Shown here: positions 1-64,000 of the stretch, one piece after another
How positions within the stretch are numbered: position 1 is the stretch's first letter
Layout of the letters: every line of letters begins with the position of its first letter
Assembly (NCBI GenBank): GCA_903835255.1
Contig: CAILMI010000013.1
Coordinates: 1-64,000, forward strand
DNA length: 64,000 nt
Source of the DNA: an uncultured Verrucomicrobia subdivision 3 bacterium
Lineage (GTDB): Bacteria > Verrucomicrobiota > Verrucomicrobiia > Limisphaerales > UBA11358
Direction: 5' to 3'
Made by a program: the position numbers and the translations under genes
The notes under the pieces: model-generated
Database searches by the model: none
Told to the model about the DNA's origin: nothing
The model's input: only the letters and a program-made list of their open reading frames with translations

Positions 1-1771
1 CTGCAACCTTATTTTGAACACTCACGTTCACTGAGTTTGAGGCCTGGTTTCCCGCAAGATCCTGTCCCCGGGCCACAATTGTATGGCTGCCATTCGTTAC
101 CGTTCCGCTGTTCCATGCCAGCGTGTAGGGGGAATTCGTCACACTCCCCACGGCAACCCCGTCCACTAAAAAGCTCACCGTCGCAATCCCTGAACCGCCC
201 GTGTTGTCGCTGGCAGAAGCCGTAAGGCTGACAGTGTTGGATACAATCGCGCCGGCTGCCGGAATTGTAAGCGTGACGGCAGGAGCTGTCGTATCGGCGG
301 GCGGAAGATTTGTGCCAGAGACGTATTCATACGCGCCGACGTCCCATGCGCCATCTGCTCCGCGGATATTGCCGTCCATGTCCACATTGAACGGACTGCC
401 AAGATTCGCCCCCGCATTGATGGGAGAACTCCCCACTTTCAAACGAAGATCCCGCACCCATTGCCACGCGTAGGGGGCTGCCAGCACATTGGTTGCGCCT
501 GGGTTCGTAAACATGGTGTAGCTGCTAGTAATAATATTCGCATTGGTCGACATATAGCTGACATATGTAATTGCTCCAAACCCGGCAATGTCCACAAACA
601 GGTTATTGGCAATGACTGTTACTCCATTAGGATTGCCAGGAGCTTCCAGCAGAATTCCGCCGTAACCATGCACAAAGGTATTATTATAAATGTAAAGTGG
701 GCCCGTGCCGGTCGCTGTATTGCGCACGTTGATAAATCGCTCCGAAGACAGGTAATCGTCCCGGAACACATTTCCATAAATCCAAAAGTTGGAGGAAACG
801 GTTCCGCTGCTGCCAAAGTCCGTGAAGAAAATACCCGTCGCCGCCTCGCAATCGTGGATGGTGTTATAGCGGATAATACAGTCGTGCGAACTGAACACAT
901 AAATAAGGTTTTGATGGACGGCCTGATCGCCCGACGTGTTCTCAATCGTATGAATGTTACAATACTGTAACGTCACGTTGGCCACATGGACGTAGTAGGC
1001 AAAAGCCGTCCCGCCCGCAAATGTGCAGTGGTCAAACGTCAGGTCCGACGGATACGGAGCGGTGTCGCTTCCGGTGTAGGTTCCAATATAAAGGCACCGG
1101 CAATCATAGTTCCAAGCATACCCCGTAAGGGCATTGGTGGAGGGTCCATACACCCCGATGTTTCGGAAAAGGGTGTTATACGACCCCCAGCCATCAATGG
1201 AGATGCCCCGAGCCATCGAAATATTTTGAAAGTTACAGCGGATCCCATCTGTTACCTGGCCGTCAATAGTGACGAATCGCCCCGGACCATTGGGCGGCTG
1301 AAGGCTGCTATTGATATAGATGCCGCCGCTGTTGTTATTAATGATCACCTGCGCATCGTAGCCTGAGGACCAGCCTGCCACCGTGGCGCACTCCGCGTTA
1401 GTTGCGCGCGCCCGCTTGATACTGATGATGTTTCCCGCCGCTCCGCTGCCCTTGAGTTCCATTTGGACGGAATAGGTGCCGCCGGCGATCCAGAGCGTGT
1501 CGCCAGCGCCAAGCTGCCCCGCCCCGCTGCCCCAAAGAACCCCGCCAAAGCCGGCAAAGGCATTATTCCAATCGCTGCCGTTTCTCAACCCCGCCCCGGC
1601 AGCAGTGACGTAAAGGTTTTCGGCCTGAATAGGAAAAACTGCGACCAGCTGCATCAACAGAAAAGCAGCAAGTAATTTTCGGACAGGTCTCTGGCGAATT
1701 TCAGATTGACAACCACCCGCAATAATAATGTCTTTTCCACATGGCCACGATTGAAAATATTTTTGTTTCAT
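1..1771 (-). CDS. Secreted right-handed beta-helix protein with C-terminal Ig-like domain (3' end outside window)
   Basis: An open frame starts at the ATG at 1771 and has no stop down to base 1, giving about 590 residues. A signal peptide follows a polar lead (hydrophobic stretch KLLAAFLLMQLVAVF, cleavage near PIQA, about residue 50). The body is rich in Asn, Gly, Tyr and Ile in short repeats (for example IIRYNTIHDCEA, LYIYNNTFVHGYGG), the pattern of parallel beta-helix or pectate-lyase-like folds. The part encoded by about 1-300 looks like a bacterial Ig-like domain (TAPAVTLTIPAAG ... FLVDGVAVGSV ... GSHTIVARGQDLAGN). As the last visible gene of the polysaccharide locus, it may bind or cut the polymer; this is inferred. 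No catalytic residues could be assigned, and the C-terminus (a sorting signal?) is unseen. Confidence 0.8.
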   Translation of the reverse strand, partial: MKQKYFQSWPCGKDIIIAGGCQSEIRQRPVRKLLAAFLLMQLVAVFPIQAENLYVTAAGAGLRNGSDWNNAFAGFGGVLWGSGAGQLGAGDTLWIAGGTYSVQMELKGSGAAGNIISIKRARATNAECATVAGWSSGYDAQVIINNNSGGIYINSSLQPPNGPGRFVTIDGQVTDGIRCNFQNISMARGISIDGWGSYNTLFRNIGVYGPSTNALTGYAWNYDCRCLYIGTYTGSDTAPYPSDLTFDHCTFAGGTAFAYYVHVANVTLQYCNIHTIENTSGDQAVHQNLIYVFSSHDCIIRYNTIHDCEAATGIFFTDFGSSGTVSSNFWIYGNVFRDDYLSSERFINVRNTATGTGPLYIYNNTFVHGYGGILLEAPGNPNGVTVIANNLFVDIAGFGAITYVSYMSTNANIITSSYTMFTNPGATNVLAAPYAWQWVRDLRLKVGSSPINAGANLGSPFNVDMDGNIRGADGAWDVGAYEYVSGTNLPPADTTAPAVTLTIPAAGAIVSNTVSLTASASDNTGGSGIATVSFLVDGVAVGSVTNSPYTLAWNSGTVTNGSHTIVARGQDLAGNQASNSVNVSVQNKVA

Positions 1772-1870
1772 AGACGCGTATACAGGGGTGAACAGCACAA
1801 CTAGTACCGACATTATTGAACATTTAGCAGGCCGCAAACCTGCCTCGTTCAAGCCGTGCTGACAGATATA

Positions 1871-3493
1871 TTATCGCCTGACAAACCGGCGCGGGACGTA
1901 AGGCATGCTACGGTCCCGCAGCTCGGCCAGCACCCGGCGAGTCATTGCGCCAAACGTAGTTCGGGGAAGCTCAGGCGGGAGCTCGCCGTTATTCGGATTC
2001 CGAAGCACGACGAGATCAATACTCTTTCCGGGAACCACGACAGCCCGCAGGTCATTGGGCGGCAAGATCCGGGGCGGGTGCTGCCCGGGATTCCCGGAGC
2101 CACGAATCTCGATCATTTCACTGACTGGATTCAGCCAGGGGACTTCCACTTGCAATTCCGTAATACCCTCCGGAATACGAATGGTTGTAATCCTAGAAAA
2201 AGTATGTATCCGCATGACCTGGCCATGAACATGGGAACGATAATTATTTCTCGCAATGGAGGTCATGTCGCCCCATCGCACTGGGCCAAGGCTGTTAATG
2301 AAGCGCGTGGCGGCGGACAGAATCTCCGTTCCATCGGCAAGGTCCCAGTGATGGCCGGTAGGAATGATTGGCTGATGAAGGTAAACGGCCAGCAGAATAT
2401 TATTCTCTAAATTCGGCTCCAGACCGAACCGCGGAATCACCGGGAATCCGGCCACGATCGTCGCGGGGAGCGTTCCCAAGGAAACCGTCCAATCGGCTCC
2501 GGGGTTGCCAGTTTGAACCGACCCATGCGAGACGCAGACGGCTTCCAGTCCGGCGGCCAACATCGCCGCCATCATCGAGGCCGAACAGACTCCATGGGGG
2601 GGGGCCATGACTCTGGCCACGGCCACGCCCGATTTGCGCTCCAGCCGACCGGTCCGAAGAACCGCCTGTCGCATCAGGGCGGATTGATCTTCCAACGTCT
2701 GGTGGCCAGCCAACTCGCGATAGGTGTGATTGTTCCCGTGGATTAAAAACGAAAGGGTTTGGGGGTTGTCTCGGAAGATTCGGGCTGCCGCGCCATTCAC
2801 ATAGTAGCCGTCGAAGGGAACCGTCGCAAATGAGGCGTGGTAATGGCCAGAGCGCCCCTCCGCAGCAAGTTGGGCAAACCGGACGAAACCATAGCGTTTG
2901 CTATGCAAATTAGGGTCGTCAAACATGAAGCATGCCGACAACGGAGGCTGCTGCCACTTCTGCCACCCTGAAACCGAACGGAGCCACTCCAACAACGGCA
3001 GCAAATTCATGAAACGGCGGCTGTTCAGGTGTTCAAATACACAGTCGCTTTTTTGAACCCAAGGGAGGGGAACCCAGCAGACATCATGACGCAGGCCTCC
3101 TATAGTCGAGGTGATCCATACCGGACGTGCATCGGCGGTTGCAACCACCGCGCCGTTGAACTCCAGGGGGGCGGCTGGCCGAACACCCTCAGCCAGCACC
3201 GACCGACCTCGGAATGGCATGGGTGTGATGTTCCCAGAATTGAAGCGAACGGTTGCCGCCACGGTGCCAGAATCGCAGGTGATTACCCGGATAGACGGAC
3301 ATGCCAGCGACTTGAACGGGCTGGTGAGTTTCGTATCGGGACCTAGGATGATAAGGCCGGCGAGGCTACCAGCTTCATTCAATTGGGCACGCCGGATAAT
3401 CAGCCCACAGGAATGGGACAAGGCGGCCAGGACATTTATGCAATGATCTACACCAACTTCACCAACTAATCCGATTATGTTCAAGTCTGGCAT
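1871..3493 (-). CDS. Large divergent polysaccharide-deacetylase-like (NodB fold) protein
   Basis: About 540 aa from the ATG at 3493. The frame is open up to 3673, but that longer start would overlap the upstream gene by 107 bp and its extra residues look non-coding. The centre carries NodB-like landmarks in altered form: FMFDDPNLH near residues 190-197, HGNNHTYRE near 252-260 and APPHG near 297-301, in the order of the TFDDG, H-x3-H and RPP motifs of carbohydrate esterase family 4. The first 190 residues and the last 150 match nothing I recognise. No signal peptide is evident. It lies between the polymerase-like gene and the beta-helix gene, which suggests trimming or deacetylation of the polymer. 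Activity is uncertain because the motifs are not canonical. Confidence 0.65.
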   Translation of the reverse strand: MPDLNIIGLVGEVGVDHCINVLAALSHSCGLIIRRAQLNEAGSLAGLIILGPDTKLTSPFKSLACPSIRVITCDSGTVAATVRFNSGNITPMPFRGRSVLAEGVRPAAPLEFNGAVVATADARPVWITSTIGGLRHDVCWVPLPWVQKSDCVFEHLNSRRFMNLLPLLEWLRSVSGWQKWQQPPLSACFMFDDPNLHSKRYGFVRFAQLAAEGRSGHYHASFATVPFDGYYVNGAAARIFRDNPQTLSFLIHGNNHTYRELAGHQTLEDQSALMRQAVLRTGRLERKSGVAVARVMAPPHGVCSASMMAAMLAAGLEAVCVSHGSVQTGNPGADWTVSLGTLPATIVAGFPVIPRFGLEPNLENNILLAVYLHQPIIPTGHHWDLADGTEILSAATRFINSLGPVRWGDMTSIARNNYRSHVHGQVMRIHTFSRITTIRIPEGITELQVEVPWLNPVSEMIEIRGSGNPGQHPPRILPPNDLRAVVVPGKSIDLVVLRNPNNGELPPELPRTTFGAMTRRVLAELRDRSMPYVPRRFVRR

Positions 3494-3566
3494 GGAACGA
3501 TATAATTGATAGGTAGAATAAAGTTCAGCTCTAAAGCAGGGGACATGCAGAACTGCTGTCTCGCCG

Positions 3567-4943
3567 CTATGGCCGCCGGGATGGGGAATGGGCGGCACTC
3601 CCGACGGCAAAACTCCGGTTAAGATCGGATACCGCCAAGCCCATGGGAATAGACAAATCCCGGACCGCAGCAACCTCTTGGTCTGTTTCCATCAGGAGGG
3701 TGGCATGAAGCGACCCGATGGCAGCTAGGAACAAGTACAGGAAAATCACGGACTGATCAAAGTAGGCAACCGAGATGCAGGTGACGGCATGGGCGAACAA
3801 GCCGGCGCCCAAAGACCAAATCAAAAATCGTTGTCTAATCGGAGCTTCCGCTTGTAGCCGTAGGGACTGGCCTACGTAACGAAAACCGATCCAAAGGGCA
3901 CAGATGAATATCCCCATGAGCGGTAGCCCCCCCCAGACACCGTAAAACAAGTAATGGTTCGTGATGTCGCTATGATCCTCGCTCCAGGAGACCCCGTAGG
4001 GCATCCAATGGCGGGTGTAGTCGGTACCGGCAATCCACCATTCATCCAAGTGGTCAGTGGCTTGCCGTATCAGTTCCGCACGATGCCACCCGGTGCTGCT
4101 GCCAGTAAGATCGATCCGGTTGAGGAGGGCATAATAGGCTGGCCTCGACGAGGCGAGCGTGAGCAGGCAATAGCCGACCACGGCGGTAATCCGCAACTGC
4201 CGGGTAAGGTGCTGCCAACGCCACATTAGAAGCGCGAACACGCTGACACCCACCGTCATCAACGGACCGCTGGAATTGCTGGCAATAACCATACACAAGC
4301 AGGCCAACAGACCCATTTTGGCGGCGAGCGCGTGCTGCCGCCAGAGGCCGATCATCAGCGGCACACACAGAGCCCCTACCGTGCCGGCAAGAATGGGGTG
4401 ACCAAAGGGGCCTTGAGCACGAAACTTGCCGTCGCGCACCATGACGTCATCCGGAACCCCGCCAAAAAAAGCGAACAGGTTTCGTCCGGTAAGTTTTTCA
4501 TTGATCATTTCAAGCGCCACCGGCACCAATAGAAAAGAGGTGAGCTTGATAAGCTGAATCATATCATCAGCGTTGCGGCAAAATATGCGGATCAAAAAGT
4601 AAAACCCTAAAGTGTTATAAACCGCGCCCAAACGGAACACCAGGGCCTCCGAGAAGGGCTGGTGGAAAAGGCTTGAACACAGCAACCAAGCGCCCCAAAT
4701 CAGCAATGTCAAATCTAGCCCGTTGATCCCTCCGGGGAGTCGCTCGTTGCGGGCCAGCGAACGGATAAAACACACCAACAGCAGCAGCCGCACTACAGTG
4801 AAATGAAACGGCCCCAGATCAAGGCTCTGGGCTCCCGTCATATAGCAGGCTCCGACCAGGAGCGGCAGGGCTGCCCAGCGGCGCGGCAGCGCCAGCAACG
4901 CAACGCCATTCAGGATCAGGAAAGCCAGCGCCAGCGTGTTCAA
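3567..4943 (-). CDS. O-antigen polymerase/ligase-like polytopic membrane protein
   Basis: 458 aa, with some ten to twelve hydrophobic segments spread over most of its length. A larger hydrophilic loop near residues 295-345 (STGWHRAELIRQATDHLDEWWIAG region) fits the big periplasmic loop of Wzy/WaaL-type proteins, as does the short GHPILAGTVGA segment. In such proteins the loop positions undecaprenyl-linked glycans for polymerisation or ligation. It begins directly against the GT2-methyltransferase gene (stop to start without a gap), so the two are probably translated together. No Wzx flippase is visible in the window. Polymerase versus ligase cannot be decided from sequence alone. Confidence 0.7.
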   Translation of the reverse strand: MNTLALAFLILNGVALLALPRRWAALPLLVGACYMTGAQSLDLGPFHFTVVRLLLLVCFIRSLARNERLPGGINGLDLTLLIWGAWLLCSSLFHQPFSEALVFRLGAVYNTLGFYFLIRIFCRNADDMIQLIKLTSFLLVPVALEMINEKLTGRNLFAFFGGVPDDVMVRDGKFRAQGPFGHPILAGTVGALCVPLMIGLWRQHALAAKMGLLACLCMVIASNSSGPLMTVGVSVFALLMWRWQHLTRQLRITAVVGYCLLTLASSRPAYYALLNRIDLTGSSTGWHRAELIRQATDHLDEWWIAGTDYTRHWMPYGVSWSEDHSDITNHYLFYGVWGGLPLMGIFICALWIGFRYVGQSLRLQAEAPIRQRFLIWSLGAGLFAHAVTCISVAYFDQSVIFLYLFLAAIGSLHATLLMETDQEVAAVRDLSIPMGLAVSDLNRSFAVGSAAHSPSRRP

Positions 4944-6662
4944 TTAAACCCTTTCATAAATGAGCGACCGGCTGAATGCGTGGTCCAACTCCTTTACCAG
5001 ACGGAATGGGCGGGTGAGTAAAATGTTGGGGTAGGAATCGCTCACGGGATGAACGATCAAGAGCAATGTGCGCTGGCCCCGGTGACTGGCTTCTATTTGA
5101 TCCAAGACCCGTCCAAATACCGTTGCGGGGAACGGATTAAAGAAATAGTAAACCGCGGCTTCTACAGGATAAATAAACGTGGTGGCGTCGGCGCAGGCGA
5201 TCGCAATGCGGTCATCGCCGCCGGCGGCGCGCCACTTTTCAAGATTTTGTTCCGCCACGCGCGCGAAATCCGCGAACAACTCCACGCCCAAGATTCGAGA
5301 AAAGGGATACTCGGACGCCGCAAAGAGAACCCGACCCTTGCCGCAGCCAATGTCGCAAAAGGTCAGCCCATCTAAGGGCCCAAGCCATCGGATAGCGCTC
5401 CGGGTCTGGAGCAGGCTGACGGAAGAATAGCGGGCGGCGCTGGTGGATTCATGTGAGACGTCTACTGAAAAATTATAATGCTGATGGCGCCGTGTAACCT
5501 TGTAATAAAAATCGTATAATCGGAAAATAAGTCGACTTAGAAATGAGATCGTGGCGTGAAAGCCGACGCCGATCAGAGCCCCTCGTCTGTTCATTTTTTT
5601 ACCAGCTTCGGGCTCCTTGCCGTCAACCTCTCCGGAGTCATTTTGGCGCGCTTGCTGAAGCGGGCGGCCGCCCTTATCTGAACTCTCGCGAATCCAGGGC
5701 CACAAATCCAAGAGGCAGGCCATTTGCGTGTTCCAGCGCAGGTGGTTCGCAGAATTCCAGCGCAGGCGAACGGCGGCGACGGCGACTTCACGGAGGGCGC
5801 GCAGCAAACAAAACGACAGCAGCAGACATCGAAAAAGAAAACATTTGAGCCGCGAATGATGTTTGGCCCAAAGCTGGAGGGCGGCCCGCTGCGCTTCCAC
5901 GGCAAAACGCTCGGGCGCATTTGCGGAGCTTGCGCCTCCATAATGAACCGACTCAGCCCCAGGAAAAAACATTACTTTCCAGCCAGATTCCCAGCAGCGG
6001 CGACCCCAATCAATATCTTCGCCGAACATAAAAAATTCATCACTGAGAAGACCAAACTGCTGAACCGCCTCAAGACGAGCCATAATAAAACAGCCCACCA
6101 GGGCATCCACCGGCAGCTCCCGCGCATGATCAAACCAGAGCATCTCTTCGCCCGAAAAACGGGAGGAGGCAGGAAAAAGCAGGGATAGTCCGCTGACCAC
6201 ACAGAAGTTATTCCACAAGGTGGGAAAGGACCGACACGTGTTTTGCAGCGAGCGGTCCGGGTTGAGGATTCGCGGGCCAACCATCCCGACCTCCGGGTGA
6301 TGGTCCAGATAGTCGGCGAGGGAGTCAAGGCACCCTGGGAACACATTCACATCCGAATTGATCAGGCAGATGTAGCGACCACGGGCTTGCTCGATTGCCA
6401 GATTGTTGCCTTTGGCAAAACCCAGATTATCGCCGGTTAGAATCAAGCGGACCCAGGGAAACTTTTCCGCCACCATCTCCGGGGAGCCGTCCCGCGAGGC
6501 ATTATCGACAACCACCACCTCGCAAGTCCGGCTAATTCCCCGTTCGAGACTGTTAAGGCATTCGGCTAGATAATTGCGGGCGTTCCAACTGACGATGATC
6601 ACGGAAATTTCCAGCACCGATCTCGCGGTGACAGATGAGGCGGCAGCGGCGGCGGATGGCAT
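4944..6662 (-). CDS. GT2 glycosyltransferase fused to a SAM-dependent methyltransferase
   Basis: About 572 aa from the ATG at 6662, eight bases after the FemAB-like gene stops; an in-frame ATG at 6764 would overlap that gene. Residues 15-300 are a GT-A fold family 2 transferase: ISVIIVSWNARNYL, VVVVDNASRDGS, GDNLGFAKGNN and a SDV metal-binding site, with rhamnosyltransferase-like features (MFGEDIDWGRR). After a polar linker (about 335-356) comes a class I methyltransferase with motif I CDIGCGKGRV. An in-frame ATG at 5594 lies exactly at the junction, so the second domain might also be made separately. Likely role: add a sugar and methylate a residue of the exopolysaccharide. Confidence 0.8.
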   Translation of the reverse strand: MPSAAAAASSVTARSVLEISVIIVSWNARNYLAECLNSLERGISRTCEVVVVDNASRDGSPEMVAEKFPWVRLILTGDNLGFAKGNNLAIEQARGRYICLINSDVNVFPGCLDSLADYLDHHPEVGMVGPRILNPDRSLQNTCRSFPTLWNNFCVVSGLSLLFPASSRFSGEEMLWFDHARELPVDALVGCFIMARLEAVQQFGLLSDEFFMFGEDIDWGRRCWESGWKVMFFPGAESVHYGGASSANAPERFAVEAQRAALQLWAKHHSRLKCFLFRCLLLSFCLLRALREVAVAAVRLRWNSANHLRWNTQMACLLDLWPWIRESSDKGGRPLQQARQNDSGEVDGKEPEAGKKMNRRGALIGVGFHATISFLSRLIFRLYDFYYKVTRRHQHYNFSVDVSHESTSAARYSSVSLLQTRSAIRWLGPLDGLTFCDIGCGKGRVLFAASEYPFSRILGVELFADFARVAEQNLEKWRAAGGDDRIAIACADATTFIYPVEAAVYYFFNPFPATVFGRVLDQIEASHRGQRTLLLIVHPVSDSYPNILLTRPFRLVKELDHAFSRSLIYERV

Positions 6663-6670
6663 AGTTTTGA

Positions 6671-7762
6671 TCACGCGCTCGTCGCTGCTGGGGTTCCCTG
6701 TGGGTCGGACACGACCGGCCGGCGACGCCAACGGATGAAGGCGAAAAGCTTGGAACTGAACCAACCGCCCGGGAACGAATAGGGAATTGATTGGGCAACC
6801 TCGTTCCCTCCGAATCCGCTTTTGAATTCATAACCGCCGGAGTTGGCCTCTGGATCGATACCGCCTAAATCGTAATAGAGAGATCCTTGAGCCTTGAGCC
6901 ACAGCATCGCATGCCAATGAAGCAAGTAGGATGCAAGGAGATCCCGCGCCCGCTCGTTGGTCGCCCCGAGCAGGTATATCCCGGTGTCGCCCATGCGGGA
7001 GCAAACCAAGGCGCCGATGGCTTGACCATCCTTGCGGGCGATAAATGTTTGCATTCTAGCGGAACCGGCAAGGAGTAGCTGCATTCGGCCAAACTCGTCC
7101 ACATCGACCGTGGTTTCAAACCGCTTGCGCTGACGCATCATCTCATAGAGCCTCAAAAATTCCCGATACGCTTCGGGTCGATCACTCATTTCAACCGCTA
7201 GGCTATTCTTCTCCGCCCTCTTGAGATGGCGGCGCGTTTTTGGATTGAACCGTTCTCGGATGAGCTCAGCTGCTGATTCAAGATTGACAAGAACCGTTCG
7301 GTAACGAGGCCAGGTTACCTCAAGATGCGGGCAGGAGAGATGCCGTGCCGACTTATGCGCATGACTGCGGGTATCGCCAGAGTAAGTGTTAGGGATCACT
7401 TGGAGAGTAAGTCCGCGCTGCTGGCAGAACTCTTCGCGCAACCTCGCCAACATTTCCCCGACGATGGCAGGATTCAAGGTCTGACCTACCCGGTTAAAGA
7501 GCGGCCCCCAGCGGAGATAAGCCACACCCGCCGGCAGTAGCGGCAGTCGTACAATTCGGAGCTGAGCCGCTGCCATGACCTGTCCGTCTTGGCGGATAAC
7601 AAGATGACTGAGATTGCGGATGCCCCAGCGAACCGCCCCATAGGCCCACGTCTGGTAAATATTCGCATCCGCAAACTGCGCGAGGATTGCACTCCAAGTT
7701 TCAGCAGTCTGACCGTCCACCTGAACGTCAAGGGAAGCATTAAATATTTTTTTGCCGGTCAT
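6671..7762 (-). CDS. FemAB-like / GNAT-fold acyltransferase of the exopolysaccharide locus
   Basis: 363 aa. The sequence has the double-GNAT pattern of the FemAB family: an N-terminal half with NIYQTWAYGAVRWG and LRWGPLFNR, the basic stretch RFNPKTRRHLKRAEKN, and a C-terminal half with AIGALVCSRMGDTGIYLLGATNERARDLLASYLLHW split across two strands and the closing GGIDPEANSGGYEFKSGFGG. The last motif is typical of the FemAB-type proteins found in exopolysaccharide loci of exosortase (PEP-CTERM) systems. Classical FemAB enzymes move aminoacyl groups onto peptidoglycan; in glycan loci the acceptor is unknown. It sits between a deacetylase and the GT2-methyltransferase gene in the same orientation. 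No exosortase is present in this window. Confidence 0.78.
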   Translation of the reverse strand: MTGKKIFNASLDVQVDGQTAETWSAILAQFADANIYQTWAYGAVRWGIRNLSHLVIRQDGQVMAAAQLRIVRLPLLPAGVAYLRWGPLFNRVGQTLNPAIVGEMLARLREEFCQQRGLTLQVIPNTYSGDTRSHAHKSARHLSCPHLEVTWPRYRTVLVNLESAAELIRERFNPKTRRHLKRAEKNSLAVEMSDRPEAYREFLRLYEMMRQRKRFETTVDVDEFGRMQLLLAGSARMQTFIARKDGQAIGALVCSRMGDTGIYLLGATNERARDLLASYLLHWHAMLWLKAQGSLYYDLGGIDPEANSGGYEFKSGFGGNEVAQSIPYSFPGGWFSSKLFAFIRWRRRPVVSDPQGTPAATSA

Positions 7763-7803
7763 ACTTGATCTAATTTAATATCGCGAAATTATGTTCGCCG
7801 ATG

Positions 7804-8463
7804 TTAGCGAAGACTCTTGTAGAACTTGCGTAGGTTGATATTCCACTGCCGACGGGCGCTGGTACCTAACTGCATCAGTTGCCAGACTTCTTCGAGGCTC
7901 ATTAGACTCGTCACGGTAGTCCGGGCCTGGATCCAATTATTTTCTTTAGTGTCGCCGCCGTCGCTGGTGTAAACAAAACGATAACCGGACTCGCGCAGGC
8001 CGTTTAATACCCGCCGATCATAATCCCCGAAAGGACAGGCGGCGGAATTCACCGGAATGCCGCAGACTGCTTCAAGTGCCCGGCGGCTTTCCACCAGTTC
8101 ATGCTGAAGGTGATCCGACGAGAGCATGCGCCAGGGGACGTGAGTGATTCCGTGGCTGCCGATGCTCATGCCTTGCGCCTGTAACTCATGCACCTGGAGC
8201 CGGCTAAGAAAAGCGGGTTGATCCAACCGGTCCGAACACAAAAAAAAAGTTGCCCGCAAGCCGCGGCGCAACAGCGCAGGCAGCACAATCTCAAAGTCGG
8301 AGCAGTTGCCATCGTCCACCGTAATTCGGACGTGCGAATGGTCGCAAACAAGGTCCAGTACCGCTTCAAAATAAGTCTCTGAGAGCCAGACATTGCGTTC
8401 GCCGTCGTCTGTATTCCTTGGAACCTGGCCAACGCCGTGGAAATTAAGGATGACAAGAGACAT
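7804..8463 (-). CDS. Short NodB-type polysaccharide deacetylase
   Basis: 219 aa. Carbohydrate esterase family 4 motifs are in order: TVDDGN near residues 48-53 (canonical TFDDG, catalytic and metal-binding Asp), SHGITH near 103-108 (metal-binding His pair) and CPFGDYD near 147-153. It begins with a short strand and FHGV typical of the family. No signal peptide is seen, so it may act on lipid-linked sugars on the cytoplasmic side. It is nine bases downstream of a GT2 gene and 41 bases upstream of the FemAB-like gene. The substrate is probably an N-acetyl group of the repeat unit (inference). Confidence 0.82.
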   Translation of the reverse strand: MSLVILNFHGVGQVPRNTDDGERNVWLSETYFEAVLDLVCDHSHVRITVDDGNCSDFEIVLPALLRRGLRATFFLCSDRLDQPAFLSRLQVHELQAQGMSIGSHGITHVPWRMLSSDHLQHELVESRRALEAVCGIPVNSAACPFGDYDRRVLNGLRESGYRFVYTSDGGDTKENNWIQARTTVTSLMSLEEVWQLMQLGTSARRQWNINLRKFYKSLR

Positions 8464-8472
8464 TTAAAAATT

Positions 8473-9378
8473 TTAGGTGCCGTGCGGACATACCTTTGCA
8501 GCTGGCCGCAGAAGGCTCAACTTTGGCAGAAGCCGTTGCTTCTGCTCTGCGCGAAGAAATCTCAGCAGATCCGGGGGAACCAACCGTTCGCGCCGCTGGA
8601 ACGCCGCGCGACAATAACCAATCCACCGCGCGCTGCTGCCCACGAACGCGGGTGAATCAAATAGGCGGGCAAGGCATTTGGCGGACTCAAATAGTGGATG
8701 GTAGCCCACCGCATAATCACGAACCCCCATTTGCCAATATCGACGCAGGACGCCGCCTTCAGAAATATTGCGGGGCTTAAGATGATCGACTACCAGCTCC
8801 GTCAATAGCCGGGTTTCAAATCCCAGCATCCGGGCACGGGCGCAAGTCAATCCATCCCAACCCCCTTCGGGAATAGCCAGCAGCCCGTTCAGGGCTTCAA
8901 AGCAGAGACGGCGGAAAAATTGGACGGCCCCTGGCACATCTTGGCGATTGCGGGGCAGGCGGTCTCTAGGCGAGCCCAAGTCAATGACGACACCGCCAGC
9001 AAGTCCTAGTTGGGGAGAGGCTTCAAAAGTCTCTAGCACCTTCTTAAAATAATCGGGCTGAAAGCGGACATCTGAATCCAGAAGTCCGATATAGCTATAG
9101 CTGGCAAGGGTGAGGGCGCGAACACCCGCTTCGGTAGCCTGAACCACGGCAGCAAAACTTCGTTGCCGGCGCGGCGGCAGCGGCAGCAGGCAAATCCAAG
9201 GATGCGACAAGGCGGCCTCACGGACAATTTCATCCGTCCGGTCGGTCGAGCCATCACTCACAATCACCCATTCTGCCGGGCGCACGACCTGATTCACCAC
9301 CGAGGCAATTGTGACCGCAATGGTGGCCTCCTCATTTTTTGCCGGAGTAACCAGAACATAGGGGGAATATTCATTCAT
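8473..9378 (-). CDS. Family 2 glycosyltransferase
   Basis: 301 aa. GT-A nucleotide-sugar fold: YVLVTPAKNEEATIAVTIAS at residues 7-26, WVIVSDGSTDRT near 37-48 and LLDSDVRF near 98-105, the last supplying the metal-binding acidic residues. No membrane helices are obvious. The gene is two bases from the upstream deacetylase and nine from the downstream one, so it is clearly within one operon. It probably adds one sugar of the repeat unit on the inner face of the membrane; donor and acceptor cannot be read from the sequence. Confidence 0.85.
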   Translation of the reverse strand: MNEYSPYVLVTPAKNEEATIAVTIASVVNQVVRPAEWVIVSDGSTDRTDEIVREAALSHPWICLLPLPPRRQRSFAAVVQATEAGVRALTLASYSYIGLLDSDVRFQPDYFKKVLETFEASPQLGLAGGVVIDLGSPRDRLPRNRQDVPGAVQFFRRLCFEALNGLLAIPEGGWDGLTCARARMLGFETRLLTELVVDHLKPRNISEGGVLRRYWQMGVRDYAVGYHPLFESAKCLARLFDSPAFVGSSARWIGYCRAAFQRRERLVPPDLLRFLRAEQKQRLLPKLSLLRPAAKVCPHGT

Positions 9379-9380
9379 TG

Positions 9381-10307
9381 TCAGCGATGCGGGTGAGGCC
9401 TGACCCCGCGGGTCGTTGCCGGAAAAAGATGTTTAAGACTTTTGCTAAGCAATTGGGGCCGCCTCATCCAGTCATAAAATCCAGAAATCTTGGCCAAGAG
9501 AAAGGCGGGATCGGTATCGCCATTCACAGGCAGGCGGCGGAGGGCAAATAAATCATCACCCATTTGCACCCGGCCAATAATCGTCGTAAGGCAGTTCTGA
9601 TAGCCGCACTCGGCGAGGACCACGCGCAGTTGTCGGCAAAAAGACTTATCGGCAAGTGGAAAACCAAAGGGATAAGAGAAGCTTGTCACGGGAGCGCCTA
9701 ACCTGTCTTCCAGGCAAACGCGGCACTCTCTCAATTCGTTCACCACATCGGACCAGGCCAGCTGGCGCAAATCCGTGTGGGAGGCGGTATGGGTGCCTAC
9801 CTGCACACCGTGCTTGACCGCTTCCAAGACATCCGCCCAGCACATATATTCTCTACCTTGGAAAGATTGCCAGACGTTCTTTATAAACTGGGAGGGTAGA
9901 AACATGGTGGCAGTGAACCCCAGATTCACTAATAAGGGCAGAGCCTGGGTATGAAAATCGCGGAAGCCGTCGTCAAAAGTCAGAACGACGGGCCTTACGT
10001 TTCCGTTAGGCGTTGGCTGCTGGCCATTAGCCTGCGCCTGCAGCCAGGCGAGGCCGGTGGATAAATCCACTCCGCAATAGCCGGCGGACTTCAATACCAA
10101 CAGATGCTGGGCAAAAACTTTCGGAGCGGTGCAGGTCCGGTAATAAGCGGGCACATTGGATTCGGCGGCGGCGGAAATACTATGATACATGAGAATCGGC
10201 AGCGAGTTGCCGGCGGACGCGGGCTGCGTGACAAAAGCATCGCAGGTGCGTCGGAACGGGCGGACTAGGGTCAAGGTGATGAAGCGGTCAAGGCGCATGG
10301 GAATCAA
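9381..10307 (-). CDS. NodB-type polysaccharide deacetylase
   Basis: 308 aa with a complete carbohydrate esterase family 4 signature: LPILMYHSIS near residue 36, VVLTFDDGFRDF near 107-118, GTHTASHTDL near 167-176 with the zinc-binding HTxSH, and FSYPFGFP near 208-215. The N-terminus is basic with no clear signal peptide. It is the second of three deacetylase-like genes in this operon, so the polymer is likely deacetylated at more than one step. It lies 30 bases downstream of the GT4 gene. Confidence 0.88.
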   Translation of the reverse strand: MIPMRLDRFITLTLVRPFRRTCDAFVTQPASAGNSLPILMYHSISAAAESNVPAYYRTCTAPKVFAQHLLVLKSAGYCGVDLSTGLAWLQAQANGQQPTPNGNVRPVVLTFDDGFRDFHTQALPLLVNLGFTATMFLPSQFIKNVWQSFQGREYMCWADVLEAVKHGVQVGTHTASHTDLRQLAWSDVVNELRECRVCLEDRLGAPVTSFSYPFGFPLADKSFCRQLRVVLAECGYQNCLTTIIGRVQMGDDLFALRRLPVNGDTDPAFLLAKISGFYDWMRRPQLLSKSLKHLFPATTRGVRPHPHR

Positions 10308-10337
10308 TAGCCGGATCTGGCAAGCAGTCGCTGCCAG

Positions 10338-11705
10338 TTATTTGACGACAAGCTTATCTATCTCGGCAGCAACGTCTGCCGACGGGCTTTTCCAGCCGTG
10401 ATGATTATCCGCCGTTTTTTCGTCCAACGGCAAAGGCCGGCTTTGAATCAAGGCATCCACGAGTGCTAAATATGCGTGCTGGCGATGCTGCCAGCTGTTT
10501 TGTTCAGCATAATCCAGCGCATTGGAAACCAGGTGCCGACGCAGACCATCCTTCTGCAGGACTTCAACGACGGCTTCGGCGAGCGCCGCTGGGTTTCCGG
10601 ATTCAAAAAAGCGCACGACGGAATCATTGAAATAAAAACGGTCAATCTTTGTGCTGGATGCCACCACCGGCACGCCCAAAGACATAAATTCCATAATCTT
10701 GGTACTGTAAGCCTCGTTGCCAAAGGAATCGGCGCGCTTGGGCACCACGCCCAAATCGGCCTGCGCCATGACTTCGGCAATTTCAGACACGGGTCGGGGA
10801 TCAAAGAAGCGCACCTGCACCGTCAGTCCTAGTTCTCGGGCCAGCGCCATCAACTCCTCTTTTCGCCCGCCCTCACCGTAAATATGAAATTCGGCCAACG
10901 GGATGCATTCCAACACCAGCGGCATGGCTCGGATGGCGATGTCCAATCCCTGATGCCATTGCAAGCCGCCTGGGAAAAGAATAATACGTTTGTCATCTAG
11001 TCTGGTACGGCGGCGCCGCTGAAAGACTTGGCCGTCAACATTGTTAATGAATACTGAGCATTTTCCGGAAGCTGCCGACCGGGCGACGTATTGGTCGAAC
11101 CACAGATGATTGGCTAGGATGACATGACTAGCAAAGCGGGCCGAGGCGCGTTCGACCAACTTGAGCGCCTTGACGGTCCGCGAGTCGCCGGCTTCGCTGA
11201 ATTTGCTGGCATAGAATTCAGGAACAATGTCGTGAATATCCAGCAGCACTTTGGCCCCCATTAACTTGGGCAGCCACGCGGCGAACACAAGAAAATCGGG
11301 AATGTTGTGGACATGAACGAGGTCGTAGCGCGCCCGCAGGTGACGGCGTGTCAGCCACCAGGACGAGACCAGCAGGAATCGTAGAACCGGACCGAGGAAG
11401 GCAAGTTTAGATTTTTCAGTCTTGCCAGGGCGATCCTGTAGCCTAAACACGCGGACGCCTTTAATGACTTCTTCTTTCGGCATTTTAGCGCTCCGGCGCA
11501 ACGCCGCCACCTCCACGAGGTCGCCCCGACGTGCAAGCGTTTCCGCATAGCGGAGCACGCGGTTATCGCTCTCGTAAAATGAGTGCGTGATCATTGCAAT
11601 CCGCCGGGGCGGACCGTTCAGCTGATACGAGGGTATCGGACTCATAAATATTTCCAACCAGTCAGCCCCGCCGCGCTCCTGAGGAGGCGAGGTGGATCGC
11701 CTCAT
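10338..11705 (-). CDS. Family 4 glycosyltransferase (GT-B fold)
   Basis: 455 aa. The N-terminal domain starts with RRIAMITHSFYESDNRVLRY and contains DLVHVHNIPDFLVFAAW; the C-terminal domain has IILFPGGLQWHQGLDIAI, AEFHIYGEGGRKEEL and the family-4 donor-binding region around AYSTKIMEFMSLGVPVVASS. The start codon overlaps the stop of the Wzc-like gene by four bases (ATGA at 11702-11705), which supports the long start; an internal ATG about 20 codons later is the alternative. It probably builds the repeat unit on the lipid carrier. Confidence 0.87.
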   Translation of the reverse strand: MRRSTSPPQERGGADWLEIFMSPIPSYQLNGPPRRIAMITHSFYESDNRVLRYAETLARRGDLVEVAALRRSAKMPKEEVIKGVRVFRLQDRPGKTEKSKLAFLGPVLRFLLVSSWWLTRRHLRARYDLVHVHNIPDFLVFAAWLPKLMGAKVLLDIHDIVPEFYASKFSEAGDSRTVKALKLVERASARFASHVILANHLWFDQYVARSAASGKCSVFINNVDGQVFQRRRRTRLDDKRIILFPGGLQWHQGLDIAIRAMPLVLECIPLAEFHIYGEGGRKEELMALARELGLTVQVRFFDPRPVSEIAEVMAQADLGVVPKRADSFGNEAYSTKIMEFMSLGVPVVASSTKIDRFYFNDSVVRFFESGNPAALAEAVVEVLQKDGLRRHLVSNALDYAEQNSWQHRQHAYLALVDALIQSRPLPLDEKTADNHHGWKSPSADVAAEIDKLVVK

Positions 11706-13972
11706 TTACTGTTTAGAAAGTCCTGATGCAATTGCGCAGGAACGTATGTTCGCGTCTTATTGAGTACGGCTCCGACCGTGGCTCCGGATTCGGCCAGCCA
11801 GCTGTTTGCCTGCTGCACGACTCCCAGGTCCGTTTTTTCTGATTCCACGACGAGAAGTACCATGTCCATAAAGCGGGCGAGCCGCGGGGTGATACTCGTC
11901 TGGCTCACGGGCGGCAGGTCAAAGATGATGTAATCGAAATCGCTGGCCTTAAGCTTAGGCACCAGCGCCGCGAAGCGCCGGGGGAGAATGCGCGGGAGCT
12001 CATCACTCTTTAAATCCTCAGTCACCACATATAAATTTTCCTGAATCAGCGCGTTGTCTCTGGTTTCATTTTTCAAGGCTGCGTCCAGCCCGCAATCAGC
12101 CCGGCCCTTGTAAAACTGTCGGGCCGCGCCGTTCTCTAGGTTCATGTCCACGAGCAATACCCGCCCCTCGCCCGTTTCTGAAAGCGAGGCGGCCAGCCCA
12201 GCGGCCAGAGTGCTCACACCAGCGCCCTGATTGGCGCTGGTCATAGCTACTAGCTTCGGTTTATGGGTGAGGTTCTTGACTTCAAAATAGACAATCAGCC
12301 GGTCTCGCAACGCTTCATAGAACGGCTGCAGCGAAGGGTCCCGCTCCAGTGAGACCACGTGCAGCACACCGCTGCCGGCGGTCGCATCCGCTTCCGTGGC
12401 GTTGTTGAATTGCAGCCGCCGCCGGGTCGCGGCGCGGCCCAGACGCGCGTGGCCGTTTCGGCGAACGTCAGGGATGGAAAGAAAAAGAGGCAGTTTTAAT
12501 TTCGCCTGAATTTCGCCCGGCCGTTTCACCGAACCATCCAGATAGAGTTCCGTCAGAAACGACCAAGCGAGGCCGGCAATCATGCCGCCGAAAGCCACAG
12601 CCGCCATTTGTTTCAGAGCTTTGGCCCAATCCTGATAGGGTGGCGAAGGCATCTGCACCCACTTGATATTAGGGGCCTTGCCCGTGGTGAGCGATTCATC
12701 AATGTGAAAATTTTCCAGCTTCGTGGCCAGGTACTGATAGTTGGCGGCTTGAATCGCCTTCCGTTGCTCCAATTGCGCGAGGGTGGATTCCTGGCTGTTC
12801 AGATTAGTCGCCTGCATCTGGAGCTGATCCAGTTGCGCCTTCCAAATATTTAGCTTGCCTTGAAGTGCCGCTACAGGAGCGATCTGGATTCCAAAATCCA
12901 CCGGGGATCTTGCCGCCATTCCGTTTACCGCCAGCAATGCGCCCCCCAGATCATTGATTTGAGGGTATTTTTTCTCCAGACTGGCTTTGGTATTAGCCTC
13001 GTCGACCACCTGTGCCGATACTTCCTGAACCAGTACGTTGCCACTCGTGAATCCCTGGACCATGTAGCCCTGTTTCTTATTTCGCAGCAGAGCCAGTCGC
13101 GTGCAGACGTCATTATAGAGATCAAGCTGTCCCGCCGGAAGGGAGGGCGGATCGTTGGTGGTGATTAACTTTGAGGACACCGTTTTATACGACGGTTTCA
13201 TCGCCGGTTCATATCCGCCATATCCGGCTAGATCAGCCTGAGCATCCAAAATCGCGCTCTGGATCTTGGCAATCTGGTCAGATAGTCCCTTTTTGCTGTC
13301 CCCAAGGGATAGGATACTGGCTTTATTTTTCAAGTTGACGAGCTGCTGTTCTGTTTCGCTCAGCTGAGCGCTCAAGCGGGATTGTTCCCTGCTGAGAATG
13401 TCAACGTATTGTCCCGCCGCCGAATGGATTTCATAGTGTCGTTGGAAATAATCATTGATGATTTCCCGAAGGACGGGTTGAACTATCTTCGCGTCAGGAT
13501 GCTGGAAAGTGACTATAATGACGCTGCTGCGGGAATTGGCCGGGGCCGCTTTCAAGCTGTCCTTTACCAGCGCCGCCGCCTTTATGGCATTGCCGGCGCC
13601 AGCCCCGGCCAAAATGTTGGTCGCGCCAATATTGGCTACCGCAGCCGTCGCCAGATCCAAGCTGGTCAAAATCTGAATTTCAGAATTGATGATGTCATCT
13701 CCGCGGGAATCGGGCAGAAATACCTTTTGTTCGCTCCCCACTAGTGAAAGGGATCGGGCCTGTGATACATATTGAACTAAGAGCTCCGCCCGGGATTCAT
13801 ACGGCGGCGGCTTGAGGGAAAAGAGAGCCGCAGCGGCCAGAATGCCCGCCAGGGAAAAAAGTGTAATTTTCCCCTTGTGGCGAAATATCACATAGTAAAT
13901 GTCGCCTAGCGACATTCCCGCCATCGGCTGAATCTGTTTGCCATTAGTCATTTTATTTATTGTTTGCTGCAA
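11702..13972 (-). CDS. Wzc/GumC-like polysaccharide co-polymerase with degenerate tyrosine-kinase domain
   Basis: 756 aa. A Wzz-type chain-length domain has a first membrane helix near residues 34-54 (ITLFSLAGILAAAALFSL), a long coiled-coil periplasmic part and a second helix near 445-465. It is followed by a cytoplasmic P-loop domain of the bacterial tyrosine kinase family (about 550-756). That domain is altered: the Walker A site reads NQGAGVST near 581-588, with Val where the nucleotide-binding Lys is expected; Walker A' reads LLVDMN (usual DxD); Walker B IIFD near 682-685 is intact. The C-terminus has no tyrosine cluster. It likely sets chain length and links polymerase to export but may not phosphorylate. 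Confidence 0.88.
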   Translation of the reverse strand: MQQTINKMTNGKQIQPMAGMSLGDIYYVIFRHKGKITLFSLAGILAAAALFSLKPPPYESRAELLVQYVSQARSLSLVGSEQKVFLPDSRGDDIINSEIQILTSLDLATAAVANIGATNILAGAGAGNAIKAAALVKDSLKAAPANSRSSVIIVTFQHPDAKIVQPVLREIINDYFQRHYEIHSAAGQYVDILSREQSRLSAQLSETEQQLVNLKNKASILSLGDSKKGLSDQIAKIQSAILDAQADLAGYGGYEPAMKPSYKTVSSKLITTNDPPSLPAGQLDLYNDVCTRLALLRNKKQGYMVQGFTSGNVLVQEVSAQVVDEANTKASLEKKYPQINDLGGALLAVNGMAARSPVDFGIQIAPVAALQGKLNIWKAQLDQLQMQATNLNSQESTLAQLEQRKAIQAANYQYLATKLENFHIDESLTTGKAPNIKWVQMPSPPYQDWAKALKQMAAVAFGGMIAGLAWSFLTELYLDGSVKRPGEIQAKLKLPLFLSIPDVRRNGHARLGRAATRRRLQFNNATEADATAGSGVLHVVSLERDPSLQPFYEALRDRLIVYFEVKNLTHKPKLVAMTSANQGAGVSTLAAGLAASLSETGEGRVLLVDMNLENGAARQFYKGRADCGLDAALKNETRDNALIQENLYVVTEDLKSDELPRILPRRFAALVPKLKASDFDYIIFDLPPVSQTSITPRLARFMDMVLLVVESEKTDLGVVQQANSWLAESGATVGAVLNKTRTYVPAQLHQDFLNSK

Positions 13973-14049
13973 AGGGAAACTTCCGTCTTGAGTGGCGTTG
14001 AATTGGGCCCTGAATCAGTAGCGGTTGCTACGAGAGCGAGATTCATCCG

Positions 14050-14547
14050 TCAACGTTCTGGGTCCAGCGATTTGACCACCCGGGCCGGGTTGCCCGCCAC
14101 GACTGTGTTTGGCGGCACGTTTTTGGTCACCACGCTGCCGGCACCGATCAGCGCATTCTCGCCGACGGTGATGCCACACAGGAGCGTGGCTCCGGAACCG
14201 ATAGAGGCACCGCTTTTGACCAGGGTCCCGATGCAGTCCCAATCCGCATCCGACTGCAACAGCCCTTCCCCATTGGTGGCGCGGGGATACCGGTCATTGA
14301 TGAAGGTGACATTGTGGCCGATGAAAACATCATCCTCCAGAACCACTCCCTCGCAGACAAAGGTATGACTGGAAACCTTGCAACGGTTCCCGATCTTTGC
14401 CCCCTTCTGGATCTCTACAAACGTTCCAATTTTCACGTCATCCCCGATTTCACACCCGTATAGATTAGTAAAATCGTGGATGCGGACGTTTTTTCCTAAC
14501 TTCACGTCCGAGGCGATCCGCTGACAACTCTGCGGGAAGGTGCTCAT
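14050..14547 (-). CDS. WlbB/WbpD-like left-handed beta-helix sugar N-acetyltransferase
   Basis: 165 aa from the ATG at 14547, which shares one base with the stop of the upstream dehydrogenase (TAATG). An upstream in-frame ATG at 14829 lies inside that gene and is rejected. The protein is made of hexapeptide repeats (IASDVKLGKNVRIHDF, IGDDVKIGTFVEI, IGAGSVVTKNVPPNTVVAGN), with the conserved FINDRYPRA loop and GNPARVV end seen in acetyltransferases of UDP-2,3-diamino sugars. Such enzymes acetylate the 3-amino group of UDP-GlcNAc3NA-type sugars, which fits its pairing with a WlbA-like dehydrogenase. Confidence 0.85.
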   Translation of the reverse strand: MSTFPQSCQRIASDVKLGKNVRIHDFTNLYGCEIGDDVKIGTFVEIQKGAKIGNRCKVSSHTFVCEGVVLEDDVFIGHNVTFINDRYPRATNGEGLLQSDADWDCIGTLVKSGASIGSGATLLCGITVGENALIGAGSVVTKNVPPNTVVAGNPARVVKSLDPER

Positions 14548-15710
14548 TATGAGGCAGCATTCAAATTCACTCTGGCCCGGACTTTCCGACCCAGCCCCAC
14601 CGATCTGGTGCGTTTGACCCGTTTGACCCCGACGGGGACGGTCGGGGAAGCCGGAGCAGCGGCATGCGTCGCCGAACTGTTTCGGGTCCATTTTAAAAAA
14701 TCGACGGCGGCACCCCCTAGCCGCAGAGATTCCGAGGAGGCCTCCAAAATGCGGACGAGTTCTAGTCCCTTGGTGCCGTTGCTCAGTGGCACCGTCCCAT
14801 CCCGGATGCAATCCAGGAAATGCTGGCACTCGGTCTTCAGCGGTTCCTCCTGCTTGATGTAGGGGGCGTAAACATCGCCGTAATGGTAGGCATAATGAAA
14901 TTCCGCGAACGTGTCGTAATGCGGCGGATGATCGACCCGGACATCGAACACCCGAATTTTTTCTAACGCGGCCACATCGTCATAGACAATCATGCGCTTG
15001 CTACCGACGATGGTCATCTCGCGGACCTTTCGGGGGTCCAGCCAGCTGCTCTGGATGATGGCCGTGCTCCCGCCGGGGTAGGTCAGGCACATATTGGTCA
15101 CGTCCTCCACGCCCGGGGTGATGTGGGCGCTGCCACGGCAATTCACGGTAACCGGTTGTTCCCCGATGATGTGCTGAATGATAGAAATATCATGGGGCGC
15201 CAAGTCCCACGCGACGTTAATATCTTTTTGGAATAGGCCGAGGTTCAGGCGGCGGGCGGAGATGTACCGAATCTGCCCCAGGTCACCCCCGGTGACGATC
15301 TCTTGGATTTTCTTGACGGCCGGCGAGTAGAGAAAGGTATGCCCGGTCATCAGAACCAGACCCTTCTTCTGCGCCAGATCCACGAGCTCCTCACATTCCC
15401 GCGCAGAACTGGCCATGGGTTTCTCGATGAAGGTGTGCTTGCCTGCCAGAAGACTGGTTTTGGCGAGTATGAAATGGGATTTAACCGACGTGGCAATGAT
15501 GACAGCGTCCAGATTGACGCCATTGAGCATGTGCGCATAATCGACTGAGCCCTCCACCTCCGGATACAGGGAGCGCAGATGCGCGAGCCGCTTCACGCTC
15601 AAGTCGCACATCATCCTCATCTCGCAATCCGGTAGAGACCTGAAGTTCCGCACCAGATTGGGACCCCAGTAACCGCATCCAACAACGCCCACTTTAATTC
15701 GTTTTGTCAT
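14547..15710 (-). CDS. Gfo/Idh/MocA oxidoreductase, WlbA-like sugar 3-dehydrogenase
   Basis: 387 aa. The start at 15710 has a strong ribosome binding site (GGAGAGG six bases upstream), better than the in-frame ATG at 15740. The Rossmann motif is VGVVGCGYWGPNLVRNF near residues 7-23, and the family signature EKPMASS lies near 98-104, where the Lys is catalytic. WDLAPHDISI carries the conserved His. The final 40 residues are a basic, Ala/Arg-rich tail not usual for the family. WlbA oxidises C3 of UDP-GlcNAcA before transamination. Directly followed by the WlbB-like gene; the expected aminotransferase is not in the window. Confidence 0.84.
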   Translation of the reverse strand: MTKRIKVGVVGCGYWGPNLVRNFRSLPDCEMRMMCDLSVKRLAHLRSLYPEVEGSVDYAHMLNGVNLDAVIIATSVKSHFILAKTSLLAGKHTFIEKPMASSARECEELVDLAQKKGLVLMTGHTFLYSPAVKKIQEIVTGGDLGQIRYISARRLNLGLFQKDINVAWDLAPHDISIIQHIIGEQPVTVNCRGSAHITPGVEDVTNMCLTYPGGSTAIIQSSWLDPRKVREMTIVGSKRMIVYDDVAALEKIRVFDVRVDHPPHYDTFAEFHYAYHYGDVYAPYIKQEEPLKTECQHFLDCIRDGTVPLSNGTKGLELVRILEASSESLRLGGAAVDFLKWTRNSSATHAAAPASPTVPVGVKRVKRTRSVGLGRKVRARVNLNAAS

Positions 15711-15757
15711 AGTCCTCTCCTTTTCAGTTTTCGTTTCCAACCTGTCACACCGCCCTG

Positions 15758-16528
15758 CTAACTAGGGTCGCGGAGATCCTGCTCTATTGAGTTGCCAGAT
15801 CGTTTGGATGCAGCCGGAGCGGCTAAGGTCAAAGAAGCTCGGCGGGAACGCGACCGGACTCTCCGGCCCGCTTCGATGATTTGACCCAGCATCACCGGAA
15901 GGGTTTTGGCAATAATTTTCAAGTCCAGCCCCAGCGTTTTAGTCCGGACATACCCGATGTCCAATGCGACCATCTCGCTAAAGGTCGTCCGATTTTTACC
16001 GCTCACCTGCCAGAGGCCAGTCAGACCCGGCAGGGCGTTGAACCGCTCCCGCTGCCAGGGTAGATAATTTTCGTATTCATAAAAAACACAGGGGCGCGGG
16101 CCGACCAGGCTCATGTCCCCCCGGAAGACATTCAGGATCTGGGGCAGCTCATCGAGACCGGAAGCCCTCAGCAGCCTGCCACCAGGGATGATTCGCGGGT
16201 CCCCCCGAAGATCCATTTTCACCATGGGCGCATCCGAACTCATCAGCGCTTGCAGATGCCCCCGGTGAACACCGGAATCCGCCTGCATCCGCATCGTCCT
16301 GAACTTGTAGCAGAGGAACGTCGCGCCCCGATATCCCACGCGTTCCTGCCGGAAAAGGACCGGCCCGCGGGAAACCATCCGTATCATCAGGGCGATGCAC
16401 CCCATCAGCGGAAGCACTAGGGGGATTGCCACCATAACCAGGATCAGGTCCAGGGACCGCTTCCATGGGGGGGCTGCAGGAACGGAGACGTTTTCCAGCG
16501 CCGGATCCGGTTTTATGATAAGTCTCAT
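15758..16528 (-). CDS. WcaJ/PglC-type phosphoglycosyl transferase (initiating sugar transferase)
   Basis: 256 aa. It has a single hydrophobic re-entrant helix (LDLILVMVAIPLVLPLMGCI, residues 26-45) and then the catalytic domain: GPVLFRQERVGYRG, FLCYKFRTM, the DP motif in RGDPRIIPGGRLLRASGLDE, LPQILNVFRGDMSLVGPRP, and PGLTGLWQVSGKNR. It lacks the four-helix N-terminal domain of long WcaJ/WbaP proteins and so is a minimal monotopic enzyme. It moves a sugar phosphate onto undecaprenyl phosphate and starts the repeat unit. The C-terminus carries a basic/Ala-rich tail like that of the neighbouring dehydrogenase. It is the first enzyme gene of the operon, 194 bases after the NusG-like gene. Confidence 0.92.
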   Translation of the reverse strand: MRLIIKPDPALENVSVPAAPPWKRSLDLILVMVAIPLVLPLMGCIALMIRMVSRGPVLFRQERVGYRGATFLCYKFRTMRMQADSGVHRGHLQALMSSDAPMVKMDLRGDPRIIPGGRLLRASGLDELPQILNVFRGDMSLVGPRPCVFYEYENYLPWQRERFNALPGLTGLWQVSGKNRTTFSEMVALDIGYVRTKTLGLDLKIIAKTLPVMLGQIIEAGRRVRSRSRRASLTLAAPAASKRSGNSIEQDLRDPS

Positions 16529-16722
16529 CCTTCAGGCGGGCGGTCCGAGACCCGCTCTCATTGAAAGGGAGCGGGATAATTAGAAGGGTACATTCCAGAC
16601 GCCGTTTAAAAACAGGGCTCCGCACTTGCTCGGCTTGCCGAACTTCTGACGGAACAACAGATCCTCCTCCAACAGACCCTGAATGACGACCTTAGCGACC
16701 GCACCGTTGCCGCACCCCTCCA

Positions 16723-17352
16723 CTAACGGGGAGCCGCCGCTAACATCGGAGCCCAGTCGGCTACCGTGTTCTTTTCCAAGACCACCGCGGCGCGATCCAC
16801 TTCCACCGGAGTAGGCCGGCCCAACACTTCCAAAAGGATTTGCACCCGCCGCGTCGCCGGCATTACCCGCAGGACGGTGGCCGGCATCCCGGCAAAAGCA
16901 CCCGAGGCCACCCGCACAGCATCAGCCGGAGCCAGCTGGTCTTTCAGCGTCAAGGTCGCCTCCGCATCAAAATGACTCTGCAACTCCTGGATGACAGCCT
17001 CCGCCACCGTAGGAATTTTCTGACCAAACCGCACCAGGCTGCTGACCCCGTTGACATACTGGATCTCGCTCAGCGTTTCATCAATCCGACAGCGGATGAA
17101 GATGTAACAGGGGAACAGCGACTCCATCTGGCGGACCCTCCCGCGGGGGGTGACGTGCTGGACCCGCAGCCGAGGATTAAACACCTCCAACTGCAACTGC
17201 TGGCGCACGTTCGCGGCGGCGATGTGCTCGTGCTTCGGCTTCGTCCGGGCGCAATACCACTGTGGGACTTCGGCGGACGTCCTGAAAATAGAGGCTTCCC
17301 TACCCTCTGGTTGCGATACAAGGCTGTGCTGCAAGCACGTGGTAAACTCCAT
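16723..17352 (-). CDS. NusG-paralogue transcription antiterminator (RfaH-like)
   Basis: 209 aa. The NGN domain begins at about residue 30 (PQWYCARTKPKHEHIAAANV), with ESLFPCYIFIRC and YVNGVSSLVRFG in the expected order. A C-terminal KOW-like part follows (ADAVRVASGAFAGMPATVLRV and VQILLEVLGRPTPVEVD). The length and the WY-RTKPKHE start match specialised NusG paralogues (RfaH, LoaP, UpxY) that sit at the head of polysaccharide operons and keep RNA polymerase going through them. It is the first gene of the exopolysaccharide operon proper, with a 194-base leader between it and the first enzyme gene where recruitment could occur. Confidence 0.85.
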   Translation of the reverse strand: MEFTTCLQHSLVSQPEGREASIFRTSAEVPQWYCARTKPKHEHIAAANVRQQLQLEVFNPRLRVQHVTPRGRVRQMESLFPCYIFIRCRIDETLSEIQYVNGVSSLVRFGQKIPTVAEAVIQELQSHFDAEATLTLKDQLAPADAVRVASGAFAGMPATVLRVMPATRRVQILLEVLGRPTPVEVDRAAVVLEKNTVADWAPMLAAAPR

Positions 17353-17408
17353 TGGTCAACCCTATCGACAGGCCACAGGGATGTCTGCCCCTTAAAACCA
17401 TTACCGCA

Positions 17409-17429
17409 TTGTAGCGCTTTCCACTACAA
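17409..17429. promoter_or_regulatory. Inverted repeat upstream of the NusG-like gene (possible operator)
   Basis: TTGTAG and CTACAA arms flank a nine-base centre; with one mismatch the arms extend to eight bases. It lies about 57 bases before the NusG-like start codon and 23 bases past the stop of the response regulator gene. It could be the binding site of the LuxR-type regulator encoded next door, or a weak RNA hairpin in the read-through transcript. No T-run follows, so it is unlikely to be a terminator. Confidence 0.35.
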
Positions 17430-17451
17430 CGGGGACCGGGGGCCGGGCGGG

Positions 17452-18132
17452 TCAATGTTTTGGATCGCTCGTCCAGCGGATGGCGCACTGGAGCAGGTCG
17501 ATGGCATTTTTGAGGCTGAGCTTTTCCTTGATCCGCGCCCGGTAGGTTTCCACGGTGCTGACATTGAGGCGGAGGGCGGCGGCAATCTGCTGGGTGCCCC
17601 GCCCGCCGCCGATGAGCTCAAAGACCTGGATTTCACGATCGGTCAGCCCCTCGACTGAAAAACCCGTGGCGGTGCGGGCGGAGCGGGCGACCTCCGACAC
17701 AACGCGGGCGGAGACTTTTTCGCTGAGATGAATGTCCCCGTTCAATACGCGGCGGACGGCTAGCAGCAGAGTGGCGGGGGCCTCCTGCTTGGCGACGAAT
17801 CCACGGGCTCCCGCCCGAATGACCCGCCCGGCGTAGAGCGCCTCGTCCCTCATGGAAAACACTAGAATTTTAATATCAGAACACCGGTGGCTGAGGTCTT
17901 TAATGAGTTCCAGCCCGTGGGAATTTTTCAGGGTCAGATCCACAATCGCCAGATGAGGCTTCATCGCGACGGCCAATTTCAAGGCCTGACCCCGATCCTC
18001 CGCCTCGCCGCAGACCTTCAAGTTCGGATCCCGCTGGAGGATCATCTTCAGCGATTCCCGAACCACCGGATGATCATCCACTAGGAGAATGCGGATCCGT
18101 TTTTTTAACCGACCCCATGTGGAATTTTTCAT
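17452..18132 (-). CDS. Orphan NarL/LuxR-family response regulator
   Basis: 226 aa from the ATG at 18132; an in-frame ATG 60 bases further up is less likely. The receiver domain has the acidic pair in RILLVDDHPVVRES near residues 14-27, the phosphorylated Asp in AIVDLTLKN near 60-68 and the conserved Lys in GFVAKQEAP near 112-120. The C-terminal helix-turn-helix GLTDREIQVFELIGGG ... NVSTVETYRARIKEKL is of the LuxR type. No sensor kinase is adjacent. As it sits immediately before the NusG-like gene in the same direction, it is a good candidate controller of the exopolysaccharide operon (inference). Confidence 0.9.
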   Translation of the reverse strand: MKNSTWGRLKKRIRILLVDDHPVVRESLKMILQRDPNLKVCGEAEDRGQALKLAVAMKPHLAIVDLTLKNSHGLELIKDLSHRCSDIKILVFSMRDEALYAGRVIRAGARGFVAKQEAPATLLLAVRRVLNGDIHLSEKVSARVVSEVARSARTATGFSVEGLTDREIQVFELIGGGRGTQQIAAALRLNVSTVETYRARIKEKLSLKNAIDLLQCAIRWTSDPKH

Positions 18133-18319
18133 ACCTAATTGCAAAAAGCCGCTGTTCACGCCCCCCCCAACGCCTTCCCAGCATGGCGCCATGCTAATCC
18201 AGCGGCCCCAGTCTGCCTAATCCAATTTCCCCAAGTTTGCATGTTCCAAAAAACAATCCGCGACCGCGCCTTTCATCTTGCTTCTCAGCCGCACAAATTA
18301 CCGGTAGAGTCCACGGCCT

Positions 18320-20869
18320 GTGGCCGCGACCCTCTACGATCTGATTCCGCGCGAGAAGGAACCTAGCAACGATTTGCTGCTGGACCGCTTTCTGGACTAT
18401 GCGGCGAGCCGCGGGCTTCCCCTCTACCCCGCCCAGGAATCCGCCCTGCTCGAATTATTCGACGGCAAGAACGTCATTCTCAACACGCCAACCGGCTCGG
18501 GCAAATCCCTGGTGGCGACCGCGCTTCACTTTCAAGCCATCGCCCGGGGCCGTCGCTCCGTCTACACCTGCCCCATCAAGGCGCTGGTGAATGAAAAGTT
18601 CATGGCGCTGTGCCGCGAGTTCGGACCCGACAACGTCGGACTGTGCACCGGCGATGCCAGCGTCAATCGCACGGCCCCCCTCCTGTGCTGCACCGCGGAG
18701 ATTCTCGCCAACATCGCCCTGCGCGAAGGGGCGTCGGCCGACATCCCTGAGGTGGTGATGGACGAGTTCCACTACTATGCCGACCGGGAGCGCGGGGTAG
18801 CCTGGCAGGTGCCGCTCCTGGCGCTGCCCCAGGCGCGCTTCCTGCTGATGTCCGCGACGCTGGGCGACACGGCCTTCTTCGAACAAAAGCTGACGCAGCT
18901 CACAGGGCGTCCGACCGTGTCGGTCACCTCCGCGGACCGGCCAGTGCCGCTCTCGCATGAATATTCCGAACTGCCGCTCGCCAAGACGCTAGAGAGCCTG
19001 CTGGCGGGCGGGCGGGCGCCGGTGTATGTCGTCCATTTCACCCAACTGGAGGCAGCGCAGAGCGCGCAGGATTTTACGAGCCTCAACGTCTGCACCCGGG
19101 AGGAGAAGGCGGCGATCGCCCGCCTGCTGGAGGGATTCAAGTTCACCAGCCCCTACGGACCGGAGATCAAGAAGTGGCTGCGGCAGGGCATCGGCCTGCA
19201 CCATGCCGGGCTGCTGCCCAAGTACCGCGTGCTCACCGAGCGGCTGGCTCACCAGGGCCTGCTCAAGGTCATCTGTGGAACCGACACGCTCGGCGTCGGC
19301 ATCAACGTCCCCATCCGCACGGTGCTGTTCACGCGGCTGTGCAAGTTCGACGGCCAAAAGACAGGCCTCTTGAGCGCCCGCGATTTCCATCAGATCGGCG
19401 GGCGGGCGGGACGCAAGGGCTTCGACGACCGCGGCTGGGTGGTGGCGCAGGCGCCGGAGCACGTCATCGAAAACCTCAAGCTGGCTGAGAAATCGGCGCG
19501 CGACGGCAAGAAGGTTGTGAAACGCCAGCCGCCGGAAAAGAATTTCGTCCCTTGGGACAAGAATACCTATGCGCGGCTGATCGCGGCGCCGCCAGAAAAG
19601 CTCTTATCCCGTTTTCAGGTCTCGCACGGCATGCTGCTGAACGTGCTCGGGCGGAAAACTGGCGGGGCGTCCGCGATGCGGAAGCTCCTCCGCGACTGCC
19701 ACGAAACACCGCGCCAGAAGCAGGCCCACGCCCGCCGCGCCTGGCAGCTGTTCCGCTCGCTGCTGGACCGCCGGATCGTGGAGCTGATTCCCACCGCCGG
19801 GGAAGCCCCCCAGGTGCGAGTGAATGCGGATCTGCAGGGAGATTTTTCGATGGATCAGGTGCTCTCGCTGTATCTGCTCGAAACAATTCCGCTCCTGGAT
19901 CCGCAGGCGCCGGATTACGCGCTCGTCCTGCTGACGCTGGTGGAATCCATTCTCGAAGATCCGGCCCTGATCCTCCGCAAGCAGCTCGACCGGGTGAAGG
20001 ACCAGAAAATGGCAGAGATGAAAAGTGAGGGCATGGACTATGACCGTCGCATGGCAGAACTGGAGACACTCGAGCACCCCAAGCCAAACCGCGACTTTGT
20101 CTATAGCACGTTCAACGAATTTGCCGCGCGGCATCCCTGGGTGGGACAGGAAAATATCCGGCCGAAATCCATCGTGCGGGAGATGTTTGAGGAATTCCGC
20201 TCCTTTGCGGATTATATCCATCAATATGATCTGCACCGGGCCGAGGGCGTGCTCCTGCGCCACCTCCACAGCGTCCTTAAGGTCCTCTCCCAAACCGTCC
20301 CCGACACCGCCAAGAACGATGCCGTCCGGGAAATGGAACTCTATCTCGGCGCGATGATCCGGCAGGTGGATTCCAGCCTGCTCGACGAGTGGGAAAAAAT
20401 GCGCAACCCGGATCATCGCCCCAGCGAAGCTGCTGAAGTCCGCCCACCCGGAGCCGAAGAAGCGGATCAGGATGTCACACGCGATACCCAGGCGTTCACG
20501 GCGGCTCTCCGCAATCGCCTGTTCACCTTCCTGCGCGCGTTTGCGACCGGAAACGGAGAGGCAGCCCTGGCCCAACTGGAGAAGCCGCAGGAAGGCGACG
20601 AACCGGCTTGGACTCCGGAGCGCTTGAAGCAGTCACTCAAAGATTACGAGTCCGACCATAAGCTCCTTCGCCTCGATCCGGAAGCCCGCAATGCCCGCCA
20701 CACCTACATCGTTCCGGCGGCGGATCGGAAATCATGGCGCGTCCAACAGATGCTGGTGGACCCGGAAGGCGATAACGACTGGGTGGCCGAATTTGAAGTG
20801 GACCTCGTCGAATCCCGGCAGCGGGGCGAGCCCGTCTTGCGCCTGAATCGTATTGGGAGCCTGACCTGA
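18320..20869 (+). CDS. Ski2-like DEAD/DEAH helicase with DUF3516 C-terminal region
   Basis: 849 aa, apparently starting at GTG 18320. Walker A is TPTGSGKS (residues 56-63), Walker B is DEFH (148-151), motif III is MSATL, and motif VI is [10 protein letters not shown]. The glycine-rich [19 protein letters not shown] segment is typical of Ski2/HelY helicases. The C-terminal half has DUF3516 landmarks: [43 protein letters not shown] and [13 protein letters not shown]. Such helicases are best known from actinobacteria and are thought to act on RNA or structured nucleic acid. Sixteen bases separate it from the RapA-like gene, so they form an operon. Transcribed away from the exopolysaccharide locus. 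Confidence 0.9.
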
Positions 20870-20885
20870 CTGGCCAGCGCATCGC

Positions 20886-23762
20886 ATGAGCGGGTTCATT
20901 CCAGGTCAACGTTGGATCAGCGAATCGGAGCCGGAGCTCGGACTGGGCACGGTGATGACAACCGGCGGCGGCCGCGTGCAGGTCGACTTCAAAGCGGCCG
21001 GCGAATCGCGCACCTACGCCGCGGACAGCGCGCCGCTCCAACGCGTCCGCTTTCGCGCAGGCGAGACCCTCCAAACATCTACCAGGGAAACCTTCATTGT
21101 CCAGGACGTCCTCGAGCAGCAAGGCCTGTTGATTTACGTCGGCGAACAAGGTCCGCTGCCCGAGTCGCAGCTCGATGACCGGATGAGTTTACAAGGCCCC
21201 CGGGAGCGTTTGCGCGCAGGTCGGTTCGATTCCCCGGCCACATTCGCTCTCCGCCGCCGCACACTGGAGCACCTCCATTGCCTGCGCCGCTCCCCGGTGC
21301 GCGGCTTCATCGGCGGGCGCATCGATTTAATCCCCCACCAGCTGTACATCGCACAGGAGGTCGCTAGCCGGCATGCCCCCCGCGTGATGCTATCGGACGA
21401 GGTGGGCCTCGGGAAAACGATTGAGGCGTGCCTGATCCTGCATCGCCTGCTGCTGAGCGGACGGGCTCGGCGCATCCTGATACTGGTGCCGGAACCGCTC
21501 GTCCACCAGTGGTACGTGGAAATGCTCCGCCGCTTCAATATTGGCCCTGCCCTCTTCGATGAGGAACGCTGCGCCTCCATCGAAGCCGGCGAGCTGGGCG
21601 CTAACCCCTTTCTGGACGATCAACTGGTGCTGACCAGTATCGATTTTCTGGCGCAGGATCCGCGCCGGTCGGAACAGGCGGTGATTGCGGGCTGGGACAT
21701 GCTCGTCGTCGACGAGGCGCATCACCTGGCCTGGTCCGCAGCGGCCCCTAGCCGCGAGTATCGGGTGGTGGAGGAACTGAGCCGCAGCGCGGAGGGTCTC
21801 CTGTTGCTCACGGCCACGCCGGAGCAGCTGGGCGTGGAAAGCCACTTTGCGCGGCTGCGACTGCTGGATCCCGATCGGTACCGCGATCTGGCAACATTTC
21901 AGGCCGAGTCAAAGGATTACGGCGCCACTGCTGCGGTGGCGGTGAAACTGCGCGAGGCAACGATGCTCACGCCGCAGGAGTCGGACTCGCTCCGGCGCCT
22001 GCTGGCCCGGGATTCCCAGCTGGAGCCGAGGCTGGCGGAACTGGCCCGGGGCAACGCGGAAGCACGGCGCACGCTGCTGGAGGACCTGCTGGATTTGCAT
22101 GGCCCCGGCCGCGTGCTCTTTCGCAACACCCGGGCTGGCCTGAAGGGGTTTCCGCGGCGCATCGCCCGGCTGACCCGACTGGAGCGCGGCCCGGAAGCAA
22201 ATCCCTCGGAAGACCCGGGCGCCGCCAAATTCGACGGGGCAGTCGACGGGGCAGCAGGAGACAGTCAGTTGCAGATCCCGCTGGACCCAGTCCGGGACCC
22301 GCGGGTGCTGTGGATGGTGAAGCTGTTAGAGGCGCTGGAACCGCAAAAGATCTTGGTCATCGGCCATAGCCGCCAGCAGGCGGAGGAACTCGATGCGGCC
22401 CTGCGCCGGCACCTGACCGTCAAGAACGGCCTTTTCCACGAGGGTCTTACCCTGCTGCAACGCGACCGCAACGCCGCTTGGTTCGCCGAGCCGGACGGAG
22501 CGCGATTACTAATCTGCTCCGAAATCGGCAGCGAGGGACGCAACTTCCAGTTTGCGCATCATCTGGTGCTGTTCGATCTGCCGCTGAATCCGGAACGGCT
22601 CGAACAACGCATCGGGCGGCTGGACCGCATCGGCCAGACCCGGGACATCCATATCCATATCCCCTATCTCGCCCGCAGCCCGCAGGAGGTTTTGGCGCAC
22701 TGGTATCACGAGGGTTTACACGCCTTCGAAAACCACTTTCCAGGCGGCAACGAACTGCTGCAACAGCGGGGCGACGACGTCCGCCAGCTCGCCCTGAATT
22801 TTCCCACAGCGGACCCATCCGATGCCAAACAGAAACTGGCCGATCTCCTGAAATCCACCGGGATCGCCCGGCATGAAATCCGCTGCCGGCTGGAACAGGG
22901 TCGCGATCGCTTGCTGGAAATGAATTCCTTCCGACCGGAAGCCGCCGAAAACATCCGGCGCCATATTCAAGAACTGGATTGCCAGCCGGATTTGGAAGAG
23001 TACCTGCTCGACATGTTGGACCATTTCGGCGTTCACCTGGAGGAACTGGCCCCGCACACGTGGCAGCTGAATCCCCAGGGCCTAAGCACGGATTCCTTTC
23101 CAGCCCTGCCGGCCGAAGGATTGATTGCCACCTGCGACCGGCAACGCGCACTGAGCCGGGAAGACATCGGCTTTCTCACATGGGACCATCCGCTGGTCAC
23201 CGGCGCCATGGATTTATTGCTCGGCTCAGAAACGGGAAACTGCGCCTTTGCCGTGCTGCCGGCAGCGAACGATCGCACCCTGCTATTGGAAGCAATTTTC
23301 GTCCTGGAAACCATTGCCCCGGCTCGTCTGCAGGCCGATCGCTTTCTTCCGCCCACACCCGTGCGGCGGGTCGTCAGCCACAAACTCGCGGACGTCACCA
23401 CGGGCCATGAAGATCCCGGCTGGGAACAAGCTCTTCAGGCAGGGTCGCCCCACACCCTCATTGAGAATGCCGATATCCGCCAAAGGGTTCTTCCTGCCAT
23501 GTTTCAGGCCGCTTCGGCGCTGGCGGAAGTTCAGGCGGCAACTCTGCGCCAGTCCGCCCTGGCCGAAATGAACCACCTGCTCGGCCACGAAGTGCGCCGC
23601 CTGCAATCCCTCGCGCGGGTAAACGACCACATCCGTCCCCAGGAAATTCGTTTGGCCCAGTCCGAGCAGGAGGCCCTGGCGCTCTCGCTCCAACAATCCC
23701 GCCTCCGCCTGGATGCCGTGCGCCTCATCTGGAAAGGCCCGCCCGCCACCCTGCAGGCTTGA
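20886..23762 (+). CDS. rapA: RapA-like SNF2/Swi2 ATPase (RNA polymerase recycling factor)
   Basis: 958 aa, close to the 968 aa of Escherichia coli RapA. The N-terminus GQRWISESEPELGLGTV matches the RapA Tudor-like region. The motor has Walker A DEVGLGKT (171-178), VVDEAHHLAW near 273-282, LLLTATPEQLGVESHFARL, and the helicase-C motif QRIGRLDRIGQT. The C-terminal third has the PLVTGAMDLLLGSETGNCAF region and a helical end, as in RapA. RapA binds core RNA polymerase and uses ATP to free stalled or post-termination enzyme. The strong likeness to the gammaproteobacterial protein and the helicase neighbour are unusual for this phylum. Confidence 0.9.
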   Translation: MSGFIPGQRWISESEPELGLGTVMTTGGGRVQVDFKAAGESRTYAADSAPLQRVRFRAGETLQTSTRETFIVQDVLEQQGLLIYVGEQGPLPESQLDDRMSLQGPRERLRAGRFDSPATFALRRRTLEHLHCLRRSPVRGFIGGRIDLIPHQLYIAQEVASRHAPRVMLSDEVGLGKTIEACLILHRLLLSGRARRILILVPEPLVHQWYVEMLRRFNIGPALFDEERCASIEAGELGANPFLDDQLVLTSIDFLAQDPRRSEQAVIAGWDMLVVDEAHHLAWSAAAPSREYRVVEELSRSAEGLLLLTATPEQLGVESHFARLRLLDPDRYRDLATFQAESKDYGATAAVAVKLREATMLTPQESDSLRRLLARDSQLEPRLAELARGNAEARRTLLEDLLDLHGPGRVLFRNTRAGLKGFPRRIARLTRLERGPEANPSEDPGAAKFDGAVDGAAGDSQLQIPLDPVRDPRVLWMVKLLEALEPQKILVIGHSRQQAEELDAALRRHLTVKNGLFHEGLTLLQRDRNAAWFAEPDGARLLICSEIGSEGRNFQFAHHLVLFDLPLNPERLEQRIGRLDRIGQTRDIHIHIPYLARSPQEVLAHWYHEGLHAFENHFPGGNELLQQRGDDVRQLALNFPTADPSDAKQKLADLLKSTGIARHEIRCRLEQGRDRLLEMNSFRPEAAENIRRHIQELDCQPDLEEYLLDMLDHFGVHLEELAPHTWQLNPQGLSTDSFPALPAEGLIATCDRQRALSREDIGFLTWDHPLVTGAMDLLLGSETGNCAFAVLPAANDRTLLLEAIFVLETIAPARLQADRFLPPTPVRRVVSHKLADVTTGHEDPGWEQALQAGSPHTLIENADIRQRVLPAMFQAASALAEVQAATLRQSALAEMNHLLGHEVRRLQSLARVNDHIRPQEIRLAQSEQEALALSLQQSRLRLDAVRLIWKGPPATLQA

Positions 23763-23810
23763 AACGGATGGAGGACTTCCCCCCTGCGACCCCACCTATC
23801 CTTCGCTCCG

Positions 23811-24608
23811 ATGGATACCCCACTTGTCCGCGCTCCCCTCCCGGACTATGCTCGCATTGCAACAATGAAACCCCCTAAACAAGGCGACACCGTCCAGCAG
23901 CTCATTGCCGCCGCCCGCGAATTATCGCGACAGATGGATCAGCTGACCTTTGCGGCACCCGTCGCGCAGGTTTATCATCCGCTCACCTATGCCCGCCCCA
24001 TGCACGAGGCCTATCTGCGCCGCTTTGACGGAGGGCATAAACGCGTGGTTTTTCTGGGCATGAATCCCGGCCCGTTCGGCATGGTGCAGACAGGCATTCC
24101 CTTCGGCGAAATCGCCGCAGTCCGCGACTGGATGCATCTCCGCGCCCCCATCGGCCGCCCGGCGACAGAGCATCCGCGCCGCCCCATCATGGGTTTGAAA
24201 TGTCCGCGCTCGGAAGTCAGCGGCCGCCGGTTCTGGGGCCTCTTTTCAAAGCGGTTCGGGTCGCCGGAAAAATTCTTTGCCGCTCATTTTGTTGCCAATT
24301 ACTGCCCGCTCGCTTTCCTCTCGGCCAGCGGAGCGAACCTCACGCCCGACCGGCTGCCCCGGGCGGAGCGGGAAAGCCTGTTCGCCGCCTGCGACACCCA
24401 TCTCCGCCGAGTGCTGGCGATTCTCAAACCGGAATGGCTCATCGGCGTCGGCGCCTTCGCCCGGGACTGCGGGGAACGGGTATCCGCCGGCACCGGGATT
24501 CGCGTCGGCCAGATCCTGCACCCCAGCCCGGCCAGCCCCAAGGCGAACCGTCACGATTGGGCGCAGACGGCGACCGAGGAACTCATTGCGCTGGGAGTCT
24601 GGCGGTAA
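23811..24608 (+). CDS. SMUG1-type uracil-DNA glycosylase
   Basis: 265 aa from the ATG at 23811 (an ATG at 23865 is the other choice; neither has a clear ribosome binding site). The family motifs are plain: FLGMNPGPFGMVQTGIPFGE, with the Asn and the uracil-binding loop, and HPSPASPKAN near the C-terminus, which carries the catalytic-loop His. Further conserved patches are RPIMGLKCPRSEVSGRRFW and NYCPLAFL. SMUG1 enzymes remove uracil and 5-hydroxymethyluracil from DNA. The gene follows the RapA-like gene by 48 bases on the same strand and may be the third gene of that operon. Confidence 0.9.
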   Translation: MDTPLVRAPLPDYARIATMKPPKQGDTVQQLIAAARELSRQMDQLTFAAPVAQVYHPLTYARPMHEAYLRRFDGGHKRVVFLGMNPGPFGMVQTGIPFGEIAAVRDWMHLRAPIGRPATEHPRRPIMGLKCPRSEVSGRRFWGLFSKRFGSPEKFFAAHFVANYCPLAFLSASGANLTPDRLPRAERESLFAACDTHLRRVLAILKPEWLIGVGAFARDCGERVSAGTGIRVGQILHPSPASPKANRHDWAQTATEELIALGVWR

Positions 24609-24691
24609 AATGCCGGGTCCGGCGGGAAAACAGGCGGGACACCGATTGGATACCGCGGGCCGACACTGAGGTCTCAAGTGAAAATAAATAT

Positions 24692-24843
24692 GACAGTTCA
24701 ACTGAACCTTGGAACATCGGCGGGTAGGGCGGGCAGTCCTCTGCCCGCCGCGGCTGCCAACCCACGCGTCACCTGATGTCCCGGGGCGGCGCGCACGGAG
24801 TGACGCGCCCTACCGGTCCCACAGTTGCCAAGAACGGCTTTAG
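24692..24843 (+). repeat. Dispersed intergenic repeat family A, copy 1
   Basis: About 150 bp from GACAGTTCAACTGAACC to GTTGCCAAGAACGGC. It contains two hairpins: GGCGGGCAG-TCCT-CTGCCCGCC (perfect nine-base stem) and GGCGCG...CGCGCC around CACGGAGTGA. Homologous copies lie at 53636-53782 in the same orientation and at 30598-30742 and 31611-31745 in the opposite one. All are intergenic, with no conserved reading frame. The rest of the 24609-24881 gap holds no gene I can support. Confidence 0.85.
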
Positions 24844-24881
24844 CGGTTTACTTCAATTCAAATCGCGACTACAAAGAATCC

Positions 24882-25118
24882 ATGAGCGAACCCCATATTG
24901 CGCAGAAATCCCCCCTCGTCCAAAAAGTTGAGCCTGGCACTTATTACTGGTGCTCCTGCGGCCAGTCCAAGTCGCAGCCCTTCTGCGACGGCGCCCACAA
25001 GGGCACGGGCTTTTCACCGCAGCGGGTGGAGATCACCGAAGCCAAAACCGTGGCGTGGTGCGGCTGCAAACATTCCCAGAACAAACCGTTCTGCGACGGC
25101 GCCCACAGCCACTTGTAA
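24882..25118 (+). CDS. Tandem CDGSH-type iron-sulfur protein
   Basis: 78 aa from the ATG at 24882. Two complete CDGSH clusters are visible: Cys24, Cys26, Cys35, His39 (CSCGQSKSQPFCDGAH) and Cys60, Cys62, Cys71, His75 (CGCKHSQNKPFCDGAH). The 3Cys-1His set binds a [2Fe-2S] cluster in mitoNEET-like proteins; the double form in one chain resembles CISD3 and bacterial homologues, which act in redox sensing or Fe-S transfer. No membrane anchor is present, so it is soluble. It starts shortly after a family A repeat and stands alone. Confidence 0.92.
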   Translation: MSEPHIAQKSPLVQKVEPGTYYWCSCGQSKSQPFCDGAHKGTGFSPQRVEITEAKTVAWCGCKHSQNKPFCDGAHSHL

Positions 25119-25174
25119 GCGGTGACAGGATCAGTCTGCATGATAGGCCGCGGATTCCGCCCGGATGCGTCCGG

Positions 25175-25657
25175 TCAGGACTCGCGCTTACGGAAGAAGC
25201 GGCCCGGTTCGGCGACATTCAGGACCGATAAATCCAGGCCCAGCTCGGGCGCGCGTTTCCGGGCGACTTGCAATTGGGAGGCAATGCCCTGGACGGCGGC
25301 GGCAGCGAAGTATTTCACAAGCCCCACTCCCGTCTGGGACTTGAAGATCACCACCAGCATGCAGTTCTCATCAATGTTTACGACAAAAAGGCTGTGGTTT
25401 TCCCCCTGCTGATAGATGCTGTCAAAGTGAACCTCGTTCACTAGGCCGGCGATAGTCTGGCTTGCCAGATACGCGCCGGAAGACAGGGCAGCGATGCTGG
25501 TCAGGTCCAAGCCCTGCGCCTCGCCCTGATGGGTGATAAGAAAACCGCCCTTGTCGATGACCAGCGCCACCCGGGCATCGGCGGCGGCCACAAACTCCCG
25601 GAGCACTTCATCGAGCCGCTGGATGTCCTCTTCGACGAGCTGGGGCAGCGTAGCCAT
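25175..25657 (-). CDS. Roadblock/LC7 domain protein (MglB-like)
   Basis: 160 aa. One roadblock/LC7 domain covers residues 8-125: RLDEVLREFVAAADARVALVIDKGGFLI, followed by LTSIAALSSGAYLASQTIAGL and SLFVVNIDENCMLVVIF, then a polar tail. MglB is the roadblock partner that stimulates GTP hydrolysis by MglA at the cell pole in Myxococcus and Thermus. The start lies one base after the stop of the MglA-like gene, which strongly suggests a functional pair. Last gene of a three-gene minus-strand operon (27650 to 25175). Confidence 0.87.
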   Translation of the reverse strand: MATLPQLVEEDIQRLDEVLREFVAAADARVALVIDKGGFLITHQGEAQGLDLTSIAALSSGAYLASQTIAGLVNEVHFDSIYQQGENHSLFVVNIDENCMLVVIFKSQTGVGLVKYFAAAAVQGIASQLQVARKRAPELGLDLSVLNVAEPGRFFRKRES

Positions 25658-25658
25658 G

Positions 25659-26273
25659 TCACACAGAGGGGGAAACTTCCTGGTGAAGGTATTTTTGCAG
25701 CAACAGGCGGGTGACCATGTTCAAAGCCTCAAAGACGCCCTCCCCCTTGTGCGCGGTCCCGGCAAAGGAGGGCACCTGCACCTCGCGGCGGTTCAATAAA
25801 AAATCCAGATACGCTACCGGCGCGGCATTAGGCAGATCCCGCTTGTTGTATTGAAGCACATAGGGGATTTCGCCGAGGTCGAGCTTGAGCTGCTTCAGAT
25901 TGTCGCACAAGTTTTGAAACGCCTCGACGTTCTCGGGCATTTTTTCGTACTGGGAATCCGCTACGAACACGATGCCGTCCACACCCCGCAAAACCAGCTG
26001 CCGCGTGGTGTTGTAGACCACCTGCCCCGGAACGGTGTAGAGCTGGAACTTGGTCTTGAACCCCTTGATGGTCATCGACTCAATCGGCAGGAAGTCGAAG
26101 AAAAGCGTCCGGTCGGAACTCGTTGCCAGGGAAACCAGCTTGCCCTTGTGTCCGGCCGGGGTCTGGATATGGTCGTGCACCTGCACCAGATTCGTCGTCT
26201 TACCGCCCATGGCTGGACCATAGTAAACGATTTTTAACTGCAGTTCCTTAGTCGCCTGATTGATGATAGCCAT
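25659..26273 (-). CDS. mglA: MglA-type small GTPase
   Basis: 204 aa. The G1 P-loop is GPAMGGKTTN (19-28), the G3 region reads YTVPGQVVYN, where Ras-type proteins have DxxG, as in MglA, and the G4 motif is NKRD near 142-145. ATSSDRTLFFDFLP is the MglA-type switch I segment. MglA controls polarity, gliding and type IV pilus positioning. The gene is six bases after the large roadblock-like gene and one base before the MglB-like gene. A pseudopilin is encoded elsewhere in the window (33768-34448), but no pilus motor genes are seen. Confidence 0.92.
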   Translation of the reverse strand: MAIINQATKELQLKIVYYGPAMGGKTTNLVQVHDHIQTPAGHKGKLVSLATSSDRTLFFDFLPIESMTIKGFKTKFQLYTVPGQVVYNTTRQLVLRGVDGIVFVADSQYEKMPENVEAFQNLCDNLKQLKLDLGEIPYVLQYNKRDLPNAAPVAYLDFLLNRREVQVPSFAGTAHKGEGVFEALNMVTRLLLQKYLHQEVSPSV

Positions 26274-26279
26274 AGTGAA

Positions 26280-27650
26280 TTAAACGGGTTGGCGGTCGAG
26301 CAATGCGGCCAGCGCGGCCAATTCGGCCCCCGGCAGGGCTTCATTGGCCCGGCCGAACGCCGCGAAATAAACGGCGTTTACCCGGAAAATCTTCCAGGGC
26401 ACGTTACCCGCGGTGAAACTCAAATTGTTCATCTCCCCCATGCGCAGCTGCTGGGAACATTGTTTCACCCGGGTGAAAATCTGCGGGATGAACGCCGCAA
26501 ACGTGTCCCCATTCAACCCCGCCGGAATCTGGCTGGCCACCCTCAGGCCGTCCGGCAACGCCACCACCGCCCCCGCCACCGCCGGCAGTTCCATGGCCCG
26601 GGCAACCACCTCCGCCGGGGTGGCGGCGCGAGATAGAAAATCCGTGCCCCCCTTGCGCCAGAACTCCGAATCCGTCGTTTGCGGCCGGCTCTCGCCGCTA
26701 AAATAATTTGCATCCGGCACCGACGCCACCGTTCCAACCGCCGGCAAGGGGAGCGGAGCGGACGCTGGCTGACGGCAGAACAGAGTGGGGATCTCCGCTG
26801 AAACTGTAGTTTTTTGGAGGGCTTTTTCAGGCCCATTTTTCCGGGCAAAGAACAACGGCACGAGGACCGACAGCGGCAGTTCCAGCTGCAGGTCGTCCTG
26901 AACGGAGACGCCCCCCGGCACCGATGGAATCCATGCCCGGAGCTCGCGCCAGGCAAACACCGCGCGGCCGCGTTGCAACGACAACTCGACCCGCTCTAGG
27001 GGAAGGGCGACCGGCGCATCCCGTAACCCCAGCTGATCGAGCTCCATTCTCAGGGACTCGGGCCAGCGCCCGGACAGGGCACCTAACACCACCACTAGCG
27101 GCGGAGGCTCTGCCAAGACCGGCCCCGGAGAAATCAGTAATCCGACCGCCAAAGGCAGGGCCCCAGGGGAAGGCGGCAACGGCAGCGCCACCCCTGGACT
27201 GCCCGCGCCAAAGGGACTGGCGATATCGTCGGAAACCTGGACTTTTTTCTGTCCGACCGCGCGGCGGGACAAGTCTTCCGGATTGAGCTGCGCCAGAATC
27301 TGATTTAAGTGCAGGGCAATCATTTTGGCATCCAATTCAGGAGTGCCGGGGACAAACACACCAGGAACCCGCTGGCGCAATTCGCCAAAACTGATCTTAA
27401 CCGAGCCCGTCTCCAGTTGCGCCAAAACAGAGTCCTTCGGCAACGAAAGCACCCGCCCCGCAGTATTCGTTGCCACAATCCTGGCTCTCAAATCCGGGGA
27501 TAACCCCGACAGAAGAGGAGTCAAGGGCAGCTGCAGAGTGTCTGCCCCGGCCAGGGCAGCAGCGGAGAGGGCCGCGGCTGACTCACTCTCCCCGGAACTA
27601 CCCGCGACTCTCTGAATCAAATCCGCCAATTTTTTTTTGACAAAACTCAT
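26280..27650 (-). CDS. Unknown protein with duplicated N-terminal module and roadblock-like C-terminus
   Basis: 456 aa; not a family I can name. Two similar modules are visible: about residues 65-120 (LSLPKDSVLAQLETG, FGELRQRVPG, then a hydrophobic helix) and about 210-265 (VALPLERVELSLQRG, WRELRAWIPS, LPLSVLVPLFF). A Pro/Leu-rich linker lies between them and another polar linker follows. The last 110 residues (TPAEVVARAMELPAVAGAVVALPDGLRVAS ... WKIFRVNAVYFAAFGR, read in parts) resemble a roadblock/LC7 domain. No signal peptide or membrane span. As first gene of the MglA/MglB-like operon it may be a regulator or scaffold of the GTPase (inference). Confidence 0.75.
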   Translation of the reverse strand: MSFVKKKLADLIQRVAGSSGESESAAALSAAALAGADTLQLPLTPLLSGLSPDLRARIVATNTAGRVLSLPKDSVLAQLETGSVKISFGELRQRVPGVFVPGTPELDAKMIALHLNQILAQLNPEDLSRRAVGQKKVQVSDDIASPFGAGSPGVALPLPPSPGALPLAVGLLISPGPVLAEPPPLVVVLGALSGRWPESLRMELDQLGLRDAPVALPLERVELSLQRGRAVFAWRELRAWIPSVPGGVSVQDDLQLELPLSVLVPLFFARKNGPEKALQKTTVSAEIPTLFCRQPASAPLPLPAVGTVASVPDANYFSGESRPQTTDSEFWRKGGTDFLSRAATPAEVVARAMELPAVAGAVVALPDGLRVASQIPAGLNGDTFAAFIPQIFTRVKQCSQQLRMGEMNNLSFTAGNVPWKIFRVNAVYFAAFGRANEALPGAELAALAALLDRQPV

Positions 27651-27756
27651 GTGGATTCGGGCTGGTTCATCCGGACCGCCTACCGCTAATCGAGCAAATA
27701 CCGGGCCATGGATGAGATAGCCGAAAGCCTATAGATTTGGGGGGTTGGGTGCAACC

Positions 27757-27779
27757 TTTGTCCCGTCTTTTGTCCCGTC
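27757..27779. promoter_or_regulatory. Tandem direct repeat in the divergent promoter region
   Basis: TTTGTCCCGTC occurs twice, 12 bases apart, in the 280-base gap between the MglA operon (starting at 27650, minus) and the receiver-PATAN operon (starting at 27931, plus). Tandem 11-12-base repeats in a divergent promoter are a common form of regulator site. No known consensus is matched, and the rest of the gap shows nothing I can support. Confidence 0.3.
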
Positions 27780-27930
27780 CTAGGACTCCCCGATCGGCGC
27801 CCTGTCCCAATTCAAGAAATCCTTTCGTGGATTAGGTCGTTTGTCGGTAGGAACGGGGAATGCTGAGGAAAGGGCATGAGATACCCTCTAGAGTTTTGGG
27901 CAGTGCGGACTTAGCCCTTTATTCCCACAA

Positions 27931-28995
27931 ATGACGGCCACCCATAAAATCCTGGTTTTGGACGATGACGCCGACTGGCTGGAGGCGTGCCGTGAAATTT
28001 TCGCGGACCTGCCGAGCCGCCCAGAGGTCCGGACGGCCCTTTCCAGTTCTCGGGCCTTGGCGATGCTGGAAGCCGAACCGTTCCAACTTCTGATTAGCGA
28101 TCTGAAAATGCCCCGAATGGACGGGTTGCAGGTGCTCTCCATCGTTCACCGCCGCTTTCCGCAATTGCGCACGGTGGTTTTAAGCGGACTGGAGGACGAG
28201 GAGTTCCGCGCGCGCGCCTACGCGCTGGGAGTCGACCTGTTCTGGCTTAAACCGGACATGCAGCGGAATTCAAAAACATTCCTGGACTGCCTGGAATCGC
28301 TGCTGAGGCAGGACGAAGAGAGTGGCTTTCGGGGAATTCAGAGCAAGAGCCTCCTGGACCTCCTCCAGATAGAGGGGCTCGCCCGCTCGTCCAGCGTCCT
28401 GCGGATCACCCGCAAGTCACTCGTCGCCAAACTATGGCTGCAGAATGGCGAATTGATCGATGCCGAGGCCGAGGGATTGTCCGGCGAAGTGGCGCTCCGC
28501 CGGATCCTTGCCTGGAAGTCCGGTGCCTTTGAAAGCCTGCCGCCCGAGCCCGAACGTCCCCGCACCATTCACCAGCCCCTCCCCACCCTGCTTCTGAAAT
28601 CCGCGCAGGAGATGGATGAGACCCCGCCCCCGTTCGGTGAATCCTTTTTGTCAGACGAGGACCAGTCCCGCAGGAAACTCTCACTGCTCGCGCGTGCCGG
28701 CGCCGAATGGGTCGTCAGCGCCCCCGCCGACCGCCGGAACGAGCCTGCGGCGCTGGGCACCGGAGCCGCCAAACCCCTGGCAGCCTGGATCCGCCTCGCG
28801 ACGGAAATCTCAAAAAAACTGGGGGACCATATGGAAGCCGGACCGCTTCTGTATATGGCCGCACACGGCCCGGAAAAAAACTGCCTGCTTCTGCCACAGG
28901 GAAAAACAACCTTCCTTGCCGCCTGGCCGGCCGGGGAGGACGACCGGCCGCTGCTCGAAAAAACCAAAAAAATTATCGCCGCATGGGATTCCTAA
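27931..28995 (+). CDS. Response regulator with receiver and PATAN (DUF4388) domains
   Basis: 354 aa. The receiver domain has ILVLDDDADW (residues 7-16), phospho-acceptor Asp in LLISDLKMPRMDG near 50-62, VLSGLEDE and the conserved Lys in LFWLKPD. Residues 130-205 are a PATAN/DUF4388 domain (FRGIQSKSLLDLLQIEG, LWLQNGELIDAEAEGLSGE, AWKSGAFESLPP). The C-terminal 100 residues are less clear and may be a third, roadblock-like domain. Such regulators act through protein contacts rather than DNA and are common in systems for motility, pili and polarity. Divergent from the MglA operon, it probably feeds signals into it (inference). Confidence 0.85.
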   Translation: MTATHKILVLDDDADWLEACREIFADLPSRPEVRTALSSSRALAMLEAEPFQLLISDLKMPRMDGLQVLSIVHRRFPQLRTVVLSGLEDEEFRARAYALGVDLFWLKPDMQRNSKTFLDCLESLLRQDEESGFRGIQSKSLLDLLQIEGLARSSSVLRITRKSLVAKLWLQNGELIDAEAEGLSGEVALRRILAWKSGAFESLPPEPERPRTIHQPLPTLLLKSAQEMDETPPPFGESFLSDEDQSRRKLSLLARAGAEWVVSAPADRRNEPAALGTGAAKPLAAWIRLATEISKKLGDHMEAGPLLYMAAHGPEKNCLLLPQGKTTFLAAWPAGEDDRPLLEKTKKIIAAWDS

Positions 28996-29306
28996 AAAAA
29001 CTATGGCGCGCGCGGCGCAGCCGCGCCGCCGTCCAGCCACTTCCGAGCGGCAGCATGATGGTGAACCTCGACGGCACCATCGGGGCCACCACCGTTCCCG
29101 CCACGTATCCCCGCAGGCTGCTTCAGGAGGTCGGCAATGGCGTCCTGTCCCTGTTCCGCGAGGCACGGGCGGCGCAGCTTCCGCTCACGGAAGTGAGCCT
29201 TTATTTCGGCAGCCTGCACGTCACGGCCCGCGAACTGCGGACGGGCGTCCTCATTTACTTCGCTCCGCAAACCGGGGAAAACCCGCACCCCGCCCAAACC
29301 CCATGA
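28983..29306 (+). CDS. Small conserved-looking protein of unknown function
   Basis: 107 aa from the ATG at 28983, overlapping the end of the PATAN regulator by 13 bases; the frame is open further upstream, but that part is a shadow of the regulator gene. After a basic start (MGFLKKLWRARRSRAA) comes a probable alpha/beta unit: YPRRLLQEVGNGVLSLFREA, then LPLTEVSLYFGSLHVTARELR and GVLIYFAP. No signal peptide, membrane span or known motif. Its stop overlaps the next start (ATGA at 29303-29306), so translation is coupled on both sides. Confidence 0.65.
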   Translation: MGFLKKLWRARRSRAAVQPLPSGSMMVNLDGTIGATTVPATYPRRLLQEVGNGVLSLFREARAAQLPLTEVSLYFGSLHVTARELRTGVLIYFAPQTGENPHPAQTP

Positions 29307-29695
29307 CCCCCAAAGAACTCAGCCTGCTGGTGAGCCAGATTGAAACCCACATCGAATGCTGGAAGCAGTTCAATCACTACCTCACCGTCGCCCGCTCCAA
29401 AAAATTTGGTCCGGCGCAGGAAACCCAGTTCCTGGAACTCAAAAGCATCCTGGTACAGGAACTGGAATCCATCTTCGCCGCCATCGAATCCACCACGCCC
29501 TCGCGCGATGAAATCATCCAGCTCATCAGCAACACCCCGTCGCTGCACCATCTGAGCGAGACGCATGAAAACGCCCTGCGCAACACCGAAACCCAATGGC
29601 ACAGGATCTACATCGGCTGGCACTCGGTTCTGGGCCAGCTCAAGGTAAAACAGGCCGCCGCAAAAACTAAAAAATTCTGGCGCAAAAAAATCTAG
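29303..29695 (+). CDS. Small helical protein of unknown function
   Basis: 130 aa from the ATG at 29303, overlapping the previous stop by four bases. It is mostly helical by composition (ELSLLVSQIETHIECWKQF, ETQFLELKSILVQELESIF) and ends in a very basic tail (KVKQAAAKTKKFWRKKI). No family recognised. Third gene of the operon led by the receiver-PATAN regulator, so it may be an adaptor or effector of that signalling unit. Its reading frame also extends upstream as a shadow, which I leave out. Confidence 0.65.
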   Translation: MTPKELSLLVSQIETHIECWKQFNHYLTVARSKKFGPAQETQFLELKSILVQELESIFAAIESTTPSRDEIIQLISNTPSLHHLSETHENALRNTETQWHRIYIGWHSVLGQLKVKQAAAKTKKFWRKKI

Positions 29696-29757
29696 GATTC
29701 TTCATCACTCTGCGTTTATGGCTTGCCCCGCACCCCCATTTCACGTCCAAATGACTC

Positions 29758-30549
29758 ATGCCTGACTGGATTGTCGCGATCATGCTGGGGTTGCTGGAGG
29801 GAATCACCGAATTCCTCCCCGTCTCCTCCACCGGCCACCTGCTCATCGCCGAACATTGGCTGCCGCATCAGAGCGACCTTTTCAACGTCACCATCCAATG
29901 CGGCGCAGTCCTCGCCGTGCTGCCGCTCTTCCCCCAGCGTCTCTTCAAATTTGTCTTTGAGCTCGGCGACCGGGAGACGCAGGGCTACCTCCTGAAAATT
30001 CTCGCCGCCTTCGCCATCACCGGCGCAGGAGGCCTGGCCTTGGATCACTACAACGTCAAACTGCCGGAACACGTCGCGCCCGTCGCCTGGGCCTTGCTCC
30101 TCGGCGGACTCGCCTTTATCGCCATCGAATTCTTTTTGCGCGGAAAAAAACTCGGCCGCGAAGTCACCTGGACCATCGCCGTCGCCGTGGGCCTTGGCCA
30201 GTTGGTGGCGGCGGTTTTTCCCGGCACATCGCGCTCCGGCTCCACCATCCTGTTCTGCCTGCTGCTCGGACTGGCCCGACCCGCCGCCACGGAATTTTCC
30301 TTTCTGGTCGGCATTCCCACCCTGCTCGCCGCCGGCGGCCTTAAAATCTTCAAAGCCCTGCACCATCCCAACCCGCTCGCGCCCCATGAAAACTGGGGCT
30401 TGATCCTGCTCGCTACCGCCGTGGCCGCCGTCATCTCCTTCCTGACCGTGAAATGGCTGCTGCGCTATGTGCAGACGCACACCTTCATCGCCTTCGGCTG
30501 GTATCGTATCGCCCTGGCGGTGGTGATTTTCATCGCGCTGTTGAAGTGA
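29758..30549 (+). CDS. uppP: Undecaprenyl-diphosphatase UppP (BacA)
   Basis: 263 aa, the usual length. The signature EGITEFLPVSSTGH lies at residues 14-27 and the second catalytic motif PGTSRSGST near 155-163; both sit in a protein with about eight membrane helices. UppP removes a phosphate from undecaprenyl pyrophosphate, recycling the lipid carrier needed for peptidoglycan and for the exopolysaccharide made by the locus at 1-17 kb. It follows the small helical gene by 62 bases on the same strand but is probably a separate housekeeping gene. Confidence 0.96.
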   Translation: MPDWIVAIMLGLLEGITEFLPVSSTGHLLIAEHWLPHQSDLFNVTIQCGAVLAVLPLFPQRLFKFVFELGDRETQGYLLKILAAFAITGAGGLALDHYNVKLPEHVAPVAWALLLGGLAFIAIEFFLRGKKLGREVTWTIAVAVGLGQLVAAVFPGTSRSGSTILFCLLLGLARPAATEFSFLVGIPTLLAAGGLKIFKALHHPNPLAPHENWGLILLATAVAAVISFLTVKWLLRYVQTHTFIAFGWYRIALAVVIFIALLK

Positions 30550-30597
30550 ACCGCCAGAGTCCGTCCGGATGAACCGGACGGAGATTAATCGCTTGCC

Positions 30598-30742
30598 CTA
30601 GAGCCGTTCTTGGCAACTTGGGGACAGGTGGGGCGCGACACTCTGCACGCGCCGGCGTGGCAAACCAGGACGCCTTGATTGGCAGCAGCGGCGGGCAGAA
30701 GAGTACCCGCCGATGTGCCACGGTTACGTTGAACTGCCACAG
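30598..30742 (-). repeat. Dispersed intergenic repeat family A, copy 2 (inverted)
   Basis: Read on the minus strand it runs from GGCAGTTCAACGTAACC to GTTGCCAAGAACGGCTC and aligns with the copies at 24692 and 53636. Both hairpins remain (CGGCGGG...CCCGCCG and GGCGCG...CGCGCC), with changes in the first stem. Short frames across it encode peptides resembling those over other copies, which follows from the repeat and is not evidence of a gene. It occupies most of the 30550-30847 gap. Confidence 0.85.
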
Positions 30743-30847
30743 ATGACACAGATCTCCCACCTCACTGACAAAGATGAAGAAGACGGGTCAGGGGCGCAGA
30801 CGACAACCGGCCCCGGCCGCCATTTTCGGGAACGGCCTTACCACAAC

Positions 30848-31417
30848 TCACTTTGCGTTCGGATCGGGAATGAAAACCTTCTTCCCCGCGAACAGCGCGT
30901 TGGGGTTCAAACCCGGATTCGCCGCAAGGATCTGCGCGGTCGTCACCTTGACGCCCTGGTCGCGATACGCTTTGGCGATGGACGACAACGTATCGCCGGA
31001 ATGGATTTCATAATCGTACCCCTTCTGCTTGGTGCCGGGCGCCGGGGAGTCGCTTGAAACCGCCGGGAGTTTATGGGTGGAGCCGCTGCCGGATTTTCCA
31101 ATCTTCTCGATGGCTTTGAGAATTCGCTCGTTATCCGCCTGCCGTTTCCGGTCGATCTCCTGGACCTGCGCAGCGAGTTTTCTGAGATCCTCCGCGCTCG
31201 CATCGTCGTTTGCAGCAGGCTGGTTCAGCTTGTCGCGCAGTTCGCCGATCTCCTTCTCCAGCGCCGCGATATGCTTGGCCTGCGCAACCTGGGCCTCCAG
31301 CAGGTCCTGGACCTGGCCGGACACCTTGCCGATTTGTTCCTGAGTGGCAGCGTCCTGACCGCACGCCACTGCCACCATGAATGCTAGAATAAAAAACAAC
31401 AGTGAAACTTTTTGCAT
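30848..31417 (-). CDS. Secreted coiled-coil protein with C-terminal LysM domain
   Basis: 189 aa. The N-terminal signal peptide is LLFFILAFMVAVACG; the Cys would allow lipoprotein processing, but the lipobox is imperfect. Residues 30-105 are a charged coiled coil (VQDLLEAQVAQAKHIAALEK and on). A LysM domain fills the C-terminus (YEIHSGDTLSSIAKAYRDQG ... ILAANPGLNPNALFAGKKVFIP), which binds the glycan strands of peptidoglycan. It likely tethers or organises the cell wall. Stands alone between two family A repeats. Confidence 0.88.
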   Translation of the reverse strand: MQKVSLLFFILAFMVAVACGQDAATQEQIGKVSGQVQDLLEAQVAQAKHIAALEKEIGELRDKLNQPAANDDASAEDLRKLAAQVQEIDRKRQADNERILKAIEKIGKSGSGSTHKLPAVSSDSPAPGTKQKGYDYEIHSGDTLSSIAKAYRDQGVKVTTAQILAANPGLNPNALFAGKKVFIPDPNAK

Positions 31418-31610
31418 CCGCCGAAAATAAACCGCTGCGCGGCAACGTCAAGGTGAAGTGCACGGCTGCTCAGGGCAGACGTATCTTCATTTGAGTTTTT
31501 ATTGGGATAGTGGGGGGGGGGTCGCTTTCGAGTGGTGCGGGAGGCGTGCCCATCTGAAAAATCAAAACGAGTCAAATTTTCATAAAAGTTGGCGGGGCAT
31601 GGCTAGATGT

Positions 31611-31745
31611 AGCAGTTCTTGGCAACGGTGAGACAGGTGGGGCGTTACTCTGTGCCCGCCGTCGTGGCAAACCATTACGCGTTGATTGGCAATGGCGGCA
31701 GGCAGAAGACTGCCAGACGAAGCCAAGGGCGTGCCACTTACATGG
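31611..31745 (-). repeat. Dispersed intergenic repeat family A, copy 3 (inverted, more diverged)
   Basis: On the minus strand it ends in CGTTGCCAAGAACTGC and keeps the GGCAGTCTTCTGCC hairpin core, but the second stem is weakened and the distal end is diverged. It lies 869 bases after copy 2 in the same orientation, on the other side of the LysM gene. The rest of 31418-32006 holds a G10 tract at 31512-31521 and the terminator at 31953-31984; I see no gene there. Confidence 0.75.
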
Positions 31746-31952
31746 GGGATACCGCCTCGCCGCTTTTGTATCCCTATCTGACCGGCTCTGCTCACATCGA
31801 CCTCAAAAACCTATCTGGAACTCGAGGAACTGCTGCCGTGCAAAATAAAGGCCGCCTATTCGTTACACCGGCAGGTAGCAAATCATCCCACCGATTTGAA
31901 CAGTCATTTGAAAAACGGCGCACCAAAACATTTCAAGAGGCGCCCCCAGCAC

Positions 31953-31984
31953 TAAAAACGCCCCGCTGAAATCAGCGGGGCGTT
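31953..31984 (-). terminator. Intrinsic terminator of the EF-hand protein gene
   Basis: A near-perfect hairpin (AACGCCCCGCTGA / TCAGCGGGGCGTT) is followed on the minus strand by TTTTTAG. It lies 22 bases after the stop of the gene at 32007-32318. Confidence 0.9.
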
Positions 31985-32006
31985 GCAAACTAAAGAGAAG
32001 CTGGAA

Positions 32007-32318
32007 TTATTTGGCAGCGTCGGCCTTGGGGGCATCCAACTTGGGGGCATCGGTCGCCGGAGCGGCGTCCGCCTTTTTCTTGGCGTGGGCCGGGAACGCC
32101 TTGGCCCAGGCGTCTTTCTCCTCCTGGGTCATGGAACCCTTTTCGGTCTTGTCGAGCTTGCCGTCCTTGTTGGCATCATATTTAGCCAGCATGTCTGACT
32201 GCAGCTGCTTCTGTTCCGGTGTCATTTTTTTGCTAGCTTTTTTGGGGGCGTCCTGAGCCTGCACCACTAGGGCAGTGGCACAGCAGAGGGCGACGGCGGC
32301 AATGATAAGTTTTTTCAT
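32007..32318 (-). CDS. Small secreted EF-hand protein
   Basis: 103 aa. A clear signal peptide (KKLIIAAVALCCATALVVQAQ) precedes a charged mature part. One EF-hand loop, DANKDGKLDKTE, lies near residues 48-59 with Asp and Glu at the calcium-binding positions. The C-terminus is an Ala/Pro/Asp/Lys-rich tail (APATDAPKLDAPKADAAK). Single-EF-hand periplasmic proteins of this kind are frequent in Verrucomicrobia and Planctomycetes; function unknown, perhaps calcium binding. It has its own terminator and is monocistronic. Confidence 0.85.
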   Translation of the reverse strand: MKKLIIAAVALCCATALVVQAQDAPKKASKKMTPEQKQLQSDMLAKYDANKDGKLDKTEKGSMTQEEKDAWAKAFPAHAKKKADAAPATDAPKLDAPKADAAK

Positions 32319-32469
32319 AGGTATTGAAACGTGGTTTTAGTTTATTGTTTTTTCGCGTGGTTTTCGAGTGCGACCACACAGGGGAAGACGCCGACAAGGG
32401 ACGCCGGTTACACTATATTTAGTCGTCCACATTAATGCGGAGGCTTGCACGACTCCCACCATGCCGATG

Positions 32470-33699
<1,230 letters not shown>

Positions 33700-33767
33700 A
33701 TGGGCAATATTAAACCGCTAAGTGGCGGCATGCGCAAAATGAAAATGATGCCCCTAAATGATACTGC

Positions 33768-34448
33768 TTATTGCCAGCCCGACATCGAATCGTAGCGGAA
33801 AGTCATTTCCGCCGCATTAAAGCCCTTAAACCACTTGGCGTGACCGTCCGCGAAAAGAATATTTTGGCCTTTGCTGTGCGCCTGCCACTCCAACCACGGG
33901 AGGCCGTTGACCGCACCGCCCACACAGTTCTGGGAATAATCATCCTTATCTGCGTCTTCCGGGGCAAAATCTAGCGTATCGCCAGACACGACCTGCGCGG
34001 ACGGAAGCATTATCCGCCGCGAATCAATCGCCGCCGCGTTATAGCCCGCTGCCACATACGCCGCGCGCGCGCCGTTGAAATAATTAAAACGAGACTGATC
34101 CGACGCCGGCATCAGCTTGTTGGAGGGGCAGCGGTAAATATTGGTACTTTGTGTGTAGGAAAATAATTGCTGCAACCAGGCGTTCGCGGGCGCGTCGGGA
34201 TCCACATTGTTCCACGGGATGCTCTTGCCGGATTTTGGATAAAAACCGTTCGCGTCGTCCGCAAACATCACCATGCCCAAGCCAATCTGATGCAGATTGG
34301 AATTGCAGGTGATGGTCCAGGCGCGCTGTTTGGCAGAGGACAATGCCGGCAAAAGCAGTGCCGCCAGAATGGCGATGATGGCGATGACAACGAGCAATTC
34401 AATCAGCGTGAAGCCGGGAGTGCATTTTTTTGCTTTGGAAAAATCCAC
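33768..34448 (-). CDS. Type II secretion/type IV pilin-like pseudopilin with H-x9-DG signature
   Basis: 226 aa. The prepilin peptidase site is [20 protein letters not shown] near residues 12-31, with cleavage after Gly12 and Glu at +5 of the mature chain. The C-terminus has [16 protein letters not shown], the H-x9-DG motif. This is the common type of cargo-like pseudopilin found in dozens of copies in Verrucomicrobia and Planctomycetes. Exposed on the periplasmic side; substrate or partner unknown. No other secretion gene is adjacent. Confidence 0.92.
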
Positions 34449-34570
34449 CCCGCCTAAGTATCAGAAGCGAAAATCGCGTCAAGGTTTCAAGTTTTAAAGT
34501 GGATAGTTATTTCCAACCCCAAAGATGGCGGTATTACGAAAGAGTTTTTAGGGGAGTCCCGGGCTTATCG

Positions 34571-35455
34571 TCAGGGCGGAAAACCGATGGCGAGCTTCAC
34601 TGCGGAATATTCCGGATGAATTTTTCCGTCACGCGTGCGGATCACGAGCTCCGGCTCCACCCACGTCTGACCCCGGAATCCCTCGGGCAAATCGTCGGCG
34701 CGCATTAATCCAAACAAGCCAACCAGTGCCGGATCGCCCTCGCGGAAAACCACCGGGCGCTGGCGGACGATGATCAGTCCGGCAGCGCGCGCACCCGCCT
34801 CCACGCGCGCGCGCTGAGCGGGCTCATAGGGAAACACGCACGCAAAAAAACCGCCGGCGGCGAGATGCTTCGAAGCAGTCGCACAATAATCCGCCACCGT
34901 GCCGCGGAGCTCAAAGCGGCAGGCGAGCTTTTGGGGATGCTCGCTCTCGACGCCGGCGCCCAGCGGGAAATACGGCGGGCTTCCGGTGATAAGGTCAAAT
35001 TTTTCGTCCGCCCGGACAATTTCCGGCGCGCGAAAATCGCCGGCGCGGATTTCATAGCGGTCTTCAATTCCATTGTAGCGCGCGGACTTTCGGGCCAGCG
35101 CCACGCTGTCAGCTTGCGCTTCCACGGTCACCAGCTTTGCGCCCGGCAGCCGCCAGGCGCAGATCATGCCCACCGTGCCGAGCCCGCTGCCGAGGTCGAG
35201 CGCCGCGCGCGCGGACGGACACCAGGTCGTGCCATACCACGCGGTCAATAGATCATCGGTGGAAAAACGGTGTCCCGCGCGCAGCTGAAACAGCCGGAAA
35301 TGACCGCTCAAAGCGTCGAGCGTTTCATGCGGTTCCACCGCCACGCCGGAATCCAAGCCGGGCGGAACCGGGCCCGGTTTGGCCCAGCCTTTAAAATGGG
35401 TTGCGGGAGCCGGCGGGACGGGACTTAAACCCACTTCTGAATTCAGCGGATTCAT
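34571..35455 (-). CDS. trmN6: TrmN6-like tRNA1(Val) adenine N6-methyltransferase
   Basis: 294 aa, somewhat longer than Escherichia coli TrmN6 because of a proline-rich N-terminal extension of about 45 residues (a shorter start is possible). Class I methyltransferase motifs: LDLGSGLGTVGMICAWR near 89-105, VTVEAQADSVALARKSA, and the amino-methyltransferase motif TGSPPYF near 156-162. The family methylates A37 of tRNA1(Val) or acts on related RNA; the substrate here is inferred. Four bases after the CDF transporter gene, so co-transcribed with it. Confidence 0.82.
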   Translation of the reverse strand: MNPLNSEVGLSPVPPAPATHFKGWAKPGPVPPGLDSGVAVEPHETLDALSGHFRLFQLRAGHRFSTDDLLTAWYGTTWCPSARAALDLGSGLGTVGMICAWRLPGAKLVTVEAQADSVALARKSARYNGIEDRYEIRAGDFRAPEIVRADEKFDLITGSPPYFPLGAGVESEHPQKLACRFELRGTVADYCATASKHLAAGGFFACVFPYEPAQRARVEAGARAAGLIIVRQRPVVFREGDPALVGLFGLMRADDLPEGFRGQTWVEPELVIRTRDGKIHPEYSAVKLAIGFPP

Positions 35456-35459
35456 TCCG

Positions 35460-36377
35460 TCAAAGACTCCTCGCCTCGTCGTTGGCGAAGAGGTTCTTCA
35501 CCGGTTTGAGGGGCTCGATGTGAATTAGCACGTCACGGACGGACGGGATTTCGGCGCGCACTTGATTCTTCACCTCATGGCCGATGCGATGGGAGTTTTC
35601 CACCGTCATCTGCGGATCCACCTCCACGTGCATGTCCACGAAAAACTGGTAGCCCATCTTGCGCACATGGCATTTTTCAACGCCCTGAACACCGGGAATG
35701 GTTCCGGCCACGGCGCGTATTTTTTCCACCAGCGCGCGATCGGGCGAGCGGTCCATCAGTTCATTCAAAGCGGGGAGCAGCAGCCGCCAGCCGTTCCAGG
35801 CGATGACCGCAGCGGCAGCGACGGCTGCCCAGTTGTCCGCCGCTTCATACCCCGGCCCGCCAAGGAGCGAGATGCTGATGCCGAGAAATGCCGCGGACGA
35901 GGTGATGGCATCGCTGCGGTGGTGCCAGGCGTCGGTCTCCATGGCAGAGCTTTCCAAGGTGGCGGATTCGCGGAGCACAAAGCGGAACAGCACCTCTTTG
36001 ACTGCAATGACACCGATCAAGATAACGAGGGTGAAGGCCGAGGGGGCCACGCGGGGCTCGTTCAGGTCATGCAGGGCGTTGAAGCCAATCCATATGGCAG
36101 CGAGCAGCAGCACGGTTGAGATGATTGCGGCAGCCAGGGGCTCCGCCTTGCCGTGGCCATAGGGATGATCCTCGTCCGGCGGCGTCTCGGACACGACCAG
36201 AGCGCGCCAGACGATGATGGAGCTAAAGACGTCCGCCAGCGATTCGACGGCGTCGGCGATAAGCGCCTGGGAATGGCCGAGGATGCCGGCAAGGAACTTG
36301 ACCGCCGCGAGCCCCACGTTCGCGGCCAGGCCGAGGAACGTGGCGCGCAGACTGCGGGGCAAGCGGTTTGGAGTCAC
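35460..36377 (-). CDS. Cation diffusion facilitator (CDF) metal transporter
   Basis: 305 aa. Six membrane helices; metal-binding residues stand in ALIADAVESLADVFSS (helix 2), HPYGHGKAEPLAA (the HxxxH-type loop) and METDAWHHRSDAITSS (helix 5). The C-terminal cytoplasmic domain has VEKCHVRKMGYQFFVDMHVEV and a closing His-containing helix. Such proteins export Zn, Fe, Mn or Co in exchange for protons. Metal choice cannot be read safely. Forms a two-gene operon with the TrmN6-like gene. Confidence 0.93.
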   Translation of the reverse strand: MTPNRLPRSLRATFLGLAANVGLAAVKFLAGILGHSQALIADAVESLADVFSSIIVWRALVVSETPPDEDHPYGHGKAEPLAAAIISTVLLLAAIWIGFNALHDLNEPRVAPSAFTLVILIGVIAVKEVLFRFVLRESATLESSAMETDAWHHRSDAITSSAAFLGISISLLGGPGYEAADNWAAVAAAAVIAWNGWRLLLPALNELMDRSPDRALVEKIRAVAGTIPGVQGVEKCHVRKMGYQFFVDMHVEVDPQMTVENSHRIGHEVKNQVRAEIPSVRDVLIHIEPLKPVKNLFANDEARSL

Positions 36378-36527
36378 GCGGGTATTGTAGCGACCGCCGG
36401 GCAGAGTGCCGCAAAAAAATGACGGAGCTATTTTAAACCGAACTCCAAATCAGGCAGAGGCAACGCGCTGCGATGCCTCCGCGCCAGCCCTGCCACGGGG
36501 CGCGAACTCTTATTTCAGAGTTCGGTT

Positions 36528-37892
36528 TCAAACCAGCTTGCCCAATTTACGGATTTCAGGCCAGATCCAGGCGACCGCCAGCACCACCAGAATCGAGCCC
36601 AGGCCGCCGGTGAGGGTAGAAACGATGGCCCCGGTGGCGTGGGCATTGCCCAAAACCGTCGGGGTGGTGAACAGATAAGCGACGATGCCGGCGCGGAAGC
36701 CGCCGAGCTCGTTGGAAGTACCAATGAACAGGCTGTTGACGGCCGAGACACGGCCGCGCTTCTCGTCCGGGGTCAGGGTCTGGACCAGCGTCTGTCGCAC
36801 CACCACGCTGATGTTGTCCACCGCGCCGGCCACAGCAAGCAGGGCAAAGGACAGCCAGAACCAGGAGGATGACGGGAGGGCAATCCAGCGACCGAGACTG
36901 TTGGGATTGGCGACGGCAAACAAGACGGTGGCCAGGCCGAACAGGGCGACGGACCAGAGCATGGTTTGCCCGGCCTTTTGGAGCGGCGGCCGGTGGGCGA
37001 GCAGAAACGCGCACAGCACCGCCCCCACAGCCATGGCATTGCGCAGCCAGCCCAATCCTTCCGCCCCGGCATGAAAAATATCATCCGCAAACATGGGCAG
37101 AATCGTTACCGCCCCGCCGAGCAGGACGGCAAATAGGTCCAGCGTGAGGGTGCCGAGAATGATCTTGTTCTGATAAACAAACCGGAACCCCTCAACCAGG
37201 CTTCGGGCGGAAACCGGTTCAGCGGGTTTGACCTTGTGCAGGTGGCGGATCGGCGCGACCAGTCCAAAGCACAGAAGCGATGCCAGCGCGTTAAAAACAT
37301 ACACCGCCCAGGCAGTGTTGTTCTCTTCCGCATGCGGGGTCAGCGCCACGACCAGACCGAACGCCGCCGGACCCACCACACAGGAAAACTGGAAGGCGGC
37401 GCTGTTGAAGGTGACCGCGCTGGCAAACTGCCGGTGCGGCACTAGGCTCGCCACAAACGCCGCGCTGGCCGGCCACAGAAAAGTCCGCGCCGCGCCGATC
37501 ACAAACAGGCAGAAATAAATCCAAAACACCGGCGCGGCAAAATAGGAGATCAATGCCAGACAGAGGCTCGAGGCCGCTAACAAGAGCGTCATAGCCAGGA
37601 TGATTTTTTTGCGGTTGAAAGTGTCAGCAAAATGCCCGGCCGGCACTGTGCACAGAATCATCGGAACCATCAGCGACAGCCCCACAAAAGCCAGGGACAG
37701 CGCCGAGTGCGTCCGCCGGTACAGCTCCCAATCAATCGCCACCACCAGCATCTGCTGCCCCAGCGTCGCCACAAATCGGCCAGTGAGATACCGGGCAAAA
37801 TCCCCGTTGCGCAGAACGGCGTAGGGATGATCGGCCACAGGTTTGGGCGCTGGCGCATCGGGCAAATTTTCTGGCGATTCCTGATCGTGCAT
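36528..37892 (-). CDS. Major facilitator superfamily transporter (MFS_3-like exporter)
   Basis: 454 aa with about twelve helices. The start has YAVLRNGDFARYLTGRFVATLGQQMLVV (in two parts), common in the MFS_3/enterobactin-exporter-like group, then AGHFADTFNRKKII, the MFS motif between helices 2 and 3. The second half contains VVRQTLVQTLTPDEKRGRVSAVNSLFIGTSNELGG. Likely an efflux pump for a small molecule; substrate unknown. Monocistronic; the 150-base gap to the CDF gene holds nothing I can name. Confidence 0.9.
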   Translation of the reverse strand: MHDQESPENLPDAPAPKPVADHPYAVLRNGDFARYLTGRFVATLGQQMLVVAIDWELYRRTHSALSLAFVGLSLMVPMILCTVPAGHFADTFNRKKIILAMTLLLAASSLCLALISYFAAPVFWIYFCLFVIGAARTFLWPASAAFVASLVPHRQFASAVTFNSAAFQFSCVVGPAAFGLVVALTPHAEENNTAWAVYVFNALASLLCFGLVAPIRHLHKVKPAEPVSARSLVEGFRFVYQNKIILGTLTLDLFAVLLGGAVTILPMFADDIFHAGAEGLGWLRNAMAVGAVLCAFLLAHRPPLQKAGQTMLWSVALFGLATVLFAVANPNSLGRWIALPSSSWFWLSFALLAVAGAVDNISVVVRQTLVQTLTPDEKRGRVSAVNSLFIGTSNELGGFRAGIVAYLFTTPTVLGNAHATGAIVSTLTGGLGSILVVLAVAWIWPEIRKLGKLV

Positions 37893-37975
37893 GAAATCCA
37901 GCCATCACCTTAAACCAAAATCGCGCGCGGTCGAGTTTTCGCTGCGCCCCTGCCCCTTGCTCGCGCATGGCCTTC

Positions 37976-38228
37976 CGGATCCTCCCCGACCCTCCGCCTT
38001 GGCAATCCTGATTCGCGGGGCGAGTGGGAGGACCTGCGCGAGAGCCGCCCGCCTCATTTAGCGGGTGAAAGTTTTAATTTCAATCTCGATTCCTGGGTTG
38101 GGATTAGGATGCAACGGCGACGCGTTGCTGCCTTCACTCCCTCTCTTCCATGAAATGGAGGAGAGGGCGGGGAGAGGAGGCACTTGACCGAGCCGAGAGA
38201 TGCTGACCCACTTTGGGAGTCGGGTTCA
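37976..38228 (+). repeat. Dispersed intergenic repeat family B, copy 1
   Basis: About 250 bp sharing blocks with 62073-62308 in the same orientation: CGCGGGGCGAG, CCTGCGCGAGAGC, GGATGCAACGGCGA, and TCTTCCATGAAATGGAGGAG, which forms a hairpin between CCCTCTCTTCCAT and ATGGAGGAGAGGG. It fills most of the 37893-38358 gap. No coding potential. Confidence 0.75.
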
Positions 38229-38358
38229 ATGCCGGCATGAATCCGGCTCAGCTCTTGCTCTTGGCGTCCTGGGCGCCTTGGTAGTTCATTCGGACTACAT
38301 GTGCCCGGTTTAAACAACCATTTCCATGAGAATAGATTCCTGCGACACTCGGGGCGCC

Positions 38359-38556
38359 ATGAATGAACCTGAAGATTCTTCCCCCGCACCTCAATACCGA
38401 TGGCCCTGGGTGGTGCTGGCGTTGTTCCTGCTGGGCGTGTTGCTGGCTGTGGTCTGGATGAGCTATGCCGTCCGGCGCGAACGGGAGCAGCGGAATTTCA
38501 GCGCGCCGCTGCCGGGCCAGGCTCCGGCGAGCCCGTCGCCGGCGGGGTCTCCTTAA
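38359..38556 (+). CDS. Possible small single-pass membrane protein
   Basis: 65 aa from the ATG at 38359 (an ATG at 38326 is also in frame). A polar start (MNEPEDSSPAPQYRWP) precedes one strong membrane helix, WVVLALFLLGVLLAVVWMSY, a basic stretch VRREREQR and a Pro/Ala tail. This order suggests an inner-membrane protein with a basic cytoplasmic face. The last 59 bases overlap the 3' end of the convergent sulfatase-fold gene. No family recognised and no partner gene, so it is uncertain. Confidence 0.5.
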   Translation: MNEPEDSSPAPQYRWPWVVLALFLLGVLLAVVWMSYAVRREREQRNFSAPLPGQAPASPSPAGSP

Positions 38557-39769
38557 TCGGTCGGCGTGCGCTTTCCTTCCGGGCGGCAGAGGAGCCTGTC
38601 CGTTCGCCGCACAGCCAGGACCACAGGGATGTCCCCGGGGATCCGACGCTCGGTTTCACCAGAGCAATCTGCAGAGCGGTCGGCGCCCAATCCACCGCGC
38701 GGCTCGGCTGATCACTGACCCGTCCGGCCGGGATTTTCCCGGGGCAACTGACCAGCAGCGGCACGCGCAGGTCATTGGAGGCGAGATTGCTCCTGAAAAA
38801 ATCCGGATTCACACCGCCCCCCGCCCGAGCCGGGCCGGCGCTTGAGAAAAAGACTATGGTGTTGCTGACCTGCTGATTCTTCTCCAGCTGTTCCACCAGC
38901 TTCCCGATATCCCCATCCAGACGGGCAATCATCGCCGCCCGATTTTTTTCCGGGGCCGGCCAGGCCTCACTCGAAAAGGGGGCATCGGTGGGCACCTGCA
39001 TGCCATTGCCGGTGCGCCGGGCCAGGGCGGCATTCGGTCGCGGCGTGGGATAATTCAGCAAGAGAAAAAATGGGCGATAACGGTTGGCAGACTCTGGGCG
39101 GTTGTTACTGATAAAATTCATGGCCGCCTTGGTGTAAAGGTCCGGGAGATATTGCCCCCGCTTGCCATCGACATTGGAATAGAGCATTTCTCGGCCGACG
39201 AAATCCTCAATTCGGTTATTGGTGGCATTGAGGAGACTCCGGGGCGCATACCGCCAGATGTAATCCACGTAATAATTTTCCGCGTCCGCAGCATCAAAAT
39301 AGCCGGCGAACTCGTCGAAGCCCCTGTCCCAGGGAGCGCTGCCGCTCGCCTCATTGCCCAGCTCCCATTGGCCGATCAAACCGGTGTGATAGCCGGACCG
39401 TTTCAGCTCCTGCGTCACGGTGACGATGCCAGGCTGCCGCTGTCCGGCCGGGGCCATTTCCTGCCCAAACAACAGCACGGCCTGCGCAGACGAACCAGCG
39501 CCGGCTCCCGTAGCATACCGGGTGAAGCGCGCCCCCCCGGCAGCCAGACGATCCAGGTTTGGCGTCGCGTATTTCGTCTGGCCATAACAGCTCAAATCGC
39601 CGTAGCCCAGACTGTCCGCCACAATCCACAGGATGTTCGGGCGGCGCGGGACCGCCGGCGTCGCGGCCGGGGCGACGTTGGTGAAGAGGGCGGAGAGACT
39701 TTCGGCGCGAATGCCCCCGGCAATTCCCGAAAAGGCTGCCAGCAGAATCAATAGAGAATGGCGTTTCAT
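38498..39769 (-). CDS. Sulfatase-fold protein lacking catalytic residues (pseudosulfatase)
   Basis: 423 aa from the ATG at 39769, which gives a signal peptide (MKRHSLLILLAAFSG); the longer frame adds 25 non-signal residues. The alkaline-phosphatase/sulfatase fold is clear: RRPNILWIVADSLGYGDLSC, TPNLDRLAAGGARFTRY, LKRSGYHTGLIGQWELG, PWDRGFDEFAGYF, VPLLVSCPGKIPAG. The active site is lost: metal ligand DD is DS (52-53), the formylglycine motif CxPxR is GSSAQ (92-96), GKWHLG is GQWELG (133-138), and TSDNG near 340 is SSAGP. A non-catalytic, perhaps carbohydrate-binding role is likely. No anaerobic sulfatase-maturating enzyme or formylglycine-generating enzyme is nearby. Confidence 0.85.
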   Translation of the reverse strand: MKRHSLLILLAAFSGIAGGIRAESLSALFTNVAPAATPAVPRRPNILWIVADSLGYGDLSCYGQTKYATPNLDRLAAGGARFTRYATGAGAGSSAQAVLLFGQEMAPAGQRQPGIVTVTQELKRSGYHTGLIGQWELGNEASGSAPWDRGFDEFAGYFDAADAENYYVDYIWRYAPRSLLNATNNRIEDFVGREMLYSNVDGKRGQYLPDLYTKAAMNFISNNRPESANRYRPFFLLLNYPTPRPNAALARRTGNGMQVPTDAPFSSEAWPAPEKNRAAMIARLDGDIGKLVEQLEKNQQVSNTIVFFSSAGPARAGGGVNPDFFRSNLASNDLRVPLLVSCPGKIPAGRVSDQPSRAVDWAPTALQIALVKPSVGSPGTSLWSWLCGERTGSSAARKESARRPIKETPPATGSPEPGPAAAR

Positions 39770-39906
39770 TGTACGGTTGGATTCTGGGAAGGCGGGCACG
39801 TTCAATGCAATTCTTTTATCAGGGAATCGAAACCGCCCAATCACAGATGAATGGAACAGCGCGCCCCTCCTCCCGCCTTTATTTCCAGAGATTCCACAGC
39901 GAGCTT

Positions 39907-41193
39907 TTAGGTTTCATTGCGTTTGCCAAACTCCGGCTCCAGCGGAATTTTAGCAGCGACAATGAAGCTTGGAATGGTTGCTACCAAAACCCACACGAAA
40001 AAATGCCGGTACCCCAGATGCTCCTGTAGCCAGCCGCTCCACATCCCCGGCAGCATCATGCCCAGCGCCATGAAGCCGGTACAGATGGCGTAATGCGCCG
40101 TTGGATGCGGACCGCGCGCCATGCGGATCATATAGAGGATGAAAGCCGTAAATCCAAAGCCGTAGCCGAACTGCTCAACGGCGATGGCCAAGCCGATGGC
40201 GGCTAGGTTTTCGGGCTGAGCATAGGCCAGCCAGATGAAGACCGCGTCGGGCAAATGAATTGCGAACAGCATGGGCCAGAGCCAGGATTTCAGGCCGTGC
40301 CGCGCCACCGCAAAGCCCCCAAGCAGAGCACCGACGATGAATACGGCGACCCCGGTAGTGCCATAGATCAGGCCCAGCTGGTCATTGGTAACGCCTAGGC
40401 CGCCCGCGGCGCGGGGGTCGAGCAGAAACGGCTGCACCAGCTTCACTAGCTGCGCCTCCCCCAGCCGGTAAAGCAGTAGGAACGAAAGCATCCAGCCAAT
40501 TCCCGGCTTTTGAAAAAAAGTGCCGAAGGTCTTCAGGAATTCCGCGCCGAAGGTCCCTGCAACAACCGCCCCGGCGGCGCGGTCGGACGCAGGGCGCGGC
40601 AACATCCACCCGTGATACAGCCCGAAGCACAGATAGACTCCGGCCAGAAGGGCAAAACAGGACGACCAGGCGGTCGCGTAACTTCCCGTGCGCTGGTGGA
40701 GCTCCCCCGCCAGGATCACCAGACCACCCTGCGCCGCAATCGTTGCCACCCGGTAAAAAAGGCTCCGGATGCCGACGAAAAACGACTGCTCGCGCTCTGT
40801 GGTCGCCAGCATATAAAAACCGTCCGCGGCGATGTCGTGGGTGGCCGAGCTGAAGGAGAGCAGCCAAAAAAAAGCCAGCGTGAGCTGGAAAAAATGCGGT
40901 CCCGGAATTGTCAGCGCCACGCCGGCCAGCCCCGCACCGAGGAGCAGCTGCATGGCCCAGATCCATTGGCGCCGGGTCCGGAAGAGATCCACCAGCGGAC
41001 TCCACAGCGGCTTGAGGACCCAGGGCAGATAAAGCCACCCGGTGTAAAACGCGATGGCGGCATTGGACACGCCCAGGTTTTTGTAGAGCACTACCGACAC
41101 CGATGCCACCAGCACATTCGGCAATCCCTCCGCCATATAAAGCGTGGGAATCCAGGACCACGGGCTGCGGGCAACAGGTTGGCGGGCGGTCAT
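39907..41193 (-). CDS. AmpG-like MFS permease
   Basis: 428 aa from the ATG at 41193; the frame is open to 41538, but that part overlaps the divergent DUF554 gene and is not coding. About twelve helices, starting SPWSWIPTLYMAEGLPNVLV, with SATHDIAADGFYMLATTERE and QLVKLVQPFLLDPRAAGGLG. These are AmpG/RhtX-type features. AmpG imports anhydro-muropeptides for cell-wall recycling. The homology is to the family at large; substrate could also be a siderophore-like compound. Confidence 0.82.
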   Translation of the reverse strand: MTARQPVARSPWSWIPTLYMAEGLPNVLVASVSVVLYKNLGVSNAAIAFYTGWLYLPWVLKPLWSPLVDLFRTRRQWIWAMQLLLGAGLAGVALTIPGPHFFQLTLAFFWLLSFSSATHDIAADGFYMLATTEREQSFFVGIRSLFYRVATIAAQGGLVILAGELHQRTGSYATAWSSCFALLAGVYLCFGLYHGWMLPRPASDRAAGAVVAGTFGAEFLKTFGTFFQKPGIGWMLSFLLLYRLGEAQLVKLVQPFLLDPRAAGGLGVTNDQLGLIYGTTGVAVFIVGALLGGFAVARHGLKSWLWPMLFAIHLPDAVFIWLAYAQPENLAAIGLAIAVEQFGYGFGFTAFILYMIRMARGPHPTAHYAICTGFMALGMMLPGMWSGWLQEHLGYRHFFVWVLVATIPSFIVAAKIPLEPEFGKRNET

Positions 41194-41275
41194 CGGCCCC
41201 AGATTACAGACTTTGCGGGCGGGCGCAAAAAAATTCCAGCTTGGCAGCAGGGTCTCGCACTGGTTGAGTGACGGG

Positions 41276-41998
41276 ATGACCGGCGCATTTCTCAATGCCT
41301 GTGGAATCCTGATCGGCGCGCTTTTCGGGCTCGCGCAACGCGCTCCCCTGTCCGCGTCCACCCAGCATTTTTTCCGGCGCGCGCTCGGAGCGGCGGCGGC
41401 TTTTCTCGGCCTGCGGCTGGTCTGGCTGCACGTCAACGGCACGTTCTGGCCCTGCGCGAAGCAACTGCTCATCGCCTTGCTGTCCCTCACCCTCGGCAAC
41501 TGGGCCGGACGGCTGCTGCGCCTGCAAAAAAACTCCAACCGCCTGGGGCGATTCGCCAGCCGGGCGATTACCTCCGCGCAGACCGGCGCAGCGCCTCATT
41601 CAGGGCAGGGCTTCGTTGCCTGTGCGATTTTGTTCTGCGCTGCGCCGTTGGGACTGCTCGGGGCGGTGACCGAGGGCGTGTCCGGGGATTATTATCTATT
41701 CGCGGCCAAAGCCGTGATGGACGGGCTAGCGATGACCGGCTTCGTCAAAATGGTGGGATGGCCTGCCGCGCTTTCGGCGTTTCCGGCGTACGCCCTTCTC
41801 GGCGGGCTGACGCTGGCCTGCCACGCCTGTGGAAAACCGCTGCTCGAGGCGCCTGGACTGATGGATTCCGTTAACACCGTCGCCGGCTTGATTACCTGCA
41901 CCATCGCATTGGTGATCCTAGAGGCCCGCAAGGTCGAGCTGACTAATTATCTGCCCGCCCTGGCCATCGCCCCCCTCCTTACCTGGCTGACGCGCTGA
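41276..41998 (+). CDS. DUF554 membrane protein
   Basis: 240 aa from the ATG at 41276, or from a TTG at 41264. Seven or so membrane helices with the DUF554 pattern: TGAFLNACGILIGALFGL at the start, LLSLTLGNWAGRLL, ILFCAAPLGLLGAVTEG, FAAKAVMDGLAMTGF, and GLMDSVNTVAGLI near the end. The family is of unknown function, thought to be a transporter. Divergent from the AmpG-like gene with an 82-base gap, and followed by a strong palindrome with T-run. Confidence 0.9.
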   Translation: MTGAFLNACGILIGALFGLAQRAPLSASTQHFFRRALGAAAAFLGLRLVWLHVNGTFWPCAKQLLIALLSLTLGNWAGRLLRLQKNSNRLGRFASRAITSAQTGAAPHSGQGFVACAILFCAAPLGLLGAVTEGVSGDYYLFAAKAVMDGLAMTGFVKMVGWPAALSAFPAYALLGGLTLACHACGKPLLEAPGLMDSVNTVAGLITCTIALVILEARKVELTNYLPALAIAPLLTWLTR

Positions 41999-42102
41999 TC
42001 CCGAGTTCAAAAATGGGGCCTCACCAAAAATAACGAAGAGGCGGGAACTCGAGGGAGATCACGGCGGGCGCGCCACCCACGCCAAATCAAGCCCGGAGGA
42101 CC

Positions 42103-42150
42103 CGGTCCATTTTATGTTGCATATGCAACATAAAGTGGACCGTCTTTTTT
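42103..42150 (+). terminator. Forty-base palindrome followed by a T-run
   Basis: CGGTCCATTTTATGTTGCAT is followed directly by its reverse complement with one mismatch (42103-42142), then TCTTTTTTT. It lies 105 bases after the DUF554 stop and 55 before the end of the convergent Hsp70 gene. The T-run is on the plus strand, so it ends the DUF554 transcript. The length and A/T-rich centre are unusual for a terminator. Confidence 0.75.
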
Positions 42151-42196
42151 TAGAGGCGGGATGGGGGCAACAGACGGATAGCGGCTGAATTTTTCC

Positions 42197-44110
42197 TCAC
42201 TGAATCAAACCGCGCTTGCGCAGCATCGCCTCCATCGCCCGGTCCATCAGCAGTTCCGCCAGCGGCCGGGTGATCTCGTCTAGGGCCGCCACCGCCGCCT
42301 GCAGCGCTTTCAGGTCCCCCGCGCCGGTCTGAGGATTTTCCAAGGCTAAAACCGATTCCACGGCGCCCGCGGCGGCCTCAATATTCCCGCGTTCTTCCGC
42401 CTCCATTTCACCAGCGGACTGGACCAGCGCATTTTTCGTCGCTGCCAGGGTGTCCCGCGCCTTCAGCTTTGCCTCCACCCAGCGCCGCACCGCCAGATCC
42501 TCAAAGGCGTGCTCCACGGATTCCTCGACCATCCGCTGCACCGCCGCGTCATCAACGTCCACAGCGGACTTCATCGGCACGACTTTTTCGCGGCCGGTCC
42601 GGGTGTCGCGGGCGAGGACCTGCAGGATTCCATTGGCATCGATCTCAAACTGAACCCCCACGCGCGGCACCCCGCGCGGGGCAGCCTCGAACTCCACGGT
42701 GAACCGTCCCAGGCTCCAGTTGTCCTTTGCACGCTCGCGTTCGCCCTGCAGAACATGGATGAGCATGTCGCGCTGATTGTCCATCGCCGTCGTGAACAGT
42801 TCGCCCGCCTTGAGCGGGATGGTCGAATTGCGCGGGATAAGCACGTTCATTAAGCCGCCAAAAGTTTCTAGGCCCAGCGACAGGGGCGTCACATCCAGCA
42901 GCAGCACGTTTTTGAAACCGCCAGATAAAATCTCCGCCTGGATCGCCGCACCCAACGCCACGGCCTCGTCAGGATTCTGCGAGGTGTTGAGCTGCGGTCC
43001 GCCGGCTTTGTGGAAATCCCGGCCCAGGCGCAAGCTACCCCGCGTCTCCTCAAAATCCGCGCATCCGAACAGCTCCCCTACAAACCGGCGCACCAGCGGC
43101 ATGCGGGTCTGACCGCCCACCAGGATGATCTGGTCCAGATCCTTTACCTCCAGCGCCGCGTCTGCCAGCGCGCGGAGGCAATGCGGGCGCGTCCGGGCGA
43201 TGATGTCGCGCGTCAGATCCTCCAGCACGGCCCGCGTGAGCCGGTGATGAAAGGAAACGCCCGGAGCCAAAAACGGCAGAGAGATGTTCGCCTCCGTTTC
43301 AGTGGATAGCGAAATTTTTGCCTGCTCCGCCGCCTCGCGGAGCCGGGACAACCCCTGGGCATCCGGCGCGGCGGCGGCGGGATGGTCGGCCTGCAGTTTC
43401 TCCACCAGAAAGTCCACCAGCCGCCGGTCCAGATCATCGCCGCCGAGCCGCGTGTTTCCATTGGTGGACAGCACCTGAAAAACGCCTCCGCTCAATTCCA
43501 GAATCGAGAGGTCGAAGGTGCCCCCGCCCAGATCATAGACGGCGACCCGGGATTTCTCCCCCAGCTTGTCCAGCCCATAGGCCAGCGCGGCGGCGGTCGG
43601 CTCGTTGAGGATGCGCTCCACGCTGAGGCCCGCCAGCTCGCCCGCGCGCTTGGTGGCATTGCGCTGCGCATCGTTGAAATAAGCCGGCACCGTGATGACG
43701 GCGCGCGTGACGGGTTCGCCAAAATAATCCTCCGCATCGCGCTTGAGCTTCCCGAGCACCTCGGCGGAGACCTCCTCCGGGGTGAAATGGCGGCCATGAA
43801 TGGGAATGGTGACAGCACCGGCGGCGTCGCCCTGAACGGGATACGTCACAAGCATTTCTTCCCGGGCGATATCGGCGCCGCGCCGGCCCATGAAACGCTT
43901 CACGGAATAGACCGTCTCCGCCGGCTTCAAAAGCCGCACACGATTGGCCTCTTGTCCCACCAGCGCGGGTGCGTCGGCGGCCGCCCAATGGACGACCGAG
44001 GGCGTGAGTCGCCGCCCGTGGCTGTCCGCGATGACCAGCGGGATGCCTGAATCCACGGTGGCAACCAGGGAGTTGGTGGTGCCGAGATCGATGCCGACAA
44101 TTTTGCTCAT
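42197..44110 (-). CDS. Hsp70 family chaperone (DnaK-like)
   Basis: 637 aa from the ATG at 44110. The ATPase domain has [54 protein letters not shown], and [15 protein letters not shown]; the substrate-binding domain has [18 protein letters not shown] roughly 25-residue insert ([20 protein letters not shown]) lies just before [11 protein letters not shown]. The usual EEVD-like or Ala/Glu-rich DnaK tail is absent; it ends LRKRGLIQ. With no dnaJ, grpE or hsc operon beside it, it looks like a second, specialised Hsp70 rather than the main DnaK. Confidence 0.93.
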
Positions 44111-44294
44111 GTGCGGCGGACAATTTAACTGCAAATCCGCCCTGATAAACGCTAATTTTTCAATTTCGGAAAATGAGGCTTAAGATCCTAAGGCGGCGAA
44201 GGGATGAGGGATGATCTAAAACCGGGATCCGGCCGATTTCTGGAGCGGGTCATATGATTTCAAAATGACCCTCTGTTCATTCATCGTTAAGCCG

Positions 44295-45404
44295 TCACTT
44301 TTTGCAGCTGTTACCGAGCATGGTTTTGAGATCTTCCTGAACAGGCTGTGGTCGGGTATTCTGAATGTTGGCGGCCTGGATGGCGATCCCGGCGAAACGA
44401 TCAATTTCATCCGGGTTCAGCTGGACGCGACCGATCAATTTCTCGAGGGTCAGAGCCAGGCTATCGATGTTGGCTTGGCCGAGGGCGCTGAGAAGAGTGC
44501 TGATTTCTTGCGGCCGAGCGGGGGTCAGGTAGCGGAGATAGGCGGCCATTAGCACGCCATTGGCCTTCCCGTGATCGACTTCCTTGAAATAGGTCAGAGA
44601 GTAGCCCATGGCGTGGACGGCCGTGGTGCCGGATTGGGATATGACAATGCCCGCCAGCATGGAAGCGTAGAGCAGGGTTTCCCGCCCAGCCAGGTCCAAA
44701 GTCTGGCCGGCGGCCAAGGCGCTCAGCTGAGGACCGAGCAGGCGCAGGCTTTCCAGGGCAAAGCTTTGGCCGGGCGGAGTGGCGCGGACGGCCAGATAGC
44801 CTTCGATCGCGTGACTCATGGCGTCAACCGCGGTGGCGGCGGTGATTTTAAGGGGCAGATCCAGGGTATAGCGGCCATCGAGGAAAGCCAACTTGGGATA
44901 GACCTGCTCGCTCGTGAGGAAGCTTTTCGTTTTTAACGTGTTGTTGGTCAGGATCGCGTAGGGGGTGACCTCGCTGCCGGTGCCTGCCGTGGTGGGAACG
45001 ACAGCCAGAGGCAGCACTTTCACAAAACGGCGCTGACTCAGAAGAACTTCGTCGCTCACCGCAACTTCACCGGCGGCGAGAACGGCCACGGCTTTGGCCG
45101 CATCCATCGGCGAACCGCCCCCCAAAGCGATAATGCAATCGGCGCCAAAGTCCCGGGCCGCAGCGGCAGCCAGGCGCACCTCTTCCAGGGTTGGGTTGGG
45201 GCCGACTTGATTCCAGTGCTGCCAACGAATCCCTTCCTTATCGAGAGCGGCGCACATATCCGCCAGAGAGCCGTTGGCCGCCGCGGAATATTTGCCCGTC
45301 ATTAGGAAGGCCCGCTGCCCCAAACTGCAGAGATACTGACTATGTTCTGCAACGCAGCCCGCACCAACCAAAACACGCGTGGGCATGTAGTAAGTAAATT
45401 TCAT
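44295..45404 (-). CDS. Iron-containing alcohol dehydrogenase
   Basis: 369 aa, type III alcohol dehydrogenase. NAD-binding GGGSPMDAAKAVAVLA lies near residues 95-110, VPTTAGTGSEVTPYAI near 136-151, and the metal site region DAMSHAIEGYLA near 194-205 and HAMGYSL/DHGKANGVLM near 263-285. The metal is usually Fe(II), sometimes Zn. Probably reduces an aldehyde or oxidises a short alcohol; substrate unknown. Monocistronic. Confidence 0.95.
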   Translation of the reverse strand: MKFTYYMPTRVLVGAGCVAEHSQYLCSLGQRAFLMTGKYSAAANGSLADMCAALDKEGIRWQHWNQVGPNPTLEEVRLAAAAARDFGADCIIALGGGSPMDAAKAVAVLAAGEVAVSDEVLLSQRRFVKVLPLAVVPTTAGTGSEVTPYAILTNNTLKTKSFLTSEQVYPKLAFLDGRYTLDLPLKITAATAVDAMSHAIEGYLAVRATPPGQSFALESLRLLGPQLSALAAGQTLDLAGRETLLYASMLAGIVISQSGTTAVHAMGYSLTYFKEVDHGKANGVLMAAYLRYLTPARPQEISTLLSALGQANIDSLALTLEKLIGRVQLNPDEIDRFAGIAIQAANIQNTRPQPVQEDLKTMLGNSCKK

Positions 45405-45740
45405 AACGCTCTTTGTTTCAGACGATGTCTCCGAACGGATAAGGGGGTTACTTTCAAAAATCCCCCGTTTTGGAAAATGAGGTTTTAAATTGATTAATCT
45501 GCTAATTTTTTACGCTTTTTTGAAGCGGCGCAAGGCTTTTCACCCATTTTGAAAATACGCGCCCTACGACAATCCCCATCGGTTGGGATGACCGGTGAGC
45601 GGCAGGAGGGACGGCCGCCGCTGTATTTTCAATACAGGCTCTTAAAGCCATTTCCCGAGCCAGCCTCCGCAGCCAGATTTAAAAAGGATTCTTCCAATGC
45701 CAGACCCTACACCCCCTAATTCCGGTCGCCACCGCAGAAG
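45405..45740. other. Intergenic region without a gene
   Basis: No reading frame here looks coding. It contains an AT-rich stretch at 45480-45530, suitable as promoter for the minus-strand dehydrogenase gene, and short inverted repeats such as CTGTATTTTCAATACAG near 45621-45637. None is followed by a clear T-run. Confidence 0.6.
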
Positions 45741-46220
45741 TCAGGGGCGCAAATCAGCATGAGGTTTGGCCAGATTTTCTGGGGCAGGGGCGGCGATCGC
45801 GGTGGCCTGCCCTTTTACTCCGGCGTAAAAAACAATCAGCTCGACCGGCTGGTCTCCCGTCTTGCCATGGTGCACGGCATGGACCATTTCCGGAAGCACA
45901 TCCCCTGCCTTGAGAGTCCGATGCCGGCTGCCATCCGCGTTTTCCACCTCCAGAGTCCCGCTCACCACGTAGGCCGCATTCGGCATGGGATGGGTATGCC
46001 AGGGAAGCGTCGTGTGAGCGGGGATAATGAATTTTAAGACGGTGATTTCAGGCTGTCCGGCGGGATAGGCGGCGTAACGAACCCCGTCCCAGGATTTTTC
46101 TGTCTTGAGCAGAACGGTGGACACCGCGCTTTCCGGATTGACGACGACCGGTTGCGATGACGCGGCGGACACCAGCGCCACCATACTCGCCACATACAGG
46201 ATAACTTTTAGTTTTTTCAT
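45741..46220 (-). CDS. Secreted cupin-domain protein
   Basis: 159 aa. Signal peptide KLKVILYVASMVALVSAA, then a single cupin barrel. Motif 1 is PWHTHPMPNAAYVVSGTLEVE with the two metal-binding His but without the usual Glu; motif 2 is AGDVLPEMVHAVHHGK with the third His. Periplasmic cupins of this type bind a divalent metal; some are dioxygenases or isomerases. Function cannot be fixed. Monocistronic. Confidence 0.88.
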   Translation of the reverse strand: MKKLKVILYVASMVALVSAASSQPVVVNPESAVSTVLLKTEKSWDGVRYAAYPAGQPEITVLKFIIPAHTTLPWHTHPMPNAAYVVSGTLEVENADGSRHRTLKAGDVLPEMVHAVHHGKTGDQPVELIVFYAGVKGQATAIAAPAPENLAKPHADLRP

Positions 46221-46389
46221 ATGTGAAAAACGCTAGGAATTTCAGGGCGCAAAAGCGAGTTTTTAGATTTCAGGCACCGGAAAAAATGACGTATCGAACC
46301 CCTTTGAAAGGGGTCACGACCTGAAGTTTTCCGGGAACAGACCGCCGGCGTCGATATTTTCTTTGCGTTCCGGTGGTCCTTTGCGGTTA

Positions 46390-47040
46390 ATGAGTCACAT
46401 GAACTGCATCGTGACCGCGGGGCCCACCTATGAACCGCTCGACGACGTGCGCCGGCTCACCAACTTTTCCACGGGCCGGCTGGGCACGGAACTCGCCAAT
46501 CATCTCGCGTCGCGCGGGCACCGGGTGACCCTGCTGATCGGCGAGTCCGCCACCTGGGCGGGCGAACGCCGGGCGCAGGCGGTTAAAACCTTCACCACCA
46601 CGGCGGATTTGCGGGCGAAGCTGAAAGCGTTTTCCGGCAGGAACGTGGACGCCGTCTTCCATGCGGCGGCGGTAAGCGATTTTGGATTCGGGAAACTGTT
46701 CGCGCCGAATGCCGCGGGCGACTTCGTGGCGCTCCGGGCTGCCCGGAAAATCCCCACGCGGCGGGGGGGGCTGCGGGTGGAGCTGGTGCCCACGCCCAAG
46801 ATCATCGCGGACCTGCGGCGCTGGTTTCCAAAAACGAAAATCATCGGGTGGAAGTTTGAGGCGGACGGGCGACGGGCGGGGGCGCTGCGCGCCGCGCTGA
46901 AACAAATCGCCGCGTGCGCGACGGATTATTGCGTGGCGAACGGGCCGGCCTACGGCAAGGGATTCGGGCTGGTTTCTGCCGAAGGCCAGAAGCATTTTAC
47001 CAACGCGCGGACCCTGTTCACCGCTTTGGAAAAACTTTAA
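46390..47040 (+). CDS. Stand-alone phosphopantothenate-cysteine ligase domain (CoaB/DFP-like)
   Basis: 216 aa from the ATG at 46390 (ATG 46399 is three codons later). NCIVTAGPTYEPLDDVRRLTNFSTGRLG is the CoaB start, followed by VTLLIGES, DAVFHAAAVSDF and TKIIGWKFEAD. In most bacteria CoaB is fused behind the CoaC decarboxylase in one Dfp protein; here only the ligase-type domain is present and no CoaC is in the window. It would join phosphopantothenate and cysteine in CoA synthesis. The usual KxKK motif region is weak, so a related role is possible. Confidence 0.82.
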   Translation: MSHMNCIVTAGPTYEPLDDVRRLTNFSTGRLGTELANHLASRGHRVTLLIGESATWAGERRAQAVKTFTTTADLRAKLKAFSGRNVDAVFHAAAVSDFGFGKLFAPNAAGDFVALRAARKIPTRRGGLRVELVPTPKIIADLRRWFPKTKIIGWKFEADGRRAGALRAALKQIAACATDYCVANGPAYGKGFGLVSAEGQKHFTNARTLFTALEKL

Positions 47041-47359
47041 CAGCTCCGGAAGCAAACGATTTGCAAAGACGGCTGCATCGATTTCAGATAAAAATGGCAG
47101 CCGATTTTGCCCATTCCCACACCCAACAGCTTGCCGAACTTTCCAATCTTATCGGCGAGGTGACCCACACCGATCCCGCAGTGGCGCTGCCAGGCCATAC
47201 GCGTTTCAGTCGTTTACAAATGGCCGCGCCCCGATTGTAAAGCGGTACCGGCTGTTCGTATTTCCAATCTCCAGAATCGGCCCGGGCGGGCTGCTTGAAA
47301 CCATTCCAATTGAATGCGTGCACCAACTTTTACAGGACCCCAGTCGGTGCCGACACCCT
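47041..47359. other. Intergenic region without a supported gene
   Basis: A minus-strand frame of 80 codons (47084-47326) and the end of a plus-strand frame pass through, but neither has a ribosome binding site, a known motif or a plausible composition. The region separates the convergent CoaB-like and hisF genes. No clear terminator hairpin was found. Confidence 0.5.
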
Positions 47360-48142
47360 TCAGAGCCGCACGGGAATATTCTGCTGGGCCAGAAACCGCT
47401 TCACGTCGCCCACGGTGTGGGTGCCGAAATGAAAAATGCTCGCGGCGAGCACGGCGTCCGCCCGGCCCTCCAACAGCACCTCGGCCATGTGCTGCAGCGT
47501 GCCCGCGCCGCCGCTGGCCACCACCGGCACCCCCACGGCTTCGCTCACCCGCCGCGTGATGACCAGATCGAACCCGGCCTTGGTGCCGTCGGCGTCAATC
47601 GAATTGAGGACGATCTCGCCCGCCCCGAGCGCCACGGCCCGCCGGGCCCATTCGAGGGCGTCCAGGCCGGTATCCTTGCGGCCGCCATGCGAAAACACCC
47701 CCCACTTGTCCGGCGCCACCCGCTTGGCGTCGATGGAAACAACGATGCACTGGCTGCCGAATTTTTCCGCGCCCTCACGGATCAGCTCCGGACGGGCGAG
47801 GGCGCTGGAGTTGATGCTGATCTTGTCCGCCCCGGCGCGCAGCATCGCAAACATGTCGTCCACGGACCGGATGCCGCCGCCCACCGTGAGCGGCATGAAG
47901 CACTGGTCGGCGACGCGCTCGATGACCCCTACCATCGTGCCGCGCCCGTGGGCAGTGGCGGTGATATCGAAGAACACCATCTCATCGGCGCCCTGCTCGT
48001 TGTAGCGCAGCGCCAGTTCCACGGGGTCGCCGACATTGCGGAGGCCGCCCTGCTCGGCCACGCCGAACTGGACGCCGCGGGTGACCTGGCCGTCATGGAC
48101 GTCCAGGCACGGGATGACACGTTTGGCAATCACGCGGTTCAT
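47360..48142 (-). CDS. hisF: Imidazole glycerol phosphate synthase cyclase subunit
   Basis: 260 aa from the ATG at 48142 ([20 protein letters not shown]); the in-frame ATG 27 bases upstream is less likely. The (beta/alpha)8 barrel has the catalytic Asp in [10 protein letters not shown] (about residue 13) and a second in [13 protein letters not shown], with [10 protein letters not shown] and [10 protein letters not shown] as phosphate-binding loops. With HisH it makes imidazole glycerol phosphate and AICAR. No other his gene is next to it. Confidence 0.97.
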
Positions 48143-48304
48143 TGAAACGTGCCGAGCGCTGCACGGCAACTGATTAAATCCGGTACCGGACGATGAGGTC
48201 CAAGCGGGCGCCCGCGCGGCTGAAGCGCCGGGTTAAAAATAGCCTTGACCCGTCCGGACAAGGATTTAAGGTGATTGCTGCTGGTCAAGGTCACTCCCAT
48301 TTTT

Positions 48305-48715
48305 ATGAAATCTCACACCCCGCTCGCCCTCGCCTTCGTCCCCGCACTGGCCCTGCTGTCTGCGGGGCTGCTGTTCACCGGCTGCGCCAGCAGCCACACC
48401 AGCCCCTATCATCCCGGCCCGGTGGCGGGCCAGGCGGTGGGCGCCGGCGTGGGCGTGGTGGCCGGCAATGTGGCGGGGTTCGGGGTGGGTGCGGTGCAAG
48501 GGGCGGCCCAGGGCCTGGCCGCGCCGTTCAACCCGGATTATCACATGGTGCGCTACTGGCGCGCCGAAACCACTCCCGATGGCCGCACCATCCAGGTACC
48601 CTACGATGTTCTGGTGGATCAATATGGCCGCCCGGCGCATCTGCCCGCGCCCACGGGAAATGCCGCCCCTCCCGCCATCGCCCCGATGCCCGCTACCAAC
48701 AGCCCATCCAAATAA
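48305..48715 (+). CDS. Lipoprotein with glycine-zipper segment
   Basis: 136 aa from the ATG at 48305. Lipobox LFTGC gives an acylated Cys near residue 27. Residues 37-65 are a Gly/Ala/Val zipper (AVGAGVGVVAGNVAGFGVGA), often found in outer-membrane-associated small lipoproteins. The rest (YHMVRYWRAETTPDGRTIQV, VDQYGRPAHLP) matches no known family. First gene of the six-gene operon that ends with the LpoB homologue, 32 bases before the PEGA gene. Confidence 0.78.
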   Translation: MKSHTPLALAFVPALALLSAGLLFTGCASSHTSPYHPGPVAGQAVGAGVGVVAGNVAGFGVGAVQGAAQGLAAPFNPDYHMVRYWRAETTPDGRTIQVPYDVLVDQYGRPAHLPAPTGNAAPPAIAPMPATNSPSK

Positions 48716-48747
48716 ATTCAGCTCTCATTTTTTAAAAAACTAATCTA

Positions 48748-50133
48748 ATGAAATTATTTTCTTCTCATCTGATGATCGCCGGATGGCTGGCCGCCGGGCC
48801 GCTGCTGGCCGCCGATGCCACCGCCCCGGCCCCGCTCCGCAAGGTCGCCATCGTGGTTGAAAACCGCGCCGGCGCGCAATTCAACGACAAGGTGGCGGTG
48901 CTCGAGGATCTGGTGGCCAGCCGGGTGGCCGGCAAAGGCTACTCCGTCATCAGCCGCGATGTGACCGTCAACGCCCTGAAATCGTATTCCACCGCCGGCG
49001 TCAGCGTCTCGGCGCGCTCCGGGGCGACCGCCACCGCGGGCGCCTCCTCCGCACAGAATTCCGCTGCGAGCGGCTCCGCTGCGGTGGACGCGGCACAGGG
49101 TGTGGCCGTGCGCGCAAAGGACACCACGGTGGTGACGGATCCCAGCTCGGCGTCGCTGGAAGTGGGCCGGAAAGATTCGGCGCAGACCACTGCCCGGCTG
49201 CAGCAATCTCAAAAATCTTCTGGGACCGGCTCGGCCTCCGTGGACGCGGCGCGGTCGGACTTGTTGCAGGTTTCCGCCACCCCGGAGACGACCCCGCTGG
49301 ACCAGGCCTTGAGCGACAACACCTCCGCGCTCCGCCTCGCGCAGAATCTCGGGGCGGATTACATCCTTATCCCCGCCCTGACCAGTTACGGCACCGAGCG
49401 GAAAGCTTACAGCGGCACCGGGATTACCACCGTCAACACCACCCACAAACTGCGCGTCAGCTACCAGATCGTGGAGGCGAATGAAGGCGGGGCGGTGCGC
49501 GGGGGCACGGTGCTGGCCGAGAAAAACTTCCGCGACAGCGGCGATTTGAAAACCGACAGCAGCGACGTGATCAATGAGCTGCTGGACGATGCCGCCGACC
49601 AGCTGGCCGCAATGATTGCAGCGAGCGCCAAAGCCCTGCCGACCGAGGTGGCCAAGGCGGCGATGGTGAGATTTACCGTCGCCTGCACCATGGCCGACCC
49701 GCGCCAGCAGCCGATCCTGATCTCCGCGCTCGGCGTTTCAGCGGACAACAAGATTGTGACGGGCCAGCCCGTGCCCGTGCAGGCGATGGATGTGACGGTA
49801 GAACTGGACGGCGTGGCCATCGGATCCGCGCCCGGCGATTTCCGGGGGCGTCCGGGGCTGCACAAGCTGAGCCTCTCGCGCGACGGATTCGATACCTGGT
49901 CGAAAACAGTCAATATTTACGACGGCCAGTCCCTGAAAGTCGCCCTGCAGATGAGTGCGGCGGGGTATGAGCGCTGGAAGGAAACCACGGATTTTCTCGC
50001 GACCCTGGACAACCAGCGCAAGCTCACCGACGCCGAGGTCAAGCGCATCGAGGGCCTGGCTGAATACCTCAAAAACAGCCATTACCGTGTGGACACCAAA
50101 GAAAACGTGAAAGTGTACAAAAGCCTTTATTAA
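48748..50133 (+). CDS. Secreted CsgG/TolB-like protein with C-terminal PEGA domain
   Basis: 461 aa. Signal peptide up to PLLAADA (about residue 23). Residues 31-70 (KVAIVVENRAGAQF ... VASRVAGKGYSVISRD) resemble the start of the CsgG/TolB-N-type fold. A long Ser/Ala-rich low-complexity stretch (about 78-180) follows, then ADYILIPALTSYG. Residues 345-400 fit a PEGA domain (VTVELDGVAIGSAPGDFRG, KLSLSRDGFDTWSKTV). The combination is not one I know. It lies between the small lipoprotein and the CsgG-like gene. Confidence 0.75.
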   Translation: MKLFSSHLMIAGWLAAGPLLAADATAPAPLRKVAIVVENRAGAQFNDKVAVLEDLVASRVAGKGYSVISRDVTVNALKSYSTAGVSVSARSGATATAGASSAQNSAASGSAAVDAAQGVAVRAKDTTVVTDPSSASLEVGRKDSAQTTARLQQSQKSSGTGSASVDAARSDLLQVSATPETTPLDQALSDNTSALRLAQNLGADYILIPALTSYGTERKAYSGTGITTVNTTHKLRVSYQIVEANEGGAVRGGTVLAEKNFRDSGDLKTDSSDVINELLDDAADQLAAMIAASAKALPTEVAKAAMVRFTVACTMADPRQQPILISALGVSADNKIVTGQPVPVQAMDVTVELDGVAIGSAPGDFRGRPGLHKLSLSRDGFDTWSKTVNIYDGQSLKVALQMSAAGYERWKETTDFLATLDNQRKLTDAEVKRIEGLAEYLKNSHYRVDTKENVKVYKSLY

Positions 50134-50163
50134 ACTTTAGAATCTTAACCCTGGCAACATCCC

Positions 50164-51075
50164 ATGAAAATAGTTTCCCCCTTGAAATTCACCCTAGCGC
50201 TTCTGTCTGCCGTACTGCTGCCCGTCCTCGCCCCGGCGCAGGACGCCGGCGGCAAGTCCACGCTCGCCATTTCCTCCATCAAGCCGACCCCCTCGCTGGA
50301 GGCCTCGGTCAAGCCCGACAAAAAACTGGAGATGGGTCGCATCCTCGAGTCGCTCGACAGCCAGTTGATCGACCGGGTGAATGCGACGCGCAAATTCGAG
50401 GTCGTGGGCCGCAGCGACCTGAGCGACATCGTCAAGGAACAGGATCTGGGCGCGTCCGGCAATGTGGATGCCAAAACGGCGGCCAAGGCGGGAAAGCTCA
50501 CCGGGGCGAAATACCTGCTGGTGTCGACGGTGGATGATTTCCAGGATTACGTGGAGACCGCCACCTTCGAAGGCACCGGGCGCAGTTCCACGAAGCGCGT
50601 CTTCCGTTTTTCGGTCATCGGGAAAATCTACGATTCAAGCACGGGCAAGCTGCTGGAATCGGCTAATCTTCAGACCGGCAATGACGCCTTCAAGGATATC
50701 TCAGAAAACCGGAGCTATTCGGTCAAGGACGGCAATCTCTCCGACGAAATGATGGTGGCGGTGGCGCGGGACCTCGCCCAGAAGATTGCCAACCGGCTGG
50801 TGGACGTGATTTATCCGGCGAAAATCCTGATCAAGCGCGACAAGGAAGTGACGATCAACCGCGGGGAAGGCGGCGGCGTGGCGGTCGGCGACACCTTCAA
50901 TGTGTTCGCCCTGGGCGAAGAGCTGATCGATCCCGACACCAAGGAATCGCTGGGCCGCGAGGAGGCCAAGGTCGGCAAGGTCAAGATCACCCAAGTCAAT
51001 CCTAAGACCTCGCTGGCGGATATTCTGGACGACACCGGCATCGACAAAGGCGCCGTGCTGCGCCGGCCGCAGTGA
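50164..51075 (+). CDS. CsgG-family secreted protein
   Basis: 303 aa. Signal peptide ends at LAPAQDA (about residue 24). The CsgG-like region includes LAISSIKPT, ILESLDSQLIDRVNATRKFEVVGRSDLSDIVKEQ (in parts), KAGKLTGAKYLLVSTVDDF and ARDLAQKIANRLVDVIYPAKI. The C-terminal part (VTINRGEGGGVAVGDTFNVFALGEE, GKVKITQVNP) is a small beta domain. CsgG in curli systems is a secretion pore, but the conserved Cys lipobox is absent here, so a soluble periplasmic role is more likely. Part of the LpoB-like operon. Confidence 0.82.
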   Translation: MKIVSPLKFTLALLSAVLLPVLAPAQDAGGKSTLAISSIKPTPSLEASVKPDKKLEMGRILESLDSQLIDRVNATRKFEVVGRSDLSDIVKEQDLGASGNVDAKTAAKAGKLTGAKYLLVSTVDDFQDYVETATFEGTGRSSTKRVFRFSVIGKIYDSSTGKLLESANLQTGNDAFKDISENRSYSVKDGNLSDEMMVAVARDLAQKIANRLVDVIYPAKILIKRDKEVTINRGEGGGVAVGDTFNVFALGEELIDPDTKESLGREEAKVGKVKITQVNPKTSLADILDDTGIDKGAVLRRPQ

Positions 51076-51121
51076 CGTTTCATCATCGGCCGCCCAGCAA
51101 CCCGATTCTCCCCCAAAAAAA

Positions 51122-52543
51122 ATGACTCCTAAAACTGCAGCCACATCGTGTGTTCAATCGCTCGGGTGGGTGGCCCTTATTGGTCTGCTGGCGACCGGCT
51201 GCAAAACGTACGAGCAAAAAAACACCGCCGTTAAATACTGGCATCAGGGCAACCTGACCAACGCGCTGGCGGAGGCCGCTCATATGGCGGAACACAATGC
51301 GGACAACAAGGACACCGTGATCTGGCAGCTGGAAGAGGGGGCGATCCTGCGCGCCAACGGCCAATATGACGACAGCAACCGGGCGTTTGACACCGCGCAG
51401 GCCAAGATGGACGACTACGACGCCAAGGCGAAAGTGCGGCTTGGCCAGGAGACAGAAGCGCTGCTGTCCAATCAGGCTAATTTAGCTTACGAAGGCCGCT
51501 CCTATGACGGCATCATGCTGAACACGTACAAGGCTCTGAACTATCTCAATCTGGGCCAGCCCGACAAGGCGCGCCCGGAGCTCATCCGCGCCTACCAGCG
51601 CCAGAAAGATGCGGTGGAAGACAACAAAAAGCGCATTGAAAAAGTCCAGGAAGAGGCCGCCCAGAGCAAGGACACTGCGGCGATCAAAAAGGCGGAGGCG
51701 GATCCAAAATTCCAGGCCCAGATGACCGGCACCAATTACGCCGCGCTCAATAATCTCAAATCCTACTCCGATTACGTCAATCCCTTCACGGTGTATCTCG
51801 ACGGCCTGTACTTCATGGCCACGGCCTCCGACGGCTCCGATCTGGAGCGGGCGCACAAATCATTCGAGCGCGTGGCGGGATTCCTCGGGGACAACCCCTA
51901 CATCCGTGAAGATCTGGCGATGGCGGACCGCCTGATTGCGGGACAGCCGCCGGCGCCGACCACCTACGTGATTTTTGAAACCGGCTGCGCGCCCGTCCGC
52001 GGCCAGATCCGCATCGATATTCCCATCATCGTCGCCAAAGTCTCCTATGTGGGGGCGGCTTTTCCCACGCTGCAACCGCACGGCAACTTCCTGCCGGACC
52101 TGACGGTGATGAGCGGCACCAACGCCGTGACCACCGCCTTGCTGTGCGACATGGACAGCGTGATCGGCCTGGATTTCAAAAACGACATGCCGATAGTTAT
52201 CACTAAAACGATTGCCGCCACCGTCACCAAAGCCATCGCCGCCTATGCCATCAACGCGGCGGCCAGCCAGCAGGGAGGGCTGTACGGGCTCGCCGCCCAG
52301 ATCAGCACGGCGGTTTATCAGGGCGCCGTCAACATCGCGGATGAACGGACTTGGACCACGCTGCCCAAGAAATTTGAGTTCTGCCGCCTGCCCACGCCGG
52401 CGGACCGGAAGATTGAATTAAAAACGCCCGATGGACGTCCAATAATGCCAGTGACAATCGCTGACGGCACAATTAACCTCGTTTACGTGAAGTCCATCAA
52501 TGCCACCAGCCCGCTGCTGGTGACCCAAATCAAATTAAAATGA
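51122..52543 (+). CDS. COG3014-family lipoprotein with TPR-like N-terminal half
   Basis: 473 aa. Lipobox LLATGC puts the acylated Cys near residue 27. Residues 30-290 are helical and TPR-like (AVKYWHQGNLTNALAEAAHM, LNLGQPDKARPELIRAYQRQ). The C-terminal half includes YVIFETGCAPVRGQIRIDIP and TKTIAATVTKAIAAYAINAA, characteristic of the COG3014 family encoded next to ycfL and lpoB in many Gram-negative bacteria. Function unknown; context links it to peptidoglycan-synthase activation. The stop overlaps the YcfL start by four bases (ATGA). Confidence 0.85.
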   Translation: MTPKTAATSCVQSLGWVALIGLLATGCKTYEQKNTAVKYWHQGNLTNALAEAAHMAEHNADNKDTVIWQLEEGAILRANGQYDDSNRAFDTAQAKMDDYDAKAKVRLGQETEALLSNQANLAYEGRSYDGIMLNTYKALNYLNLGQPDKARPELIRAYQRQKDAVEDNKKRIEKVQEEAAQSKDTAAIKKAEADPKFQAQMTGTNYAALNNLKSYSDYVNPFTVYLDGLYFMATASDGSDLERAHKSFERVAGFLGDNPYIREDLAMADRLIAGQPPAPTTYVIFETGCAPVRGQIRIDIPIIVAKVSYVGAAFPTLQPHGNFLPDLTVMSGTNAVTTALLCDMDSVIGLDFKNDMPIVITKTIAATVTKAIAAYAINAAASQQGGLYGLAAQISTAVYQGAVNIADERTWTTLPKKFEFCRLPTPADRKIELKTPDGRPIMPVTIADGTINLVYVKSINATSPLLVTQIKLK

Positions 52544-52956
52544 ACCCACTCCCCCTGCTCCCCCTGCTGGCCGTCGGCGCGCTGTTGCTGTCCGGCTGCA
52601 AAACCACGGTGAACACCGTTGAAAACGCCCAGAAACAGGGCCAGCGCCAGATGATTCCTGACGCGCGCGTGATCACCGACGGCAACCTCGCCCGCAAGGT
52701 GTCCATCGTGGGGGTCAACCAGACGATGACCCACGGCGGGATGCTTCAGGTGCAGGTGGAACTGCTCAACCAGACCCGCTCCCTGCAAAACTTCAACTAC
52801 CGCTTTGAGTGGTTTGACGCCGCCGGCATGCAGGTGAATTCCCTTTCCACCGCGGTGATCGGCAGCACGATTGAGGGCAAGGAAAGCCGCTTTATTTCCG
52901 CAGTAGCCCCCACGCCTGCGTGCAAGGATTTCCGCCTAAAACTCATCGAAAACTAA
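52540..52956 (+). CDS. ycfL: YcfL-family (DUF1425) lipoprotein
   Basis: 138 aa. Lipobox LLLSGC at about residues 15-20. The mature part is a small beta-sandwich: DARVITDGNLARKVSIVGVN, MLQVQVELLNQTRSLQNFNY, RFEWFDAAGMQV and IEGKESRFISAVAPTPACKDFRL. These are the signature regions of YcfL/DUF1425. In Escherichia coli ycfL is directly upstream of lpoB, and that order is kept here. Translationally coupled to the COG3014 gene. Confidence 0.9.
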   Translation: MNPLPLLPLLAVGALLLSGCKTTVNTVENAQKQGQRQMIPDARVITDGNLARKVSIVGVNQTMTHGGMLQVQVELLNQTRSLQNFNYRFEWFDAAGMQVNSLSTAVIGSTIEGKESRFISAVAPTPACKDFRLKLIEN

Positions 52957-52979
52957 ACCTCACTGAACTGAATCCTCCC

Positions 52980-53579
52980 ATGAAAAAAACTCTTCTTTTA
53001 TCCGTCCTGTCCGCCGCCCTGCCCTTCCTCGGAGCCGGCTGCGCCGGCACGGGCGCCCATTACGTCCAGACGGGCGACCAGCACAACATCGTCAGCCTCG
53101 GCCAGATCAACATTCAGGATTACATCCAGGCCGCCAATGACATGACGGGTAAGCTGCTCGCCTCCGGCGCCCTGGATCGCGTGGCCAACCCGCCCGCCGT
53201 GCTTGCCATCAGCCGCATCGTCAACAACACCGGCCAGCAGATCGACACCGACCTGCTAACCAAAAAAATCCGTGTCAGCGTGCTGGAGAGCGGCAAGGCA
53301 TTGACCACGACCACCCTGGGCTTGGGCGGCAGCGCGGAGGATCCCATGGCCAAGGGCCTCCAGCAGGAGAATGAATTCAAAAATGATGTGAAAACCACCC
53401 GCACCCCGGACTTTACGTTATCAGGAAAAATCATCGAGCTGACCGCACGGGCCAGCAACACCCGCCAGACCACTTATAGCTTTCAGCTCTCGCTGACCGA
53501 TACCAAGAGCGGCCTGGCTGTTTGGGAAGGTGAAAAAGAAATCACCAAGCAAGGCACCCGCTCTTCCGTGGGCTTCTGA
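52980..53579 (+). CDS. lpoB: LpoB-like penicillin-binding-protein activator lipoprotein
   Basis: 199 aa from the ATG at 52980; the frame is open a little further upstream. Lipobox FLGAGC places the acylated Cys near residue 21. The globular part has VSLGQINIQDYIQAANDMTGKLLASG (in two parts), VLAISRIVNNTGQQIDTDLLTKKIRVSVLESG and FTLSGKIIELTARASNTRQTTYSFQLSLTDTKSGLAVWEGEKEITKQG, read as successive segments, all typical of LpoB. LpoB is an outer-membrane lipoprotein that crosses the periplasm and switches on PBP1B. Last gene of the operon, 21 bases before a terminator. Confidence 0.9.
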   Translation: MKKTLLLSVLSAALPFLGAGCAGTGAHYVQTGDQHNIVSLGQINIQDYIQAANDMTGKLLASGALDRVANPPAVLAISRIVNNTGQQIDTDLLTKKIRVSVLESGKALTTTTLGLGGSAEDPMAKGLQQENEFKNDVKTTRTPDFTLSGKIIELTARASNTRQTTYSFQLSLTDTKSGLAVWEGEKEITKQGTRSSVGF

Positions 53580-53600
53580 TTGCCCAAAAAACTCTCTGCG

Positions 53601-53633
53601 CCGGCCCGGGACCATCCCGGGCCGGTTTTTTAT
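53601..53633 (+). terminator. Intrinsic terminator of the LpoB-like operon
   Basis: CCGGCCCGGGA and TCCCGGGCCGG form a GC-rich stem with a three-base loop, followed by TTTTTTAT. It starts 21 bases after the lpoB-like stop. Confidence 0.95.
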
Positions 53634-53635
53634 AT

Positions 53636-53782
53636 GGCAGTTCAACTTAACCTTGGAACATCAGGGGTAGGGTGGGCAGTCCCCTGCCCGCCGCGGTTGC
53701 CAACCCGCGTCACCTTAGGCCCGGGGCGGCGCGCACGGAGTGTCGCGCCCTACCTGTCCCACAGTTGCCAAGAACGGCTCTA
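53636..53782 (+). repeat. Dispersed intergenic repeat family A, copy 4
   Basis: Same orientation as the copy at 24692, and close to it in sequence: TTCAACTTAACCTTGGAACATC at the start and ACAGTTGCCAAGAACGG at the end frame both hairpins (GGTGGGCAG-TCCC-CTGCCCGCC with one wobble pair, and GGCGCG...CGCGCC). It begins three bases after the terminator of the LpoB-like operon. Confidence 0.88.
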
Positions 53783-53900
53783 ACTGCCCGGCTACGGTCC
53801 CCACCGGAAGGATGCCATTCGCATTGCACGCGGCAGCTGCGCTCCCGGATCGGGTTCCCGCTCAACCAGCGACGGCTTTTGCCGAACGCCATCACCGGGC

Positions 53901-54356
53901 TTACTTCCCTTTCTTCCAGTGCATCGTCGCGCGCTTGAGCTCGCGGTCGGACTCGCGCTGCCGGATGTCATCGCGCCGGTCGTATTCCACCTTACCCTTG
54001 CCGACGCCGAGCGCGACTTTCACCTTCCCATTCTTCCAGTAGAAGGACAGCGGCACGATGGTGTTGCCCTTGACGGAGCCGAGTTCGAACAGCTTGCGGA
54101 TCTCCGATTTATGGAGCAGCAGTTTGCGCGGCGCCTTGGGGATATGGTTCTGCAGGTTGCCGTGCGAGTACTCGTCAATGTGGACGTTGTAGATCCAGGC
54201 CTCGTGGTTGTCGATGCGCGCGAAGGCGTCGGCAATCTGGCCCTTGCCGGCGCGGAGGGATTTCACCTCGGTGCCGTGCAGGACGATGCCCGCCTCGAAC
54301 GTCTCGAGGATGTGGTAATCGCGCCGGGCTTTGGAATTGGTCACGATGTCGGCCAT
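53901..54356 (-). CDS. smpB: SsrA-binding protein SmpB
   Basis: 151 aa, full length. RRDYHILETFEAGIVLHGTEVKSLRAG covers the start in the family pattern, with IDNHEAWIYNVHIDEYSHGN, RKLLLHKSEI, LSFYWKNGKVKVALGVGKGK, and the basic tail that enters the ribosomal decoding centre. SmpB brings tmRNA to stalled ribosomes. No tmRNA gene was found in the window. Between the family A repeat and this gene (53783-53900) I see nothing else. Confidence 0.97.
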   Translation of the reverse strand: MADIVTNSKARRDYHILETFEAGIVLHGTEVKSLRAGKGQIADAFARIDNHEAWIYNVHIDEYSHGNLQNHIPKAPRKLLLHKSEIRKLFELGSVKGNTIVPLSFYWKNGKVKVALGVGKGKVEYDRRDDIRQRESDRELKRATMHWKKGK

Positions 54357-54402
54357 GGATTGAGCTTAGCCGCAGCGGCTGCGGATTTCACGGATTAAAA
54401 AT

Positions 54403-54428
54403 AAAAACCCCGCCGTGCAGCGGGGTTT
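54403..54428 (-). terminator. Intrinsic terminator after the omega-subunit gene
   Basis: AAACCCCGC and GCGGGGTTT form a nine-base stem with a six-base loop; on the minus strand a T-rich run follows. It lies about 40 bases past the stop of the gene at 54468-54722 and before smpB. Confidence 0.9.
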
Positions 54429-54467
54429 CTGGCGCCGACTCCATTGCGGGAGTCCCTGAAAAAAACT

Positions 54468-54722
54468 TCAATGCTTCTTGCGTTTCTTGGCCACCGGACG
54501 CACGAGAGCAACGATTTCCGGCAATTCCCAGCCAATCTTGTCTTCCAAGATTTCGCGCAGGGCGATGTCGGCCATGCCCAGATTGCCGTAATCGGCAATG
54601 AGAGGGCGGTTGAGGCCGCCGCCGCCGGAATTCAACTGGCGCACGCGGCGCGACACGATGTTGACGAGGACATTCGGGTTGCCAACCTTTTCATTGGCTC
54701 TTTTACAAAGTTCAGCGTTCAT
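54468..54722 (-). CDS. rpoZ: RNA polymerase omega subunit (RpoZ-like)
   Basis: 84 aa. NPNVLVNIVSRRVRQLNSGG near residues 15-34 matches the conserved helix region of omega, and MADIALREILEDKIGW lies where the second conserved helix is found; the end is basic (AKKRKKH). Omega helps assemble and stabilise RNA polymerase and can mediate the (p)ppGpp response. The protein is divergent from proteobacterial omega, so the call is less than certain. Has its own terminator; divergent from ispA. Confidence 0.75.
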   Translation of the reverse strand: MNAELCKRANEKVGNPNVLVNIVSRRVRQLNSGGGGLNRPLIADYGNLGMADIALREILEDKIGWELPEIVALVRPVAKKRKKH

Positions 54723-54834
54723 GATTTAATCAGCTCGATACGAGTTGATGAGCATAAATGCCCCGCGCCCGAAGGCAATGAAATAATTCCCTTCAAATGC
54801 GCCCGGCTTTCCGGCATTTTCTACCGACAATTTT

Positions 54835-55737
54835 ATGGCCGCCACAAAACCATCCTTTCACCTGGACACGTTCCTCACCTCCCGCACCGCCGCCGTCAAC
54901 ACCGCGCTCGACCGGTTCCTGCCGTCCGCGAAGACCAAACCCGCCACCCTCCACAAGGCCATGCGCTACTCGCTCTTCGCCGGCGGCAAGCGGATGCGGC
55001 CCGCGGTCCTGCTCGCCGCCGCCGCCGCCTGCGGGGGCAGCGAGGCTGCGGCCATGCCGCTGGCGTGCGCCGTCGAGTGCATCCACACTTACTCGCTCAT
55101 CCACGACGATCTGCCCGAGATGGACAACGATGATTACCGCCGCGGCAAGCTGACCAACCATAAGGTCTTCGGCCAGGGCATTGCCGTGCTGGCGGGGGAT
55201 GCGCTGCTGACGCAGGCATTTGAAATCGCCGCCCAGGCGCAGGGCTGGCCCCGGTACTCGCACCGCGATTTGATCCTGGAAATCGCCCGGGCTTCGGGCT
55301 CGCTCCAGCTCGTCGCTGGACAGGTGGCGGATCTGGAGGGCGAAGGAAAGAAAATCTCCGCCGCCGACCTCCGCTACATCCACGAGCGGAAGACCTCCGC
55401 CCTGCTCTGCTGTTCCGTCCGGCTCGGGGGCATGAGCGCGAATTGCACGCCCGCACAGCTCGCGGCCCTCACCGACTTCGGCTATCATGTGGGCCTCGCG
55501 TTTCAGGTCATCGACGACATTCTGGATGTGACACAGACCAGCGAGCAGCTGGGCAAGACGGCGGGCAAGGATGTGGCGGTGCAAAAGGCGACCTACCCGT
55601 CTATCGTAGGCCTGGAGGCATCGCGGAAGATTGCGGCGCAGCTGACGGCCAAGGCGTTTGGCGCTTTGAAACCGTTCCGGGGCAAGGCGGCGGCGCTCGA
55701 AGCGCTGGCGGAATACCTGTTGAAGCGGAACAAATAA
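54835..55737 (+). CDS. ispA: Polyprenyl synthase (farnesyl/geranylgeranyl diphosphate synthase, IspA-like)
   Basis: 300 aa. The first aspartate-rich motif DDLPEMDND is at residues 91-99 and the second, DDILD, near 226-230; both bind Mg-diphosphate. GGKRMRPAVLLAAA near 50-63 holds the basic residues that bind isopentenyl diphosphate. The two residues between the Asp pairs of the first motif fit the bacterial IspA type. It adds isopentenyl units to make the C15 or C20 precursor of undecaprenyl carrier, quinones and other isoprenoids. Monocistronic. Confidence 0.95.
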   Translation: MAATKPSFHLDTFLTSRTAAVNTALDRFLPSAKTKPATLHKAMRYSLFAGGKRMRPAVLLAAAAACGGSEAAAMPLACAVECIHTYSLIHDDLPEMDNDDYRRGKLTNHKVFGQGIAVLAGDALLTQAFEIAAQAQGWPRYSHRDLILEIARASGSLQLVAGQVADLEGEGKKISAADLRYIHERKTSALLCCSVRLGGMSANCTPAQLAALTDFGYHVGLAFQVIDDILDVTQTSEQLGKTAGKDVAVQKATYPSIVGLEASRKIAAQLTAKAFGALKPFRGKAAALEALAEYLLKRNK

Positions 55738-55827
55738 CCGGGACGCCGGAGGCAGGGGTGCGAGAAGCGTACCCGGGTGGCAAATCTGAGGCTGGGTGGC
55801 CCAGCCCCTCTAAGAACCGCCGGTTTT

Positions 55828-55844
55828 CGTCACCGGATTGTAAC
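55828..55844 (+). promoter_or_regulatory. Pho-box-like direct repeat upstream of the porin
   Basis: CGTCAC and TGTAAC stand 11 bases apart, start to start, 64 bases before the porin ATG. PhoB binds 11-base direct repeats of the type TGTCAC or TGTCAT. The match is weaker than the one before pstS. Confidence 0.4.
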
Positions 55845-55907
55845 AATTCCGACGCGATGCCGTAACCCGAAGAAATCAATATACCCGCTGGTTTAAATAA
55901 TAATATC

Positions 55908-57344
55908 ATGAAGCCCATCAAGAACTCTCGATCTTATACCACCGTGGCCTTATGCGCCGGCGCCACATCGTTGATGGCTCTCACCAACCAGACCCACGCG
56001 CAGTCCTCGGACGCGCTGCTCGACAAGCTCGTGGACAAGGGCATCCTGACCACGCAGGAGGCGCAGGAACTGCGCGATGAATCCGACAAGGGATTCACCA
56101 CGGCGTTCCAGGCCAAGACCGGGATGCCCGACTGGGTGACGGGGTATAAGTTCAGCGGCGATTTCCGCGGGCGGTACGATCAGGTGGCCAGCACCGACGG
56201 CAACCAGTATTTCACGGACCGCAACCGTTTCCGCTACCGGCTTCGGGTGGGCGTTGTGGTATCCATGCTGGATAGCGTGGAGACGGGGTTTAGCCTGACC
56301 TCCGATGATCCGGCCACAAGCGGAAGCTTTAACAATGCAGGCAATGCCAACTCAGGCAACAGCACCGAGCAGGATAACGGCACAAAGAAGAACATCTACA
56401 TCGATACGGCCTACGGAAAATGGACACCCCTGAACAATGACGGCTGGTTCCTTTCCACGACCATCGGTAAGATGATCAACCCGCTCCAGTTCACGCCCAT
56501 GATTTTCGACAATGATTGGACACCGGAAGGCGCGGCGCTGCAGGCCGGCTACACCTTCAATGACCAACACGCCATCGTCCTCAATACCGGTGCCTTTGTG
56601 CAGGACCAGGAAGTCATCAACGGCAACAGCAGTACCAAAAATACTGGCTCCGTTCAGGCGCCGGGCCTCTTCGGCGGCCAAGCCATGTGGAATGCGAACT
56701 GGACTCCGAAGCTATCCACCTCGCTGGGATTGGGCGGCTACACCATCGTCAACCCCCAGAACCTCACGACAACCAGTGTGCCCTACCTCAATCAGGGCAA
56801 CACGCGCACGACCATAACGGATAAGAATAGCGTATCCAGCGTGGTTCTAGTCAACAACTACGCGCCCATCATCGGGGACGCCAGCGTGACCTACAAACTG
56901 GACTCGTTCCCGCTCTACACCGGGGCCTTTCCGATCAAGCTTCAGGGCGAATTCATCAACAACGTGGGCGCGCTTGAAAACAACGAGAACAACCAAGGCT
57001 ATTGGGCGGGAATCACCTTCGGCAAATCCGGCACCAAGGGCACTTGGGATATTTCCTATCGCTACGAGTATCTCGAAGCGGATGCGACCTATGACCAGCT
57101 GGTGGATGACGACAACGGTGCGTACTATCAAAATGAGTCGTCCCCCTCAGGCATTCAAGCAGGCTATTACAGCGGCACGAACGTCAAAGGCCACCTCTTC
57201 AAGGCCAATTACTCGTTCACCGATTCACTCACGCTCACCTTCAGCTGCTTTCTCAATCAGCTGATTCATTCCAATCTCGGCGGTGTCAGCGAGCCGAACA
57301 ATAAAGCCATGCACGTCCAGACCGACATGACGTGGAAATTCTGA
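55908..57344 (+). CDS. Outer-membrane porin of the phosphate locus
   Basis: 478 aa. Signal peptide to about residue 32 (ends THAQS), then a short helical segment (LLDKLVDKGILTTQEAQELRDE) typical of this porin type. After this comes an alternating beta-barrel: GYKFSGDFRGRYDQVAS, NRFRYRLRVGVVV, IYIDTAYGKWTPL, GTWDISYRYEYLEADATYDQ, and a closing strand ending in Phe (MHVQTDMTWKF), as the outer-membrane assembly machinery requires. Its position 55 bases before pstS, with Pho-box-like sites before both, points to a phosphate-induced porin. Confidence 0.87.
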   Translation: MKPIKNSRSYTTVALCAGATSLMALTNQTHAQSSDALLDKLVDKGILTTQEAQELRDESDKGFTTAFQAKTGMPDWVTGYKFSGDFRGRYDQVASTDGNQYFTDRNRFRYRLRVGVVVSMLDSVETGFSLTSDDPATSGSFNNAGNANSGNSTEQDNGTKKNIYIDTAYGKWTPLNNDGWFLSTTIGKMINPLQFTPMIFDNDWTPEGAALQAGYTFNDQHAIVLNTGAFVQDQEVINGNSSTKNTGSVQAPGLFGGQAMWNANWTPKLSTSLGLGGYTIVNPQNLTTTSVPYLNQGNTRTTITDKNSVSSVVLVNNYAPIIGDASVTYKLDSFPLYTGAFPIKLQGEFINNVGALENNENNQGYWAGITFGKSGTKGTWDISYRYEYLEADATYDQLVDDDNGAYYQNESSPSGIQAGYYSGTNVKGHLFKANYSFTDSLTLTFSCFLNQLIHSNLGGVSEPNNKAMHVQTDMTWKF

Positions 57345-57347
57345 GCG

Positions 57348-57364
57348 TGTCACCCAAATGTCAC
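57348..57364 (+). promoter_or_regulatory. Pho box upstream of pstS
   Basis: TGTCACCCAAATGTCAC has two perfect TGTCAC units spaced exactly 11 bases, 36 bases before the pstS ATG and right after the porin stop. This fits the PhoB binding pattern and implies that pstS-pstC-pstA-pstB-phoU is induced by phosphate starvation. Confidence 0.65.
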
Positions 57365-57399
57365 TTACCTAAAGAGAAATTTCTCCCTAATCTATCCCC

Positions 57400-58251
57400 A
57401 TGAAACTTTTGAAACATCTTCTCCTGCTTGGCGCCCTTGCGGCCGTCACCAGCGCCGGCGCCCAGGCCGGCAACATCACCGTCAAGGGCTCAGACACCCT
57501 GGTCATCCTCGCCCAAAAATGGGCTGAGACGTACATGAGAAGCCATCCGGATGTGAAAATCCAGGTCAGCGGCGGCGGCTCCGGCATCGGCTTTGCCGCC
57601 CTCCAGAACCAGACCACCGACCTGTGCGACGCGTCCCGCAAGGCCAAGGCCTCCGAAATCGCCAACTGCATGAGGACTTTCGGCGGCAAACGCCCGGTCG
57701 AATACAAGGTCGCCCTGGATGGCCTCTCGGTGTATGTGAACGGCCAGAACCCCATCAAGGAGCTCTCGCTCGACCAACTCAAGGACATCTTCACCGGCAA
57801 AGTGAAGAACTGGAAGGCCTTCGGCGGACCCGACGCCCCCATCACCGTGTACAGCCGCGAAAACAGCTCCGGCACCTATGAGTTCTACAAGGAACACGTC
57901 CTCAAGGGATCGGACTTTGCCGCCAGCGCCCAGACCATGCCCGGCACGGCGGCCATTTTGCAGGCCGTCAGCAAGGACAAAAACGGCATCGGCTACGGCG
58001 GCGGCGCCTACGGGGCGGGCGCCAAACATCTTGCCATCAAAAAAGATGAGTCCTCCCCGGCCATCGAACCCACGGAGGAGAACATCGTCAACGGCACCTA
58101 TCCGATCTGGCGCTACCTGTACGTGTATGTGAACCCGGCTTTGGACAAGGGCGAGATCGGCGCTTATTTGAAATGGATCCGCAGCGATGACGGCCAGAAA
58201 GCCGTCAAGGATGTCGGCTATTTCCCGCTGCCGGCAAACCGGCGCCAATGA
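57400..58251 (+). CDS. pstS: Periplasmic phosphate-binding protein PstS
   Basis: 283 aa. Signal peptide ends AGAQAGN (about residue 24). ITVKGSDTLVILAQKWAE and VQVSGGGSGIGFAALQN-type segments form the phosphate cleft (Thr/Ser and Gly residues), with VYSRENSSGTYEFYKEHVL supplying the conserved Arg and Ser/Gly. It binds phosphate and passes it to PstCA. It belongs to the shorter PstS type found outside proteobacteria. First gene of the pst operon, preceded by a Pho box. Confidence 0.95.
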   Translation: MKLLKHLLLLGALAAVTSAGAQAGNITVKGSDTLVILAQKWAETYMRSHPDVKIQVSGGGSGIGFAALQNQTTDLCDASRKAKASEIANCMRTFGGKRPVEYKVALDGLSVYVNGQNPIKELSLDQLKDIFTGKVKNWKAFGGPDAPITVYSRENSSGTYEFYKEHVLKGSDFAASAQTMPGTAAILQAVSKDKNGIGYGGGAYGAGAKHLAIKKDESSPAIEPTEENIVNGTYPIWRYLYVYVNPALDKGEIGAYLKWIRSDDGQKAVKDVGYFPLPANRRQ

Positions 58252-58340
58252 TTTAGTCACCGGTTCCTCCGGCTGATCCAGGCGGGCGGGCGAGGCTTGT
58301 GCATTGTGATTCTCGCGCCGCCCGCTAATTTTTATTCCGT

Positions 58341-59528
58341 GTGACCCCGAATCACGAACAACTCAAAAAACCGCTTGGCTGGATGGGCATCCATCGCGGT
58401 CACCGCGCCCGCCCGCTCGAGTGGCTCGCGGAGCGCTTCATCTTCCTCGTCTCGCTCTCCACCATCCTGATGGTGTTCCTGATTTTTCTGTTCGTCGCCC
58501 GCGAGGCGCTGCCGATTTTTTTCGGCGGGGCCAACACGGCACCGCTGCAGACGGTCCTGTCGCCCGAAGCCATGGACCAGCTGTCGCCCGCCCAATTGCA
58601 AGCCTACCTGGAATTGACCCCCCAGCAGTTCGCCACGCTGGACCGGGAATCGATCCAAGCGCTCCTGCTGGTGAAACAGGAGGCGCAGGACGAGATTCCC
58701 GCCCATGTCCGCAGCGACCCGGACGCCCGAGTCAACACGGTGGAATGGAAATACCTGCTGGGCCCGCACCAGTGGAGCGGCTATGACAAGCCGGAATACA
58801 TCTGGCAACCCGTCGGCCAGATCCAGAAATACAACATCATCCCGCTGCTGGTTGGCACGCTGAAGATCACCTTGATCGGCCTGCTGTTCGCCGTCCCACT
58901 CGCGGTGGGCGCGGCCATCTACGTCTCCCAGCTCGCCCGTCCGCGCGTCCGCGAGATCGTCAAGCCCGTCATCGAACTCCTGTCGGGCATCCCCTCGGTC
59001 GTCGTCGGCTTCTTCGCCCTGATCATCCTGGCCAGCGTCCTGCAAAAAATCTTCGGCTACCCCATCCGGCTCAACGCCTTTGTCGCCGGCTGCGCCCTCG
59101 GATTCGCCGTTATTCCGGTCATCTTCTCCATCGCCGAGGACGCGCTCTCCAGCGTACCGCAGGCCTACACGCAGGCGGCCCTCGCGCTGGGGGCCTCGCG
59201 CTGGCAGACCGCCTGGCAGATCGTCCTGCCCGCCGGGCTGCCGGGGGTTTTTGCCGCGGCCGTACTCGGCTTCGGCCGCGCCATCGGCGAAACCATGATC
59301 GTGCTCATGGTCTGCTCGGCCAGCGTGATGTCTTGGAACATCTTTGATTCGGCGCGCAGCATCACCACCACCATCGCCGCGGAAATGGCAGAGGCCGTTA
59401 CTGGCGGGCCGCATTACCGCATCCTCTTCATGCTTGGGGCGCTGCTCTTCGCCGGGACTTTCATCTCCAACCTGATCGGCGGCGTGGTCATCCAGCGCTT
59501 CAAACTCAAACTGGAGGGCAAACGGTGA
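58341..59528 (+). CDS. pstC: Phosphate ABC transporter permease PstC
   Basis: 395 aa with a GTG start at 58341. The first helix (FLVSLSTILMVFLIFLFVA) is followed by a large periplasmic insert of about 110 residues before the permease core, longer than in Escherichia coli PstC. The core has the family motifs IIPLLVGTLKITLIGLLFAVP, LLSGIPSVVVGFFAL and ALALGASRWQTAWQIVLPAGLPG (the EAA loop that docks onto PstB), the last as successive segments. Its end overlaps the pstA start by four bases. Confidence 0.95.
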   Translation: MTPNHEQLKKPLGWMGIHRGHRARPLEWLAERFIFLVSLSTILMVFLIFLFVAREALPIFFGGANTAPLQTVLSPEAMDQLSPAQLQAYLELTPQQFATLDRESIQALLLVKQEAQDEIPAHVRSDPDARVNTVEWKYLLGPHQWSGYDKPEYIWQPVGQIQKYNIIPLLVGTLKITLIGLLFAVPLAVGAAIYVSQLARPRVREIVKPVIELLSGIPSVVVGFFALIILASVLQKIFGYPIRLNAFVAGCALGFAVIPVIFSIAEDALSSVPQAYTQAALALGASRWQTAWQIVLPAGLPGVFAAAVLGFGRAIGETMIVLMVCSASVMSWNIFDSARSITTTIAAEMAEAVTGGPHYRILFMLGALLFAGTFISNLIGGVVIQRFKLKLEGKR

Positions 59529-60499
59529 ACACCCTCACCCCCTCGCAATACCTCCCGGAAACGCCCCCAGGCCGCCATTTCCGCGCCGAAAAATTCGACG
59601 TCGGGTCATTCTTCTTCAGCGGCCTGACCGGCCTGGCCACCCTGTTCATCCTAGCCATTCTCGGGGTGATTTTAACCAACATCGTCTTGAACGGCTGGAG
59701 CGCCCTCTCCTGGCACTTCGTCTCCACCATCCCGAAAAAGGATTTCTTCGACGCCGCCACCACCGGCGTGCTCCCGATGATCGTGGGCACGACCATCCGC
59801 GTTTTCGTCATGACGATTTTCGTGATCCCGATCGGAGTGATCACCGCAATTTACCTGACCGAATACGCGCCCAACACTTCGATCATCACGCGCGTCATCC
59901 GCGCCGCCGTAAACAATCTCGCCGGCGTCCCCTCCATCGTGTTCGGCCTGTTCGGCCTCGGCTTTTTCATCCACTTCATCGGCAAAAACCTGGACACCCT
60001 GCTCCATCATCCAAGCGCCGTCTGGGGACAGCCCGCCCTCATCTGGGCGGCGCTCACGCTGGCCATCATGACCCTGCCGGTCGTCATCGTCGCCACCGAG
60101 GAATCGCTCAAGGCCATCCCGCCGGGCCTGCGCGAAGCCAGCCTGGCCCTCGGCGCCACCAAACTGGAAACGATCTTGCGCATCGTCCTGCCCCAGGCGC
60201 TGCCCGGCATCCTCACCGGCGGCATCCTTGCCGTGAGCCGCGCGGCCGGCGAAGTCGCCCCCATCCTCTTCACCGGCGTGGCCTATTACATGGCGTCCCT
60301 GCCCAGCCGCCTGAGCGACCAGTTCATGGACTTGGGCTACCACGTTTTCGTGCTGTCCACCCAGTCGCCCAATATTGACCAGACGCGCCCCCTGCTCTAC
60401 GCCACTGTGCTGGTGCTGCTAATCCTCACGCTGGCGCTGAACATCGTCGCCATCCTGATCCGGGCGCGGGTCCGGAAAAAACTACGTTCCTTAGGCTGA
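59525..60499 (+). CDS. pstA: Phosphate ABC transporter permease PstA
   Basis: 324 aa with a GTG start at 59525, within the pstC stop (coupled). Helices of the permease core, VLPMIVGTTIRVFVMTIFVIP, AAVNNLAGVPSIVFGLFGLG and the EAA loop ASLALGATKLETILRIVLPQ. Like PstC it forms half of the phosphate channel. The gap to pstB is 72 bases and shows no terminator. Confidence 0.95.
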   Translation: MNTLTPSQYLPETPPGRHFRAEKFDVGSFFFSGLTGLATLFILAILGVILTNIVLNGWSALSWHFVSTIPKKDFFDAATTGVLPMIVGTTIRVFVMTIFVIPIGVITAIYLTEYAPNTSIITRVIRAAVNNLAGVPSIVFGLFGLGFFIHFIGKNLDTLLHHPSAVWGQPALIWAALTLAIMTLPVVIVATEESLKAIPPGLREASLALGATKLETILRIVLPQALPGILTGGILAVSRAAGEVAPILFTGVAYYMASLPSRLSDQFMDLGYHVFVLSTQSPNIDQTRPLLYATVLVLLILTLALNIVAILIRARVRKKLRSLG

Positions 60500-60571
60500 A
60501 TCCAAATGAACCACACGATCCCAACCGCGAGGCATCCCGAGACGGGACAGGCCCGCCCCTCTTTTTGATTT

Positions 60572-61387
<816 letters not shown>

Positions 61388-61407
61388 CCCAGGAAAGAAA
61401 CACACTT

Positions 61408-62064
61408 ATGGAAAACTATTTTGAGGCGGGCATTGAAAACCTCCGCCAGCAACTGCTGCTGATGGCCAGTCACGCGGAAACCGCCGTGAACGAATCCGTC
61501 GAGGCCCTGACCCAGCGAAACTATGATTTGGCCGTGCGGGTTAAATCCGACGACGACGTGATCGACCGGTTCGAGATTGAGATCGACGAACTCGCCATCC
61601 AGCTGCTGACCAAGGCGCCTCTGGCCAGCAATCTTAGGCTCGTGACGGTGGCCATGAAAATTTCCCAGAACTTGGAGCGGATTGGCGACGAGGCCGCAAA
61701 AATCGCCAAGCGCGCCCGCGATCTCTCCCAGGAACCGGCGGTCAAGGTGAGCCTCGACCTGCCGCACATGGCCTCCCTCGCGCTGTCCATGGTTAAGGAC
61801 GCGCTCGACTCATTTGTGCAGCGGGATTCCGCCGCCGCCCGCGCCATCATTCCCCGCGACAAGGAAGTGGACGCGCTGAACCGCCATATCCAGGAGCAAA
61901 TCACCCAGCATATGATGACCAACCCCGACGCTATCATCCGCTGCCTACAATGGATTGTCGCCGCCAAGAGTCTGGAGCGCATCGCCGACCACGCCAAGAA
62001 CATCGCCGAGGAAGTCGTCTACCTCTGCGACGCTCAAGACATCCGGCACGGCCAGAAAAACTGA
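61408..62064 (+). CDS. phoU: Phosphate transport regulator PhoU
   Basis: 218 aa from the ATG at 61408, 20 bases after the pstB stop; upstream open frame overlapping pstB is a shadow. Two repeats of a three-helix bundle carry the metal-binding acidic motif: VKSDDDVIDRFEIEIDELAI, and IPRDKEVDALNRHIQEQITQ. AAKSLERIADHAKNIAEEVV is the closing conserved helix. PhoU keeps the Pho regulon off when phosphate is plentiful. Last gene of the operon. Confidence 0.96.
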   Translation: MENYFEAGIENLRQQLLLMASHAETAVNESVEALTQRNYDLAVRVKSDDDVIDRFEIEIDELAIQLLTKAPLASNLRLVTVAMKISQNLERIGDEAAKIAKRARDLSQEPAVKVSLDLPHMASLALSMVKDALDSFVQRDSAAARAIIPRDKEVDALNRHIQEQITQHMMTNPDAIIRCLQWIVAAKSLERIADHAKNIAEEVVYLCDAQDIRHGQKN

Positions 62065-62072
62065 CGGACCGC

Positions 62073-62308
62073 GGCCCCTCTCCCCGGCCCTCGCCCCGCT
62101 CATGCTTCGCGGGGCGAGGGGGAGGGCCTGCGCGAGAGCTTCGGCGGGTGAAAGGGGTTCATTTCAAACTCGATTCTAAAGGCAAGATTGGGATGCAACG
62201 GCGAGGCATCGCTGCCTTCGCGCCCTCTCTTCCATGAAATGGAGGAGAGGGCGGGGGAGGCACTTTAGGTCCAGCGAGAGCCGGGCCCAGTTCGGAATTC
62301 GGGTTCGA
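62073..62308 (+). repeat. Dispersed intergenic repeat family B, copy 2
   Basis: Shares ordered blocks with 37976-38228: CGCGGGGCGAG, CCTGCGCGAGAGC, TTCAAACTCGATTC-like, GGATGCAACGGCGA and TCTTCCATGAAATGGAGGAG. Ends near GAATTCGGGTTCG. An additional left-end hairpin, CTCGCCCCGC/GCGGGGCGAG, is present here. It fills the gap after phoU. Confidence 0.78.
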
Positions 62309-62311
62309 AAG

Positions 62312-62340
62312 AAAAAAGGCGTCCCATTCAGGACGCCTTT
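62312..62340 (-). terminator. Intrinsic terminator of the rpsB-tsf operon
   Basis: AAAGGCGTCC and GGACGCCTTT form a ten-base stem; on the minus strand TTTTTT follows. It lies about 22 bases beyond the tsf stop. Confidence 0.95.
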
Positions 62341-62361
62341 GGAATTATTGCCGATAACGGG

Positions 62362-63207
62362 TCAGGACGCGCTTTCCCCGACTTGGAATCGCACGAAGCG
62401 GCGGATCGTGATTTCATCGCCCAACTGCTTGGCGATTTGAGCGACGTGCTCCTTGACGTTGACTTCGGAGTTGCGCTTCACAAAACCCTGGTCCACGAGG
62501 CAGTGGGTCTGGAAAAATTTATCCATCACGCCCTGCAGAATCTTCTCCATCGCCTGCGGCGGCTTGCCTTTGAGACGGTCGGATTGAGCAGCGATCTCGC
62601 GTTCCTTGGCGATGATTTCCGGGGATACCTGCTCACGGGAAACCGCGTGGGGATGACCCGCCGCGATCTGCAGCGTGATGTCGCGCACCAGCTGTTTGAA
62701 TTCTTCCTTCGCCGTCGTCTCCGGTTTGCCGGCCCCCACTTCCACCAGCACGCCGACCTTGGCGCCAGTGTGGATATAGGCTGCCACGAGCCCGTTGCCG
62801 CTGACTTCGATGCGCTGATGCCGTGAAATCAGGATATTTTCGCCCATCTTCGCCACGACAGCGACGCGATCGGCCTCGAGGTTTGCATTCGGATCGGCCG
62901 CGAGTTTGCGGGCGATCTCATCGCAGAAGGCCCGGAAGCTTTCGTTCTTAGCCACGAAGTCCGTCTCGCAATTGATTTCCACCAGCAACCCGACTTTTGC
63001 GCCGGGCTGGATATGCTGGGCAATGACGCCCTCGTTTGCAGCGCGGCTCGCTTTTTTCTCAGCGGAGGCGATGCCCTTCTTGCGGAGATAATCCATGGCG
63101 GCTTGAATATCGCCCCCCACCTCCACGAGCGCTTTTTTGCAGTCCATCAAGCCCGCGCCCGTCATTTCGCGAAGCTTGCCCACATTTGCAGCAGTGATTT
63201 CAGCCAT
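62362..63207 (-). CDS. tsf: Translation elongation factor Ts
   Basis: 281 aa. TAANVGKLREMTGAGLMDCKKAL is the N-terminal UBA-like helix pair, with MDYLRKKGIASAEKKASRAANEG split after it; LLVEINCETDFVAKNESF is the core motif containing the TDF residues that displace Mg from EF-Tu. It exchanges GDP for GTP on EF-Tu. Follows rpsB as in most bacteria. Confidence 0.98.
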   Translation of the reverse strand: MAEITAANVGKLREMTGAGLMDCKKALVEVGGDIQAAMDYLRKKGIASAEKKASRAANEGVIAQHIQPGAKVGLLVEINCETDFVAKNESFRAFCDEIARKLAADPNANLEADRVAVVAKMGENILISRHQRIEVSGNGLVAAYIHTGAKVGVLVEVGAGKPETTAKEEFKQLVRDITLQIAAGHPHAVSREQVSPEIIAKEREIAAQSDRLKGKPPQAMEKILQGVMDKFFQTHCLVDQGFVKRNSEVNVKEHVAQIAKQLGDEITIRRFVRFQVGESAS

Positions 63208-63239
63208 AAAAATTCCTAAAAGTTCTCAGTTGAAAGTAA

Positions 63240-63269
63240 GGGCGGAGACTTGAATTCAAGTCTCCGCCC
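63240..63269 (-). promoter_or_regulatory. Perfect 30-base palindrome between rpsB and tsf
   Basis: GGGCGGAGACTTGAA is followed by its exact complement TTCAAGTCTCCGCCC in the 67-base gap. No T-run follows on the minus strand, so it is more likely an attenuator or RNA-processing hairpin that sets the rpsB:tsf ratio than a full terminator. Confidence 0.6.
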
Positions 63270-63274
63270 ACCGA

Positions 63275-64000
63275 TTAAGCTTGGACCGGGGCCTCGGCGG
63301 GAGCAGCGGCGGCCGGCTGCCCTTCGGCGGCTGCCGTTTCCGCAGCATCCACCTTGCGCGCGCGCTTCGCCTCAAATTCCGCCTGCGCCTGGGTGATGAC
63401 CTGGGAGACCGTGGCCATGATCATTCGCACGGAACGGATGGCGTCGTCGTTGGACGCGATAGGATAGGTCACCAGGTCGGGATCGCAGTTGGTGTCCACG
63501 AGGGCGACGATGGGGATTTTGAGCTTGCGCGCTTCTGCCACGGCGTTGTGTTCGCGCTTGATGTCCACGATGAACAAGACGGCGGGGTGCTTGTCCATCA
63601 TGCTGATGCCGTCGAAATACTTATGGAGCCGGGCAGATTCGCGGTGAATCATGGCCTGCTCCTGCTTGACGTAGTTGTTAATGGAACCGTCCGCATCCAT
63701 CTTTTCAATCTCCTTCATCCGCTTGATGGAGGTCTTGACGGTGTTGAAATTGGTCATCGTGCCGCCCAGCCAGCGTTCGGTGACATAAAATTGGCCGCAT
63801 TCCTTGGCGGTTTCCTTGACGCACTGCTGCGCCTGCTTCTTGGTGCCGACAAACAGGACTTTCCCGCCCCGGCGAACCGTCGCCGCCAGAAACTCGCACG
63901 CGGCATCGAGCTGCACGACCGTCTTGCTCAGGTCGATGATATGGATGCCATTGCGCGCGTCGAAGATGAAAGGCTTCATCTTGGGATTCCAACGCTTGGT
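63275..64000 (-). CDS. rpsB: Ribosomal protein S2 (5' end outside window)
   Basis: 242 codons are visible, beginning inside the protein at TKRWNPKMKPFIFDARNG, so only about the first 30 residues are missing. VQLDAACEFLAATVRRGGKVLFVGTKKQA, then ERWLGGTMTNFNTVKTSI and ALVDTNCDPDLVTYPIASNDDA, as separate segments, are the S2 signatures. The C-terminus is an Ala/Pro/Glu-rich tail (AAAAPAEAPVQA), longer than in Escherichia coli. Part of the small ribosomal subunit; first gene of rpsB-tsf. Confidence 0.98.
   Translation of the reverse strand, partial: TKRWNPKMKPFIFDARNGIHIIDLSKTVVQLDAACEFLAATVRRGGKVLFVGTKKQAQQCVKETAKECGQFYVTERWLGGTMTNFNTVKTSIKRMKEIEKMDADGSINNYVKQEQAMIHRESARLHKYFDGISMMDKHPAVLFIVDIKREHNAVAEARKLKIPIVALVDTNCDPDLVTYPIASNDDAIRSVRMIMATVSQVITQAQAEFEAKRARKVDAAETAAAEGQPAAAAPAEAPVQA

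Follow-up and report, generated by a model that had tools for sequence, protein, structure and literature searches.

Gene, fold, and neighborhood

The window analyzed here, the whole stretch of 64,000 nucleotides, carries a complete reading frame for a sulfatase-like protein at 38498-39769 of the minus strand, running from an ATG at 39769 to a stop codon at 38498. Its 423-residue product, called the pseudosulfatase below, is of the exported type, with a typical Sec-type signal peptide (approximately residues 1 to 22) and a sulfatase alpha/beta core (residues 42 to 390), and it has no C-terminal subdomain. A first interpretation made from the letters alone (the sequence-only reading) had proposed a sulfatase-fold frame with a signal peptide at this position, and this was borne out: residues 44 to 369 matched the Pfam Sulfatase family (PF00884; E, 5.8e-34), and a phmmer search against solved S1 sulfatases returned 7an1 (E, 3.5e-37). 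An AlphaFold2 model built on a shallow alignment was of moderate confidence (pLDDT 62; pTM 0.67) and resembled S1 sulfatases across the core (Foldseek E, 4e-24; VIA Z, 33); since the input alignment contained active relatives and the cleft is the least certain region, the model backs the fold, whereas for details of the cleft it does not count as independent evidence. The protein shares with the S1 formylglycine-dependent sulfatases (PF00884; nearest structures 7an1, 7ana, 7stt, 6bia, and 9hh2) the fold and element order across residues 42 to 390, the signal peptide, and 23 to 32% identity. In contrast to them, it lacks the nucleophile motif, the metal site, the active-site Lys and His residues, and the C-terminal subdomain.

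Directly upstream on the same strand, across a 137-nt gap, lies the gene for an AmpG-family MFS transporter (39907-41340, minus strand), the sole AmpG-family match in this genome. Tail-to-tail with the pseudosulfatase gene, a gene for a 65-residue, single-helix membrane protein (38359-38556, plus strand) overlaps its last 59 bp, so that the two convergent genes share 38498-38556. An MFS efflux-type transporter gene (36528-37892, minus strand) follows downstream and is often part of the conserved neighborhood. Across the genus, an AmpG-family transporter stood beside the pseudosulfatase on the same strand at 21 of 26 loci (0 of 11 in the outgroup), and a homologue of the small membrane protein adjoined it at 20 of the 26. 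Two genomes (G003 and G017) retain the transporter, small protein, and efflux genes in order, with the pseudosulfatase cleanly absent. These natural deletions fall between the transporter and small-protein genes (L110:7521-9059 and L111:6634-8172). Given this clean loss, the pseudosulfatase is dispensable, and it is not strictly tied to the transporter.

Active-site residues of the window protein

Thirteen active-site positions were scored in every row of the alignment; they were chosen because they show little or no variation among active orthologues belonging to other families within the order. This scoring, which the sequence-only reading had suggested, found 1 of 13 positions kept in the window protein (Asp52), 0 to 5 in its clade, and 12 or 13 in fully active-looking orthologues. 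The claim that all main catalytic residues had been replaced was thus slightly too strong: Asp52 is kept and the other 12 are lost. The C/S-x-P-x-R nucleophile motif was indeed changed from CxPxR to GSSAQ (G92-S93-S94-A95-Q96 versus CAPSR), and a search for an intact nucleophile motif elsewhere in the protein found none. Among the metal ligands (DD ... DN), the second Asp of the first pair has become S53, as the earlier reading of DD as DS implied, but D52 remains; the later Asp and Asn are replaced by A311 and G312, confirming that the SDN metal site is lost (S-A311-G312). The His after SDN is missing as well.

The three sulfate-contacting residues (Lys, His, and Lys) have gone too: the first is Q134, the second is R244, and the third, the Lys of GIKRDLYEGG, falls inside a deletion. 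In active sulfatases, the Lys of GKW and the His here aligned with IPHA contact the sulfate group, as established for arylsulfatase A. The reported change of GKWHLG to GQWELG holds for the Lys (G-Q134-W in place of GKW) but not for the His, because the nearest active relatives carry GKW(G/A)LG and E136 therefore marks no lost catalytic His. Several further losses had been overlooked: both His residues of HAHNYYP (now D162 and E164), the His of IPHA (R244), the GIKRDLYEGG Lys, and the C-terminal subdomain (R-x-G-x-WK ... LY(N/D)L), without which the protein does not have the two-domain S1 architecture. As a control, the CxPxR, DD, and SDNG motifs were normal in the genome's other sulfatases. 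The C-terminal subdomain is kept in six clade members (L005, L006, L008, L009, L011, and L026) and lacking in most. The last 30-odd residues of the window protein have no similarity to orthologues, and its C-terminal extension is absent from the nearest one.

The sequence-only reading had also offered binding of sulfated glycans as a role. With the Lys and His positions now occupied by Glu or Gln and by Arg, and with the metal site gone, the old pocket should no longer accept sulfate, leaving the proposal unsupported at least for that site. Sulfate could conceivably bind at another surface of the protein.

A single clade and the selection acting on it

Of 49 genomes of the genus, 43 had exactly one close match (E below 1e-60); an ortholog search in named genomes returned only Verrucomicrobiales bacterium STB_13 (G001) and a Flavobacteriaceae relative. 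The 31 orthologues compared, taken from the 43 matches and covered completely or almost completely, formed one clade (SH-aLRT 99) that branched within active sulfatases from other families, with identities to the window protein of 40 to 67%. All 31 frames were intact except for one cut by a contig end, and free of the pseudogene decay in close relatives that would have spoken against the sequence-only reading; the stop codons that the search reported in three orthologues mark the natural end of the protein. Core dN/dS, a comparison against orthologues likewise suggested at the outset, was 0.14 to 0.24 in nine clade pairs versus 0.07 to 0.14 in three active pairs, with high dS making single values rough in some pairs and with L009/L011 (dS, 0.19) and L005/L006 (0.39) unsaturated. 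At about twice the dN/dS of active relatives, the clade is under weaker constraint than they are. Nevertheless, these values, together with the 31 orthologues and the presence in 43 of 49 genomes, indicate purifying selection after the catalytic residues were lost.

New residues have also become fixed. Ser60 was present in all 31 clade rows (Gly in all active rows), as was Trp147, which never occurred in active rows; Tyr85, Gln120, and Pro176 were nearly fixed in the clade and absent or rare in active relatives. Given the single clade, the absence of any broken copy, the low dN/dS, and these fixed new residues, we conclude that the clade represents a pseudoenzyme family passed on vertically and maintained by purifying selection. 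The earlier suggestion of selection for a noncatalytic role gains support from the same data (31 undecayed orthologues, 43 of 49 genomes, dN/dS of 0.14 to 0.24, and clade-specific invariant residues). The window copy changed faster than the G001 copy, and so did its neighboring genes, so its rate is lineage-wide; we rejected decay of the window copy alone on this ground.

We consider it unlikely that the gene is vestigial across the genus, with catalysis gone and the frame drifting slowly to loss without present function. The clean loss in G003 and G017, the dN/dS above that of active sulfatases, the wide loss of the C-terminal subdomain, and the repeated loss of the nucleophile in the orthologue group (at least three times; see below) would all fit such drift. 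However, the frames have stayed undecayed at 40 to 67% identity to the window protein, dN/dS is well below 1, the gene persists in 43 of 49 genomes, new residues are fixed in 31 of 31 rows, and the neighbors of the window copy share its faster change.

A second alternative, that the cleft now performs other chemistry with Glu134, Arg244, His52, or Ser60 newly catalytic, appears about as improbable. Purifying selection acts clade-wide, Ser60 is universal, His52 occurs in 18 of 31 rows, and 22 of 31 rows combine Glu134 with Arg244, substitutions that go together (Fisher P = 0.002, uncorrected for relatedness). Yet every one of the old catalytic positions varies within the clade, which has kept no metal ligand set, and the pair is missing from 9 of 31 rows and His52 from 13, the window protein being among them in both cases (it has Gln134 with Arg244).

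Ser-x-Pro-x-Arg persists in four clade members (L002, L003, L009, and L011), all of which have lost the active-site Lys, the Asn, the second Asp, and most of the His residues; L002 additionally lacks both SDN residues. Most of the metal and sulfate contacts are thus gone in these four although the nucleophile motif is still there, which suggests that those contacts disappeared first. The same motif could be taken to mean that a serine-type sulfatase is still active in part of the family, with the window copy a recent casualty, but the missing residues of these four make this very improbable. Outside the clade, a sister in another family, L036 of G058, is also dead, and the nucleophile Cys is lost in L042 (G051), L031 (G042), and L045 (G047); the tree requires at least three nucleophile losses in the orthologue group. 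In the latter three, Gly, Asp, or Asn stands in for the Cys, and the other sites are mostly or partly intact. In three other families, the orthologue and an FGE-like gene are arranged tail-to-tail (G042, G049, and G051), as would fit an active, formylglycine-dependent ancestor.

Loss of catalytic residues has precedents. SulfAtlas lists nine S1 sequences from Lentisphaerae and Planctomycetes that are putatively inactive and lack the positive residue of the motif (PMC5066984). Like the pseudosulfatase, they are S1 homologues of related phyla with active-site loss; they differ in being reported to lack one motif residue, whereas the pseudosulfatase clade, inherited vertically, has lost the entire set. 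Retention of a fold under selection without its catalytic motif is likewise a feature of pseudoenzymes in general (PMC10211241). In the open-access literature searched, we found neither a sulfatase pseudoenzyme clade nor such a family with a known role. Both the fold and the pseudoenzyme concept are already known.

Few enzyme families have expanded as much in Verrucomicrobiota as the sulfatases, and counts of PF00884 matches are readily taken as a gauge of sulfated-polysaccharide use. In two genomes of the genus (G011 and G025), the dead protein is the sole PF00884 match, and in some others it is one of two, so the count misleads. With active sisters, clean natural deletions, and members at successive intermediate stages (motifs decayed in part; C-terminal subdomain either retained or gone), the clade is a good system for studying how enzymes turn into nonenzymatic proteins and why these are then retained.

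Probable role of the pseudosulfatase and a possible link to the transporter

At the level of sequence, the loss of the catalytic set, its single origin, the conservation of the protein, and its mostly fixed locus are established. We consider it likely that the protein is an exported, S1-sulfatase-derived pseudoenzyme kept by purifying selection as a stand-alone fold. The nucleophile motif, divalent-metal site, and sulfate contacts would have been lost early in the history of this one Verrucomicrobiota genus, and the stand-alone fold would then have been retained under selection. Since a single intact copy is retained by nearly every species of the genus, in most cases at the same locus, the protein probably has a nonenzymatic job. 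Our best guess is that it resides in the periplasm and acts there by binding a partner protein or an envelope-derived ligand. The occurrence of Glu134 and Arg244 in 22 of 31 rows, changing together, suggests a salt bridge in place of sulfate; in such a remodeled cleft, Glu and Arg would replace the sulfate-holding Lys and His, and the bridge may close the old pocket.

A link to the adjoining AmpG-like transporter is a lead only. Two observations weaken the case for tight functional coupling: G003 and G017 have kept the transporter intact although the pseudosulfatase gene next to it is gone, and some genomes have the pseudosulfatase with no transporter alongside. Because the gene has been cleanly lost in those two genomes, the shared position may owe as much to common descent as to joint function. 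We consider it improbable that the fold serves as the periplasmic partner or ligand-binding part of an AmpG-type transporter locus, with the Glu-Arg pair replacing the sulfate-binding residues. In some relatives, the N-terminal half of the AmpG-like transporter carries, between two of its helices, an extra domain of ∼190 residues (L056:3063-5090, L059:9566-11644, L062:6335-8197, L064:8754-10655, and L088:6159-8168), which the window copy lacks. This domain has a Calx-beta-like look and is probably on the periplasmic side.
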